DNA of 45,366 nt from Candidatus Methylomirabilota bacterium. GTDB taxonomy: Bacteria > Methylomirabilota > Methylomirabilia > Rokubacteriales > CSP1-6. Shown in pieces: positions 1 through 45,366 of the stretch (positions are counted from its first letter, which is position 1; every line of letters begins with the position of its first letter). The DNA is taken from contig DASYVT010000139.1 in the NCBI GenBank assembly GCA_035936835.1, forward strand, positions 1-45,366, given 5' to 3'. The notes under the pieces were generated by a model. The model was not told where the DNA came from. It saw nothing but the letters and a program-made list of their open reading frames with translations, and did not search any database. The translations under genes were made by a program, and so were the position numbers.

Positions 1-1
1 C

Positions 2-331
2 TTCGTCGTCCTCGTGCTTGGCTTCGGCACCTTCGAGTGGATGGTGCGCACGGGGCGTATCCGCTCGCCCCGCGCCGCCCTGGTCTTCCCCATCCTCTGC
101 TCGGTGGGCGGCGCCCTTCTCCTCACGCACTCTCACGCCTCGCTGAACATCAAGGCGGAGTACCTGATCGAAGTAACGCACGCGCCCCTGGGCGTGATCG
201 CCATGCTGGTGGGCTGGGGGCGCTGGCTCGAGCTGCGCCTCCCGCCTGGAGAAACCGCGCTGCCCGGGCGAGTGTGGTCAGTCGGTCTTGCGATGGTCGG
301 CGTGCTGCTGCTTCTCTACCGCGAGAGCTAG
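2..331 (+). CDS. Partial CopD-like integral membrane protein (C-terminal end)
   Basis: The reading frame is open from the left edge, so the true start lies outside the window and about 109 residues of the C-terminus remain. Several hydrophobic stretches alternate with short charged loops (VRTGRIRSPRA, LELRLPPGE), consistent with three membrane helices. A conserved-looking histidine-containing segment (LTHSHAS, then EVTHAPLG) resembles the histidine-bearing helices of CopD/YcnJ-type copper or haem-related membrane proteins. The family call rests on this fragment only and is tentative. It converges with the rlmI-like gene, and a strong hairpin lies between them. Confidence 0.45.
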   Translation, partial: FVVLVLGFGTFEWMVRTGRIRSPRAALVFPILCSVGGALLLTHSHASLNIKAEYLIEVTHAPLGVIAMLVGWGRWLELRLPPGETALPGRVWSVGLAMVGVLLLLYRES

Positions 332-363
332 GCGGCCGCCGATAAGGGCCCATCTGCTTCGTT

Positions 364-425
364 GGCGCCCTCGGCCGTGCGCTCAACGTAGCAGGGCTAC
401 GCCTCGCGCACGGCTCTCGGGCGCC
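364..425. terminator. Long imperfect hairpin between convergent genes
   Basis: The left arm 364-392 and right arm 396-425 are nearly complementary around a 3-base loop (AGG). Paired blocks are GGCGCC(C)/(G)GGCGCC, GCCGTGCGC/GCGCACGGC and CGTAGC/GCTACG, separated by small internal loops. It sits in the 141-base gap between two convergent genes, where a bidirectional transcription stop is expected. There is no T-tract, so it may instead be a dispersed palindromic repeat or a structured RNA. Confidence 0.5.
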
Positions 426-472
426 GCCTCGCATCTGGACCCTTCTCGACGCCCTCCACCTCAGGCAAAACT

Positions 473-1633
473 TCAGACGACTTCTAGAAGCAGGCCTGTG
501 AGATAGCGGGATTCGGGGACCGTCAGTAGGACGGGGTGGTCGCGGCTTTGGGAGAGCGTCCGGAGGACGCGGACGTTGACGCCCGCGTCGCCGGCGGCCT
601 CGCGGCAGATCTCCTCGAAGAGCCCCGGCGTGATGTGGTGCGAGCAGGAGAAAGTCGCCAGCACGCCGCCGGGCTCGAGCAGCCTGAGACCCCGGATGTT
701 GATCTCCTTGTAGCCGCGCGCCGCCGCCTCGATCGCGTCCTTCCGACGCGTGAAGGGCGGGGGATCGAGAACGACCACGCCGAAGCGCTCGCCTGCCGCC
801 TCGAGAGCCCGCAGGAGGTCGAAGGCATTGCCCTCCCTCAGCTCCGCCCGGGCCGTCGCGCCGTTCAGCTCCAGATTCCGGCGCGCCAGCGCGAGCGCGT
901 CGGCCGACGAGTCGAGCAGGAGCGCCTGGGTCGCGCCCGACCGAAGCGCGTGGCAGGCGAAGCCGCCCGAGAAGCAGAAGGCGTCGAGCACGCGGCGCCC
1001 GCCGGCATGCCGAGCTACGAGGGCGCGGTTCTCCGCCTGGTCGAGGTAGAGGCCGGTCTTGTGGCCCGCGCCGGGGGTGACGCCGAAGCGGCAGTCACCC
1101 TCGGTGACCACGAGCTCTTGCCCCGCTGGATCCCGGCGGGCGTCGAAGCCCTCGAGGCGAGCCGCCGTCGGCTCGTCGAGCCGGTGGATGCTGCCATTGG
1201 GAAACTGCCGCTCCAGGGCCGCGGTGATCAAGCCCTCCGCCTTGGACATCCCCAGCGTCAGGCACTGGACCACGCTCACGGGGCCGTAACGGTCCACCAC
1301 GAGACCGGGCAGCCCGTCCGCCTCGCTCCAGCAGAGGCGATAGGCATCGGAGACCAGGCCTGCCGTCCGGCGGTACTCCCAGGCGGCCTCGAGTCGGCGC
1401 CTGAAGAACGAAGCGTCAATGGCCTCGTCACGCCGCGTGAGGAGGCGACAGCAGAGCGACGGGCGGGGATTGTAGAAGCCCTGGCCGAGGTAGCGGCCGC
1501 CGGCATCCAGCACCTCGACGGCTAGGCCGGCCTCGGAGAAGCCCTTGAGGTCGGCGACCTGCGTCCGGTAGATCCAGGGGTGGCCGGCGTTGACTCGATG
1601 CTCGGCGCCGCGCTTGAGAACGAGCCTGGCCAT
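473..1633 (-). CDS. rlmI: Class I SAM-dependent rRNA large-subunit methyltransferase, RlmI family
   Basis: The 386-residue protein matches the usual length and layout of RlmI-type 23S rRNA cytosine-C5 methyltransferases. An N-terminal PUA-like RNA-binding domain (about 1-75, starting ARLVLKRGAEHRV with HPWIY) leads into a Rossmann methyltransferase domain. The SAM-binding loop is DAFCFSGGFACHAL at about 217-230, the catalytic-site motif DPPPF is at 290-294, and the SCSHH cysteine near residue 338 is the expected nucleophile. Known family members methylate C1962 of E. coli 23S rRNA; the same target here is inferred. The ATG at 1633 places the PUA domain at the very N-terminus. The neighbouring methyltransferase gene is on the same strand 25 bases upstream. 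Confidence 0.9.
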   Translation of the reverse strand: MARLVLKRGAEHRVNAGHPWIYRTQVADLKGFSEAGLAVEVLDAGGRYLGQGFYNPRPSLCCRLLTRRDEAIDASFFRRRLEAAWEYRRTAGLVSDAYRLCWSEADGLPGLVVDRYGPVSVVQCLTLGMSKAEGLITAALERQFPNGSIHRLDEPTAARLEGFDARRDPAGQELVVTEGDCRFGVTPGAGHKTGLYLDQAENRALVARHAGGRRVLDAFCFSGGFACHALRSGATQALLLDSSADALALARRNLELNGATARAELREGNAFDLLRALEAAGERFGVVVLDPPPFTRRKDAIEAAARGYKEINIRGLRLLEPGGVLATFSCSHHITPGLFEEICREAAGDAGVNVRVLRTLSQSRDHPVLLTVPESRYLTGLLLEVV

Positions 1634-1658
1634 AGGCGTGCCGACGCCTCGAACGCCG

Positions 1659-2432
1659 CTACTGCTTCCGGAGGACGACGACCATCAGGAGCGGGTGGTG
1701 GGCCCGGTCGAGCTTGAGGTGGGGCTTGAAGCCGTAGAACCATTCGACCAGGTCAAAGCCTCCGGCCAATGCGACCAGCGCCCGGAGCTCCTGCGGAAAA
1801 ACCATGCGGGAGGCGTGACGCTGGCGGTAGACGTGCCGGCGGCCGTCCTCGTGCGCCTCGAGCTCCATGTCCTCGTAGAAGGTCTGCGTCACCGGGTTGA
1901 GGTCCTTGAGGGCCTCGAACGTCGCGCGCACCGTCGCCCGCCCGCGCTGTCTCGTCCAGGACCAGCGCCGCGCCGGGTCGGTCCACGACGAGCACATGTA
2001 GCGGTCGAAGACGTAGAGTCCGCCCTTGCGGACGGCCTTGGCCACGCAGCGGAGGTGGGCCAGGATTGCCTCGTTCGTGAGCAGGTGCCCTTGCGAGTCC
2101 TGCATGCAGATGGCGGCGTCCACGGGGCGGGGCAGCGTGAAGCGGGTCATGTCCGCCACGTGGAGAGCTACGTCGAGGCCCTCCTCCGCCGCCCGCTCCC
2201 GGAGGAAGGCGATGTTCTCGGGCGACAGGTCAAGGCCCGACATGCGGTAGCCGCGCCGGCCGAGCCTGATCAGGTGCGGGCCCGTGCCGCAGGCGATGTC
2301 GAGCACGGTCTTCACGGGGCGCCTCGCATAGCGGCGGAAGCAGTGGGCGAGGAAGTCCACCTCCTGCTTCCGGTTCATGTCGAACGCGATCTCGTAGTAG
2401 CGCGGCGCCGAGTACCGGCCCTTCTGGCTCAC
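1659..2432 (-). CDS. Class I SAM-dependent methyltransferase (small-molecule type)
   Basis: The 257-residue protein has the classical motif I LDIACGTGPHLIRLGRRGY, followed by GLDLSPENIAFLRERA and a VADMTRF acidic loop (about residues 45-105). This is the pattern of Methyltransf_25/UbiE-like enzymes. The frame continues upstream to 2564 but that part lies inside the agmatinase-family gene; the GTG at 2432 is preferred because it begins 5 bases after the upstream stop and a GGTGGGGAAA stretch lies upstream. Sequence GRYSAPRYYEIAFDMNRKQEVDFL precedes the SAM domain, as in many methyltransferases placed near polyamine genes. The substrate cannot be told; polyamine or amino-acid metabolites are possible from context only. 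Confidence 0.8.
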   Translation of the reverse strand: MSQKGRYSAPRYYEIAFDMNRKQEVDFLAHCFRRYARRPVKTVLDIACGTGPHLIRLGRRGYRMSGLDLSPENIAFLRERAAEEGLDVALHVADMTRFTLPRPVDAAICMQDSQGHLLTNEAILAHLRCVAKAVRKGGLYVFDRYMCSSWTDPARRWSWTRQRGRATVRATFEALKDLNPVTQTFYEDMELEAHEDGRRHVYRQRHASRMVFPQELRALVALAGGFDLVEWFYGFKPHLKLDRAHHPLLMVVVLRKQ

Positions 2433-2436
2433 GGCT

Positions 2437-3294
2437 TCATTTTCCCCACCAGGTGAGAATCGCCTCGCGGAGAATCCAGGAGGCGGTGATGCCCGTGCGC
2501 CCCGACGGGTCAAAGGCATGCGCCACTTCCATGAGGTCCGTGCCCACGACGGTGCAGGGCTCAAGGAGCCTGACGATCTCGACGAGCTCCCTGGCCGTGA
2601 GCCCGCACGGCTCGGGCGCGCCCGTGCCGGGCGCCTCCGATGGGTCGAGCACGTCCACGTCTATCGTGACGTAGAGCGGGTGCCGGCTGAGCTCGGGCAA
2701 GAGGCTTCGGACGGCCTCGACCGGGTGGATGGCGTGCGCCGGGTAGAGGTGCGGCGCTTTCCGCCGGTACTCCTCCCGGGCGCCCGTCCGCATGCCCACC
2801 TGGTAGACCCGCTCGGGCGCGACCACCTCCATGACCCTGGCCATGGCTGAGGCGTAGTTGTAGCGCTCACCGAGGAACTCCTCTCTCAAATCCGGATGGG
2901 CGTCCAGCTGAAGGATGCGGAGATCGGGGATGGCGGGCGCCAGCACCTCGATGACGGGCAACGTCGCCGTGTGGTCACCGCCCAGCATCACGGGCAGGAG
3001 GCCGGGCCGCCAGAAGCCGCGGACCTCCTCGCGGGCCCTGGCCAGCTGCTCCCGGGGACCGCCTCCGCCCAGCTCACAGTCGCCCAGGTCGGCCATATGG
3101 AGGTCCTCCAGATCCCGATCGAGGGCGGGCGAGTAGGTCTCGATGGAGTCCGAGGCGATCCTGAGATCCCGGGGGCCGTGGTCGGCGCCGGTGCGGAGGT
3201 TGACGGAGCCTTCGAACGGGATGCCGAAGAGGACGATGCGGGCGTCCGGGTAGGGCGCCCGGCACGCGATGAAGCGTGGGTCGGCTGGCGTCAC
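2437..3294 (-). CDS. speB: Agmatinase-family ureohydrolase (SpeB-like) with His-to-Tyr change in the active-site loop
   Basis: The 285-residue protein carries the ureohydrolase metal motifs GGDHT (His108), DAHPD (Asp131, His133, Asp135) and DVD (Asp212, Asp214), so the binuclear Mn centre looks intact. In the loop after DAHPDLR, where agmatinases and arginases normally have a histidine (SH or HG context), this protein reads ERYNYASAM with Tyr147. The codon TAC at 2854-2856 confirms it. Family knowledge says that histidine aids catalysis, so activity or substrate may differ. It is followed by the methyltransferase gene 4 bases downstream and preceded by pyruvoyl arginine decarboxylase, so agmatine or N1-aminopropylagmatine are the natural candidate substrates (inference). 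Confidence 0.82.
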   Translation of the reverse strand: MTPADPRFIACRAPYPDARIVLFGIPFEGSVNLRTGADHGPRDLRIASDSIETYSPALDRDLEDLHMADLGDCELGGGGPREQLARAREEVRGFWRPGLLPVMLGGDHTATLPVIEVLAPAIPDLRILQLDAHPDLREEFLGERYNYASAMARVMEVVAPERVYQVGMRTGAREEYRRKAPHLYPAHAIHPVEAVRSLLPELSRHPLYVTIDVDVLDPSEAPGTGAPEPCGLTARELVEIVRLLEPCTVVGTDLMEVAHAFDPSGRTGITASWILREAILTWWGK

Positions 3295-3296
3295 GT

Positions 3297-3409
3297 GGGT
3301 AGCTCGCCTCGGACGGCGGGGCCCCAGCCCCGCGACGTCCTGCAGCTCGGACTGTCGGGTAGCTCGCCTCGGACGGCGGGGCCCCAGCCCCGCGACGTCC
3401 TGCAGCTCG
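3297..3409. repeat. Two tandem copies of a 60-bp-period palindromic repeat
   Basis: Bases 3297-3349 and 3357-3409 are identical (about 53 bases), spaced at exactly 60. Each copy contains GCGGGG-CCCCAG-CCCCGC, a strong hairpin core, flanked by further pairing blocks (GGACG/CGTCC and AGCT/AGCT). The pair fills the gap between the speB-like and arginine decarboxylase genes. It may stabilise or attenuate the mRNA between them, or be a REP/BIME-like dispersed element. Confidence 0.8.
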
Positions 3410-3420
3410 CACCTCGCAAA

Positions 3421-3903
3421 CTAGACGACGTCGTCGTCGGAGAGCAGCGTCACGGCAGCCAGGGCGCAGCCGGTGCGCTCGACGCGATGCTCCACGGCGC
3501 AGACCTTCATGTCGCGAATCGTCCAGCCGCGCACCGTGAAGGACTCCTTCAGCATATGGACGATGGCCCGCTCGGCCTCTTCCCGGGTGGCCTTGTCGTG
3601 GAACTCCATGATCACGCCGTTGGCCTTGGGATCGGTGGGGCGGGCCCAGCCGACAGCGGCGGCGACAACTTCGCCGGGCACTTCGCTGGTTATGGCGGCG
3701 TAGGCCGTGGGCACGATCGCGCCGGGCCGGAGCCTGGGCAGGTCCACAACCGTGGCCTCGGGCGGCAGGATCGAGGAGACCTTCACGAGGTTGATGTTGC
3801 CGATGCCCGCCGCCAGGAGGGCGTTGTCGAAGGCGTTGAGCGGGGTTGTACCCTCAGCGCTTCCGGACGTCGTGGCTGCCTTGGTCACCGGTTTCCAGCC
3901 CAT
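3421..3903 (-). CDS. pdaD: Pyruvoyl-dependent arginine decarboxylase
   Basis: The 160-residue protein converts arginine to agmatine. It belongs to the pyruvoyl-dependent decarboxylase family (archaeal/chlamydial PdaD): the proenzyme self-cleaves at a Ser-Ser pair. Here the site is KVSSILPPEA, with Ser43/Ser44; Ser44 would become the pyruvoyl group. The motifs LRPGAIVPTAYA and GVIMEFHDKATREEAE also fit the family. Length is typical. The ATG at 3903 has a purine-rich ribosome site (GGAGGCGAGGAGGAG). It lies upstream of the agmatinase-like gene and diverges from speD-speE, so this locus holds every step from arginine to spermidine. Confidence 0.92.
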   Translation of the reverse strand: MGWKPVTKAATTSGSAEGTTPLNAFDNALLAAGIGNINLVKVSSILPPEATVVDLPRLRPGAIVPTAYAAITSEVPGEVVAAAVGWARPTDPKANGVIMEFHDKATREEAERAIVHMLKESFTVRGWTIRDMKVCAVEHRVERTGCALAAVTLLSDDDVV

Positions 3904-3960
3904 TTCTCCTCCTCGCCTCCTTGGTTGAAGTGAAACGCCGCAGAATTTTTTTCTTCGCCC

Positions 3961-3988
3961 ATGTTAGCGAGTCGGGAGTGGAACGCAA
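3961..3988 (-). promoter_or_regulatory. Candidate promoter for pdaD-speB
   Basis: On the minus strand, TTGCGT (3988-3983) and TAACAT (3966-3961) are separated by 16 bases and point toward pdaD, whose ATG is at 3903. Each hexamer matches the sigma70 consensus at four of six positions. Confidence 0.45.
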
Positions 3989-4129
3989 GAGAAAAGTGGC
4001 CTCCGGGCGGCTTCCGATCGCTCGGGCGGCGGCTCCACGGCGGCTCATCCCGCCGCTTGACGACTGCCGATCGGGCCCGCGGCGGGCGCCTCGGCCTCGC
4101 CGAGAGCCTCCGGAGAGGGCATTTTTTCC

Positions 4130-4158
4130 TTGCAATGCCAAAAGCATGGCCCTACATT
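4130..4158 (+). promoter_or_regulatory. Candidate promoter for speD-speE-maf
   Basis: TTGCAA (4130-4135) and TACATT (4153-4158) are spaced by exactly 17 bases and lie 61 bases before the speD GTG start. The -35-like box follows a T6 run. Two four-of-six matches with ideal spacing in an otherwise GC-rich region make this plausible. Confidence 0.5.
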
Positions 4159-4218
4159 CAGAAAAATCGCATTCGCGGGTTTTTCGCGAGCGAGAAACGA
4201 ACGGAGAGGAGGGAGAGA

Positions 4219-4677
4219 GTGCAAGCACTGGGGCGACACCTGCTGCTCGAGCTGTTCGACTGCGACGCGGAAGCGCTCAACAGCCTTGAGACCGTGAAGG
4301 CGTCCATGGTGGAGGCGGCGAAGCGCGCCCAGGCCACCATCGTCGACGTCGTCTTTCACGAGTTCAACCCGTTCGGCATCAGCGGCGTTGTCGTTATCGC
4401 CGAGTCGCACCTCGCCATCCACACGTGGCCCGAGTACCGCTTCGCCGCGGTGGACATCTTCTCCTGCGGCGACGTGCTCCAGCCCCAGACGGCGGCCAAC
4501 TACCTGGTCGAGCAGTTCGGGGCCGCCCGAGCCTCCGTCGTCGAGCTCCAGCGCGGCATCTTCCTCCAGGCCTCACCCATGCCCCACAAGCCGGCCGGCG
4601 CCAGGGCGGCCGGCGCCAGGGCGGCAGTCGCCAAGGTGCCAGGCGCCAAGGTGCCAGGCGCGAAGGTGTCAGTCTGA
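4219..4677 (+). CDS. speD: S-adenosylmethionine decarboxylase proenzyme (class 1B, SpeD/SpeH type)
   Basis: The 152-residue proenzyme yields decarboxylated SAM, the aminopropyl donor for spermidine. Self-cleavage occurs before the serine of AESHLAIHTWPE (Ser63), which becomes the pyruvoyl group, as in the Thermotoga enzyme. DIFSCGD supplies the conserved downstream cysteine. The GTG at 4219 is chosen because it is preceded by GGAGAGGAGGGAGAGA and gives a family-standard N-terminus (GRHLLLELFDCD); the longer frame upstream is non-coding. The last ~28 residues are an unusual Ala/Gly/Lys/Val repeat tail beyond the normal fold. The stop is followed after two bases by the speE ATG, so the two are translated together. 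Confidence 0.93.
   Translation: MQALGRHLLLELFDCDAEALNSLETVKASMVEAAKRAQATIVDVVFHEFNPFGISGVVVIAESHLAIHTWPEYRFAAVDIFSCGDVLQPQTAANYLVEQFGAARASVVELQRGIFLQASPMPHKPAGARAAGARAAVAKVPGAKVPGAKVSV
4594..4670 (+). repeat. Short in-frame tandem repeats encoding the SpeD C-terminal tail
   Basis: Variants of a 9-15 base unit (GGCGCCAGGGCGGCC twice, then CCAAGGTGCCAGGCG-type units) give the peptide GARAAGARAAVAKVPGAK and onward. All units are multiples of three, so the frame is kept. Confidence 0.75.
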
Positions 4678-4679
4678 GG

Positions 4680-5600
4680 ATGAGCGGTCCCCCGCAGTAC
4701 AAGTGGTTCTTCGAGAGCACCACGCCGGTTGAAGGCCACATGCACGCCATCGCCCGCACCATCGCCACTCGCCAGACCAAGTTCCAGTTCATGGAGATCT
4801 TCGAGACCCATTCCTACGGCAAGGTCCTGGTCCTCGACGGCCGCATCCAGTCGAGCCAGCACGACGAGTTCATCTACCACGAGATCCTGGTCCAGCCGGG
4901 CCTCCTGGCACACCCAAAGCCGGTCCGCGCCATGGTCATCGGCGGGGGCGAGGGCGCCACGGTCAGGGAGATCCTGCGGCATCCGAGCATCACCGACTGC
5001 CTCATGGTGGACATCGACGGCGAGGTGGTCGAGGAGTGCAAGAAGCACCTGCCCGAGATGCACCAGGGCGCTTTCGAGGACTCGCGCACCCGGGTGCTCC
5101 ACGAGGACGCCCGAGCCTACCTCGAGAAGACCAAGGAGCGCTTCGACCTGATCGTGGTGGATTTGCCGGAGCCGCTCGAGGAGGGCCCGGCCTGCCTGCT
5201 CTTCACGACCGAGTTCTACACCCTGGTCCGCGACCGGCTGACGGACAACGGGATCATGACCATGCAGGCGGGCATGACCAAGATCAACGAGCTGTTCTTC
5301 TACGGCGCAGTCAACCGGACCCTCCACGAGGTGTTCCCGGTCGTCGCGCCCTACCAGGGCTTCATCTCCTGCTTCGGGACTCCCTGGGGCTTCATCCTGG
5401 CCTCCAAGGGCACCGACCCGCGCAAGCAGACGGCTCGCGAAATCGACGGGCTGATTTCTTCGCGAATGAACCCCGATACTCTCGGCTACTGGAACGGGGC
5501 CGCGCACCTGCACTCATTCAACCTGCCCAAGTTCCTGACCAATGCCCTGGCCAAGAACGACCGGGTCATTACGGACAAGAACCCCCTGATCGTCAGCTGA
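4680..5600 (+). CDS. speE: Spermidine synthase-family aminopropyltransferase (Thermus/thermospermine-synthase-like) with Asp-to-Glu catalytic change
   Basis: The 306-residue enzyme transfers the aminopropyl group of decarboxylated SAM to an amine. It has the N-terminal beta domain (GKVLVLDGRIQSSQHDEFIYHE, about 48-68), nucleotide motif IGGGEGATVREIL (87-99) and MVDIDGEVVE (109-118). The C-terminal portion (GIMTMQAGMTKIN, TDKNPLIV end) is closest in feel to Thermus-type agmatine aminopropyltransferases. The catalytic stretch usually written D-x-x-D-P reads DLPEP at 161-165, so the second Asp is Glu164 (GAG in the DNA). ATG at 4680 is 2 bases after the speD stop. Acceptor could be agmatine or putrescine; context with PdaD and a SpeB-like protein favours agmatine (inference). 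Confidence 0.88.
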   Translation: MSGPPQYKWFFESTTPVEGHMHAIARTIATRQTKFQFMEIFETHSYGKVLVLDGRIQSSQHDEFIYHEILVQPGLLAHPKPVRAMVIGGGEGATVREILRHPSITDCLMVDIDGEVVEECKKHLPEMHQGAFEDSRTRVLHEDARAYLEKTKERFDLIVVDLPEPLEEGPACLLFTTEFYTLVRDRLTDNGIMTMQAGMTKINELFFYGAVNRTLHEVFPVVAPYQGFISCFGTPWGFILASKGTDPRKQTAREIDGLISSRMNPDTLGYWNGAAHLHSFNLPKFLTNALAKNDRVITDKNPLIVS

Positions 5601-6178
5601 GCAGCAAGCCAGCCCTCGTCCTCGCCTCTGCCTCGCCCCGCCGTCAGGATCTCCTCGCGGGGCTCGGCATCCCGTTCACCGTGCAGCCGAGCCGTGTCGC
5701 CGAGGTCCATCCGCCGGGGCCGGCGGCGGCGGCAGTGGCTGCCGTCGCGCTGGACAAGGCGCGCGCCGTCGCGCGCGAGTGGACGGGCGGCCCGGCGGTT
5801 GTCCTGGGTGCAGACACCGAGGTGGTCTTGGACGGCCGCTACCTGGGCAAGCCCCGCGATGCAGCCGACGCCGCCCGCATGCTCCGGGAGCTCAGCGGCC
5901 GCACCCACGAGGTTGTCACCGGCCTCGCCCTCGTCGACGCGCCGTCCGGCCGGGAGGAGACTCTCGCGGTGACGACGCGTGTGACCATGATCGACGCCAG
6001 CGCCGAGGAGATCGCGGCCTACGTGGCGACCGGCGAGCCGCTCGACAAGGCCGGCGCCTATGCGATCCAGGGACAGGGCGCCCGGCTCGTGGCCCGCGTG
6101 GACGGCTGCTTCACCAACGTGGTCGGCCTGCCGGTTGAGACGACGCGGCGGCTGTTGAAGCGGTGGGGGCTCGTCTAG
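5597..6178 (+). CDS. maf: Maf-family nucleoside triphosphate pyrophosphatase, with no canonical start codon
   Basis: The 193-residue product has the Maf signature: LVLASASPRRQDLLAGLGIPF near the N-terminus, GADTEVVLDGRYLGKP, and EPLDKAGAYAIQGQGARLV near 150. Maf proteins hydrolyse non-canonical or canonical NTPs to NMPs. The frame enters from inside speE with no ATG, GTG or TTG near the conserved N-terminus. The best initiation site is CTG at 5597, which overlaps the speE stop (CTGA) exactly as ATGA overlaps do elsewhere in this window. The next in-frame GTG would remove the SASPRR motif. Its stop overlaps the convergent binding-protein gene by 4 bases. Confidence 0.85.
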   Translation: MSSKPALVLASASPRRQDLLAGLGIPFTVQPSRVAEVHPPGPAAAAVAAVALDKARAVAREWTGGPAVVLGADTEVVLDGRYLGKPRDAADAARMLRELSGRTHEVVTGLALVDAPSGREETLAVTTRVTMIDASAEEIAAYVATGEPLDKAGAYAIQGQGARLVARVDGCFTNVVGLPVETTRRLLKRWGLV

Positions 6179-7158
6179 CGGGCCGGCGGCTCTCCCGCAA
6201 CCGTGGCCCGCTCGAGCGGGCCGGTGAGGAGCAGGGGAGACCACCGGAACCAGGGCAGCTTGACCGCGGCGGGCATCTCGGTGCGCTCGCGGGCCTGGCG
6301 AAGGCTGGCCTTGAGCATGTCTTGCGTGACCCGCCCACGGGGCAGATAGCTCTGCCGCGCGCCGGCCACGCGCAGTGCGAAGTCGCCGGGCTGGCCGATC
6401 ACCGACGCCGGGAGGCCGGCGGCGAGCGTCTCCGCGGGGGTGTCGCTGACCCGGGCCACTGCGCGGAGGAGTGCCTTGGCCAGGGCGACGAGATCCTGCT
6501 CTCCAACTGCGGCGTCGGCACGGAGGAAAAGGGCCGCGTGGACCGTCTCGACACCGAGCCAGCGGGCGGCGTCGGATCGGGTTCGCAGATCGACAAGGAT
6601 GGTGGCCACGTTCTCGTCTACCAAGCGGGTGACCCAGGGGTCGGCCATGACGGCGGCCGCCACCTCACCCTGCTCGAGCGCGCCGGCAAGCGCACGGTTG
6701 GAGAAGCTTCTGAGCGGCACATGGTGGATCTTGACCCCCCCCCGCGCGAGAATGGTTGCGAGCATCGCCTGCTCGGGCGTGCCGACGCCGGGCAGGCCCA
6801 CGGGCTGGCCGCGCAGATCGCGAGGAGAGCGGACGGTCTCCTTGTGGCTCGGAGAAACGAGGATCGCGACAGGCGGCGCCGCCGTCAGGCCGATGAGCAG
6901 CGGCGGCAGGGCGCCCTTGACATGCCCCAGACGGTAGGCCGCGTCGAGCGAGGTGGCGGCGATATCGGCGCGGCCCCGCGCCACCGCCTGCGCGGCGTCG
7001 CTCTCCGAGCGCTCGGTCGTGAGCGTCACCTCGAGCTTCTCCTGGGCGAAGTAGCCCTCCGACTGGGCGACGTAGAGCGGCAGGTACTCTGGCGAGGTTG
7101 CCGGTCCCGCCACAGCGATCGTGATCGCGGCCCAGAGTCCCAAGCCCGCTGCCGTCAT
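6175..7158 (-). CDS. ABC transporter substrate-binding protein, NMT1/THI5/SsuA type
   Basis: The 327-residue protein resembles periplasmic binding proteins of the NMT1/TauA group. A hydrophobic export segment (AAGLGLWAAITIAVAG) is followed by EYLPLYVAQSEGYFAQEKLEV, then GRADIAATSLDAAYRLG, SPRDLRGQPVGLPGVGTPEQAM and ALEQGEVAAAVMADPWVTRLV, the standard series of these two-lobed proteins. The ATG at 7158 is preferred over the 7209 start because it sits directly before the signal peptide and outside the divergent gene. No permease or ATPase gene is adjacent, so it is an orphan binding protein; the ligand is unknown. A run of nine C (6735-6743, plus strand) lies within the gene. Confidence 0.8.
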   Translation of the reverse strand: MTAAGLGLWAAITIAVAGPATSPEYLPLYVAQSEGYFAQEKLEVTLTTERSESDAAQAVARGRADIAATSLDAAYRLGHVKGALPPLLIGLTAAPPVAILVSPSHKETVRSPRDLRGQPVGLPGVGTPEQAMLATILARGGVKIHHVPLRSFSNRALAGALEQGEVAAAVMADPWVTRLVDENVATILVDLRTRSDAARWLGVETVHAALFLRADAAVGEQDLVALAKALLRAVARVSDTPAETLAAGLPASVIGQPGDFALRVAGARQSYLPRGRVTQDMLKASLRQARERTEMPAAVKLPWFRWSPLLLTGPLERATVAGEPPAR

Positions 7159-7169
7159 CAAGCCTCCCC

Positions 7170-7835
7170 GTGAGCCTGCGTCACCGTCTCCTGCGCGTCT
7201 ATACAGCACTGCACGCCCGCTACGGCCCCCAGGACTGGTGGCCGGCCCGGAACCGCTTCGAAGTCGCCGTGGGTGCTGTCCTCACCCAGCATACCGCTTG
7301 GACCGGCGTCGAGCGGGCCATACACAATCTCCGCGCCGCGCGAAGGCTCGGGCCCCGTCGGCTGGCCCGGCTGGCGATGCCGCGGCTCGGGCGGCTCATC
7401 CGCCCAGCGGGGACTTGGCGCCTCAAGGCGCGGCGTCTCCGCGCGATCGCGGTCTTTTTCCTGGCGCGAGCCGGCGGGCGTCTCGACCGGCTGCGCGGGG
7501 CGCCTCTCGAGAGCCTGAGAGCCCAGCTCCTCGCGGTGCCTGGCATCGGCCCCGAGACGGCCGACGCCATCCTGCTCTACGCCCTGGGACGGCCGGTCTT
7601 CGTCGCCGACGCCTACACGCGCCGCGTGCTCTCGCGCCACCGGATGGTACCCGCCGACATCGGCTACGAGGAGCTCAGGCGCGTCGTCGAGGCGCGACTG
7701 CCCAGGGATCCGGCGCTCTTCAACGAGCTCCACGCGCTCCTGGTGGCCGTCGCCAAGTCTCACTGCCGCGCGCGGCCCCGATGCGAGGGCTGCCCGCTGC
7801 GCTTCGACCTCAGGGGGCGGCGACCTCGCGGATGA
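7170..7835 (+). CDS. Endonuclease III-superfamily DNA glycosylase (MagIII-like, probably monofunctional)
   Basis: The 221-residue protein has the HhH-GPD fold signature: AVGAVLTQHTAWTGVERAI (about 33-51), hairpin LLAVPGIGPETADAILLYALG (120-140) and catalytic aspartate Asp147 in VADAYTRR. The lysine that gives Nth its AP-lyase activity (in GxGxKTA) is replaced (GIGPETA), as in MagIII-type 3-methyladenine glycosylases, so a monofunctional base-excision glycosylase is inferred. The C-terminal iron-sulfur motif shows only three cysteines (Cys199, Cys205, Cys208); the fourth position is Leu214. The GTG start is 11 bases from the divergent binding-protein gene. Its 3' end overlaps the convergent murG by 26 bases. 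Confidence 0.82.
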   Translation: MSLRHRLLRVYTALHARYGPQDWWPARNRFEVAVGAVLTQHTAWTGVERAIHNLRAARRLGPRRLARLAMPRLGRLIRPAGTWRLKARRLRAIAVFFLARAGGRLDRLRGAPLESLRAQLLAVPGIGPETADAILLYALGRPVFVADAYTRRVLSRHRMVPADIGYEELRRVVEARLPRDPALFNELHALLVAVAKSHCRARPRCEGCPLRFDLRGRRPRG

Positions 7836-8931
7836 GCCGGGCCAGACGTTGGGCGGCGTCGGGGACGGCGAGCGCCCGAGCGCGCGCGCCCATCGCCTCG
7901 AGGGCCGCGCGATCCGCCAGGAGGCGTGTGAGCGTGTCCACGAGGCGCTGAGCCGTGAGATCGGCCTGCGGAAGGACCACGGCGCCCCCCGCGGCCTCCA
8001 CGAGCCCGGCGTTGGCCGCCTGCTCGTCACCGCTCGCCCCCGGAAGCGGGATGAAGACGGCCGGCACGCCGAGATTGCAGCACTCAATGACCGTGCCCGC
8101 CCCGCTGCGCCCCACGAGCAGCGTCGCCGCCGCGTAGACGTCGCGGAGCTCGGCGCCGACATACGTTCTCACGGCGTAGCGCGGCCGGATCGCAGGCGGC
8201 AGGGCGCGGGCCCGGTCCTGGAGCCAGTAGCGATCGCCGGTCTCGGCGTTGTCGCCGCACTGGTGGAGGATCTGGCAGATCGCGAGAAGCCGCGGCAGCG
8301 CCTCGCCCACCACGCGGTTGATCCGGTGAGAGCCCTGGGCGCCGCCCGTGACATAGACGAGCGGCAAGGCCGCGTCGAAGCCGAAGTGCCCGAGCGCGGC
8401 CTCGCGGCTGCCTCCCAGGATTTCCTCTCTCACGGGATTGCCCGTCAGGACGACCCGGTCCCTCGGGAATCCGCTGCCCGACCCCTTCGATGACGGGGCG
8501 AAGGACAAGGCGATCCGGGCGGCGAAGCGTGCCGTTATGCGGTTGGCGAGGCCGGGGACGGCCGTCTGCTCGTGGATCACGATGGGGATGCCGAGAGCGC
8601 GGGCCGCGAGCGCGGGCGGCACGCTGACGAAGCCGCCCAAGGAGAAAAGAACCGCGGGTCTCAGGCTCCGCAGGAGCCTCCAGGACTGGACCAGGCCCGC
8701 GGGCACGCGCACAAGGAGATCGCTCGCGTTGCGGCGGTCCCAGTAGCGGCGGAGCTTGCCCGTCGAGATGGGATGGAAGGGCAGGCCCGCCTCGGGCACG
8801 CGCCGCGCCTCGACGCCCTCGTGGCTGCCAATCCAGTGGACGTCGGCGCCGTCCCGGACGAGCACCGCCGCCACCGCCAGCCCCGCGCTCGTGTGCCCGC
8901 CGGTGCCGCCGCCGGCGATGACGACGCGCAC
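7810..8931 (-). CDS. murG: UDP-GlcNAc:lipid I N-acetylglucosaminyltransferase MurG
   Basis: The 373-residue GT-B enzyme adds GlcNAc to lipid I to form lipid II at the inner face of the cytoplasmic membrane. Visible MurG marks are VIAGGGTGGH at the N-terminus, FSLGGFVSVPPALAA, IHEQTAVPGLANR, VTGGAQGSHRIN at the start of the C-terminal domain, RSGAGTVIECC and DEQAANA. The glycine loop continues TSAGLA rather than the usual PALA. The GTG at 8931 puts the glycine-rich loop at residues 6-12; the longer frame is non-homologous and runs into the upstream gene. It ends a minus-strand series that also contains ddl, but the rest of the usual mur/fts cluster is absent. Confidence 0.88.
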   Translation of the reverse strand: MRVVIAGGGTGGHTSAGLAVAAVLVRDGADVHWIGSHEGVEARRVPEAGLPFHPISTGKLRRYWDRRNASDLLVRVPAGLVQSWRLLRSLRPAVLFSLGGFVSVPPALAARALGIPIVIHEQTAVPGLANRITARFAARIALSFAPSSKGSGSGFPRDRVVLTGNPVREEILGGSREAALGHFGFDAALPLVYVTGGAQGSHRINRVVGEALPRLLAICQILHQCGDNAETGDRYWLQDRARALPPAIRPRYAVRTYVGAELRDVYAAATLLVGRSGAGTVIECCNLGVPAVFIPLPGASGDEQAANAGLVEAAGGAVVLPQADLTAQRLVDTLTRLLADRAALEAMGARARALAVPDAAQRLARLIREVAAP

Positions 8932-8935
8932 GCCG

Positions 8936-8969
8936 ATCAGCAGCCCTGGCCCATCAGCAGCCCTGGCCC
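8936..8969. repeat. 17-bp tandem duplication just upstream of murG
   Basis: ATCAGCAGCCCTGGCCC occurs twice head to tail. It spans the end of the pilin-like gene and the murG leader, so a stop codon (TGA on the minus strand) is created in each copy. Confidence 0.85.
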
Positions 8970-9458
8970 AAGGACGGGCTCGACGGCGGCGGGCCGCCCG
9001 AGGCGTCGCAGCGGGTGATGTTGCCGTCCGGCGTGGCGAAGAGGGAGACGGAGGGTCCCTTGGCATTGCCGCCGACGCCCGCGACGGAGACTTGGCCGAC
9101 GGGTACGGACCCCGCGGCGCTCGTGCAGAGGTGTGCGACGGTGATCTGCCAGCGTCTGTCGGCGCTGAGGCCCGTCGGTCCGACCCCGGCGTTCCCGGTG
9201 ACTTCGGCGAACGAGCACGAGCGGCCGGCCAAGTCCTTGGCTTGCGCGCAGTGGGCCAGCACCACCATGGTGCGGGTGAGGGGCCCCTGGGCGTCGGCGA
9301 GCCGCGCGCCCTGGTCCGGACGGACGCTTTTGCCCGGAAAGATCCCGCGTGAGCGGCCCGACGGTCGCCTGGAAATAGCCCCGGAGGATCACTCCCGTGA
9401 GAGCGCTGACGATCAGGAGAGAGATCAGAACGGAGATGAGGCCGAAGCCGCGCTGCAT
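8954..9458 (-). pseudogene. Type IV pilin-like (prepilin) protein, frameshifted
   Basis: The first 44 codons read MQRGFGLISVLISLLIVSAL and onward, a prepilin-type leader plus hydrophobic alpha1 helix; glycine-phenylalanine is the likely peptidase site. Position +5 of the mature protein, usually glutamate, is serine. The homologous-looking body continues only in another frame (GARLADAQGPLTRTMVVLAH and onward, ending GQGC at 8954), so the frame changes near the AAAA run at about 9326-9330. The body has paired cysteines (AHCAQAKDLAGRSC, AHLCTSAA, TRCDAS) typical of minor pilins or pseudopilins. Either a real one-base mutation or a sequence error explains it. No other pilus gene is in the window. 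Confidence 0.65.
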
Positions 9459-9462
9459 GCGC

Positions 9463-10572
9463 TCACCGGCGCTCGAGGGCGAGATCGATCAGGCGGGAGA
9501 TCAGCTCGGTGTAGGAGATGCCCGAGGCCTCCCACAGCTTGGGGTAGGCGCTCGTTGCGGTGAAGCCGGGCAGGGTGTTGATCTCGTTGACGAGCACGCC
9601 CGCCTCCCCCTCGATGAAGAAGTCCACCCGCGCGAGCCCCGCGCAGTCGATGGCTTTGAACGCGCGGATCGCCAGCTCGCGCACCCGCGCCGTCACCTCG
9701 GGGGACAGGGGCGCCGGCACCTTGAAGGTCGTGCGGCCGGCACCGTACTTGGTCTCGTAGTCGTACCACTCGTGAGCAAAGCAGACTTGTCCCGGGACGG
9801 ATGCCTGCGGCTGGTCATTGCCCAGCACGGCGACCTCGACCTCTCGCCCCTCCACGGCGCGCTCGACCAACACGCGGCGGCCGTGTCCGGCCGCGAGGGC
9901 CAGCGCGGCGGCCAGGTCCTCCTGCGCCTTGACCTTGCTGATGCCGACGCTCGAGCCGAGGTTGGCGGGTTTGACGAAGCAGGGGAATCCGATGGCCTCG
10001 GCGACGGCGCGCTCGACCGCGGCGGGATCGCGCCGCCATTCGTGGCGCTTCACGACGAGATAGTCCACGACCGGCAGACCATGGGCGCGGAACATGTCCT
10101 TCATTGCGGCCTTGTCCATGCCGATCGCGGAGGCGAGCACGGCCGCGCCCACGTACGGCAGCCCCGCCAGCTCGAGCAGGCCCTGGATCGTGCCGTCCTC
10201 GCCGCGGGGGCCGTGGAGCATGATCCAGACCACGTCGAGCCGTTCACGGAGGCCCGGCGGCAGGCCCTCGCTCGACTCGACGCGCTGGAGCGCCGTCGAG
10301 GACGCCGCGTCGCCCGCGCGGACCGCGAGCTCCTGCTTGACCGACGCATCCGCCCCGCCCTCGCCGAGCGCCTTGCCCGCGGCCTCCTGGGAGAGCGCCC
10401 GTAGCGGGTCGCCGCCCACGAGCCAGCGCCCCTCGCGCGTGATGCCGATCGGCACCGGCTCGAAGCGCTCGCGGTCCATGGCGGTCATCACGGACGCCGC
10501 GCCGGCGAGCGACACCTCGTGCTCGCCCGATTCGCCGCCGAAGACCACGCCCACGCGGAGCTTCTTCGCCAT
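9463..10572 (-). CDS. ddl: D-alanine--D-alanine ligase
   Basis: The 369-residue ATP-grasp enzyme joins two D-alanines for the peptidoglycan stem peptide. Motifs: VVFGGESGEHEVSLAGA at the N-terminus, IMLHGPRGEDGTIQGLLEL, PCFVKPANLGSSVGISK (ATP-grasp), VLVERAVEGREVEVAVLG, and ARVDFFIEGEAGVLVNEINTLPGFTATSAYPKLWE at the metal/substrate site. Length and the roughly 60-residue insertion before IMLHG match the DdlA/VanA-length group. It is on the same strand as murG with the pilin-like gene between them, 5 bases downstream. Cytoplasmic. Confidence 0.94.
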   Translation of the reverse strand: MAKKLRVGVVFGGESGEHEVSLAGAASVMTAMDRERFEPVPIGITREGRWLVGGDPLRALSQEAAGKALGEGGADASVKQELAVRAGDAASSTALQRVESSEGLPPGLRERLDVVWIMLHGPRGEDGTIQGLLELAGLPYVGAAVLASAIGMDKAAMKDMFRAHGLPVVDYLVVKRHEWRRDPAAVERAVAEAIGFPCFVKPANLGSSVGISKVKAQEDLAAALALAAGHGRRVLVERAVEGREVEVAVLGNDQPQASVPGQVCFAHEWYDYETKYGAGRTTFKVPAPLSPEVTARVRELAIRAFKAIDCAGLARVDFFIEGEAGVLVNEINTLPGFTATSAYPKLWEASGISYTELISRLIDLALERR

Positions 10573-10581
10573 CGCCTTACT

Positions 10582-11880
10582 CTAAACCTGCCGGGGCCTG
10601 CGCGTGAACTCCTTGAAGCGCACGGTGAGCGGCCCCAGGAGCGCCACGGCGCCGAGGAGCCCGAAGCCCCAGATCCACTTGGACTCGGCCGAGGCGCCCC
10701 AGCGCGGCGCCCAGTCGAGCACGAGTCCCACGGCCCATGGTGACAGCGCGCCGGCCGTGAAGCCTACCGTGGACTGGAGCGCCATGGTTCGCCCGAGATA
10801 GGTGGACTCGGCCGCATCGGCGATGCCCGTCGAGACGATGGCCGACTCGGACGTGATGAGCACGCCGTAGAGGAGCCCGAGCGCGACGAGGGCGGGGAAG
10901 GGCCAGGCGAGGCCCCAGCCGATCGCGAACGAGCACGCCGCCGAGAGCAGCATGAGCACGCTGATGGGCCGCGCGCGGCCGAAGCGATCGGAGACCAGGC
11001 CCGTGAAGGGATGGGGCAGGGCGCCGATGGCCAGCACGGCCGAGGCCGCGAGCGCGGCCCGCTGGTTGGCCTCGGCCAGGGCCGTTCCGGAGGCGACGAG
11101 GCTCGCGGTGAAGAAGGGGACGATCCAGCCGCGCATGCCCATGAGCTCGAAGGCGTGCGCACCGTAGGCCGTGATGAGCCGCATGGCGGGGCGGTTCTTG
11201 AGCACCGGGCCCAGCCGGTCCTTGTTGATGCTGGCGGCGCCTGGGTTGATGCTGGCGGCGCCTGGCTTCGCGGCCTCCGGGACGTGCTTGGGCGCAGCCG
11301 CCATCCCGCGCGGCAGGACGAGCCAGCCGATCAGCCCTGCCAGGAGCGGCCCCGCCGCCGTCAGCGTGAAGGCCCAGCGCCAGCCCCACTGCCCATTGGC
11401 CCAGCCCGTCAGCAGGAGCGACACGGATGTGCCAAGGGTGAAGCTGCCGATGTAGCAGCCCATGGCGAAGCCGCGCCGGCCTGAGGCGAAGCGCTCGGCG
11501 ACCATCCGCATGCCCGGCATGTACGTGCCGGCGAGCCCGAACCCGACGGCGCCGCGCAGGAGGATGGCCGAGAGGAACCCCTGCGCCCAGAACGCGAAGG
11601 CCAGGCTGGCCGCGGCCGTCCAGAACGCGCTCGAGAGATAGATGCGGCGCGGCGGCATGTAGTCGGTCAGGGTCGCGAGGATCATGACCGCGCCGATATA
11701 GCCGAACTGGTAGAAGGAGACGATCAGCCCTGCCTCGCTGTTGCTGAGCCCCCAGTCCTCCTGGAGGATGGGCAGGAGCGCCGAGAAGTTGGAGAAGACC
11801 AGCAGTGTCCCGAGCTCTGAGGCGCAGATGGCGGCGAGCCAGGCGCGGTCGCTGTAGGCAACCCGGCCGCGGGCGCTCAC
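10582..11880 (-). CDS. Major facilitator superfamily transporter
   Basis: The 432-residue protein has about twelve hydrophobic helices in two halves. Loop 2-3 has DYMPPRRIY in the place of the MFS A motif, and loop 8-9 has [13 protein letters not shown], a clear DRFGR signature. The central cytoplasmic loop (about 205-235) contains a duplicated heptapeptide PGAASIN. The GTG at 11880 is chosen because it overlaps the rarA stop (GTGA) and starts just before helix 1. The substrate cannot be deduced; nitrate/oxalate- or sugar-type MFS families share this look. Likely co-transcribed with rarA. Confidence 0.82.
11224..11265. repeat. 21-bp tandem duplication inside the MFS central loop
   Basis: GTTGATGCTGGCGGCGCCTGG is present twice without interruption, adding seven residues (PGAASIN) to the loop between the two transporter halves. 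The unit is a multiple of three so the frame is retained. Confidence 0.9.
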
Positions 11881-13199
11881 CGGAGGCCCTGGTGCTCCCG
11901 CCACTTCCTCCACGCCTCGAGGCGCGCTGCCAACTCCTTCTCGAGCCCGCGATCCACGGGGCGGTAGTAGACGCGGCCGCGCAGGGCCTCGGGAAGATGC
12001 TCCTGGCTCACGCGCGCCTCCGCTGCGTCGTGCGCGTACTGGTAGCCCTTGCCGTATCCCTGGTTCGCCATGAGCCCGGTCGGGGCGTTGCGGAGGTGGA
12101 GCGGCACGGGCTCGGCGGGCTTGTCCTGGATGTCCTGGCGGACCTGGTTCCACGCGGCGTAGACCGCGTTCGACTTGGGCGCGAGCGCCAGGTAGCAGGC
12201 CGCCTGCGCCAGCGCGAGGTCGCCCTCAGGCGAGCCCAGGAAGTGATAGGCCTCCTTGGCGTCGAGCGCCAGGCGCAGCGCCTGCGGGTCCGCGTTGCCC
12301 ACGTCCTCGGAGGCGAAGCGCACGAGGCGCCGCGCGACGTAGAGCGCGTCCTCGCCGGCCTCCAGCATGCGCCCGAGCCAGTAGAGCGCGCCGTCGGGGT
12401 CGGAGTCGCGCAGCGACTTGTGCAGGGCGGAGATCAGGTTGTAATGCTCCTCGCCCGACTTGTCGTAGAGGAGCGCCTTCTTCTGGACGGCGTCGCGGAT
12501 CGCGCCCTCCGTCACCGCGCCCGCGTGGAGCGTCACCGCCAGCTCGAGGATATTCAGCGCGCCTCGCGCGTCGCCGTCCGAGAGGCGCGCGATCAGCTTC
12601 AGCGCGTCCTGCTCGGCGGCGGCGGACGTCCCGCCGAGCCCGCGCTCGGGATCGCGCAGCGCGCGCTCGAGGATGGCGACGATGTCGTCCTCCGACAGCG
12701 GCTGGAGCACGTAGACGCGGCAGCGTGAGAGGAGCGCGGCGTTGACCTCGAAGGACGGATTCTCCGTGGTGGCGCCGATGAGGATGAGCGTGCCCTTCTC
12801 GACGTGGGGCAGGAAGGCGTCCTGCTGGCTCTTGTTGAAGCGGTGGATCTCGTCCACGAAGAGGATAGTGCGCTTGCCGCCGCGCGCCCGGTCCGCCTCC
12901 GCCTCGGCCACGACCTGGCGGATCTCCTTGACGCCGGCCAGCACCGCCGAGAAGCGCACGAAGCGCGCGCCCGCGACGTGCGCCATGAGCGACGCAAGCG
13001 TCGTCTTGCCGGTGCCCGGCGGGCCCCAGAGGATCATGGAGTGAAGCTGCCCCTCTTCGAGGGCCCGGCGGAGGACCTTGTCCGGGCCGATCAGGTGCTG
13101 CTGGCCCACGACCTCGTCGAGGGTGCGCGGCCGGATACGATCCGCGAGCGGAGCGGGAGCGGCGGGCGGGGTGGACGGCGGGGGATCGAAGAGATCCAC
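11877..13199 (-). CDS. rarA: Replication-associated recombination protein A (AAA+ ATPase RarA/MgsA)
   Basis: The 440-residue protein matches RarA/MgsA/WRNIP1 length. It acts at stalled replication forks with SSB. Seen: [16 protein letters not shown] at 24-38, Walker [10 protein letters not shown] (59-67), Walker [11 protein letters not shown] near 111-120, sensor 1 [12 protein letters not shown] and the C-terminal MgsA tetramerisation region ([49 protein letters not shown]). The ATG at 13199 starts directly with a short proline-rich segment. It overlaps the downstream MFS start by 4 bases. Confidence 0.94.
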
Positions 13200-13275
13200 G
13201 GCGGAATTATACGCCCGCAGTTCGAGCCGAGACGCCCGTCTCGGGCGGTGAGGCGAGGGCTGAGAGAGTGGTGGG

Positions 13276-13911
13276 CTACGCCAGCGCGGCGGGAAGATCG
13301 AGGAGCGAGGTGATGCGGGCCGTGACGCTGACGCCGCGGCGGTCGAGCTCGGCCGCGTCCGCGCGGTAGGCGATGAAGGGAATGCCGCCGGCCTGGGCGG
13401 CGAGCCCGTCCACCCAGGCGTCGCCCACCATTACGATGTAGGGCGCCGCGGGCCAGCGTAGGCGGACCACGCGGAGGCCGTCGGGATCCGGCTTGAGCGC
13501 GGTGACGTCGTCGCGGGTCACGACCAGGTCCAGGTGAGGCAGCAGATCGAAGCGCGCGAGGACGAAGTTGGCGACCACGCGGTCGTTGTTGGTCCAGATC
13601 GCGGTGGCGAAGCCCAGGCGTTTCATGGCGCGGAGCGCCTCGTCGGCGAAGGGCTCCAGCACCGCCTGCTCCATGGCGCGCCGCTCGTGGCGTTGGGGAA
13701 TCTTGAGAATCTCTCCTTCAAGGGCGGGCGCCTCGGCCCGCACGAAAGCGAACAGCTCGGTTCCCGACCAGCGCAGCTCGCGCCGGGGCAGGGGCAGGCC
13801 CCGCTCGCGCACGAAGGCTTCCATCTCGCGCCCCACCGCCTTGAGGTCGAGCGGCGAGCTGACGAGGGTGTGGTCGAGGTCGAAGACGCAGACGGGAGGG
13901 CTCTGCGTCAC
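13276..13911 (-). CDS. HAD-superfamily hydrolase (phosphatase)
   Basis: The 211-residue protein has HAD motif I VFDLDHTL with nucleophile Asp11, motif II WTNNDR near 107, motif III lysine in [12 protein letters not shown] and motif [14 protein letters not shown] helical cap lies between motifs I and II. This is the phosphoglycolate/pyrophosphatase-like subgroup, but the substrate cannot be told. It follows the GntR gene by 4 bases on the same strand, so it is probably controlled together with it. Confidence 0.8.
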
Positions 13912-13915
13912 CGCC

Positions 13916-14986
13916 TCAGCCGCCGTGCGCGGCCCCGCCGTCGGACTGCCCGCGGTCGGGCTCCCCGCGTTCGGGCTGCCCGCGGTCGGGCTGCCCGCGT
14001 TCGGGCTGGTAGAGGAGATCGCGCAGGAGCTCGATGCCGCCGCGGTCCAGGGAGCGGTCGGCCACGATCAGCTCGACGTCCTTAGGGAGGCTTTCCCGGA
14101 TGCGGGCCGCGGCTTGCTCGGAGCAGACGACGGTGCGCGTGCGCTCCAGCATGCGGTCCATCGACCAGGTGTCGTCCGTGGAGGCGAGCACAGGTGTGAC
14201 GTGCATGAGCCCCGCCGACTGGACGGAGCGCAGGAGGTTCTGGCCGCCGGTCGCCGTCGTGCAGACCAGTCCCACGGTGGAGCCCTCGGGCAGCTCGGTC
14301 AGCCGCAGCAGCGTCTTGATGCTCGCCTCGGCCAGCAGGGCCACGGTAGGCGGGCCGTCCGGCGGCATGATGCGCTTGACCTCGTGGATGTGGAAGAAGG
14401 TCGTGATCACGGCCCGGTAACCCTTGAGGAAGCCGGGATCACGGGCGGCTTTCGCCTCGAACTCGTCCACCAGCATCCGGTCCACCTGCAGCGGCAGCTC
14501 CGCCTCGAGCTCGTCTCGATAGCGCGCCAGCTCCGCGTCGTTGCACTCGACCAGGATGGCGCGGCGGCGCGCTACCTTGCCTGGGAGGCCCGCCGGCGCG
14601 CTCGAGGCCAGCGCGGCCAGGAATTCGTCCTGTGTGAAGCCGAGCCGCCGCACGCGCTCGAGGCTCTCGCCGACCAGGCGTTCGAGGCTGCGCGCCGCGC
14701 GTCCCTCCCGCGTCGGGCGGTCGGCCACGAAGGTGCCGCGTCCCTGCTGCCCCTCGACATAGCCGTCGCGCTCGAGGTCGGCGAGGGCGCGGGCGACCGT
14801 GTTGGGATTGATGCGGAGGAAGCCCGCCAGCTGGCGCACAGTGGGCAGCTGCATCCCCGGCTTGAACGCGCCCGTCGAGATCAGGTGGCGGATCTGGGTC
14901 ATGAGCTGCACGTGCACAGGCACGGCGCTCTTGCGGTTGACCCGGAGCCCCGAGGGCGGCGCTATGCGTGACGACTCACGCGCCAT
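13916..14986 (-). CDS. GntR-family transcriptional regulator (YtrA-like winged helix with large C-terminal domain)
   Basis: Residues about 15-90 form a GntR winged helix-turn-helix: VPVHVQLMTQIRHLISTGAF, GMQLPTVRQLAGFLRINPNTVARAL, then the wing GYVEGQQGRGTFV. The remaining ~240 residues form an uncommon alpha/beta effector domain (AILVECNDAELARYRDEL, AVITTFFHIHEVKRIM, STVGLVCTTATGGQNLL), somewhat periplasmic-binding-protein-like. The last 27 residues are a repeated charged tail (PERGQPDRGQ units). It is preceded by a small-protein gene (9-base gap) and followed by the HAD gene. An AT-rich inverted repeat upstream of the small gene is the likely autoregulatory operator. Confidence 0.82.
   Translation of the reverse strand: MARESSRIAPPSGLRVNRKSAVPVHVQLMTQIRHLISTGAFKPGMQLPTVRQLAGFLRINPNTVARALADLERDGYVEGQQGRGTFVADRPTREGRAARSLERLVGESLERVRRLGFTQDEFLAALASSAPAGLPGKVARRRAILVECNDAELARYRDELEAELPLQVDRMLVDEFEAKAARDPGFLKGYRAVITTFFHIHEVKRIMPPDGPPTVALLAEASIKTLLRLTELPEGSTVGLVCTTATGGQNLLRSVQSAGLMHVTPVLASTDDTWSMDRMLERTRTVVCSEQAAARIRESLPKDVELIVADRSLDRGGIELLRDLLYQPERGQPDRGQPERGEPDRGQSDGGAAHGG
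13951..14010. repeat. 30-bp tandem repeat encoding the GntR C-terminal tail
   Basis: Two near-identical 30-base units (13951-13980 and 13981-14010), each itself two degenerate 15-mers of the CGCGGTCGGGCTGCC kind, give alternating PDRGQ and PERGQ/PERGE peptides at the C-terminus. Confidence 0.85.
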
Positions 14987-14995
14987 GAGGCGGTG

Positions 14996-15202
14996 CTAGA
15001 CCGTGGCGCGTCGCGGCCCAGTGGCGCTCTTGACAGCCTGTCCCGCGAGGGACCGGCCCACCCGGATCAGCGCCAGCCCCAGGGCTACCCGCAGGGGATC
15101 GGGGGTCGGGCGCATGGATCCCATCAGTCTCGCCTGGGTTGCCATGGCCCGCGCCTCAGCCAGCCGGTCTTTCGCTATCTGCTCGGCCAGGTAATAGTTC
15201 AT
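14996..15202 (-). CDS. Small protein of unknown function preceding the GntR regulator
   Basis: A 68-residue basic protein beginning MNYYLAEQIAKDRLAEARAM, with an amphipathic N-terminal helix and a more hydrophobic segment VALGLALIRVGRSLAG near 43-58. Two in-frame ATGs exist (15211 and 15202); AGGAGG abuts the first and is 9 bases from the second, so 15202 is preferred. The stop lies 9 bases before the GntR ATG, implying coupled translation. I do not recognise a family. The position between operator and regulator suggests a co-regulated or membrane-associated partner (inference). Confidence 0.6.
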   Translation of the reverse strand: MNYYLAEQIAKDRLAEARAMATQARLMGSMRPTPDPLRVALGLALIRVGRSLAGQAVKSATGPRRATV

Positions 15203-15248
15203 CACGTTCATCCTCCTTTCGGGCCTACTGCCCGTCTCGCGGTCTCCG

Positions 15249-15280
15249 TAATAGTGTGTTGGTACATTGATACACTATTA
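15249..15280. promoter_or_regulatory. Perfect inverted repeat, likely GntR operator
   Basis: TAATAGTGT (15249-15257) and ACACTATTA (15272-15280) are exact inverted copies separated by 14 bases. The segment is strikingly AT-rich for this genome and overlaps the candidate -10 box. It lies about 40 bases before the small-protein start. Confidence 0.7.
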
Positions 15281-15295
15281 ACAGGCCAAACGCAA
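15267..15295 (-). promoter_or_regulatory. Candidate promoter for the small protein-GntR-HAD genes
   Basis: On the minus strand TTGCGT (15295-15290) and TATCAA (15272-15267) have 17-base spacing. The -10 box lies within the inverted repeat, which would let a bound repressor block polymerase. Confidence 0.5.
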
Positions 15296-15339
15296 GTCCC
15301 GGCGACACAACTGGGCGGGCCCGAAAACACCCCCGCTCT

Positions 15340-16686
15340 CTAGACGAGCCAGCGCAGCAGGAGCGTGGCGAGAGAGAGAAAGATCGTGACGCCTAGGACG
15401 TCCTGGAAGGCGGTCTCGAACGGGCCGGCCGTGAGGGCGGGGTCGAAGCCCAGCCGCTTGGACAGCATGGGGATCGCCGTCCCCGCGCAGCCCGAGAGAT
15501 TGACCGAGACGAACATGGAGGTGGCGACCACGAACCCGAAGGTGAAGGAGTGCCACAAGAGCCCGATCGAGCCGACCACCACGGCGCAGACGGCCCCGAG
15601 GATTGCGGACGTCTGGATCTGCCGCCAGAGCGGCTCCCACCAGCGGCTGAGCTGGACCTGTCCGGTCGCCAGCCCCCGCACGACCATCGTTACCGACTGG
15701 AGGCCCGTGTTGCCGGAGATCGCCTGGATCACCGGCATAAAGGAAGCCAGGAGGATGACCTTGCCGAGGGTCTGATCGAAGTAGTGGATGACCACGCCCG
15801 CCAGCATCTCGATGAGCAGCGTCAGCAGCACCCATGGCAGGCGCAGCATGGCGACCTGGCGCGGGGAGCGACGCTCGAGCTCGGCGGCATCCGAGCCGGC
15901 CATGCGGAAGATGTCTTCCGATGCTTCCTCCTGGACCACGTCCATGACGTCGTCCACGGTGATGGTGCCCACCAGCCGGTTCTGGTCGTCCACGACCGGG
16001 ACGGTCACGAGGTCGTACTTCGCGACGACCCGCGCGACCTCCTCCTTGTCCATCGTCGCGTTAACGCTCACGACCTCCTCTTCTTGGAGGATGCCGAGGA
16101 TGAGGCTGCGCGGATCGGCGAGAAGGAGGCGCCGCAGCGGCACCCGCCCGATGAGGTGCTGGTGATCGTCCACCGCGTACACGCCGAACGGGCGCTCCTC
16201 GGTGACGGTCTTCCTGATGTGCTGGATGGCCTCCTCGACCGTCAGCGTCTCGCGGATTGCCACGACGTCCTGGGACATGAGGCGCCCCGCCGAGTCTTCG
16301 GGATACTCGAGGATGTCCTGAATCTCTTCCGACTTCTCCTCTTCCATGAGGTCCAGGATCTTTTCCGCATGCTCGCTCGAGAGCTCGTCCACGACGTCGG
16401 CCGCGTGCTCCGCCGGCATCCGGTCGAGGATCATCGACACCTCGACGTCGTCCAGGGAGCGCACCAGCTCGAGCAGCGTGGCGTCGTCGAGCTCGGACAG
16501 GACGTCGCCGGCCTGGTCCTGCCGGAGCGAGCGGAAGATCGTCGCGCGGTCGGCGAGCGGCAGCTGCTGGAGCACGTGGGCGATGTCGGCCGCGTGGGCT
16601 TCGACGAGCGCCTGCGCCGCGCGAGGGTCGTCGCGGTTCTGGAGCAGCTCTTCGGCTGCGCGCAGCAGGCGCTGGTTCGTGTCCAT
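15340..16686 (-). CDS. mgtE: Magnesium transporter MgtE
   Basis: The 448-residue protein has the full MgtE layout: cytosolic superhelical N domain (about 1-130, repeats such as ELDDATLLELVRSLDDVEVSMILDRM), paired CBS domains (about 130-255, GRLMSQDVVAIRETLTVEEA and VSVNATMDKEEVARVV) that sense Mg2+, and five C-terminal membrane helices with the pore-motif segment SGNTGLQSVTMVVRGLATGQV. It imports Mg2+ (possibly Co2+) across the inner membrane. ATG at 16686 is chosen because the 33 extra upstream residues are not family-like. A TACAAT box lies about 17-22 bases upstream. No clear Mg-sensing leader is visible in the 175-base gap upstream. Confidence 0.93.
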   Translation of the reverse strand: MDTNQRLLRAAEELLQNRDDPRAAQALVEAHAADIAHVLQQLPLADRATIFRSLRQDQAGDVLSELDDATLLELVRSLDDVEVSMILDRMPAEHAADVVDELSSEHAEKILDLMEEEKSEEIQDILEYPEDSAGRLMSQDVVAIRETLTVEEAIQHIRKTVTEERPFGVYAVDDHQHLIGRVPLRRLLLADPRSLILGILQEEEVVSVNATMDKEEVARVVAKYDLVTVPVVDDQNRLVGTITVDDVMDVVQEEASEDIFRMAGSDAAELERRSPRQVAMLRLPWVLLTLLIEMLAGVVIHYFDQTLGKVILLASFMPVIQAISGNTGLQSVTMVVRGLATGQVQLSRWWEPLWRQIQTSAILGAVCAVVVGSIGLLWHSFTFGFVVATSMFVSVNLSGCAGTAIPMLSKRLGFDPALTAGPFETAFQDVLGVTIFLSLATLLLRWLV

Positions 16687-16861
16687 GATGTGATATCCGG
16701 AATCGATTGTACCGGGCCGCCCGCGTCGCCGCGACGGAATAACGACCAGTAGAGGTCGTGCCGGCGCAGCCGCGATACCCCTCACAGAGTGGGGCGTCGG
16801 CTACAGACTCGCGGCCGAGTAGGGCCGTGCCCGGGGGCCGTGGTAGCCTGACGGTATCCGT

Positions 16862-18232
16862 ATGGCGCACCTCCGCGCGTTCTCCGGCTTGCTCCTCGCG
16901 GGACTCGTGGCCGTCTCCGCCGGCCCCGCGCAGGCCCTCGAAGAGGCCGATCGCCTCATGCTGGTAGGCGAGAAGTCCTACGAGGACGGGCTCTACGCGC
17001 TCTCCCGTCGCACGCTCGAGCGCTTCCTCGAGCGCTTCCCCGGCGACAAGCGGGCCGGCGAGGCGATCCTCCTTCTGGGCAAGGCCCGGCTCGCCCAGGG
17101 GTCGCTCGACGCCGCGCTCGAGGCCTTCCGAAAGACGGAAGGGTTCACTCCCGTTCCCGGCAAGCCTCAGGAGGCGCGCTTCTGGGAGGCTGAGACGCTC
17201 TACCGGCTGAAGCGCTTCACCGACGCGCGCGCGGCCTATGCCCGCGTCATCTCGGCCGAGCCCGCCTCGCCGCTCCTCCCCGACGCCCTCTACTCGATGG
17301 GCTGGGCCGACCTCGAGCTCAAGCGGCGCGACGCGGCGGCGCTCGACTTCGGTCGGCTTGTTATGGAATTCCCGGATCACTCGGCGACGCCCTCGGCCGC
17401 GATCCAGCTCGCCCGCGCCCTCATCGAAATGAAGCGCGCTGACGAGGCTATCGTCGTGCTCGAGCCGTTCCCGACCAAGTACCCGGAGCACCGGCTGGCG
17501 CCGGAGGCGCGCTACTACCTGGCCCGCGCCCGGCTGGCGGCGGGCGACATGGACAAGGGCGTGGCCGAGCTCCGAGCCTTCGCGCGGGCCAACCCGGGGC
17601 ACGAGCTGGCGCCCGCCGCGCGCCGCGTGGCGCTTGACACCCAGATCAAGGCCGGCAAGAAGAAGGAGCTCGCCGAAGAGTACGCGGCGCTCCTCGCCCA
17701 GAAGCCTCCGGCGCCCGAAGGCCTCTACGACGCGGGCGCCATCGCGGCGGCCCTCGACCGCCCACGCGACGCAGACGCCGCGTGGGCGCGGCTCAGGAAA
17801 GAATTCCCGGAGCACGTCTTGACCGCCCGCGCCTCGCTGGAGCAGGCTCAGGCGGCGTTCGGCAAGAAGAACTTCAAGGACGCCGCGGCGCTGGGGCGCG
17901 CCGCCTCCAAGAGCCCCGAGGATGCCGTGCGGGGCGAGGCGCTCCTCGTCGTCGGCGAGAGCGAGATGAAGCTCCGGCACCCCGCCCAGGCGCTCCCCGC
18001 CTTCCAGGCCGCGGCGGACACGCCCGGGCTCGAGCCGGCGCTGCATTTTCGCGCGCTGGCAGGCAGCGGGCTTGCCCAGGAGGACCAGAAGCAGTGGGCG
18101 CAGGCCGCGAAGTACTACGAGGAGGTCGCCGAGAGGAGCCCGGACAAGACGCTGGCCACGTGGGCCAAGACGCGCCGCGCGGCCATCGCCGCCAACCTCA
18201 AGCCGGCGCCCAGGGCGGACAAGAAGCGATGA
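16862..18232 (+). CDS. Secreted tetratricopeptide-repeat protein
   Basis: The 456-residue protein starts with a signal peptide (FSGLLLAGLVAVSAGPAQA, cleavage after AQA at about residue 26). The mature part is almost wholly TPR/Sel1-like helices: LMLVGEKSYEDGLYALSRRTLERFLERFP, AILLLGKARLAQGSLDAALEAFRK, ARYYLARARLAAGDMDKGVAELRAF and so on, resembling the YbgF/BamD outer-membrane lipoprotein type but without a lipobox. It probably acts as a periplasmic scaffold. Its TGA overlaps the ATG of the next TPR gene, so the two form one unit and likely one complex. Confidence 0.78.
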   Translation: MAHLRAFSGLLLAGLVAVSAGPAQALEEADRLMLVGEKSYEDGLYALSRRTLERFLERFPGDKRAGEAILLLGKARLAQGSLDAALEAFRKTEGFTPVPGKPQEARFWEAETLYRLKRFTDARAAYARVISAEPASPLLPDALYSMGWADLELKRRDAAALDFGRLVMEFPDHSATPSAAIQLARALIEMKRADEAIVVLEPFPTKYPEHRLAPEARYYLARARLAAGDMDKGVAELRAFARANPGHELAPAARRVALDTQIKAGKKKELAEEYAALLAQKPPAPEGLYDAGAIAAALDRPRDADAAWARLRKEFPEHVLTARASLEQAQAAFGKKNFKDAAALGRAASKSPEDAVRGEALLVVGESEMKLRHPAQALPAFQAAADTPGLEPALHFRALAGSGLAQEDQKQWAQAAKYYEEVAERSPDKTLATWAKTRRAAIAANLKPAPRADKKR

Positions 18233-21210
18233 CCCGCGCGCTCCTCTCGATCGCGATCCTGCTGCTGTCCGCTGCGCCTCCTGCCGCCGCCGCCGAGCCG
18301 CAGTTCAAGATGCCGCCGCCCGACCTGGCCCAGGTCCTGCCGCTGGTCTCGCCGGCGCTGGACAAGCCGGCGCTTCCTGGCTCGCTCGCGGCGTATCCGC
18401 CCTCGCCCCAACCGGTGCCGCCGCTGCCGCGGGCCCGCGTGGAGACCGACCTCGCGGTCCAGCCCGTGGCGGCCGCGCCGCCGCCGCGCTTCCTCGCGTG
18501 CAACCCGCTCGGCACCGTGCTCGGCGTCGTCTCCGAGCTCGTCGAATGCGGCCGCGCGCGCTTCCAGCGCGGCGAGTACGAGGACGCGCGCGAAGCGCTC
18601 GACGGCGCCGTCAAGCGCGCCTCCGACGCCGCCCTGCTTCGAGAAGCGCGCTACTGGCTGGGCGAGACCCTGATCCGGCTCGGCCGGCCCGACCAGGCGG
18701 CGCAAGCGATGCTTCTCGTGGTCCACGCCGACCCGCGCTCGGACGTGGGCTTTCACGCCGCGCTCAAGTATGGCTGGCTGTCGCTGATGGCGGGCGATCC
18801 GGCGCGCGCGCTCGCGACGCTGGACGCGCTCGTCAAGGTCGGCCCTTCGCCCGCACTCGTGCCTTGGGCTCAGCACGGCCGCGCCGTGGCGCTTTACGGT
18901 CTCGGGCGCTATGCCGAAGCGCGCGAGGTCTGGACCCGGCTTCTCGGCCAAACGCTACCCGTGCCGGTGGCGGGCGAGGCGCCTTTCTGGCTCGGCGACA
19001 CGCTGGGGCGGCTCGGCGAGTACAAGGACGCCGTCGCGCGGCTCAAGACCTTTACCGGCGGCGGCCCGCGCCTCCTGATCGACACGGGGCTCCTGCGCTT
19101 GGCCTGGTGGAGCCGGGCGGCAGGTGAGCCGCTCGCGGCCGTGCAGACCTACCGCGGGGCGATGTCGGCCTATCCGAAGCTGCCCGAGATCCTCTGGGCG
19201 AGGGCCGGGCTCGTGCTGGCCCTCCTCGACCTCGACGACTACGCGGCCGCCCTCGACGAAGCGCGCACCCTCGACGCCGCCGACAAGACGGGCGCGCTCG
19301 GCCTGCCTGTGCTCCTGGCAGTGGATCGTTGGGCGACGGAAAAGCGCCGCGCCGATGACGCGCGGGCGCTCGAGCAGGAGCTTCTCGGACGCACCCTCGA
19401 GCCCGCCACCCGCGCCTACGTCCTCCTGCTGGCCGGCGAGGTCGAACGCGACGCCGGCCAGATGTCGGAGGCCCACGGCCGCTTCGAGCTGGTCCTGGCG
19501 CGTCCCGGGGCGCCGGCGCTCGGCTGGTTCGCGGGGCTGCGCCTTGCGCAGATGGATCTCGAGAGCCGCGAGATCGCCCAGGCGCGGACGCGCATCGACG
19601 CGCTCCTCAACGAGCCGCTGTCGGCCGAGCTCCGCGGCGCGGCCCTCGCGCTCGCCGGCGAGGCCGCCTACGCCGGTCGCGCCTGGGACGAGGCCGCGGC
19701 GCGCTACAGCCGGTTCCTCGCCGAGTTCCCGACCTCGCCGCAGGCGCCCTCGGTCATGCTGGCGCTCGGCTGGGCGGAGTTCCGTCGCGGGCGTTTCGAG
19801 GCGGCGCGCGACACCTGGACGCGCTTCGCCACGATCAACCGCGCCGATCCGCGGGCGCCCGCCGCGCTCCTCCTGGCGGCGGAGCTCGCGGCGCGCTCGG
19901 GCGACACCGTGGGCGCCCGCGCGCTCCTCGACGGGCTCGTCACGCGCTACCCGGAAGGCGAGTACGCGGACATCGCGCGGCTCAACCGCTCGATTCTCGC
20001 CATCCGCGCCGGCCGGGCCTCGAGCGCTCTCGGCGATCTCACGGAGCTGATCCGCCGCGCGCCGCTGTCTCCCTACACGGGTCGGATGCGGCTCGCGCGC
20101 GGCGTGGTCCTCGTGACGGACGGCAAGGGGGCGGAGGCCGCGCGCGAGTTCAAGAGTGCGCAGGGGCAGGGCGAGGGCGCTTCGGCGAACCTGGGGCTCG
20201 GGCGCGTCGCCTTCGATCGCGGGCAGTGGGACGAAGCCGAGCGGGAATTCGTCGAGGCGCGCGACACGGGGGCGGGCGCCGTCGCGGCCTCGGCCGAGTA
20301 CGGCATCGCCGCCGTGCTGTGGAACCAGGGCAAGACCGACGAGTTCAAGCGATTCGCCCAGGCGCTGCTCGCTCGGCCGCCCGACCCGGCCAACACGCCC
20401 AACGTGCTCGCGGCCGCGGCGGCGCTGGCGGCCGAGGAGGGACGATGGAAGGACGCGCGCACGCTGGCGATGCGCACGGTCGGCGAATTCCCGACGACCG
20501 ATGCCGCGCCGGCGGCGCTGTCGCTCGTAGGCACGGCGGCCGGGCGCGGCGGCGAATGGCCGCTGGCGAGCGAGACCTTCCAGCTGCTGACCGAGCGCTA
20601 CCCCGGCTACAAGACCGGGCGCGAGGCGCGCCTCGACTACGCCGAGGCGCTCTACAGGACGGGCGCGCTCGCCGAGGCCTCCGCGAAGCTCCAGGAGATC
20701 ATCGACGCCTCGCCAAGGGACCCTGAGCTGCCGCGCGCGCTCATACTGCTCGGCCGCACCCACGAGGCCCGCGGCGACGGGGCCTCGGCGCTCGACGTCT
20801 ACAAGCGCGTGGGGCGCGAGTACCCCGCTTTCGAGGGCGCGGCGCTCCTCGGCAATGCCCGCGTGCTCCTGCTCGCGGGCAACTGGGACGAGGCGCGGCC
20901 GCTCCTCGAGCGCGCGGTGGCGGCGGGGGATGCGGCCGTGGCCGTCGAGGCCGCATACCGCTTGGGCGAGGGGCTCCGGGGCGCGGGCCGTCACCAGCAG
21001 GCCGTCGACTCGTACATGACGGCGGCCTACGTCGCGCCCGACACGCCGCTCGCGCGCCGCGCGCTCCTCGGCGCCGGGCAGTCCTTCACCGCGCTCAAGC
21101 AGCCCGACTCGGCGATCATCGTATACAAGAAGCTGCTGGCGGGGAAAAGCGTCGAGCCTGACGTGGCCGACGCCGCGAAGAAGGGACTGCGAGCCCTCGG
21201 GGTGAACTAG
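18229..21210 (+). CDS. Large secreted tetratricopeptide-repeat protein
   Basis: The 993-residue protein begins with a signal peptide (ALLSIAILLLSAAPPAAAA) and a proline-rich stretch (about 20-80), followed by some twenty TPR-like helical pairs (ARFQRGEYEDAREALDGAVKR, EAPFWLGDTLGRLGEYKDAVARLKTF, MLALGWAEFRRGRFEAARDTWTRF and others) to the end. The ATG at 18229 overlaps the previous stop (ATGA). Such long periplasmic TPR proteins in diderms usually organise envelope complexes; no catalytic motif is visible. Its TAG stop is part of an 18-base perfect palindrome shared with the convergent selenoprotein gene. Confidence 0.78.
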   Translation: MTRALLSIAILLLSAAPPAAAAEPQFKMPPPDLAQVLPLVSPALDKPALPGSLAAYPPSPQPVPPLPRARVETDLAVQPVAAAPPPRFLACNPLGTVLGVVSELVECGRARFQRGEYEDAREALDGAVKRASDAALLREARYWLGETLIRLGRPDQAAQAMLLVVHADPRSDVGFHAALKYGWLSLMAGDPARALATLDALVKVGPSPALVPWAQHGRAVALYGLGRYAEAREVWTRLLGQTLPVPVAGEAPFWLGDTLGRLGEYKDAVARLKTFTGGGPRLLIDTGLLRLAWWSRAAGEPLAAVQTYRGAMSAYPKLPEILWARAGLVLALLDLDDYAAALDEARTLDAADKTGALGLPVLLAVDRWATEKRRADDARALEQELLGRTLEPATRAYVLLLAGEVERDAGQMSEAHGRFELVLARPGAPALGWFAGLRLAQMDLESREIAQARTRIDALLNEPLSAELRGAALALAGEAAYAGRAWDEAAARYSRFLAEFPTSPQAPSVMLALGWAEFRRGRFEAARDTWTRFATINRADPRAPAALLLAAELAARSGDTVGARALLDGLVTRYPEGEYADIARLNRSILAIRAGRASSALGDLTELIRRAPLSPYTGRMRLARGVVLVTDGKGAEAAREFKSAQGQGEGASANLGLGRVAFDRGQWDEAEREFVEARDTGAGAVAASAEYGIAAVLWNQGKTDEFKRFAQALLARPPDPANTPNVLAAAAALAAEEGRWKDARTLAMRTVGEFPTTDAAPAALSLVGTAAGRGGEWPLASETFQLLTERYPGYKTGREARLDYAEALYRTGALAEASAKLQEIIDASPRDPELPRALILLGRTHEARGDGASALDVYKRVGREYPAFEGAALLGNARVLLLAGNWDEARPLLERAVAAGDAAVAVEAAYRLGEGLRGAGRHQQAVDSYMTAAYVAPDTPLARRALLGAGQSFTALKQPDSAIIVYKKLLAGKSVEPDVADAAKKGLRALGVN

Positions 21211-21225
21211 CCCCAATTGGGGCTA
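21208..21225. terminator. 18-bp perfect palindrome containing both stop codons of convergent genes
   Basis: TAGCCCCAATTGGGGCTA is fully self-complementary. Its first three bases are the stop of the plus-strand TPR gene and its last three, read on the other strand, are the TAG stop of the minus-strand peroxiredoxin-like gene. It can serve as a two-way hairpin; no T-tract follows. Confidence 0.7.
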
Positions 21226-21753
21226 ACCCAAGGCGGCCACGACGTCGGACATCGGCGCGTGGTCGCCCGCGAAGCGGTCGCGCCATTCGTAGCGCACGCG
21301 ATCCGCCGGCCCCAGCACGAAGACGCCGCCCTGCTGCACCGGATTGCCCCGCCGCGCTCCCTGCCTGAAGCCCTTCGCAATGGCCCGCAGACCCTTCAAG
21401 AAGCTCCCGGGATGGAAGGTCCTGCCCCAGCCATAGGCGAGGCCCGCCGCGCGGAAGGTCTGGAGCGACGGGTCCGCGTAGAGCGGGCCCGCGTAGCCCG
21501 TGACTTCACGGAAACCCTTCAGGTGCTCGGGCCTGCCCGGCCCGACGACGACGAGCGCGGCGCCCCGTCGCTCGATCCCGGGCTGCGCGGCGGCCAGGTC
21601 AGCGACCTGCTGACGGCAGAAGATTCAGCCGAAGTGGCGGACGAAGGCGAGGACGGCCTGCCGGTCGGCCCAGGAGCCGCCGAGCGTGACGGCGCGACCC
21701 TCGGCGTCGAGGACCGTGAGGCGCGCGAGCCGCGATGCCACGGTGTCGGACAT
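21223..21753 (-). CDS. Peroxiredoxin-like (AhpC/TSA-type) protein with predicted selenocysteine
   Basis: On the minus strand from ATG 21753 to TAG 21223 the frame is open for 176 residues except for one TGA at 21627-21625, codon 43. Around it the protein reads LAFVRHFG-U-IFCRQQVADL, exactly where thioredoxin-fold peroxiredoxin-like proteins carry their FGCxxCR redox motif, so U43/Cys46 would form a UxxC pair. Later blocks fit the same fold: RRGAALVVVGPGRPEHLKGF, GPLYADPSLQTFRAAGLAYG, NPVQQGGVFVLGPADRVRY. A perfect hairpin begins 10 bases after the TGA. The alternative is a Cys codon mutated to stop. Likely role: thiol/selenol peroxidase or disulfide reductase in the cytoplasm. Standard gene finders would split or miss it. 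Confidence 0.8.
21598..21614 (-). promoter_or_regulatory. SECIS-like hairpin for UGA recoding
   Basis: Minus strand GTCAGC-AGGTC-GCTGAC: six perfect base pairs closing a 5-base loop. The loop matches the AGGUC(U) apical loop of the E. coli fdhF SECIS element, and it starts 16 bases after the UGA, close to the 17 in fdhF. Lower pairing GCC/GGC with a two-base bulge may extend the stem. Confidence 0.7.
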
Positions 21754-21812
21754 GGCGCGACTCTACCCGCTTCCGCGGGGGCCTGCCCGACGAGTACAAT
21801 GGGCGCCACTTT

Positions 21813-23633
21813 ATGAAGGGCTACGGGGGACGCATTCTCTTCGTCGACGTCACGCGCGGCACGAGCCGCGTCGAGGCCTTGGGCGAGGAGACCGCGCGGG
21901 CGCTCCTCGGCGGCAACGGGCTCGCCGCGCGGCTCCTGCTCGATCACGTGCCCGTTGGGACGGACCCCTACGACCCGGCCAACGCGGTTGTCTTCGCCGT
22001 GGGACCGATCACCGACACGACGGTGCCGGGCAACAGCCGCGCCTGCGTCGCCTCCAAGTCGCCGCTGACCGGTCTCTTTTTCGATTCGACCTTCGGGGGA
22101 CGCTGGCCCGCGACCATGAAGCGCACGGGCTTCGACGCCATCGTCATCACGGGACAGGCGGCCGCGCCCGTCTATTTAAAGGTAGGGGAGGCGGGGGTCG
22201 AGGTGAAGCCGGCGGCCGGCCTCTGGGGGCAGACGACCCGCGATACCGTGCACGCCATCCAGGCCGTCGAAGGCGCCGAGACGGACGTGATGGCGATCGG
22301 CCCCGCGGGGGAGCGCCGGGTGCGCTTCGCCTGTCTCGCGACGTACTGGAAGAACCGCGAGGGCGTGGCGGGACGCGGCGGCATCGGCGCCGTGCTCGGC
22401 GCCAAGCGCGTCAAGGCCGTGGTCGTCACGGGCGGGCTCAAGACCGGGATCGCCGATCCAGCGGCCCTCAAGGCATTGCTCGAGGAGAAGCGGGAGCCGC
22501 TCACGACGGGCACCAAGGCGCTCTCGACGTACGGCACGTCCTTCCTCGTCAAGCCGATCAACACGCTGGGGGCGCTGGGATCCTACAACCTGCGCCAGGA
22601 GACCTTCGCCGAGGCCCTGGCAATCTCGGGCGAGGAGATGCACGCTCGCTACCACGACCGCGATACCACGTGCCTCAAGTGCCCTGTCGCCTGCGGCAAG
22701 CAGTACGAGATCCGCGACGGCGAGCTCAGCGGCCTCAAGGCCAAGATGCCCGAGTACGAGACCATCTTCGCCTTCGGGTCCATGTTAGGCAACGCGCACG
22801 CGGGTTCGCTCGCGAAGGCGAACGACCTCTGCGATCTCTTGGGCATGGACACCATCACCATGGGCGTGACGCTGTCCTTCGTGGCCGAGGCGCTCGAGCG
22901 CGGCTGGCTCACGCCGGACGAGATCGGGGTGCCGTTCGGCTGGGGCGACTGGCGCGGCATGCTGCGCCTCATCGAGTTGACGGCGGCGCGCGAGGGCTTC
23001 GGCGACCGCCTTGCCGAGGGTGGCTGGCGATTGGCCGAGTCCGTCCATCCCGAGGCGACCAAGACCGTCTACGCCGTCAAGCGGCTCGAGCTGCCCGCGC
23101 ACTCGGCGCGCGCGCTCAAGGGCATGTCCATCGGCTACGCGACGGCGACGCGCGGCGGCAGCCACCACGACACGCGGCCGACGCCGCAGTACGCCCAGGG
23201 CTACGATCGGCGCGGAACGGAGGGCAAGCCCGAGTTCGCCGTGCGCAGCCAGCACTTCACGGCCGTGGACGACTCGCTCGTGCTCTGCCGCTTCACGTCC
23301 GAGCGCGGCTTCGGGCTCTTCGTGGAAGAGCCCTACGCGCGCATGGTGCGCGCCGTCACCGGCTGGGACATGGGCGTGGAGGAGCTTGAGCGCGTGGGCG
23401 AGCGCGTGATCAACCTCGAGCGCCTCTTCAACGTGCGCGAGGGCGTTCGGCGCAAGGACGACGTGCTGCCCTGGCGCGTGATGCACGAACCCATCCCCGA
23501 CGGCCCCTCGGCCGGCATGTACTGCCCGCCCGAGGAGCTGTCGGCCATGCTCGGCCGTTACTACGCGCTCCGCGGCTGGGACACGGACGGCGTGCCGACG
23601 AAGGAGCGCCTAGCCTCTCTCGGCCTCGCGTGA
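21813..23633 (+). CDS. Aldehyde ferredoxin oxidoreductase family protein (tungstopterin enzyme)
   Basis: The 606-residue protein has the AFOR layout. The N-terminal domain has RILFVDVTRGTSRVE, NALxVFAVGPITDT-type text and SKSPLTGLFFDSTFGG for pterin binding. Domains 2-3 carry the 4Fe-4S ligands: CLKCPVAC (Cys287, Cys290, Cys294) and a distal cysteine in GMYCPPEE near residue 570. NREGVAGRGGIGAVLGAKRVKAV and INLERLFNVREGVRRKDD are also family hallmarks. These enzymes oxidise aldehydes to acids with ferredoxin, anaerobically or microaerobically. ATG 21813 starts the conserved N-terminus; a TACAAT box lies at 21795-21800. It diverges from the peroxiredoxin-like gene with 59 bases between. Confidence 0.92.
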   Translation: MKGYGGRILFVDVTRGTSRVEALGEETARALLGGNGLAARLLLDHVPVGTDPYDPANAVVFAVGPITDTTVPGNSRACVASKSPLTGLFFDSTFGGRWPATMKRTGFDAIVITGQAAAPVYLKVGEAGVEVKPAAGLWGQTTRDTVHAIQAVEGAETDVMAIGPAGERRVRFACLATYWKNREGVAGRGGIGAVLGAKRVKAVVVTGGLKTGIADPAALKALLEEKREPLTTGTKALSTYGTSFLVKPINTLGALGSYNLRQETFAEALAISGEEMHARYHDRDTTCLKCPVACGKQYEIRDGELSGLKAKMPEYETIFAFGSMLGNAHAGSLAKANDLCDLLGMDTITMGVTLSFVAEALERGWLTPDEIGVPFGWGDWRGMLRLIELTAAREGFGDRLAEGGWRLAESVHPEATKTVYAVKRLELPAHSARALKGMSIGYATATRGGSHHDTRPTPQYAQGYDRRGTEGKPEFAVRSQHFTAVDDSLVLCRFTSERGFGLFVEEPYARMVRAVTGWDMGVEELERVGERVINLERLFNVREGVRRKDDVLPWRVMHEPIPDGPSAGMYCPPEELSAMLGRYYALRGWDTDGVPTKERLASLGLA

Positions 23634-23667
23634 CGTCCTCTCCCCAATGCGGAGCGGGCCTTCACCT

Positions 23668-23735
23668 CCCTCTCCCCCAGTGGGGGAGAGGGGAGGGCGA
23701 GGGGGGTGGAGGCGAGGGGGGTGGAGGCGAGGGGG
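23668..23735. repeat. REP-like palindrome plus 15-bp direct repeats
   Basis: CCCTCTCCCCC-AGT-GGGGGAGAGGG forms an 11-bp stem with a 3-base loop (23668-23692). It is followed by two full and one partial copies of GGCGAGGGGGGTGGA (23696-23735). The same palindrome occurs at 24522-24546. Confidence 0.85.
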
Positions 23736-23755
23736 ATGCACGCCGCGTGAGCGCC

Positions 23756-24580
23756 ATGCGCATCGTCTCCTGGAACATTCGCGCCGGCGGCGGCCGGCGC
23801 GTCCCGGGCATCGCCGACCAGATCGCGCGCTGGGCGCCGGATGTCGTGGCGCTCTCCGAGTTCCGCGCCACGCCGCCTAGCGCGGAGCTGGCCGGCGCTC
23901 TCGCCGGACAGGGGCTCCTGCACCAGCTGAGCACCGCGTCCGCCGCGCTCCCTCGGGCCAACAGCCTGCTCATCGCCTCACGCTGGCCGCTCGCGCTGGT
24001 AAGCCTCGTCACCGCGCCCGCCGCCGAGTCGGGCCGCTGGCTCCTCGCACGCATCGCCGGGCCCTGCGCCCTCACGCTGGGAGCGATGCACGTGCCCAAC
24101 CGCGTGACGGGCCGCAAGTTCCCCTTCCTCGACGCGGTGCTCGGCTTCGCCCACACCTGGCGCCGAGGGCCGGCGCTCCTCGTCGGCGACACCAACTCGG
24201 GGCTGATCGACCTCGACGAAGAGGTGCCGGCCTTCATCGTCGAGGAGGACGGCTGGATCCGCGGCCTCGAGGCCGCAGGCTGGGCCGACGCGTTTCGTCT
24301 TCTCCGGGGCAGCGAGCGCGCCTACACGTGGTACTCACCGAGCGGCGGCAACGGCTTCAGGATCGACCAGGCCTTCGTGAACCGCGCGCTCCGGCCGCGG
24401 CTCAGCGAAGCTCGCCACGAATGGGGCGCGGCGCCCGGCCGGCGCACCCGGCGCGCGAACCGGCACGCGCTCAGCGACCACGCCGCGCTACTGATCGACC
24501 TCGACGCGCAGGATCGCTCGCCCCTCTCCCCCACCGGGGGAGAGGGCAGGGTGAGGGGGCATAAGGGCGAGGGGGTATAG
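23756..24580 (+). CDS. Endonuclease/exonuclease/phosphatase family protein
   Basis: The 274-residue protein has the EEP fold signature: RIVSWNIRAGGG at the start (Asn for metal), DVVALSEFRA with the catalytic Glu, LGAMHVPN, LLVGDTNSG (Asp/Asn pair), FRIDQAFVNRAL and the terminal LSDHAALLIDLD with the active-site Asp-His. The substrate (nucleic acid, phosphodiester or lipid) cannot be told. ATG 23756 is used; GTG 23747 would add three residues. The last ~22 residues (SPLSPTGGEGRVRGHKGEGV) are translated from a REP-like palindrome, so the original C-terminus probably ended near LDLDAQ. Confidence 0.82.
   Translation: MRIVSWNIRAGGGRRVPGIADQIARWAPDVVALSEFRATPPSAELAGALAGQGLLHQLSTASAALPRANSLLIASRWPLALVSLVTAPAAESGRWLLARIAGPCALTLGAMHVPNRVTGRKFPFLDAVLGFAHTWRRGPALLVGDTNSGLIDLDEEVPAFIVEEDGWIRGLEAAGWADAFRLLRGSERAYTWYSPSGGNGFRIDQAFVNRALRPRLSEARHEWGAAPGRRTRRANRHALSDHAALLIDLDAQDRSPLSPTGGEGRVRGHKGEGV
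24522..24559. repeat. REP-like palindrome overlapping the EEP gene 3' end
   Basis: CCCTCTCCCCC-ACC-GGGGGAGAGGG (24522-24546) repeats the 23668 element with a different loop, followed by GCAGGGTGAGGGGG, a module shared with the 40981 palindrome. Confidence 0.85.
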
Positions 24581-24592
24581 TAGGGCCGACAC

Positions 24593-24668
24593 GGGCGGAT
24601 AGCTCAGCTGGAAGAGCACGGCCCTTACAAGGCCGGGGTCGCAGGTTCGAGCCCTGCTCCGCCCACCA
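24593..24668 (+). tRNA. tRNA-Val (anticodon TAC), CCA encoded
   Basis: A complete cloverleaf: acceptor GGGCGGA/TCCGCCC, D arm GCTC/GAGC, anticodon stem CGGCC/GGCCG with loop CTTACAA (anticodon TAC at 24626-24628), T arm GCAGG/CCTGC with TTCGAGC, discriminator A and encoded CCA. A TATAGT box at 24576-24581 overlaps the preceding stop codon; no -35 match is visible. Confidence 0.96.
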
Positions 24669-24731
24669 TTCTCATCAGGCAGTCGGGGAGCGCATCCCAG
24701 ACTCGCAGATCGCCTGCGGGAGGACCCAGTG

Positions 24732-25715
24732 ATGGAGCGGCGCACGTTCATCGGGGTGATCGCCGGCGGCCTTCTCGCCGCGCCGCTGCCCGCTGAGGCG
24801 CAGCAGGCGGCGAAGGTGCCCCGGATAGGTTTCCTCGGGAACTCGACCGCTGCCCTTGAGGCCAATCTCGTCGGGCCGTTCCGGGAAGGGCTGCGTGATC
24901 TCGGCTACGTCGAGGGGCGAAACATCCTGATCGAGTATCGCTGGGCGGAAGGACAGTATGAACGCTTTCCTGCTCTCATCGCCGAGCTGATCGCCCTGAA
25001 GGTGGACGTGATCGTGACCGCTGGGACGCCCGCCTCGCTCGCCGTCAGGAAGGCGACAACGGCGATCCCTCTGGTCTTTGCGGCCGTTGGCGATCCGATC
25101 AGCGTGGGCCTCGTCGCGAGCCTCGCGCGGCCCGGTGGAAACAGCACCGGATTGACCGCGATCGCACCGGAACTGGAAGGGAAACGATTGGAGCTGCTCA
25201 GGGAAGTGGTGCCCAAGCTCTCTTACATCGCCGTGCTGTGGAACCCGGACAATCCGTTTCATGCCGGTTCCTTGAAGGAGGCGCGGGCTGCCGCTCAGGT
25301 GTTGGGAATCAAGGTGCAGCCCCTTGGGGTACGAGTCTCTGAAGACTTCCCAGCCGCGTTCGCGGCCATTCTCAAAGAGCGGCCAGGAGCACTCCTCGTG
25401 CTGGCGGATCGTCTCTTCCTGCACAACCGCGCGCGCATCGTGGACTTCGAGGCCAAACACCGCCTGCCCGGAGTGTATGCGTACCGGGAATTGGTCGAGG
25501 CGGGCGGTTTGATGTCCTACGGGCCAAGCTACGCGGACATGCACCGGCGGGCCGCCTACTACGTGGACAAGATCCTGAAGGGTGCCAAGCCCGCCGACCT
25601 GCCCGTCGAGCAGCCGACCAAGTTCGAGCTGATGATCAACCTCAAGGCCGCCAAGGCGCTCGGCCTGAAGATTCCGCCGTCGGTGCTGCAGCGAGCCGAC
25701 CAGATCATCCAATGA
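24732..25715 (+). CDS. ABC transporter substrate-binding protein, paralogue 1 of 4
   Basis: The 327-residue exported binding protein belongs to the ABC_sub_bind (TrpX-like, COG2984) group. It has a twin-arginine style signal (MERRTFIGVIAGGLLAAPLPAEAQQ), then VPRIGFLGNS, FREGLRDLGYVEGRNILIEYRWAEGQYERFP, IVTAGTPASLAVRKATTAIPLVFAAVGDP and GLVASLARPGGNSTGL. The end block YYVDKILKGAKPADLPVEQPTKFEL is nearly identical in the next three genes. GTG 24729 and ATG 24732 are adjacent; ATG is used. It begins 64 bases after tRNA-Val and overlaps gene 2 by ATGA. No permease or ATPase is linked; ligand unknown. Confidence 0.88.
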   Translation: MERRTFIGVIAGGLLAAPLPAEAQQAAKVPRIGFLGNSTAALEANLVGPFREGLRDLGYVEGRNILIEYRWAEGQYERFPALIAELIALKVDVIVTAGTPASLAVRKATTAIPLVFAAVGDPISVGLVASLARPGGNSTGLTAIAPELEGKRLELLREVVPKLSYIAVLWNPDNPFHAGSLKEARAAAQVLGIKVQPLGVRVSEDFPAAFAAILKERPGALLVLADRLFLHNRARIVDFEAKHRLPGVYAYRELVEAGGLMSYGPSYADMHRRAAYYVDKILKGAKPADLPVEQPTKFELMINLKAAKALGLKIPPSVLQRADQIIQ

Positions 25716-26692
25716 ATCGGCGAACCTTCCTCTGCGGGCTGACGCTGGGAACGCTCGCCTTGCCCCTCGCCGCCGAAGCGCAGCAGGAAGGGAAGGTCCC
25801 ACGGATCGGTTTCTTGTTCTACGGCTCTCCCGGGCCCTCGCCAGAACTCGACGCCTTCCGGCAAGGGCTGCGTGAGCTCGGTTGCATCGAGGGGCAGAAC
25901 ATTGCCATCGAGGTCCGATTCGCAAGCGGGCGGGTAGAGCGACTGCCCGAGCTCGCGGCCGAGCTGGTCCGTCTCAAGGTTGACGTGATCGTCACCCCAG
26001 GTACGCCACCGTCTCTGGCCGCCAAGCAGGCGACCAGCACGATCCCCATCGTCTTCGCGGGCGTTGCCGATGCGATAGGCGCCGGGCTCGTCGCCAACTT
26101 CGCGCGACCGGGTGGGAACATCACGGGGTTGACAGGTATCAGCGCCGAGTTAGGCGGGAAACGGTTGGAGCTCCTGAAGGAAGTTGCCCCCAAGGCTTCC
26201 CGCGTGGCGGTCCTCTATAATCCGGCCGACCGATCCAATGTGCTGGTATTGAAGGAGCTGCAGGAGTCGGCCCCGGCACTGCGCCTGACACTGCAACCGC
26301 TCGCGGTGCGAGGACCTGGCGAGTTCGAGGGCGCCTTTGTCGCGATGAGCCGGAAGCGCGCCCACGCGCTGTTCGGGGCTGCGGGTATTCTGACCACTGA
26401 GCACCGAAAAGCCATCGTAGACCTCGCTGCCAAGAGTCGGATACCGGCGATGTGGGGCGAACGGCAGTTTGTGGAGGCCGGCGGCCTCATGTCGTATGCG
26501 GTGAACTTTTACGACCAGTTACGACGCGCCGCCACCTACGTGGACAAGATCCTCAAGGGTGCCAAGCCCGCCGACCTGCCCGTCGAGCAGCCGACGAAGT
26601 TCGAGCTGGTCATCAACCTCAAGACCGCCAAGGCCCTCGGCCTGACGATCCCGCCGTCCCTGCTGCTGCGGGCCGATGAGGTCATCCAGTGA
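25712..26692 (+). CDS. ABC transporter substrate-binding protein, paralogue 2 of 4
   Basis: A 326-residue paralogue of the preceding gene: signal MNRRTFLCGLTLGTLALPLAAEAQQ, FRQGLRELGCIEGQNIAIEVRFASGRVERLPELAAEL, IVTPGTPPSLAAKQATSTIPIVFAGVADAIGAGLVANFARPGGNITGL. The middle (residues about 150-260) diverges strongly from paralogue 1, while the last 50 codons are almost the same at DNA level. Start and stop both overlap the neighbours by four bases (ATGA, GTGA), so the four genes are one transcription unit. The divergent middle suggests different ligands (inference). Confidence 0.88.
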   Translation: MNRRTFLCGLTLGTLALPLAAEAQQEGKVPRIGFLFYGSPGPSPELDAFRQGLRELGCIEGQNIAIEVRFASGRVERLPELAAELVRLKVDVIVTPGTPPSLAAKQATSTIPIVFAGVADAIGAGLVANFARPGGNITGLTGISAELGGKRLELLKEVAPKASRVAVLYNPADRSNVLVLKELQESAPALRLTLQPLAVRGPGEFEGAFVAMSRKRAHALFGAAGILTTEHRKAIVDLAAKSRIPAMWGERQFVEAGGLMSYAVNFYDQLRRAATYVDKILKGAKPADLPVEQPTKFELVINLKTAKALGLTIPPSLLLRADEVIQ

Positions 26693-27672
26693 TCGACCGG
26701 CGCGCGTTCGTCACCAGCGTCGCCGTCGGCGCTCTCCTGGCATCGCGCTCAGCCGACGCGCAGCAGGCCAGGGGTATGCGCCGAATCGGATGGTTATCAC
26801 CCGCCTCGGCCGCCGACGGCCTCCCTAACCTGGAGGCCCTTCGGGCTGGATTGCGCGAGCTCGCGTACGTGGAAGGCCAGAACATCACCATCGAGGCCCG
26901 CTGGGCCGATGGGCGCAGCGAGCGCCTTCCCCAGCTCGCCGCTGAGCTGGTTCGTCTCCCCGTGGAGGTCCTTTGCACTGCGGGCTCGCAAGCCGCCGGA
27001 GCGGCCAAGCACTCGACGTCCACGATCCCGATCGTGTTTGCGAACGTCGCGTTCCCCGATCAGTCGGGCCTCGTCGCCAGCTACCCGCGCCCCGGGGGCA
27101 ACATCACGGGGGTCGCGTTCATCGGCCCTGAATACGGGAAGCGGTTAGAGCTGCTCAAGGAGGCCCGTCCCAGGCTCTCTCGTGTCGCGCTGATCTACAA
27201 CCCCGACAATCCCGGGAACGTCTCGGCCCTCCAAGAGACGCAACGGTGGGCAACCCCCTTGGGTGTCAGGCTCGAGCCTCACAAGTTCCGGGGTCCGCAG
27301 GATTTCGAGCGCGTCTTCGGGGCGATCGCCGGGAAGCGGCCTGATGCGCTCATGACGACGGCCGATCCACTCATCGCCTCCTATCGCACACGCATCGTCG
27401 ACTTCGCCGCGAAGAATCGCCTGCCCTCCATGTACCCGGGCAGGGAGTTCGTGGACGCCGGGGGCCTCATGTTCTATGGCGGCAGCGTTCCCGAGATGTA
27501 CCGGCGCGCCGCCGTGTACGTGGACAGGATCCTCAAGGGTGCCAAGCCCGCCGACCTGCCGGTGGAGCAGCCGATCAAGTTTGACATGGTGATCAACCTG
27601 AAAACGGCGAAGGCGCTCGGGCTGACGATCCCGCAGTCCCTCCTGCTGCGGGCGGACGAGGTGGTCCAGTGA
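26689..27672 (+). CDS. ABC transporter substrate-binding protein, paralogue 3 of 4
   Basis: A 327-residue paralogue starting at GTG 26689 (GTGA overlap). The signal is MIDRRAFVTSVAVGALLASRSADAQQ, with a different core from the AEAQQ of the others. LRAGLRELAYVEGQNITIEARWADGRSERLPQLAAELVRLPVEVL and SQAAGAAKHSTSTIPIVFANVAFPDQSGLVASYPRPGGNITGV follow. It is the most diverged of the set: the nucleotide changes spread into the 3' block (VDRILKGAKPADLPVEQPIKFDM). Same orphan situation and unknown ligand. Confidence 0.88.
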   Translation: MIDRRAFVTSVAVGALLASRSADAQQARGMRRIGWLSPASAADGLPNLEALRAGLRELAYVEGQNITIEARWADGRSERLPQLAAELVRLPVEVLCTAGSQAAGAAKHSTSTIPIVFANVAFPDQSGLVASYPRPGGNITGVAFIGPEYGKRLELLKEARPRLSRVALIYNPDNPGNVSALQETQRWATPLGVRLEPHKFRGPQDFERVFGAIAGKRPDALMTTADPLIASYRTRIVDFAAKNRLPSMYPGREFVDAGGLMFYGGSVPEMYRRAAVYVDRILKGAKPADLPVEQPIKFDMVINLKTAKALGLTIPQSLLLRADEVVQ

Positions 27673-28655
27673 TGGATCGGCGGACATTTCTGAGCGTCCT
27701 GGGCTTTCTCGCCGCGCCGCTCGCCGCCGAGGCGCAGCAGCCGGCGAAGATCTCCCGAATAGGCTTTCTATCGCCGAGCTCTCCTTCTGACCCGCCAATG
27801 CAGCACTCCCTCGAAGTCTTCCGGCACGGATTGGGCGAGCTGGGCTATGTAGAAGGTCAGAACATCGCCATTGAGTCCCGTTGGGCGGAGGGCAAGTACG
27901 ACCGGCTCCCGGGTCTCGCGGCCGAGCTGGTCCGTCTGAAGGTGGACGTCATCGTTACCGCGGCTGTGCCAGCGATCCGGGCAGCCAAAGAAGCGACGAG
28001 CACGATCCCCATCGTCATGGCGGTCGTTGTTGATCCTGTGGCGACTGGCCTCGTCGCCAGTCTCGCGCGGCCGGGGGGGAACATCACGGGGCTGTCCAAT
28101 ATGGCCCCCGAGCTCGTGGGAAAGCAGTTGCAGATGCTCAAGGAGGTCGTTCCCAAGGCTTCCCGGGTGGCCGTCCTTTGGAATCCGGCAAATCCAGGCA
28201 ACGCACCACAGTTGCGAGAGGCGGAGGCTGCGGCCCGAACATTGGGAGTGCGGCTTCAACCCGTCGAGGCGCGTGATCCCAACGACTTCGACGGCGCCTT
28301 CGCGGCGATGATCAGGCAGCAGGCGGGGGCACTCATTGTCCTGTTGGACGTGATGTTCACTGACCACCGAACACGCATCGCAGACCTCGCGGCTAAGAGC
28401 CGCCTGCCGGCAGTATACGGGCTGTCGGAGCACGCGGAGGCCGGCGGCCTCATGGCCTACAGCGCGAGCAGGGCTGCCCTGTTCCGACGGGCCGCCACCT
28501 ACGTGGACAAGATCCTGAAAGGCGCCAAGCCCGCCGACCTGCCGGTGGAGCGGCCCACAAAGTTCGAGCTCGTCATCAACCTCAAGACCGCCAAGGCGCT
28601 CGGCCTGACGATCCCACCGTCGCTGCTGGTGCGAGCGGACCGAGTGATCGAGTAA
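27672..28655 (+). CDS. ABC transporter substrate-binding protein, paralogue 4 of 4
   Basis: A 327-residue paralogue: signal MDRRTFLSVLGFLAAPLAAEAQQ, then FRHGLGELGYVEGQNIAIESRWAEGKYDRLPGLAAEL, IVTAAVPAIRAAKEATSTIPIVMAVVVDPVATGLVASLARPGGNITGL, LKEVVPKASRVAVLWNPANPG and the shared end block. ATG 27672 directly follows a GTG (27669); either is possible, and both overlap the previous stop. It closes the array with a TAA stop; a small exported protein follows 23 bases later, possibly on the same transcript. Confidence 0.88.
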   Translation: MDRRTFLSVLGFLAAPLAAEAQQPAKISRIGFLSPSSPSDPPMQHSLEVFRHGLGELGYVEGQNIAIESRWAEGKYDRLPGLAAELVRLKVDVIVTAAVPAIRAAKEATSTIPIVMAVVVDPVATGLVASLARPGGNITGLSNMAPELVGKQLQMLKEVVPKASRVAVLWNPANPGNAPQLREAEAAARTLGVRLQPVEARDPNDFDGAFAAMIRQQAGALIVLLDVMFTDHRTRIADLAAKSRLPAVYGLSEHAEAGGLMAYSASRAALFRRAATYVDKILKGAKPADLPVERPTKFELVINLKTAKALGLTIPPSLLVRADRVIE

Positions 28656-28678
28656 GCGGCGGGCGGGTGATTCCACTG

Positions 28679-29035
28679 ATGCGAGCGCCCCGGTTCACCC
28701 TGGTTGCACTGCTGCTCGTGGTCCTTCACGGTTTCGTCTGGGCTGCGGGCTTGCCCGTCTCGCTGGTTCAGCTGTCGTCACCCGTGGAGCGGTTCACCGA
28801 CGCCTCGATCACCGTCAAGACCGCCCCCGCCGCCTCCTGCGCCATCACGGTGCTCTACAAGTCGGGGCCGTCGAGAGCGAAGGGGCTCGATCCGAAGCTG
28901 GCCGACCACTCCGGCTTCGTCACGTGGCGGTGGCGGGTCGGCTCCAAGACCACGCCGGGCCAGTGGCCCGTCGTGGTGACGTGCGAGCACGGCGGCAACC
29001 GAGGCGAGCTGAGGACGATGCTCGAAGTCCGCTAG
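28679..29035 (+). CDS. Small exported protein of unknown function
   Basis: The 118-residue product has a signal peptide (FTLVALLLVVLHGFVWAAG) and a mature beta-rich domain of about 90 residues with two cysteines (AASCAITVLY and VVVTCEHGG) likely to form a disulfide. The pattern ITVLYKSGPSRAKGLDPKLADHSGFVTWRWRVGSKTTPGQWPV resembles small Ig-like modules found in secreted bacterial proteins. ATG 28679 is used; four extra residues are possible from 28667. Function unknown; it follows the binding-protein array on the same strand. Confidence 0.68.
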   Translation: MRAPRFTLVALLLVVLHGFVWAAGLPVSLVQLSSPVERFTDASITVKTAPAASCAITVLYKSGPSRAKGLDPKLADHSGFVTWRWRVGSKTTPGQWPVVVTCEHGGNRGELRTMLEVR

Positions 29036-29065
29036 AGAGGCAGGCCCACCCATCATTACGGCCGC

Positions 29066-30442
29066 TCAGAGCTGGCCGGAGTCGCCCCAGTTTTCGAGGA
29101 GCTTGACGTAGGCGGGGTCGTCGTAGCGGTCGAGGCGGAAGGCAGGGGCGTAGCGGGGCAGGGGGCGCTCGGCGATGTAGTCGGCGAGCAGATCCGCCGC
29201 GCCGTTGGACGCCATCATCCCGTAGCCCGAGAGCGCGCCGATGACGTATGCGCCCTCGACGGGCAATGGACCCGCGAGGAAGCGGTTCTCCCGGGTCTTG
29301 GTGTAGTAGCCGCCGTCCACGAAGCAGCGCGGCATGCGGTCCAGGTAGGGCGCCATCGCGGGGATCATCCGCGCGAGTCCGCGCAGGACCACCTCCTGGT
29401 GCGCTGGATCGAAGTTCGGCGGAAAGGTGGGCTCGACCGGCTCGACGTCATAAGTCCAGACGCCGAGGACGGACGTGCTCTCGCCCGTGCCTTCCGGCCT
29501 GCCGTGCGCGCCCGGCGGCAGCTCGTCGACCAGGCGCCGGTGCTTGACGGACGCGGCCAGCTCGGCGCGCTCCTGCTCGGACCAGTCGATCCTCATCGGA
29601 TCGGCCCAGAGCGTCATCGGCGCGCCGCGGGGCATGGCGCCCAGCGTGTCGTTGAAGGCGATCTTCGCGTGGAGCTCGCAGAAGACCGGCAGGTCGACGC
29701 CGAGCAGCCGTCCGGCGTCCTTTAAGTACGGCCCAGCGGCTACGACGGCGCGCGCCGTCCCGATCGTCTGCGTGCCGGACGTCCCACGCACCGTCACGCC
29801 GCGCACGCGGCCGCCCGCCGTGTCGATCCGCTCCACCCGGCCCTCGACCAACCGGACGCCGTGCGCGCGCGCGCGCTCGAGCAGGTACATGCCGAGCTGC
29901 TGGCCGCTGAACCAGCCGCAGCGGCGGGCGTGAAGCAGCGCCACGGTGTCGCGCGCCAGCCATGGATAGTGGCGCCTGATGAGCGACGGCTCCGTGATGA
30001 CGTCCGTGCCCCTGAGCGTCGAGTCGAATCCTTCGGCCGCCGCCGGCTGGTAGTCGCTCGCCGCCGTTGCGTGCAGGCGCAGGGGGCCCGCGCCGAGGGC
30101 GGCCGCAGCCGAAGCCGCTCGCTCGAACTCGGCGACGCGCCCGGCCTCGGCGGTGGCGAAGAGGTAGCCGCGGCGGTTGAGCCGGAAGACGTTGCCGCTC
30201 TCGCGGGCCAGCTCCTCGAGGAGATCGATGCTGCGGTTCATGAGGGCGACCTGGTCGTCGCCGGGCCCGGGCCACCAGTTCCTGTAGCACTCGGCGGACT
30301 TGTCGCTGGTCAGCGTGAGGGGCGGCCTCTCATCGACCACCACGACGCGGCGCACACCGCGGCGCACCGCCAGGTGATAGGCGGCGGCGACGCCGGCGAT
30401 GCCCGCGCCGCAGATCACGACGTCCGCGGAAGCCTGTGCCAT
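29066..30442 (-). CDS. FAD-dependent oxidoreductase (DAO/glycine oxidase-like)
   Basis: The 458-residue flavoprotein has the dinucleotide-binding start VVICGAGIAGVAAAYHLA with VVVDERPPLTLTSDKSAECYRNWWPG, a second FAD contact RVERIDTAGGRVRGVTV, AVVAAGPYLKDAGRLLGVDLPV and the C-terminal closure YVIGALSGYGMMASNGAADLLADYI. This is the DAO superfamily (sarcosine/glycine oxidase or dimethylglycine dehydrogenase type). The CYRNWWPG segment recalls sarcosine oxidase-like members. ATG 30442 places the glycine loop near residue 11; 30457 is also possible. It diverges from the mla operon. Substrate unknown, probably an N-methyl or secondary amine. Confidence 0.83.
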   Translation of the reverse strand: MAQASADVVICGAGIAGVAAAYHLAVRRGVRRVVVVDERPPLTLTSDKSAECYRNWWPGPGDDQVALMNRSIDLLEELARESGNVFRLNRRGYLFATAEAGRVAEFERAASAAAALGAGPLRLHATAASDYQPAAAEGFDSTLRGTDVITEPSLIRRHYPWLARDTVALLHARRCGWFSGQQLGMYLLERARAHGVRLVEGRVERIDTAGGRVRGVTVRGTSGTQTIGTARAVVAAGPYLKDAGRLLGVDLPVFCELHAKIAFNDTLGAMPRGAPMTLWADPMRIDWSEQERAELAASVKHRRLVDELPPGAHGRPEGTGESTSVLGVWTYDVEPVEPTFPPNFDPAHQEVVLRGLARMIPAMAPYLDRMPRCFVDGGYYTKTRENRFLAGPLPVEGAYVIGALSGYGMMASNGAADLLADYIAERPLPRYAPAFRLDRYDDPAYVKLLENWGDSGQL

Positions 30443-30493
30443 CGTGTCCGCGAGCATACCTCACGCTCGCCGCCGTGGTAGTTTAACGACCTC

Positions 30494-31627
30494 ATGCCCG
30501 ATGCGCCCTGGAGCTGGAGTCTCGACCCCGCCGCCGACGGCAGCCTCGTCCTCCGCCTCTCCGGTTCCTGGCGAATGCAGGATCACCTGCCATCCGCGGC
30601 AGAGGTCGAGACGAAGATCGGCGCCCGGTCCTCGGCGCGCCGGCTGGCTTTCGACACGCGCGAGGTCAGCGCGTGGGACACGGGACTCCTGGTGTTCGTG
30701 CTCAAGGTGATCGAGGCGGGGACGCCGCGCGGCATCACGGCGGACCGCACAGGGCTGCCCGAGGGCGTCCGTAAGCTTCTCGACCTGGCTGCGGCGGTGC
30801 CGGAGCGCGACACGAAGCGCGGCGGCGCGGAGCAGCCCCTTCTCGCCAGGGTAGGCAGCGCGGCCGCGGGCGCCGGAGACGGCGCTCGGGAGATGGTCAC
30901 CTTCGTCGGCGAGGCCTCGCTCGCGCTCGCGCGCGCCGCCGTCGGCCGCGCGCGCTTCAGGCGCGTGGACCTCGTGCTCAACATTCAGGAGGCCGGGGTC
31001 AGCGCCCTCGGCATCGTCTCGCTCATCAGCTTCCTGATCGGCTTGATCCTCGCCTTCGTGGGCGCCATCCAGCTCCGCCAGTTCGGCGCCCAGATCTACA
31101 TCGCGGACCTGGTCGCCATCGGCATGGCCCGGGAGATGGGCGCCATGATGGCGGCCATCATCATGGCCGGCCGCACGGGGGCGGCCTACGCGGCCCAGCT
31201 GGGGACGATGCGGGTCAACGAGGAGATCGACGCGCTGAGCACCATGGGCATCTCCCCATTCGAGTTCCTCGTGCTGCCGCGCATGCTCGGCCTCATCCTC
31301 ATGATGCCGCTCCTGACGATCTACGCGGACCTGGTCGGCATCGCGGGCGGCGCCGTGGTCGGGGTCGGCATGCTCAAGGTCGGCATCATTCCCTACTGGA
31401 ACCACACCTGGGCCGCCGCGTCGCTCGCCGACTTCTCCGCCGGCATGATCAAGAGCGTCGTCTTCGGCGTGCTCATCGCCATCGCCGGGTGCCTGCGTGG
31501 CATGCAGTGCGGGCGCAGCTCGGCCGCGGTGGGGCTGGCCGCCACGTCTGCCGTCGTGACCGGCATCGTTTTCATCATCGTCTCCGACGCCATCCTCACG
31601 GTGGTCTACGATGCCATCGGATTTTAA
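30494..31627 (+). CDS. mlaE: MlaE-family ABC transporter permease with N-terminal STAS domain
   Basis: The 377-residue protein fuses a STAS-like domain (about 1-105: LVLRLSGSWRMQDHLPSAAEV, ARRLAFDTREVSAWDTGLLVFV) to an MlaE permease. The permease has the family signature AREMGAMMAAIIMAGRTGAAYAAQLGTMRVNEEIDAL at about 210-245, LPRMLGLILMMPLLTIYADLVG, and five to six membrane helices. In E. coli the STAS protein MlaB is separate; the fusion is known from other phyla. It moves phospholipids between the envelope membranes together with the next three genes, which overlap one another. Confidence 0.92.
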   Translation: MPDAPWSWSLDPAADGSLVLRLSGSWRMQDHLPSAAEVETKIGARSSARRLAFDTREVSAWDTGLLVFVLKVIEAGTPRGITADRTGLPEGVRKLLDLAAAVPERDTKRGGAEQPLLARVGSAAAGAGDGAREMVTFVGEASLALARAAVGRARFRRVDLVLNIQEAGVSALGIVSLISFLIGLILAFVGAIQLRQFGAQIYIADLVAIGMAREMGAMMAAIIMAGRTGAAYAAQLGTMRVNEEIDALSTMGISPFEFLVLPRMLGLILMMPLLTIYADLVGIAGGAVVGVGMLKVGIIPYWNHTWAAASLADFSAGMIKSVVFGVLIAIAGCLRGMQCGRSSAAVGLAATSAVVTGIVFIIVSDAILTVVYDAIGF

Positions 31628-32471
31628 GAGCGGGGATTCTAACCGCGGGGCTTCCAACGGCGGCGCGGCCGGGCCGCGCATCCGCGTCGTGGATCTGACG
31701 ATGGCCTACGGCGACTTCGTCATCCAGCGCAACCTGACCTTCGACGTCGCGCGCGGCCAAGTCTTCATCATCATGGGCGGCAGCGGCTGCGGCAAGAGCA
31801 CGCTTCTGCGGCACCTCATCGGGCTGATACGGCCGGCGAAAGGCGACGTGTTCTTCGACGACGAGACCTTCTGGGGCGCGGACGACGAGCAGCGCCAGCT
31901 GATGACGCGCCGCTTCGGCGTCCTCTACCAGAGCGGGGCGCTCTGGAGCTCGATGACGCTCGCGGAGAACATCGGGCTGCCGCTCGGCGAGTTCACCGAC
32001 CTAAGTCCCGACCAGATCCGCGAGGTCGCCTCGCTCAAGCTCTCGCTGGTGGGGCTCGGCGGCTTCGAGGACTTCTACCCGTCCGAGATCAGCGGCGGCA
32101 TGCAGAAGCGCGCCGGCCTCGCGCGGGCCATGGCGCTCGACCCCGACATCCTCTTCCTCGACGAGCCCTCGGCCGGGCTCGACCCGGTCAGCTCGCGTCT
32201 GCTCGACGATTTGATCCTGGAGCTGCGGGAGAGCCTCAACTGCACCGTGGTCGCCGTGACGCACGAGCTGGCGAGCATCTTCACCATCGCCGACAACTCC
32301 GTCTACCTCGACGCCGAGACCCGGACCATGCTCGCCCAGGGCAACCCCCGGACCCTGCTGGCGGAGTCGAAGGATCCCAGGATCCACGCGTTCCTGACGC
32401 GCGGCGGGCAGGAGGCCGGCGCCGCACCGGCCGGCGCATCCTCGGGGCGGTCGACTGGAGGCAAGTCATGA
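31611..32471 (+). CDS. mlaF: MlaF-family ABC transporter ATP-binding protein
   Basis: The 286-residue ATPase has Walker A GGSGCGKST, Q-loop FGVLYQSGALWSSMTL, signature SGGMQKRAGLARAMALDPD, Walker B ILFLDEPSAGLDP and H-loop VVAVTHELASI. The text after Walker A (LLRHLIGLIRPAKGDVFFDD) matches the Mla/Ttg2A subgroup. The ATG at 31611 overlaps the mlaE 3' end by 17 bases; its stop overlaps mlaD by ATGA. A low-complexity tail (GAAPAGASSGRSTGGKS) ends the protein. Confidence 0.93.
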   Translation: MPSDFKSGDSNRGASNGGAAGPRIRVVDLTMAYGDFVIQRNLTFDVARGQVFIIMGGSGCGKSTLLRHLIGLIRPAKGDVFFDDETFWGADDEQRQLMTRRFGVLYQSGALWSSMTLAENIGLPLGEFTDLSPDQIREVASLKLSLVGLGGFEDFYPSEISGGMQKRAGLARAMALDPDILFLDEPSAGLDPVSSRLLDDLILELRESLNCTVVAVTHELASIFTIADNSVYLDAETRTMLAQGNPRTLLAESKDPRIHAFLTRGGQEAGAAPAGASSGRSTGGKS

Positions 32472-33454
32472 GCAAGCGCGCGAACCCGACCGCCATCGGC
32501 GCCTTCGTGGTATCCGCCGTGGCGCTCGCGGTGGTGGGCATCATCACTCTCGGCGGGATGCAGATCTTCAAGAAGGAGCTGCCCTTCGTCATGTTCTTCG
32601 ACGGCGACCTCGGCGGGCTCGACGTCGGCGCTCCGGTCGAGATCCGGGGTGTCAAGATCGGAGCGGTCACGAAGATCCGCCTCTTCGCGAACACCAACAG
32701 GATCGGGGTCTACGTCAACATCGACCCCTCGCTCCTGCCCAGGGGCGGCAAGGTCAGACAGAACGCCGAGGCCGTCGAGGACCTGATCAAGCAGGGTCTC
32801 AGGGCTCAGCTCAAGACGCAGAGCATGTTGACGGGGCAGCTCCTGGTTTACCTGGATTTCTTTCCTGGCATTTCGGTCGCGCTGGTCGGGCTAGACCCAG
32901 ACGTGCCGGAGATTCCGACGGTCCCGACGACGCTCGCGCGACTGCAGGCGCAGGTCGAGGCGATCTTCAACAAGCTCGACAAGGTCAAGTTCGACGAACT
33001 GATCAACGACGTGAGCCTGACGCTCAAGGGCGCGAAGGATCTCATGGCCTCTCCCGAGCTGAAGGCCGCCGTCGTCTCGGCGAACACCGCGCTCCAGCAG
33101 GCCGACAAGACGCTGAAACGGCTCGACGCGCAGCTCGAGCTTCTCGGCTCGAAGACCGACGCCACGCTCGTCGAGACGCGCGAGCTCCTGGCCGAGACGA
33201 GGAAGTTCCTGGCGAACGTCGACGCGCAGATCGGTCCGCTCGCGGCCTCGATCAAGGACGCCAGCACGTCCGCCCAGGGGACGCTCCGCACCGTGGACCG
33301 CGCGGTGGATGGCGACTCCCGCCTGGGCTACGAGGCGCTCCGCACCCTCCGGGACGTCGCGGACGCCGCCCGGTCGCTGAAGGCGCTGGCCGACTACCTC
33401 GAGCGGCACCCGGATGCCCTTCTTCGCGGCAAGGGAGGCTCAGACAGCGAATGA
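32468..33454 (+). CDS. mlaD: MCE-domain substrate-binding protein of the Mla transporter
   Basis: The 328-residue protein has an N-terminal membrane anchor (TAIGAFVVSAVALAVVGIITLG), an MCE domain at about 40-125 (FDGDLGGLDVGAPVEIRGVKIGAVTKIRL, SMLTGQLLVYLDFFPG) and a long helical C-terminal part (about 150-315) with coiled-coil character, so it is longer than E. coli MlaD (about 180 residues) and nearer PqiB/YebT or Mce-type spans. It binds lipid in the periplasm. The C-terminal helices could bridge the periplasm (inference). The stop overlaps the lipoprotein gene by ATGA. Confidence 0.9.
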   Translation: MSKRANPTAIGAFVVSAVALAVVGIITLGGMQIFKKELPFVMFFDGDLGGLDVGAPVEIRGVKIGAVTKIRLFANTNRIGVYVNIDPSLLPRGGKVRQNAEAVEDLIKQGLRAQLKTQSMLTGQLLVYLDFFPGISVALVGLDPDVPEIPTVPTTLARLQAQVEAIFNKLDKVKFDELINDVSLTLKGAKDLMASPELKAAVVSANTALQQADKTLKRLDAQLELLGSKTDATLVETRELLAETRKFLANVDAQIGPLAASIKDASTSAQGTLRTVDRAVDGDSRLGYEALRTLRDVADAARSLKALADYLERHPDALLRGKGGSDSE

Positions 33455-34050
33455 TCACCCCGGCCCGCCGTCCCCTCTACGCGCTCCTCTTCGTCACGGC
33501 CTTGGTCGGCGCCGGTTGCCTCGGCGGCGGCAGCGCCGCGACCCGCTTCTACGTGCTCGCACCGGGCGAGATCCCGGCCGTGCCGGTGGCCGGCGCGACG
33601 TCCGTCGGCGTCGGCCCCGTGGGCGTGCCCGGCTATCTCGACAGGCCGCAGATCGTGACGCGGCCGGCGGCGGACAAGATCGACCTGGGTGAGTTCGACC
33701 AGTGGGGTGAGCCGCTGCGTGACGGGATTTCCCGCGTGCTCGCCGAGGATCTGGCGCGCCAGATGCCCTCGGCGCGGATCTCGATCTTCCCGTGGCGGAG
33801 CCTGGAGAGCGTTCGCTACCAGGTAATCGTGGACGTGACGCGCTTGGACGGCCCGGCGGGCGGCGACCTCGCCCTCGAGGCGCGCTGGCGTATCCTGGAC
33901 GCCGCGGGCAAGGAAGTCGCGGTCAAGACCACGCGCCTCGCCGAGCCCACGGGCGGCGCCGGGTACAGCGCGACGGTGTCGGCCATGAGCCGGGTGCTGG
34001 CGGCCCTCAGCCGCGAGATCGCCCAGGCGCTGGCGGCGCTGCCCAAGTAG
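33451..34050 (+). CDS. ABC-type transport auxiliary lipoprotein (PqiC/YmbA-like)
   Basis: The 199-residue protein has a lipoprotein signal with lipobox VGAGC (cysteine near 25) and the auxiliary-component pattern: TRFYVLAPGEIPAV, VGVGPVGVPGYLDRPQIVTR, FDQWGEPLRDGISRVLAEDLARQM, RISIFPWRS and VDVTRLDGPAGGDLALEARWRI. This family sits with MCE systems and is anchored to the outer membrane, linking it to the MCE protein. Fourth gene of the mla unit; a 45-base gap follows before the channel gene. Confidence 0.88.
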   Translation: MITPARRPLYALLFVTALVGAGCLGGGSAATRFYVLAPGEIPAVPVAGATSVGVGPVGVPGYLDRPQIVTRPAADKIDLGEFDQWGEPLRDGISRVLAEDLARQMPSARISIFPWRSLESVRYQVIVDVTRLDGPAGGDLALEARWRILDAAGKEVAVKTTRLAEPTGGAGYSATVSAMSRVLAALSREIAQALAALPK

Positions 34051-34095
34051 CGGCGGCGGCGCGCGCTCCTCGACATGATGGAGTAGGGTAGGGCC

Positions 34096-35145
34096 GTGGC
34101 GGACGGTGGCCAGGCGTTTCCCGTTGCAGACATCCCGAGGCTCCGCGCTCGCCTCATCCTGCCGCTATCGCTCGTGGCGGCGGTGGTGGTCGGAGGGACG
34201 CTGGGATACTTCTGGCTCTGGCGCGACCTGGGCGGCACGTGGCTCGACGCGCTCTTCATGACGGTGACGACCATCACCACGGTCGGGTACGGCGAGGTCA
34301 AGCCGCTCGACTCGGCCGCCCGCATCTTCACGATGTTCATCGCGATCGTCGGGGTCGGCAGCCTCTTCTACACCTTCGGCGTGGTGATGGAGTACCTCGT
34401 CGCGGTGCGGCTGGCCGATCCGATGGGGAGACGCAAGATGGAGAAGCACATCGAGGCGCTGAGCGGACACATCATCCTGGCCGGCCTCGGCCGCGTGGGA
34501 CGGCAGGCCGCGCAGGAGCTGGCCGAGGCGCGCGTGCCCTTCCTGGTGGTCGACCCCTCCGATGCGACCCTGCATCAGGCCGAGGAACGCGGCTGGCTGT
34601 GCCAGCAGGGCGACGCCACCGACGACGCGGTGCTCGAGCGGGCCGGGGTCCGGCGCGCGCGCGGGCTCATCGCCACCACGGCCAACGACGCCACGAACAT
34701 GTACATCGTGCTCTCGGCGCGTGTCCTCAACCCGAAGCTCTACATCGTCTCGCGCGCCGTGGACGAGTCGAGCGTGTCCAAGCTCACCCGCGCCGGCGCC
34801 GACCGCGCGATCAGCCCGTACGCCATCGGTGGTCACCGGCTGGCGCACCTGATCCTGAGCCCCACGGTCGTGGACTTCTTCGAGACGGCCCTGCGCCGGG
34901 GCAACGAGGCGCTCAACATCGAGGCGCTGGCCGTGGGCGTCGAAAGTCCGGCGGCGGGCCGCACGCTCGAAGCGCTCGCCGTCCGGCAGGCCACGGGGGC
35001 GACGGTGCTGGCCATCATGCGCGACGGCAACCCCGTGGTGAACCCGCCGGGCGACATGGCGCTGGCCGCCGGCGACCGGCTGCTGGCGCTCGGCACGCGG
35101 GAGCAGCTCGCAAGCGTCGAGCGCGTGCTCGCCGGGCGGAGCTGA
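34096..35145 (+). CDS. Potassium channel with C-terminal TrkA-N/TrkA-C (RCK) domains
   Basis: The 349-residue protein is a two-helix K+ channel: helix 1 (LILPLSLVAAVVVGGTLGYFWLW), pore with filter TTVGYGEV near residue 60, helix 2 (IFTMFIAIVGVGSLFYTFGVV). It is followed by an RCK domain with Rossmann motif ILAGLGRVGRQAAQEL near 133 and GLIATTANDATNMYIVLSAR. A TrkA-C part (about 260-345) includes LEALAVRQATGATVLAIMRDG and LAAGDRLLALGTREQL. MthK/Kch-like, gated by nucleotide or Ca2+ in relatives. The start is GTG at 34096. A few bases separate it from the dioxygenase gene. Confidence 0.9.
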   Translation: MADGGQAFPVADIPRLRARLILPLSLVAAVVVGGTLGYFWLWRDLGGTWLDALFMTVTTITTVGYGEVKPLDSAARIFTMFIAIVGVGSLFYTFGVVMEYLVAVRLADPMGRRKMEKHIEALSGHIILAGLGRVGRQAAQELAEARVPFLVVDPSDATLHQAEERGWLCQQGDATDDAVLERAGVRRARGLIATTANDATNMYIVLSARVLNPKLYIVSRAVDESSVSKLTRAGADRAISPYAIGGHRLAHLILSPTVVDFFETALRRGNEALNIEALAVGVESPAAGRTLEALAVRQATGATVLAIMRDGNPVVNPPGDMALAAGDRLLALGTREQLASVERVLAGRS

Positions 35146-35149
35146 TTCC

Positions 35150-35764
35150 ATGCGAAGCATAATAGTCGCGCTGGCGGTCGCCTTTCTGCTCGCGGGAGCC
35201 GCGTGGGCGGCGTCGCTCGCGCCGACTCCGGAGCAGACGGTCGGCCCCTTCTACCCGAGCGTGCTCCCCGAGGACCGCGACGCGGACCTCCTCGTGATCA
35301 AGGGCCGGGCTGCCCGGGCGCAGGGCACCGTGCTTCACCTCACGGGGCGCGTGACCGACACGAGCGGCGACCCCGTCGCCGACGCGCGGGTCGAAATCTG
35401 GCAGAGCGACGTCTATGGCCGCTACCTGCCCCCGAAGGATGGCACCCCGGGGCAGCGGGACCCGAACTTCCAGGGCTACGGGCAGGCCCGCACCGATGCC
35501 GCGGGCGCGTACAAGTTTCGGACGATCCGACCGGTGCCGTACGAGTCCCGGCCTCCTCACATCCATTTCCAGGTCACGCACTCGCGCTTCCGTGCCCTCG
35601 TGACCCAGATGTACGTGGTGGGCGAGCCGGGACGCGAGAACCCCGCCTACTTCGGAGGCCAGCGGGTCCGCGACGCGCTCTCGGTGACGCTCTACCCCGC
35701 CGACGGCGCGGAGCCGGGCGCCCTCAGCGCGCGCTTCGACATCGTGCTCGTCCCGGCGCGGTGA
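35150..35764 (+). CDS. Exported intradiol ring-cleavage dioxygenase-like protein
   Basis: The 204-residue protein has a signal peptide (IIVALAVAFLLAGAAWAA) and a catechol/protocatechuate 3,4-dioxygenase beta-sandwich: PEQTVGPFYPS, LTGRVTDTSGDPVADARVEIWQSDVYGRY, FRTIRPVPYESRPPHIHFQV. The four non-haem Fe(III) ligands are present: Tyr92 (GRY), Tyr131 (PVPY), His137 and His139 (HIH). Known enzymes are cytoplasmic, so export of this one is uncommon, though secreted homologues exist. ATG 35150. It may cleave catechols outside the cell or in the periplasm; substrate unproven. Confidence 0.85.
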   Translation: MRSIIVALAVAFLLAGAAWAASLAPTPEQTVGPFYPSVLPEDRDADLLVIKGRAARAQGTVLHLTGRVTDTSGDPVADARVEIWQSDVYGRYLPPKDGTPGQRDPNFQGYGQARTDAAGAYKFRTIRPVPYESRPPHIHFQVTHSRFRALVTQMYVVGEPGRENPAYFGGQRVRDALSVTLYPADGAEPGALSARFDIVLVPAR

Positions 35765-35786
35765 GCATGACCGCCCCACGACGGCA

Positions 35787-36041
35787 GGGCTGCCGGCCAT
35801 GTACGAGGTCCGCGAGTTCGTGAACGAAGGCGGGCTCATGTCCTATGGGCCGAGCCTCGTGGGCATGATCCGGCGCGTGCCTGTCTTCATAGACAAGATA
35901 ATCAAAGGCGCCAAGCCCGCGGAGATTCCCGTCGAGCAGCCCACTCAGTTCGAGCTGGCCATCAACGAGAAGACCGCCAAGGCGATAGGGCTGACGATCC
36001 CCCAGAGTATCCTGGCGCGGGCGGATACAGTGGTCCGGTAG
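35787..36041 (+). pseudogene. C-terminal remnant of an ABC substrate-binding protein
   Basis: Only the last ~85 codons remain, in the style of the four paralogues at 24.7-28.7 kb: GLPAMYEVREFVNEGGLMSYGPS, then VFIDKIIKGAKPAEIPVEQPTQFELAI and the closing LTIPQSILARADTVVR. The N-terminal two lobes and signal peptide are missing; the upstream frame loses similarity at about 35787, directly after the dioxygenase stop. An ATG at 35799 could give an 80-residue product but it would not bind ligand. A deletion or recombination relic. Confidence 0.78.
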
Positions 36042-36064
36042 CTGACGACGCGGCCCCGGGGCGC

Positions 36065-36742
36065 CTAGTCTACGATCGCAACGGCGCGGACCGGCGAGCC
36101 GTCGGCGCCTTCGAGCTTCAGGGGCAGGGCGAGGAAGCGGCAGCGCGGCGCGCCAATCTGGTCGAGGTTGTTGAAGTACTCGATCACGGTGATGCCGGCA
36201 GGGAAGAAGACGTCGTGCGTGGTGCAGTCGTGCCGCGTCACCGCTGTTCCAGGCTCGAAGATCATGGTGCGGATCGAGTAGTCGGGTGGGTAGTCGTAGC
36301 CGACGGCTTTCGCCCGCCTCGCCACCAGCCACTCGCAGGCGCTCCGCCCCGTGAAGGGCGCCTCGCGCCAGAAGCGCTCGCTCTCCACCGGGCACTTCCT
36401 CGGCCAGTCCGTGCGCAGCAGCACGATGTCGCCGGGCTCGACGTGGGCGGCCCGCCGCTCGAGGTCTCTGGCCGTCACCTCGCCGTTCTCGGCCAGATGC
36501 GTGAGATCCACCACCGCCGCCGGCCCCATCCACTGGTCTACTGGCATTTGCGCGATGTCGCGGTCGCCGGGCAGGAAATGCACGGGCGCGTCCACGTGAG
36601 TGTAGGCGTGGCAGCTCGCCGTGAACACCGTGGACTGGAAGAGCGCGCCCCCTTCGTGGGTCGAGCGGCGCTCGCTCGAGACGGTCCAGCGGAAGTGGGG
36701 CTTGAGCGGGAAGGAAAGGTCAACGATGCGCACGGGCCGCAT
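36065..36742 (-). CDS. Cyclase-family (kynurenine formamidase-like) hydrolase
   Basis: The 225-residue protein has the metal-binding signature of the cyclase/KynB family: ASCHAYTHVDAPVHFLPGDRDIAQM (about 42-66), the HxDxPxH motif that holds zinc or manganese. RAAHVEPGDIVLLRTDW, the later VGYDYPPDYSIR and THDVFFPAGITVIEYFNNLDQI also fit. Relatives hydrolyse N-formylkynurenine, isatin or cyclic amides; the substrate here is unknown. ATG 36742 starts with RIVDLSFPLKP, which is normal for the family. Confidence 0.82.
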   Translation of the reverse strand: MRPVRIVDLSFPLKPHFRWTVSSERRSTHEGGALFQSTVFTASCHAYTHVDAPVHFLPGDRDIAQMPVDQWMGPAAVVDLTHLAENGEVTARDLERRAAHVEPGDIVLLRTDWPRKCPVESERFWREAPFTGRSACEWLVARRAKAVGYDYPPDYSIRTMIFEPGTAVTRHDCTTHDVFFPAGITVIEYFNNLDQIGAPRCRFLALPLKLEGADGSPVRAVAIVD

Positions 36743-36898
36743 GGTGCCGCGCGGGGACTGCCCTTGTCAATCGCGCCCTAGTAACCCTGACTTATGAATT
36801 GACGAGAACAGGAGGGTAACCTTCAATTGTGAGTTCCTACGGCGGCGTGGCGGCGGCGGTTGCGTTCCTCACCGCCGTGGCGCGACAATGGCGGCTCC

Positions 36899-37585
36899 AT
36901 GCCACGACCGCGCGGCGTCACGGTGAGGCGGCTCGTCCTGTTGGCGGTGCTGCTGGCCGGCATCGCCTGCGCATTCACCTGGCGCCGCTACCTCACGGTG
37001 CCCCAGATCCAGGTTTTCGTGGCGAGCTTGGGCCCCTGGGGGCCGCTGGCCTTCATGCTCGTCTACATGGTCGGCCCCGCCTTCCTCGTGCCGGGCCTGC
37101 CCCTCGACCTGGCGGCCGGCATCCTCTTCGGGCCCGTCTGGGGCACGGTCTATTCCCTCGTCGGCGCCACCGCCGGCGCCACCGTCGCCTTCCTCGCCGC
37201 GCGCACCGTCGGGCGGGACTGGACGGAGGAGAAGCTCTCGGGGCCTCTGAAGAAGCTCAAGGAGGGCGTGGACAAGAGCGGCTGGGAGTTCGTCGCCTTC
37301 GTGCGCCTCGTGCCTGTCATCCCCTTCAACCTGCTCAACTACGCCCTCGGCCTCACGCGCATCCGACTCGTGCCCTACGTGCTGGCCTCGTTCGTCTTCA
37401 TGGCGCCGGCCGCCGCCGTCTACGTCTACGCGGGCTGGGCGGGGGGCGAGGCGATCGCGGGCGAGGGGACGATCTCGCAGACGCTCGTGCGGGTGCTCCT
37501 CGCGCTGACCGCGCTCGGCATGCTCGCAGTCCTGCCGCAGCTCGCCGTGCGCTTCGCCAAGAGCAGGCGAACGCTCTCTCGCTGA
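36899..37585 (+). CDS. TVP38/TMEM64-family (DedA-like) membrane protein
   Basis: The 228-residue protein has an N-terminal helix (LVLLAVLLAGIACAFTW) and the VTT/SNARE-associated core: LGPWGPLAFMLVYMVGPAFLVPGLPLDLAAGILFG, GATAGATVAFLAARTVGR and FVAFVRLVPVIPFNLLNYALGLT, where the F-x-x-x-R-x-x-P-x-x-P element is diagnostic. Relatives may act as lipid scramblases or transporters. ATG 36899 is preferred over an upstream TTG at 36860. The 156-base gap before it is AT-richer but I see no strong promoter. Confidence 0.86.
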   Translation: MPRPRGVTVRRLVLLAVLLAGIACAFTWRRYLTVPQIQVFVASLGPWGPLAFMLVYMVGPAFLVPGLPLDLAAGILFGPVWGTVYSLVGATAGATVAFLAARTVGRDWTEEKLSGPLKKLKEGVDKSGWEFVAFVRLVPVIPFNLLNYALGLTRIRLVPYVLASFVFMAPAAAVYVYAGWAGGEAIAGEGTISQTLVRVLLALTALGMLAVLPQLAVRFAKSRRTLSR

Positions 37586-37595
37586 CGCCGCGGCC

Positions 37596-38324
37596 TCAGA
37601 CGGCCAGGAGACGGTGCTTGAGCGCCTGGTCGGCCTCGAGGTCGGCCGCGCGGGCGCTGTGCACGATGCGACCGTCGTCGATGACGTAGGCCCGGTGGGC
37701 GATGCTGAGCGCCATGGTCGAGTTCTGCTCGACCAGCAGGATGGCGATGCCCTCGTCGCGAATCTCCTCGATCACCGCCATGATGTCTTCCACGATCCTG
37801 GGCGCCAGGCCCTGCGACGGCTCGTCGAGCAGCACCAGGCGTGGATGCATCAGCAGCGCCCGGGCGATCGCGACCAGCTGGGCTTCACCGCCCGACAGGT
37901 GCTCGCCGCTCCGCTGCTTGAGCCGGTCGAGGATGGGGAACCGCTGGTAGACCCGCCCGAGCGTCCAGCCTTCACCTGCCGCCGTTCGCGGCAGCGATCG
38001 GTTCAGCGCCATGGCCAGGTTGCGCTCCACGGTGAGGGTCGGGAAGATCCGCCGGTTGTCCGGCACCCAGGCGATGCCGCGTTGGGCGATCTCGTGGGTG
38101 GGCAGACGCGTGATGTCGGCGCCGTCGAAGACGATGCGCCCCGCGCGCACGGGCGCCAGACCCAGGATGCTCTTGATGGTCGTGGTCTTGCCGCGGCCGT
38201 TGCGGCCGAGGAGGCACACCGTCTCGCCGGCGGCGATCTCGAGGGAGAGCCCGTCGAGGACGCGCGCGCCGCCGTAGAAGGTGCTGATGCGCTCGAGGGC
38301 CAAGAGCGGCCCGGCCGCGCTCAC
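37596..38324 (-). CDS. livF: Branched-chain amino acid-type ABC transporter ATP-binding protein LivF
   Basis: The 242-residue ATPase has ISTFYGGARVLDGLSLEIAAG, Walker A GRNGRGKTT, GRIVFDGADITRLPTHEIAQRGIAWVPDNRRIFPTLTVERNL (typical LivF), signature LSGGEAQLVAIARAL, Walker B LVLLDEPSQGL and the H-loop VEQN. Length and text match LivF. Start ATG at 38324 overlaps the livG stop by ATGA. Last gene of the operon. Confidence 0.93.
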   Translation of the reverse strand: MSAAGPLLALERISTFYGGARVLDGLSLEIAAGETVCLLGRNGRGKTTTIKSILGLAPVRAGRIVFDGADITRLPTHEIAQRGIAWVPDNRRIFPTLTVERNLAMALNRSLPRTAAGEGWTLGRVYQRFPILDRLKQRSGEHLSGGEAQLVAIARALLMHPRLVLLDEPSQGLAPRIVEDIMAVIEEIRDEGIAILLVEQNSTMALSIAHRAYVIDDGRIVHSARAADLEADQALKHRLLAV

Positions 38325-39088
38325 GTCCGAGTCCTCGTGTACCGGAGCGTGCCCAGATAGGCCTCGCGCACCTCGGGGTGGTCGCGTACCGCCTCAGGCG
38401 GCCCTTCCGCGATGACCTGGCCGCGGTGGAGCACGGCGACGTGGTGCGAGAGCCGCAGCACGAAGTCCATGTCGTGCTCGATGACGACGATGGTCAGGTC
38501 CTCGGCGAGCCGCTGCACCAGCTCGCGGAGGGTCTCCATGGGGCGGCTGCCGAGGCCGCTCGTCGGCTCGTCCATCAGCAGCACCTCCGGCTCGCCGGCC
38601 AGGGCCACCCCGATCTCGAGCAGGCGCCGCTGCCCGTAGGACATGAAACGCGCCGCCACCTGCTCGCGTCCGTGCAGGCCCACGAGGCGGACGATGGCGG
38701 CGGCCCTGTCCTCGGCCTCGCTGACCGCGCCCGCCGGCGTCCAGCAGTCGAGGCCGCGCCGTCGCATGGCCGGCACCGCGACGCGGACATTCTCGAGCAC
38801 GGTGAAGTGGTCGAAGAGATTGAGGATCTGGAAGGAGCGGCAGATGCCGAGCCGCGCCCGCCGGTCAGGGCTGAGCCTCGTGATATCCCCACCGTTGAAG
38901 ATGATCTGGCCCGCGTCCGGGGCGAGGAAGCCGGTCAGCAGGTTGAAGCACGTGGTCTTCCCCGCGCCGTTGGGTCCGATGAGGGCCGACAGCCGCCGCG
39001 GCGCGAACGCCAGATCCACGCCGTCCAGCACGACGTGGCCGCCGAAGGCCTTGCGAAGTCCGCGCACGGCCAGGAGGGGCGCGCTCAC
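38321..39088 (-). CDS. livG: Branched-chain amino acid-type ABC transporter ATP-binding protein LivG
   Basis: The 255-residue ATPase has Walker A GPNGAGKTT, FNLLTGFLAPDAGQIIFNGGDITRLSPDRRARLGICRSFQ (LivG style), signature SYGQRRLLEIGVALA, Walker B VLLMDEPTSGL and VVIEHDMDFV, with the LivG end EGPPEAVRDHPEVREAYLG. It energises the LivHM permease together with LivF. It overlaps livM by ATGA and livF by ATGA, so translation is coupled. Confidence 0.94.
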   Translation of the reverse strand: MSAPLLAVRGLRKAFGGHVVLDGVDLAFAPRRLSALIGPNGAGKTTCFNLLTGFLAPDAGQIIFNGGDITRLSPDRRARLGICRSFQILNLFDHFTVLENVRVAVPAMRRRGLDCWTPAGAVSEAEDRAAAIVRLVGLHGREQVAARFMSYGQRRLLEIGVALAGEPEVLLMDEPTSGLGSRPMETLRELVQRLAEDLTIVVIEHDMDFVLRLSHHVAVLHRGQVIAEGPPEAVRDHPEVREAYLGTLRYTRTRT

Positions 39089-40086
39089 CGCGCCTCTCCC
39101 GTGCGGGCCGCCTCGGCCTCGTCCGTGTCGTGGAACGCCGGCGGCTGGCGGAGGCGCTTGACCACGCCCAGGATGCCCTCAGGCATGAACAGGATGATCG
39201 CCATGAAGAGGCCGCCGTACAGCAGCATCCAGTGGTCGGTGAGGGTTGAGAAGACGTCGCGCAGCACGAGGAATACGGCCACGCCCAAGACGGGTCCGTA
39301 GAAGCTTGCGAAGCCGCCGCCGATGAGACACATGAGCACGACATTGCCCGACTGCTGCAGGCTCATGGGCTCGGGGAAGGCGCCGAAGCGTGCGAGCGCG
39401 TAGAGGCCGCCGGCCAGACCCGCAAAGGCGCACGAGAGGGTGAAGGCGGCCCACTTGTAGCGCGGGGTGTCGTAGCCGACGGCCCGGGCGCGCGTCTCGC
39501 TCTGCTTGATGGCGCCGATGACCTGGCCGAAGGGGGAATGCACGATGCGCCATAGGAGGATCGTCGAGGCCACGAAGAACGCGTACACGAAGTAGTAGAG
39601 GGGGAGGTTGCCGCGGAGGTCGATGCCGCCGACCGAGAGCCGCTGGAGCCCGGTGAGGCCGTCCTCGCCTCCGGTCCAGGTGTCGAGGACGAAGACGAGG
39701 AACCAGAACATCACGCCGAAGGCGATCGTGAGCAGCGAGAAGTAGATGCCGCGCTTGCGCGCCACCAGCAGGGCGACCACACCGCCGCAGGCGGCGGTGG
39801 CGAGGATGCCGATCAGGAGCGGGAGCCAGAGGCCGCCCGTCACCCACTTCTGGCTCGCGGCGAAGAAGTATCCGGCCATGCCGAAGAAAGCGCCGTGGCC
39901 GAAAGCGGGCAGCCCGGTGTAGCCCAGCAGGAGGTTGTAGCCGAGGGCGAAGATCGCCCAGATCATCACCTCGGTGCCGAGGTAGGTGTAGCCGCCGATC
40001 CACGGCAGGATGGCCGGCAGCACGAGGAAGACGCCGAACATGGCGAGCATCGGCGGCGGCGTCCAGTCGTCGAGGGCGGCGCGCAC
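39085..40086 (-). CDS. livM: Branched-chain amino acid-type ABC transporter permease LivM
   Basis: The 333-residue membrane protein has about nine helices and the LivM hallmark GYNLLLGYTGLPAFGHGAFFGMAGYF near 50-75. Also seen are IGAIKQSETRARAVGYDTPRYKWAAFTLSCAFAGLAGGLYAL and GGFASFYGPVLGVAVFLVLRDVF. A soluble C-terminal tail of about 30 residues (GILGVVKRLRQPPAFHDTDEAEAA) follows. It starts 4 bases after the livH stop on the minus strand. Confidence 0.93.
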   Translation of the reverse strand: MRAALDDWTPPPMLAMFGVFLVLPAILPWIGGYTYLGTEVMIWAIFALGYNLLLGYTGLPAFGHGAFFGMAGYFFAASQKWVTGGLWLPLLIGILATAACGGVVALLVARKRGIYFSLLTIAFGVMFWFLVFVLDTWTGGEDGLTGLQRLSVGGIDLRGNLPLYYFVYAFFVASTILLWRIVHSPFGQVIGAIKQSETRARAVGYDTPRYKWAAFTLSCAFAGLAGGLYALARFGAFPEPMSLQQSGNVVLMCLIGGGFASFYGPVLGVAVFLVLRDVFSTLTDHWMLLYGGLFMAIILFMPEGILGVVKRLRQPPAFHDTDEAEAARTGEAR

Positions 40087-40090
40087 GGCC

Positions 40091-40966
40091 TCAGAGCTCG
40101 AGCATGCTCTTCTGGCCGCGGAGGCCCCTCGGGCGCCAGAGGAGAACCGTTGTCATGAGGAGATACATCACGAGGATCGAGCCCCGCGGCACGACCAGGT
40201 TGCTCAGCCCGCTCGTGAGCCCGAGCAAGAGGCCCGCGATCACGGCGCCCGAGAACGAGCCGATGCCGCCGATTACCACCACGATGAAGGCCGGCATGAC
40301 GGCTTCGGCGCCCACGGTCGGCTTGAGGCTCCACATCGGCGCGGCGATCACGCCCGCCACGCCCGCCATGGCGGCGCCGAGCGCGAAGACCAGGCTCCGG
40401 AGCCGCGTCAGGTTGATGCCGAGCGCCCGCACCATCTCGTGGTCGTGCGCGCCGGCCTTGATCATGGCGCCGTACGGCGAGCGCTCGAGGAAGGCCCACA
40501 CGAGCACCAGCAGCAAGATCGCCAGCACCGCCACGAGCACCCGGTACTTCGAGTAGAAGAGGAAGCCCCAGTGGAAGGGGCCGGCGACGAACGCGGGGGC
40601 GCTCACGGTGTAGCCCCGCGGGCCCCACACGATGCGAATGATCTCCTCGAGCGCCAGCGCGGCGCCGAAGGTGAAGAGCAGGCCGAAGAGCGGGTCGCGC
40701 CCGTACGTGCGCCGGACGCCCAACTCGAGGAGGAGGCCGACGCCGCCCACGATGACCGGCGCCAGCAGGAGCGCGCCCCACCAGCCCACGTACGGGCCCA
40801 GCGCCAGCGCCGAGTAGCCGCCGAGCGCGAAGAGGACGCCGTGGCTGAAGTTGATGACTTCCATGGTGCCGAGGATAAGCATGAAGCCCAGCGCGATGAG
40901 GGCGTAGAGCAGGCCCAGCACCACGCCGTTCAGGAGCTGCGTGACGAGCTCGGCCAGATCGGGCAT
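40091..40966 (-). CDS. livH: Branched-chain amino acid-type ABC transporter permease LivH
   Basis: The 291-residue protein has eight or so helices with the LivH start LLNGVVLGLLYALIALGFMLILGTMEVINFSHGVLFALGGY, ALALEEIIRIVWGPRGY, KAGAHDHEMVRALGINLTRLRSLVFALGAAMAGVAGVI and GGIGSFSGAVIAGLLLGLTSGL. It pairs with LivM to form the membrane channel. It lies 58 bases from the binding-protein gene, with a palindrome in between. Confidence 0.94.
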   Translation of the reverse strand: MPDLAELVTQLLNGVVLGLLYALIALGFMLILGTMEVINFSHGVLFALGGYSALALGPYVGWWGALLLAPVIVGGVGLLLELGVRRTYGRDPLFGLLFTFGAALALEEIIRIVWGPRGYTVSAPAFVAGPFHWGFLFYSKYRVLVAVLAILLLVLVWAFLERSPYGAMIKAGAHDHEMVRALGINLTRLRSLVFALGAAMAGVAGVIAAPMWSLKPTVGAEAVMPAFIVVVIGGIGSFSGAVIAGLLLGLTSGLSNLVVPRGSILVMYLLMTTVLLWRPRGLRGQKSMLEL

Positions 40967-40980
40967 GGATGGTGGTCGTG

Positions 40981-41017
40981 CCCCCTCACCCCGGCCCTGC
41001 GGCCTAGGGTGAGGGGG
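40981..41017. repeat. GC palindrome between livK and livH
   Basis: CCCCCTCACCC (40981-40991) and GGGTGAGGGGG (41007-41017) form an 11-bp perfect stem with an internal GGCC/GGCC pairing. It shares the GGGTGAGGGGG module with the 24522 element. Its position after the binding-protein gene is where a REP hairpin often protects the upstream mRNA. Confidence 0.8.
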
Positions 41018-41024
41018 CTTGGCC

Positions 41025-42311
41025 CTACCCGCCGTACACCGGCGTCTCGGCGAGGGACTGCATCTTGCACTTGCTGATGCTCTGCGGCGGCGCCGCCACC
41101 TCGGGCGCGACCTCGCTGATCATCTCGATCATGTCCCACTTCTCTTTCATCTCGCCTTCCTTCTTGGTCTTGGCGAGGTAGAGCATCTGCCCGACCAGAT
41201 GATCCCACGGCCGGATGGTCGAGGGGTACTTGCGGAAATTGTCCTTGATCACGTGGCCCTCGAGGGTCTTGATGACGTCGTGGTTCTTCGTCGTGCCGGC
41301 GCGCTCGATCGCCCGCAGCAGCTCGCGCGTGGCGATGTAGCCGTTCGAGGAGACATTGTCCGGCACGGGGATCGGGGCGCTCGCCCAGCGCTTCTTGAAG
41401 CGCTCGGTGAACTCCTTGACGCCGGGCTCGTTGAGCGTGTAGTGCCAGGTCGTGCAGAAGTAGCCGAAGGCCTTCTTGGGCCCGAGCGTGACCATGTCGG
41501 GAAAGTCCTGCTGCGGGAAGACCCAGGCCGCGTCCTTGTCGGAGCCGAACTCGTAGGCCTGCTCCCGGAGCGCCGTCTGCTCGATGCCCGCGACGTTGGC
41601 GATCACCACCTGGGGCTTGGCGCTGCGGATGCGCAGGAGCTGCGCGCTGAAGTCGCGCGTTCCCTGCGGCACCATCAGCTCGCCCAGCTCCTCGGCGCCG
41701 ACCTTCTTCATGTTCTCGCGCGTGGCCCCCGTGGCGTTCTTGCCCCACACGTAGTCGTGCGTGAGGATAAACCACTTCGTGCCGAGGTTCTTGGCGACCA
41801 GCGGCCCCAGCGCGTTGGCGAACATCCAGTTGTTCGCGTCCCACACGAAGTTCACGCGCTGGCACTTCTCGTTGGTGACCGTGTCGGCGCTCGAGTTGCT
41901 GTTGAAGTAGATGAGGCCGTAGCGCTGGGCCAGCTCGGACAGCGGGGCCGCGACGCCGCTCGACAGCGCGCCGATCATGAAGTCGATCTTGTCGCGCTCG
42001 ATGAGCCGCTGGGCCTTGCGGACGGCCACCGAGGCGTCCGTCTCGGTGTCCTCCCACTTGTGCTCGATGGGCCGGCCGAGGACGCCGCCCTTGGCATTGA
42101 ACTCCTCGATGGCGAGGATCATCCCGCGGCGGTCGGCCTGGCCGCTGTCGGCGAAGGTGCCGGTCGCGTCGCAGGTGAGCCCGATCACGATGGGCTTCTT
42201 CGCCTGCGCGCGGGCCCAGCGCCACGGGCCGATGAAGCCCACGCCGGCGCCGATGCCCACCACCGTCTTGAGAAGCGCGCGCCGTGTCAGCCGGTAACCG
42301 TTCTCGTCCAT
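41025..42311 (-). CDS. livK: Branched-chain amino acid-type ABC transporter substrate-binding protein LivK
   Basis: The 428-residue periplasmic protein starts with a twin-arginine signal (RLTRRALLKTVVGIGAGVGF, then WARAQA). The mature part is a Peripla_BP_6 type I binding fold: IVIGLTCDATGTFADSGQADRRGMILAIEEFNAKGGVLGRPI, FMIGALSSGVAAPLSELAQRYGL and YVWGKNATGATRENM. Relatives take amino acids, amides or aromatic acids; the ligand is unknown. ATG 42311 is supported by AAAGGAGGGG 6 bases upstream; the frame upstream of it belongs to the GntR gene. Two cysteines (CQR, SKCKM) are present. Confidence 0.92.
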   Translation of the reverse strand: MDENGYRLTRRALLKTVVGIGAGVGFIGPWRWARAQAKKPIVIGLTCDATGTFADSGQADRRGMILAIEEFNAKGGVLGRPIEHKWEDTETDASVAVRKAQRLIERDKIDFMIGALSSGVAAPLSELAQRYGLIYFNSNSSADTVTNEKCQRVNFVWDANNWMFANALGPLVAKNLGTKWFILTHDYVWGKNATGATRENMKKVGAEELGELMVPQGTRDFSAQLLRIRSAKPQVVIANVAGIEQTALREQAYEFGSDKDAAWVFPQQDFPDMVTLGPKKAFGYFCTTWHYTLNEPGVKEFTERFKKRWASAPIPVPDNVSSNGYIATRELLRAIERAGTTKNHDVIKTLEGHVIKDNFRKYPSTIRPWDHLVGQMLYLAKTKKEGEMKEKWDMIEMISEVAPEVAAPPQSISKCKMQSLAETPVYGG

Positions 42312-42335
42312 GAGACCCCTCCTTTGTGGGTGTCG

Positions 42336-42357
42336 GGGCCGCCGGAGCCGGCGGCCC
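42336..42357. terminator. Perfect GC hairpin between the regulator and livK
   Basis: GGGCCGCCGG-AG-CCGGCGGCCC gives a 10-bp stem with a 2-base spacer. It lies between the regulator stop (42364) and the livK ribosome site. There is no U tract, so it is more an attenuator or processing site than a classical terminator. Confidence 0.55.
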
Positions 42358-42363
42358 GCCTGC

Positions 42364-43089
42364 TCACGTTGTCTGCTGCAGCCGCTGCATCGACCGCATC
42401 CGGTGGTGCTCCATCGCCTTGGCCGCGCGGGCGGGGTCGCCCGCGTCGAGAGCCTTGAGGATCTGCCCGTGCTCGGCCAGGGACTCCTTGGCGAAGCCGC
42501 CGCGCCGGGCATGCATGATGACACAGTAGTACTCGCCGCGGTCCCAGACGTTCTGGAGAATCTGGATCACCTGCGGCAGGCCGGACACCTCCCACAGCAG
42601 CCGGTGGAACTCGCTGTCGGCGTGGACGGCGCGCGCGGCATCCTGCTGCGCCCGCGCCGCCGCGATCTCCTTCTGGAGCGCGTGGAGGCGCGCCCGCAGG
42701 TCCGCCGTGATCTTGCCCGCCGACTCGCGGACGCAGAGCCCTTCCAGCGCGGCCATCAGCAGGAAGCGCTCGCGGAACTCGGCGGGGGAGAGGCCGGTCA
42801 CGACCACGTCCTTGTGGGGCGTGATGCGCACGAAACCGTCGGCCTCGAGCCGGCGGAGCGCCTGCATGACGGGGATGCGGCTGACGCCGGCCGCCGCCGC
42901 CACGGCCGCGGCCACGATGCGCTGCCCCGGGGCGAAGCGCCCCCCGACGATGGCGCGGCGGATGTCGTGGTAGGCCGAGCCCTCGAGGGTCTGGTGCTGC
43001 GCCAGGGCGGGGAAGAGGTCGCGCCCGACCGCGCGGGAGGCGCCCTTCTTTAATGATGCCGGCCGCCGTGTCGCCGCCCGGGCCCGCAT
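42364..43089 (-). CDS. GntR-family transcriptional regulator, FCD (FadR-type) domain
   Basis: The 241-residue protein has an N-terminal winged helix (about 35-100: AYHDIRRAIVGGRFAPGQRI, AAAVAAAAGVSRIPVMQALRRLEADGFVRI) and a helical FCD ligand domain (about 110-235). The FCD domain shows FRERFLLMAALEGLCVRESAG, the metal-site DSEFHRLLWEVSG (Asp-x-x-x-His), EHGQILKALDAGDPARAAKAMEHHRM. FCD proteins sense small carboxylates or amino acids. It heads the liv operon, so it probably controls that transporter by its substrate. ATG 43089 is favoured because a promoter and operator directly precede it. Confidence 0.86.
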   Translation of the reverse strand: MRARAATRRPASLKKGASRAVGRDLFPALAQHQTLEGSAYHDIRRAIVGGRFAPGQRIVAAAVAAAAGVSRIPVMQALRRLEADGFVRITPHKDVVVTGLSPAEFRERFLLMAALEGLCVRESAGKITADLRARLHALQKEIAAARAQQDAARAVHADSEFHRLLWEVSGLPQVIQILQNVWDRGEYYCVIMHARRGGFAKESLAEHGQILKALDAGDPARAAKAMEHHRMRSMQRLQQTT

Positions 43090-43095
43090 GGACTG

Positions 43096-43107
43096 ATTGT
43101 ATACAAT
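43096..43107. promoter_or_regulatory. GntR/FCD operator palindrome
   Basis: ATTGTATACAAT is a 12-bp perfect palindrome matching the TNGTNNACNA core reported for FadR-subfamily GntR regulators. It lies 6 bases upstream of the regulator start and overlaps the -10 region. Confidence 0.75.
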
Positions 43108-43128
43108 ATACGATTGGGGGCTTGTCAA
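43098..43128 (-). promoter_or_regulatory. Promoter of the gntR-livKHMGF operon
   Basis: On the minus strand the consensus TTGACA box lies at 43128-43123, inside a 17-bp palindrome (GGGGCTTG-T-CAAGCCCC on plus, 43117-43133). An AT-rich stretch follows, with TATACA at 43103-43098 (19-base spacing) as the likeliest -10. Alternative registers give 17 or 21. The mRNA would start at or just before the ATG at 43089, so it may be leaderless. Confidence 0.6.
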
Positions 43129-43133
43129 GCCCC

Positions 43134-43247
43134 TCCGCCGGACCGCCGGTCGTCAGGGCGTTCGACTTCACGCCGGGCCCCGAGCGCATCGCGACGGAGA
43201 GCCTGCGCAATCTCACGCAGGTCTGGGGCGCCGCAGGCGGCCGAACC
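43134..43247. other. Short spacer without recognised gene
   Basis: The plus strand frame reads VRAFDFTPGPERIATESLRNLTQVWG and stops at 43250. It has no credible start (the upstream part crosses the liv promoter) and could be the worn end of a lost gene. I see nothing else here. Confidence 0.3.
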
Positions 43248-43276
43248 TAGACACGATGCGGCACGCATGGTATAAA
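43248..43276 (+). promoter_or_regulatory. Promoter of tRNA-Asp
   Basis: TAGACA (43248-43253, five of six to consensus) and TATAAA (43271-43276, five of six) have an exact 17-base spacer, and the predicted start falls about 8 bases before the mature tRNA. Confidence 0.7.
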
Positions 43277-43291
43277 TCGATCTCCCACTGT

Positions 43292-43369
43292 GGGCTCGTG
43301 GTGCAGCCTGGTTAGCACACTGGACTGTCAATCCAGAGGTCGCGGGTTCAAATCCCGTCGAGCCCGCCA
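43292..43369 (+). tRNA. tRNA-Asp (anticodon GTC), CCA encoded
   Basis: Acceptor GGGCTCG/CGAGCCC, D arm with GGTTAGCAC, anticodon stem CTGGA/TCCAG with loop CTGTCAA (anticodon GTC at 43327-43329), T arm CGGG/CCCG with GGTTCAAATCC, discriminator G and encoded CCA. A complete gene with its own promoter and terminator. The DNA after it differs in character, so its 3' end may have been an integration site. Confidence 0.96.
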
Positions 43370-43379
43370 TTCAAAACGC

Positions 43380-43423
43380 GGCCTAAAGCTCAAGAATCAA
43401 GGGCTTTGGGCCGTTTCTCTTTT
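43380..43423 (+). terminator. Rho-independent-like terminator of tRNA-Asp
   Basis: GGCCTAAAGC (43380-43389) pairs with GCTTTGGGCC (43403-43412) with one wobble, and is followed by GTTTCTCTTTT, a T-rich tail. Confidence 0.65.
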
Positions 43424-43497
43424 CAGGCTCTGTCTCGAGTGATCCGCCCTCATCCGGCTGTTTCCGGCTCGGTTGGGCACAAGGCGGGCACAAGAGA

Positions 43498-44442
43498 ATG
43501 ACCGCGCCGCAGACGACTGCGCGTGGTCCGGAAACGACCCTCCAAACCACTCTCGAAACCGTTTCTCCGCACAACTCCACGTCGGATCGATCGTTCTCGG
43601 ACGTTTCCACCCCCCGACTTCGACCTACTCCTTCGTTTCACCGTCGTCTACCTCGTTTCATCCGTGCGAAGCGCTCGCACCGACCGCCGCTCGCACTTCA
43701 AGACCGAGACCTCGACCTCCTCCGGACTGCCTACGAGTACCGTCTCATCACCACTCCTCAGTTCCTACAGCTCTACCGAGACGACAGCAAAGACGGGATC
43801 TACCGTAGGCTCCAGAAGCTCTTCCATCACGGGTATCTCGATCGGATCGGGACGAATCCGAACGCACCGATGCTGTACGCGCTCGCGAGACGCGGCGCCG
43901 ACGTTCTGGAGGTTCCGGTCCGCAAGGAGGTCGGCGACGGGTACGTGCCCCACCAGCTCATGATCGGCAACGCCCGGATCGCGCTCACGCTGGCGGCGAA
44001 CGAGGAGAAGCTCGCCTTCACGTGGAAGACCTTCGACGGGCGGGATTCACCGGTCCGCCCTGATGGCTTCTTCAGCCTTCAGTTTCCCGATTTGCCGGAA
44101 GGACGGAACCGCGCCTTCTTCATGCTCGAGGCCGACCGGTCGACCATGACGAGGGAACGATTCGTCCAGAAGCTCGTCGCGTACCAAGGTTGGTGCGACG
44201 CGGGCGGCCATACCGCCAAGCTCGGGATCAAGAACTTCCGCGTGCTCACGGTTACCAGATCCGAGGAGCGGCTGAGAAGCCTCGTGTCGGCCGCCGCGGG
44301 GTCCGGGGGGATCCGCCGCGATCTCGCCCGCTTCTGGTTCACCTCAGAAACCCGCTTTACTCCACCCAGCGGATCGGCTATTTTAGGGGCGATCTGGGAG
44401 ACAGCGGACCGCCCAGGACACTCCCAGAGTCTCCTTCCCTGA
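43498..44442 (+). CDS. Replication-relaxation family protein (mobile-element type)
   Basis: The 314-residue protein resembles the Replic_Relax family of plasmids and integrative elements. A low-complexity Thr/Ser/Pro N-terminus (about 1-60) is followed by a winged-helix part: LALQDRDLDLLRTAYEYRLITTPQFLQLY, DGIYRRLQKLFHHGYLDRIG, PMLYALARRGADVL. The C-terminal half has VRPDGFFSLQFPDLPEGRNRAFFMLEADRSTMTRERFVQKLVAYQGW, a nuclease-like alpha/beta layout with Asp and Glu residues. ATG 43498 has no strong ribosome site. Codon usage (more TCG, CGA, ATC-poor third positions) differs from the chromosome genes, suggesting transfer. Likely the first gene of an element beyond the tRNA. Confidence 0.72.
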   Translation: MTAPQTTARGPETTLQTTLETVSPHNSTSDRSFSDVSTPRLRPTPSFHRRLPRFIRAKRSHRPPLALQDRDLDLLRTAYEYRLITTPQFLQLYRDDSKDGIYRRLQKLFHHGYLDRIGTNPNAPMLYALARRGADVLEVPVRKEVGDGYVPHQLMIGNARIALTLAANEEKLAFTWKTFDGRDSPVRPDGFFSLQFPDLPEGRNRAFFMLEADRSTMTRERFVQKLVAYQGWCDAGGHTAKLGIKNFRVLTVTRSEERLRSLVSAAAGSGGIRRDLARFWFTSETRFTPPSGSAILGAIWETADRPGHSQSLLP

Positions 44443-44559
44443 TCGGCCGTAGGAGGCGACGAAGGCGATGGTCAGCCCTGATCGTCTCGCCGAAGCATCC
44501 CCCGCCATCATCTTGCCGTGCAGCTTCGCGAACTCGGAGCGGCGTCGGAGGGGCCGGCC

Positions 44560-45084
44560 ATGGTGACCCTCAAGAGCGGTCGGATCGTCGACGAGTGGTC
44601 CACCTTGATCGAGCAGAGCCAGGGCGAGGCCGAAGCACTCCTGCAGGCCATCGACGGGCGCCTCCGGAAACACAAAGCCCCCGGTCTGACCTGGCGCCGC
44701 GAGAACATCGCGCCGGGCTGGCTCAAAGGATTCTTCGGCAAGCGGCGCGACTTCCTGCTCCTGAGCCACAAGCGATTCAAGGACTACCTGATGGCGATCA
44801 GCGCACGCGACTACGGGAGCAACCTTCAGGTCTCGTGGTACCTCACGGGCACCAAACGGAGTGATCTCGTGCGGATGCTGGCGCGGATACCCTGGGCGGG
44901 CGCGCCGGCCGGCATGTATCTCCTAGCCAAGGCGCTCGACGTCTTCGACCAACAGGATCTCTCAGGCTGGGTCACCGTAGGGCACTCGTCGGTGCTCCGG
45001 TCTGTCGAGGAAGTCATGCAGCAGCGGAACCTGGACCTGACGAGGCTCGAGCGCCGGAGCCGGAGCGGGCTCGCGTCGGCATGA
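44560..45084 (+). CDS. Hypothetical protein in the mobile region
   Basis: A 174-residue soluble-looking protein: MVTLKSGRIVDEWSTLIEQSQGEAEALLQAIDGRLR, NIAPGWLKGFFGKRRDFLLLSHKRFKDYLMAISARDYGSNLQVSWYL and a C-terminal charged helix (EVMQQRNLDLTRLERRSRSG). I do not recognise a family; the middle could be a single-domain alpha/beta protein. ATG 44560 is chosen over GTG 44518 because GGAGGGG lies 6 bases before it. It follows the replication-relaxation gene and precedes a membrane-anchored protein, so it may be part of the same element. Confidence 0.6.
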   Translation: MVTLKSGRIVDEWSTLIEQSQGEAEALLQAIDGRLRKHKAPGLTWRRENIAPGWLKGFFGKRRDFLLLSHKRFKDYLMAISARDYGSNLQVSWYLTGTKRSDLVRMLARIPWAGAPAGMYLLAKALDVFDQQDLSGWVTVGHSSVLRSVEEVMQQRNLDLTRLERRSRSGLASA

Positions 45085-45088
45085 GCGC

Positions 45089-45366
45089 GTGGAAGCCCTA
45101 GGGGCACTTCTCTCGCTCGCGCTCATCTGCGCGCTCTTCATCGGCGTGCCGGTACTAATCTATCGCGTGCGCCAACATCAGCGAGCCGCCGACGAGGCCC
45201 AACGCCAAGCGAGCCGTGCCGCCCACGAGCAGGAGCAAACGGAGCGGGCCAGGGAAGAGATCCTTGAAGATCTCGACCGCTACTTCCCGTTCCTCCGCGA
45301 GCCATTCCGCGCGGGCGTGCAAGAAGGGAAGAAACCGGAAGAGGCGTTCTGGGACGCGGTGTCCGG
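45089..45366 (+). CDS. Partial membrane-anchored coiled-coil protein (right edge)
   Basis: From GTG 45089 the frame is open to the window end (92 codons). It begins with a short N-terminus and one membrane helix (LGALLSLALICALFIGVPVLIY), then a strongly charged helix (RQHQRAADEAQRQASRAAHEQEQTERAREEILEDLDRYF) typical of a coiled coil. It ends FREPFRAGVQEGKKPEEAFWDAV at the edge. It starts 4 bases after the stop of the previous gene. The C-terminus and function are outside the window. Confidence 0.6.
   Translation, partial: MEALGALLSLALICALFIGVPVLIYRVRQHQRAADEAQRQASRAAHEQEQTERAREEILEDLDRYFPFLREPFRAGVQEGKKPEEAFWDAVS

Follow-up and report, generated by a model that had tools for sequence, protein, structure and literature searches.

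Selenocysteine (Sec, U) at the first redox position of prokaryotic thioredoxin-fold families, cited in the preliminary description of this DNA, is indeed published for SelL, for peroxiredoxin-like (Prx-like) UxxC proteins and for a UxxS protein of the AhpC-TSA_2 family. SelL proper is taken here to be the form with two Sec residues arranged as UxxU. SelL occurs in both prokaryotes and eukaryotes (PMC2398784). The Prx-like selenoproteins of Pfam family PF00578 feature UxxC or UxxU motifs (PMC13188914, PMC1088965), while the Olavius algarvensis Delta 1 symbiont has an AhpC-TSA_2 selenoprotein with UxxS (PMC9312934, PMC13188914). For the AhpC/TSA peroxiredoxin-like family protein, a 2026 inventory covering prokaryotic selenoproteins lists UxxS only (PMC13188914), and a 2022 review assigns this UxxS protein to PF13911 (PMC9312934). 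Accessions of the UxxS AhpC-TSA_2 selenoprotein are CAB1081847.1 and MDX2448127.1. No AhpC-TSA_2/SelL-related protein with one Sec in a UxxC motif was found in the published listings, including that inventory (PMC13188914).

The gene analysed here codes for such a protein if its internal TGA is read as Sec. The window, the whole stretch of 45,366 nt under analysis, corresponds to one entire contig (C139) of a 4.12 Mb genome assembled in 236 contigs and estimated to be 99.94% complete. The minus strand carries at positions 21223–21753 a frame composed of 42 codons starting with ATG, a TGA, 133 codons and a TAG, which yields 176 residues including Sec. Its translation agrees with the earlier claim that the TGA at codon 43 (21625–21627) is the sole interruption between start and stop, with no further defect in the frame. 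The TGA is found in the context FVRHFG-U-IFC-R (extended, FVRHFG-U-IFCRQQ) and is followed at codon 46 (21616–21618, minus strand) by TGC, coding a Cys that is invariant in a 29-sequence alignment. Sec43 is the predicted redox nucleophile and Cys46 the predicted resolving residue of the UxxC motif. The family-like character of the text on both sides of the TGA was also borne out: full-length homologues align across it, the 29-sequence alignment shows related sequence after it, and the Pfam match is to the read-through protein. Because of this match, of the alignment across the TGA and of the TGA conservation in relatives, the frame is considered more than a chance one. Standard annotation would truncate the gene at 42 residues or leave a fragment with an internal start, which the Sec reading corrects.

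We give a probability of about 0.95 to the reading that the gene encodes a functional selenoprotein, in which UGA 43 would be decoded as Sec by SelB, guided by a hairpin, to give a PRXL2-family product with a U43-x-x-C46 site. The lines of evidence that carry it are the Sec machinery of the genome, the Sec/Cys exchange at codon 43, the TGA conservation, the dN/dS ratio after the TGA, the hairpin pairing in Sec and in Cys copies, the occurrence of selB in genomes with a TGA copy, the in-frame TGAs among the AhpC-TSA matches of the genome, and the structural model.

The read-through protein matches AhpC-TSA_2 (PF13911) at 3.7e-20 (72.8 bits, gathering cut-off 27) and AhpC-TSA (PF00578) at 4e-8 (33.7 bits, cut-off 26). 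The nearest NCBI model, the SelL-related redox protein NF040769, is matched over its full length at 9.4e-33, but the score of 113.3 bits is below the cut-off of 120 and the window protein is therefore called a near relative of this family, not a member. All 29 aligned homologues match NF040769, and its cut-off is exceeded by a Sec relative from Chloroflexota (L062, 128.7 bits) and by a Cys relative (L050, 140.8 bits). An AlphaFold2 model computed with 29 homologues, in which Sec was modelled as Cys, has a pLDDT of 94.2 and a pTM of 0.91. It features a strand (residues 32–37) leading to residue 43 and then a helix (44–62), the classical active site of the thioredoxin fold. The best PDB match is human prostamide/PGF synthase both by fold (Foldseek, TM 0.82/0.88), followed by Bcp-type peroxiredoxins and ResA, and by sequence search (1.6e-15). 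By profile and predicted fold the protein is thus assigned to the AhpC-TSA_2/PRXL2 family, which is presumably related to eukaryotic SelU/PRXL2A. It is most likely a thioredoxin-fold peroxide/disulfide reductase with a predicted Sec43–Cys46 pair.

Fetched loci were translated with TGA as U and aligned to the window protein. Each of the more than 100 frames spanning codon 43 has U (TGA) or C (TGC/TGT) there and retains the second Cys. The Cys to be looked for in relatives at this codon was thus found, with no residue other than U or C. The TGA is present in orthologues of the same taxonomic family at 94, 61 and 54% identity and is kept at loci L020, L022 and L023, while one orthologue at 59% identity has TGC (genome G006). 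It is also found in a distant homologue (G018, 32% identity) and at the homologous codon of three Anaerolineaceae-type loci from Chloroflexota (L062–L064). The Chloroflexota Sec copies form a well-supported clade separate from that of the window protein, and the Cys copy of G006 is nested within the window's clade. The tree implies several changes between Sec and Cys, each of which may be a gain or a loss of Sec. A homologue at E <= 1e-10 is held by 6 of the 95 genomes of the phylum sample. No second AhpC-TSA_2 gene was found in a search of the own genome, which therefore has no Cys back-up from the AhpC-TSA_2 family. The swap of Sec and Cys at a single position among related genomes is useful for testing the contribution of Sec.

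The invariant residues of the 29-sequence alignment flank the TGA on both sides (R39, G42, U/C43, C46, G128, G136 and G143). Comparison of the part downstream of the TGA with that of the closest relative (G001) gives 18.5 synonymous and 12.5 non-synonymous differences, corresponding to a dN of 0.044, a dS of 0.20 and a ratio of 0.22. The ratios to more distant relatives are mostly 0.3–0.6 at a dS of ~0.6–1 and are less informative. These substitution patterns point to purifying selection on the post-TGA segment.

Searches of the parent genome for selA, selB, selD and tRNA-Sec, the check proposed at the outset, identified all four, and the genome is thus able to insert Sec. Contig C235 carries selA (31154–32248, 2e-149), selB (29208–31088, 373.5 bits, cut-off 242) and the tRNA-Sec gene (33835–33928, 71.3 bits, cut-off 47), whose anticodon is TCA (UCA) according to ARAGORN. 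The selD gene (C183:11015–11956, 347.6 bits) has an in-frame TGA of its own, in a GUASK motif, with a hairpin downstream. The score of selB is over the cut-off in all eight tested genomes that hold a TGA copy (8/8) and not over it in three Cys-only genomes (G060, G065 and G067). Note that 13 of the 23 AhpC-TSA (PF00578) matches in the own genome carry exactly one in-frame TGA, as counted without individual checking. Sec therefore seems common in its thioredoxin-fold proteins, which suggests a large thioredoxin-fold selenoproteome. Several of these TGA-bearing matches are arranged in tandem (examples of TGA-bearing matches are C199:17160–18788, C150:33798–34711 and C138:7225–7596). A Sec-rich bacterial genome is unsurprising, since 63 selenoproteins are reported as predicted in one Methylomirabilota MAG (PMC13188914).

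The TGA is followed by a SECIS-like hairpin, GTCAGC-AGGTC-GCTGAC (21598–21614, minus strand), with six pairs, a five-base loop and a G at loop position 2. Its loop begins 16 nt after the TGA and its stem lies within the coding sequence, a geometry that fits the bacterial SECIS model. Pairing at the equivalent positions is complete (6/6) in the four Sec copies of the own family (4/4) and in none of the 81 Cys homologues (0/81). The stem of L022 and L023 is GCCAGC/GCTGGC, in which a C-G pair replaces the U-A pair, and the nearest Cys case, the G006 copy, has an A-C mismatch. The folding energy of the window hairpin taken alone was rejected as support, as it is equalled by 50% of synonymous variants and a longer segment has no folding advantage over its shuffles (z 0.46). 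The hairpin counts as SECIS support through its fixed geometry across the four Sec copies, a small number of which two are close to each other, and is in this sense supportive, not decisive. In the Sec copies from Chloroflexota the hairpin is another and a stronger one, with 8 pairs, an AGTT loop and an offset of 25, and only 0.5–0.8% of synonymous variants equal it. A second Prx-like subfamily, with a RHLG-U-LPC motif, was observed at loci L046 (G001) and L025 (G003). Its hairpin (7 pairs, AGTT loop, offset 25) is equalled by at most 0.1% of synonymous variants, and this subfamily is a probable further selenoprotein group in the same genus.

The TGA could also have arisen by a point nonsense mutation in a Cys copy, leaving a pseudogene: one base separates TGC or TGT from TGA, and TGC is what the close relative G006 has. 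Such decay is nevertheless very improbable, as four genomes, at identities as low as 54%, have the TGA in a frame that is undamaged before and after it, the sequence after it bears the mark of purifying selection, selB is found in all the TGA-copy genomes tested and a separate Sec clade exists in Chloroflexota. The TGA conservation and the selection downstream of it led to the rejection of this explanation. The view put forward in the preliminary description, of a functional UGA-recoded gene and not a decayed Cys copy, is supported by the Sec machinery, the Sec/Cys column, the post-TGA selection and the TGA in relatives. An assembly or sequencing error at codon 43 is conceivable in an assembly of 236 contigs, but it has a still smaller chance of being correct and was rejected, because the TGA recurs at the homologous codon in three further genomes. 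The least probable explanation is that TGA is reassigned genome-wide to another amino acid, for example to Trp as in code 4. No support for such reassignment was found, and it was rejected on the ground that 8 of the 13 window genes inspected use TGA as their stop; in addition, the residue aligned with the TGA is Cys, not Trp or Gly, and the genome has a tRNA-Sec.

In the selenoprotein reading, UGA 43 would be read by SelB and the Sec-tRNA(UCA), and decoding would be guided by the mRNA hairpin, whose start lies about ten bases past the UGA, inside the coding sequence. The product would have a thioredoxin/peroxiredoxin-like fold of the PRXL2 (AhpC-TSA_2, SelL-related) family with U43-x-x-C46 where a helix begins. 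We infer nucleophilic attack by the Sec43 selenolate on a substrate that may be a peroxide, an endoperoxide or a disulfide; Cys46 may then resolve the Sec43 intermediate as a selenylsulfide, and a thioredoxin-type reductant may regenerate the Sec43–Cys46 site. A variant that leaves the selenoprotein reading intact and differs only in the chemistry holds that Sec43 acts mainly in thiol-disulfide exchange, in the manner of a ResA/TlpA-like reductase or a redox sensor, rather than as a peroxidase. It is favoured by the UxxC motif, which is of thioredoxin type and unlike the TxxU/TxxC of classical peroxiredoxins (PMC1088965, PMC13188914), by the presence of ResA among the structural matches and by the fusion of Chloroflexota Cys relatives to MerR DNA-binding domains. 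The best PDB match by structure and sequence is, however, a prostamide/PGF synthase, which by its name acts on an endoperoxide, and the match to Bcp/AhpE peroxiredoxins is about as good as that to ResA. A role mainly in disulfide exchange is given somewhat less than an even chance; structural resemblance would, in our judgement, weigh peroxide-type against disulfide-type substrates at ~60:40.

The Sec gene is flanked by a convergent gene for a TPR-repeat protein (17782–21210, plus strand), a neighbour also found in G001, G006 and G033, and, 59 bp away, by a divergent aldehyde ferredoxin oxidoreductase gene (21813–23633, plus strand), also a neighbour in G006 and G033. The start of the latter was set by reading at the ATG of MKGYGGR. 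In G001, the oxidoreductase side instead carries genes for a fumarate reductase-type flavoprotein and an Fe-S protein. The palindrome said to contain the TAG and to be common to the convergent gene was confirmed as a perfect 18 bp inverted repeat (9+9, TAGCCCCAA/TTGGGGCTA) at 21208–21225, with the TAG stop of one of the two genes at each end. No consensus terminator was found at this palindrome, and a search for a consensus promoter found none. The conserved neighbours are too little for assigning a pathway. Farther along the plus strand are three tandem, slightly overlapping genes for PF04392 ABC-transporter substrate-binding proteins (24729–25715, 25712–26692 and 26689–27672). The Anaerolineaceae-type Chloroflexota encode a fusion of a MerR-type DNA-binding domain with a Cys copy of this Prx-like domain (L062:2064–2951, L063:563–1432 and L064:2070–2948, all on the plus strand), directly upstream of the Sec-containing copy and on the same strand. 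The fusion and the adjoining Sec copy are a possible pair of redox sensor and enzyme.

Comparison with the described systems defines how far the gene is new. The window protein matches the SelL-related profile NF040769 over its full length, at a score under the cut-off, and differs from SelL proper in that its second redox residue is Cys46 (TGC), so that it reads U-x-x-C. It has Sec at the first redox position like the AhpC-TSA_2 (PF13911) selenoprotein of the Olavius symbiont, the two being likened by family and motif, but it features UxxC where the latter features UxxS. It shares UxxC with the Prx-like thiol:disulfide oxidoreductases and passes the PF00578 cut-off, yet fits PF13911 much better. 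The PxxxTxxC/U motif of classical peroxiredoxins is absent, its place being taken by RHFGUxxC. The prostamide/PGF synthase (PRXL2B; PDB 9us9 and 9usa) has Cys at both positions, as seen from the C44S/C47S mutant of the entry title, whereas the window protein combines Sec43 and Cys46.

Of the initial designation as a probable new selenoprotein, the second word stands and the first needs qualifying, as Prx-like UxxC, SelL and AhpC-TSA_2 UxxS proteins are already published. Proteins with the same domain and a different Sec motif are placed in different subfamilies by the 2026 inventory, and a UxxC AhpC-TSA_2 protein would therefore be a new subtype (PMC13188914). Earlier metagenome sets of "Prx-like UxxC" proteins may well hold such sequences, for which reason the window gene is rated a new example of a published kind of selenoprotein, at most a new UxxC subtype, and nothing unprecedented. 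A tentative extension, which we hold to be rather less probable than its negation, is that of a single-Sec (UxxC) bacterial AhpC-TSA_2/PRXL2 subfamily unlisted in the inventory, which would have arisen at least twice (in the window's lineage and in Anaerolineaceae) or be old and repeatedly lost, and for which the MerR-fused Cys copy next to the Anaerolineaceae Sec copy would suggest a redox-sensing pair. With the window gene, SelL and prostamide/PGF synthase gain a bacterial relative of the UxxC type.
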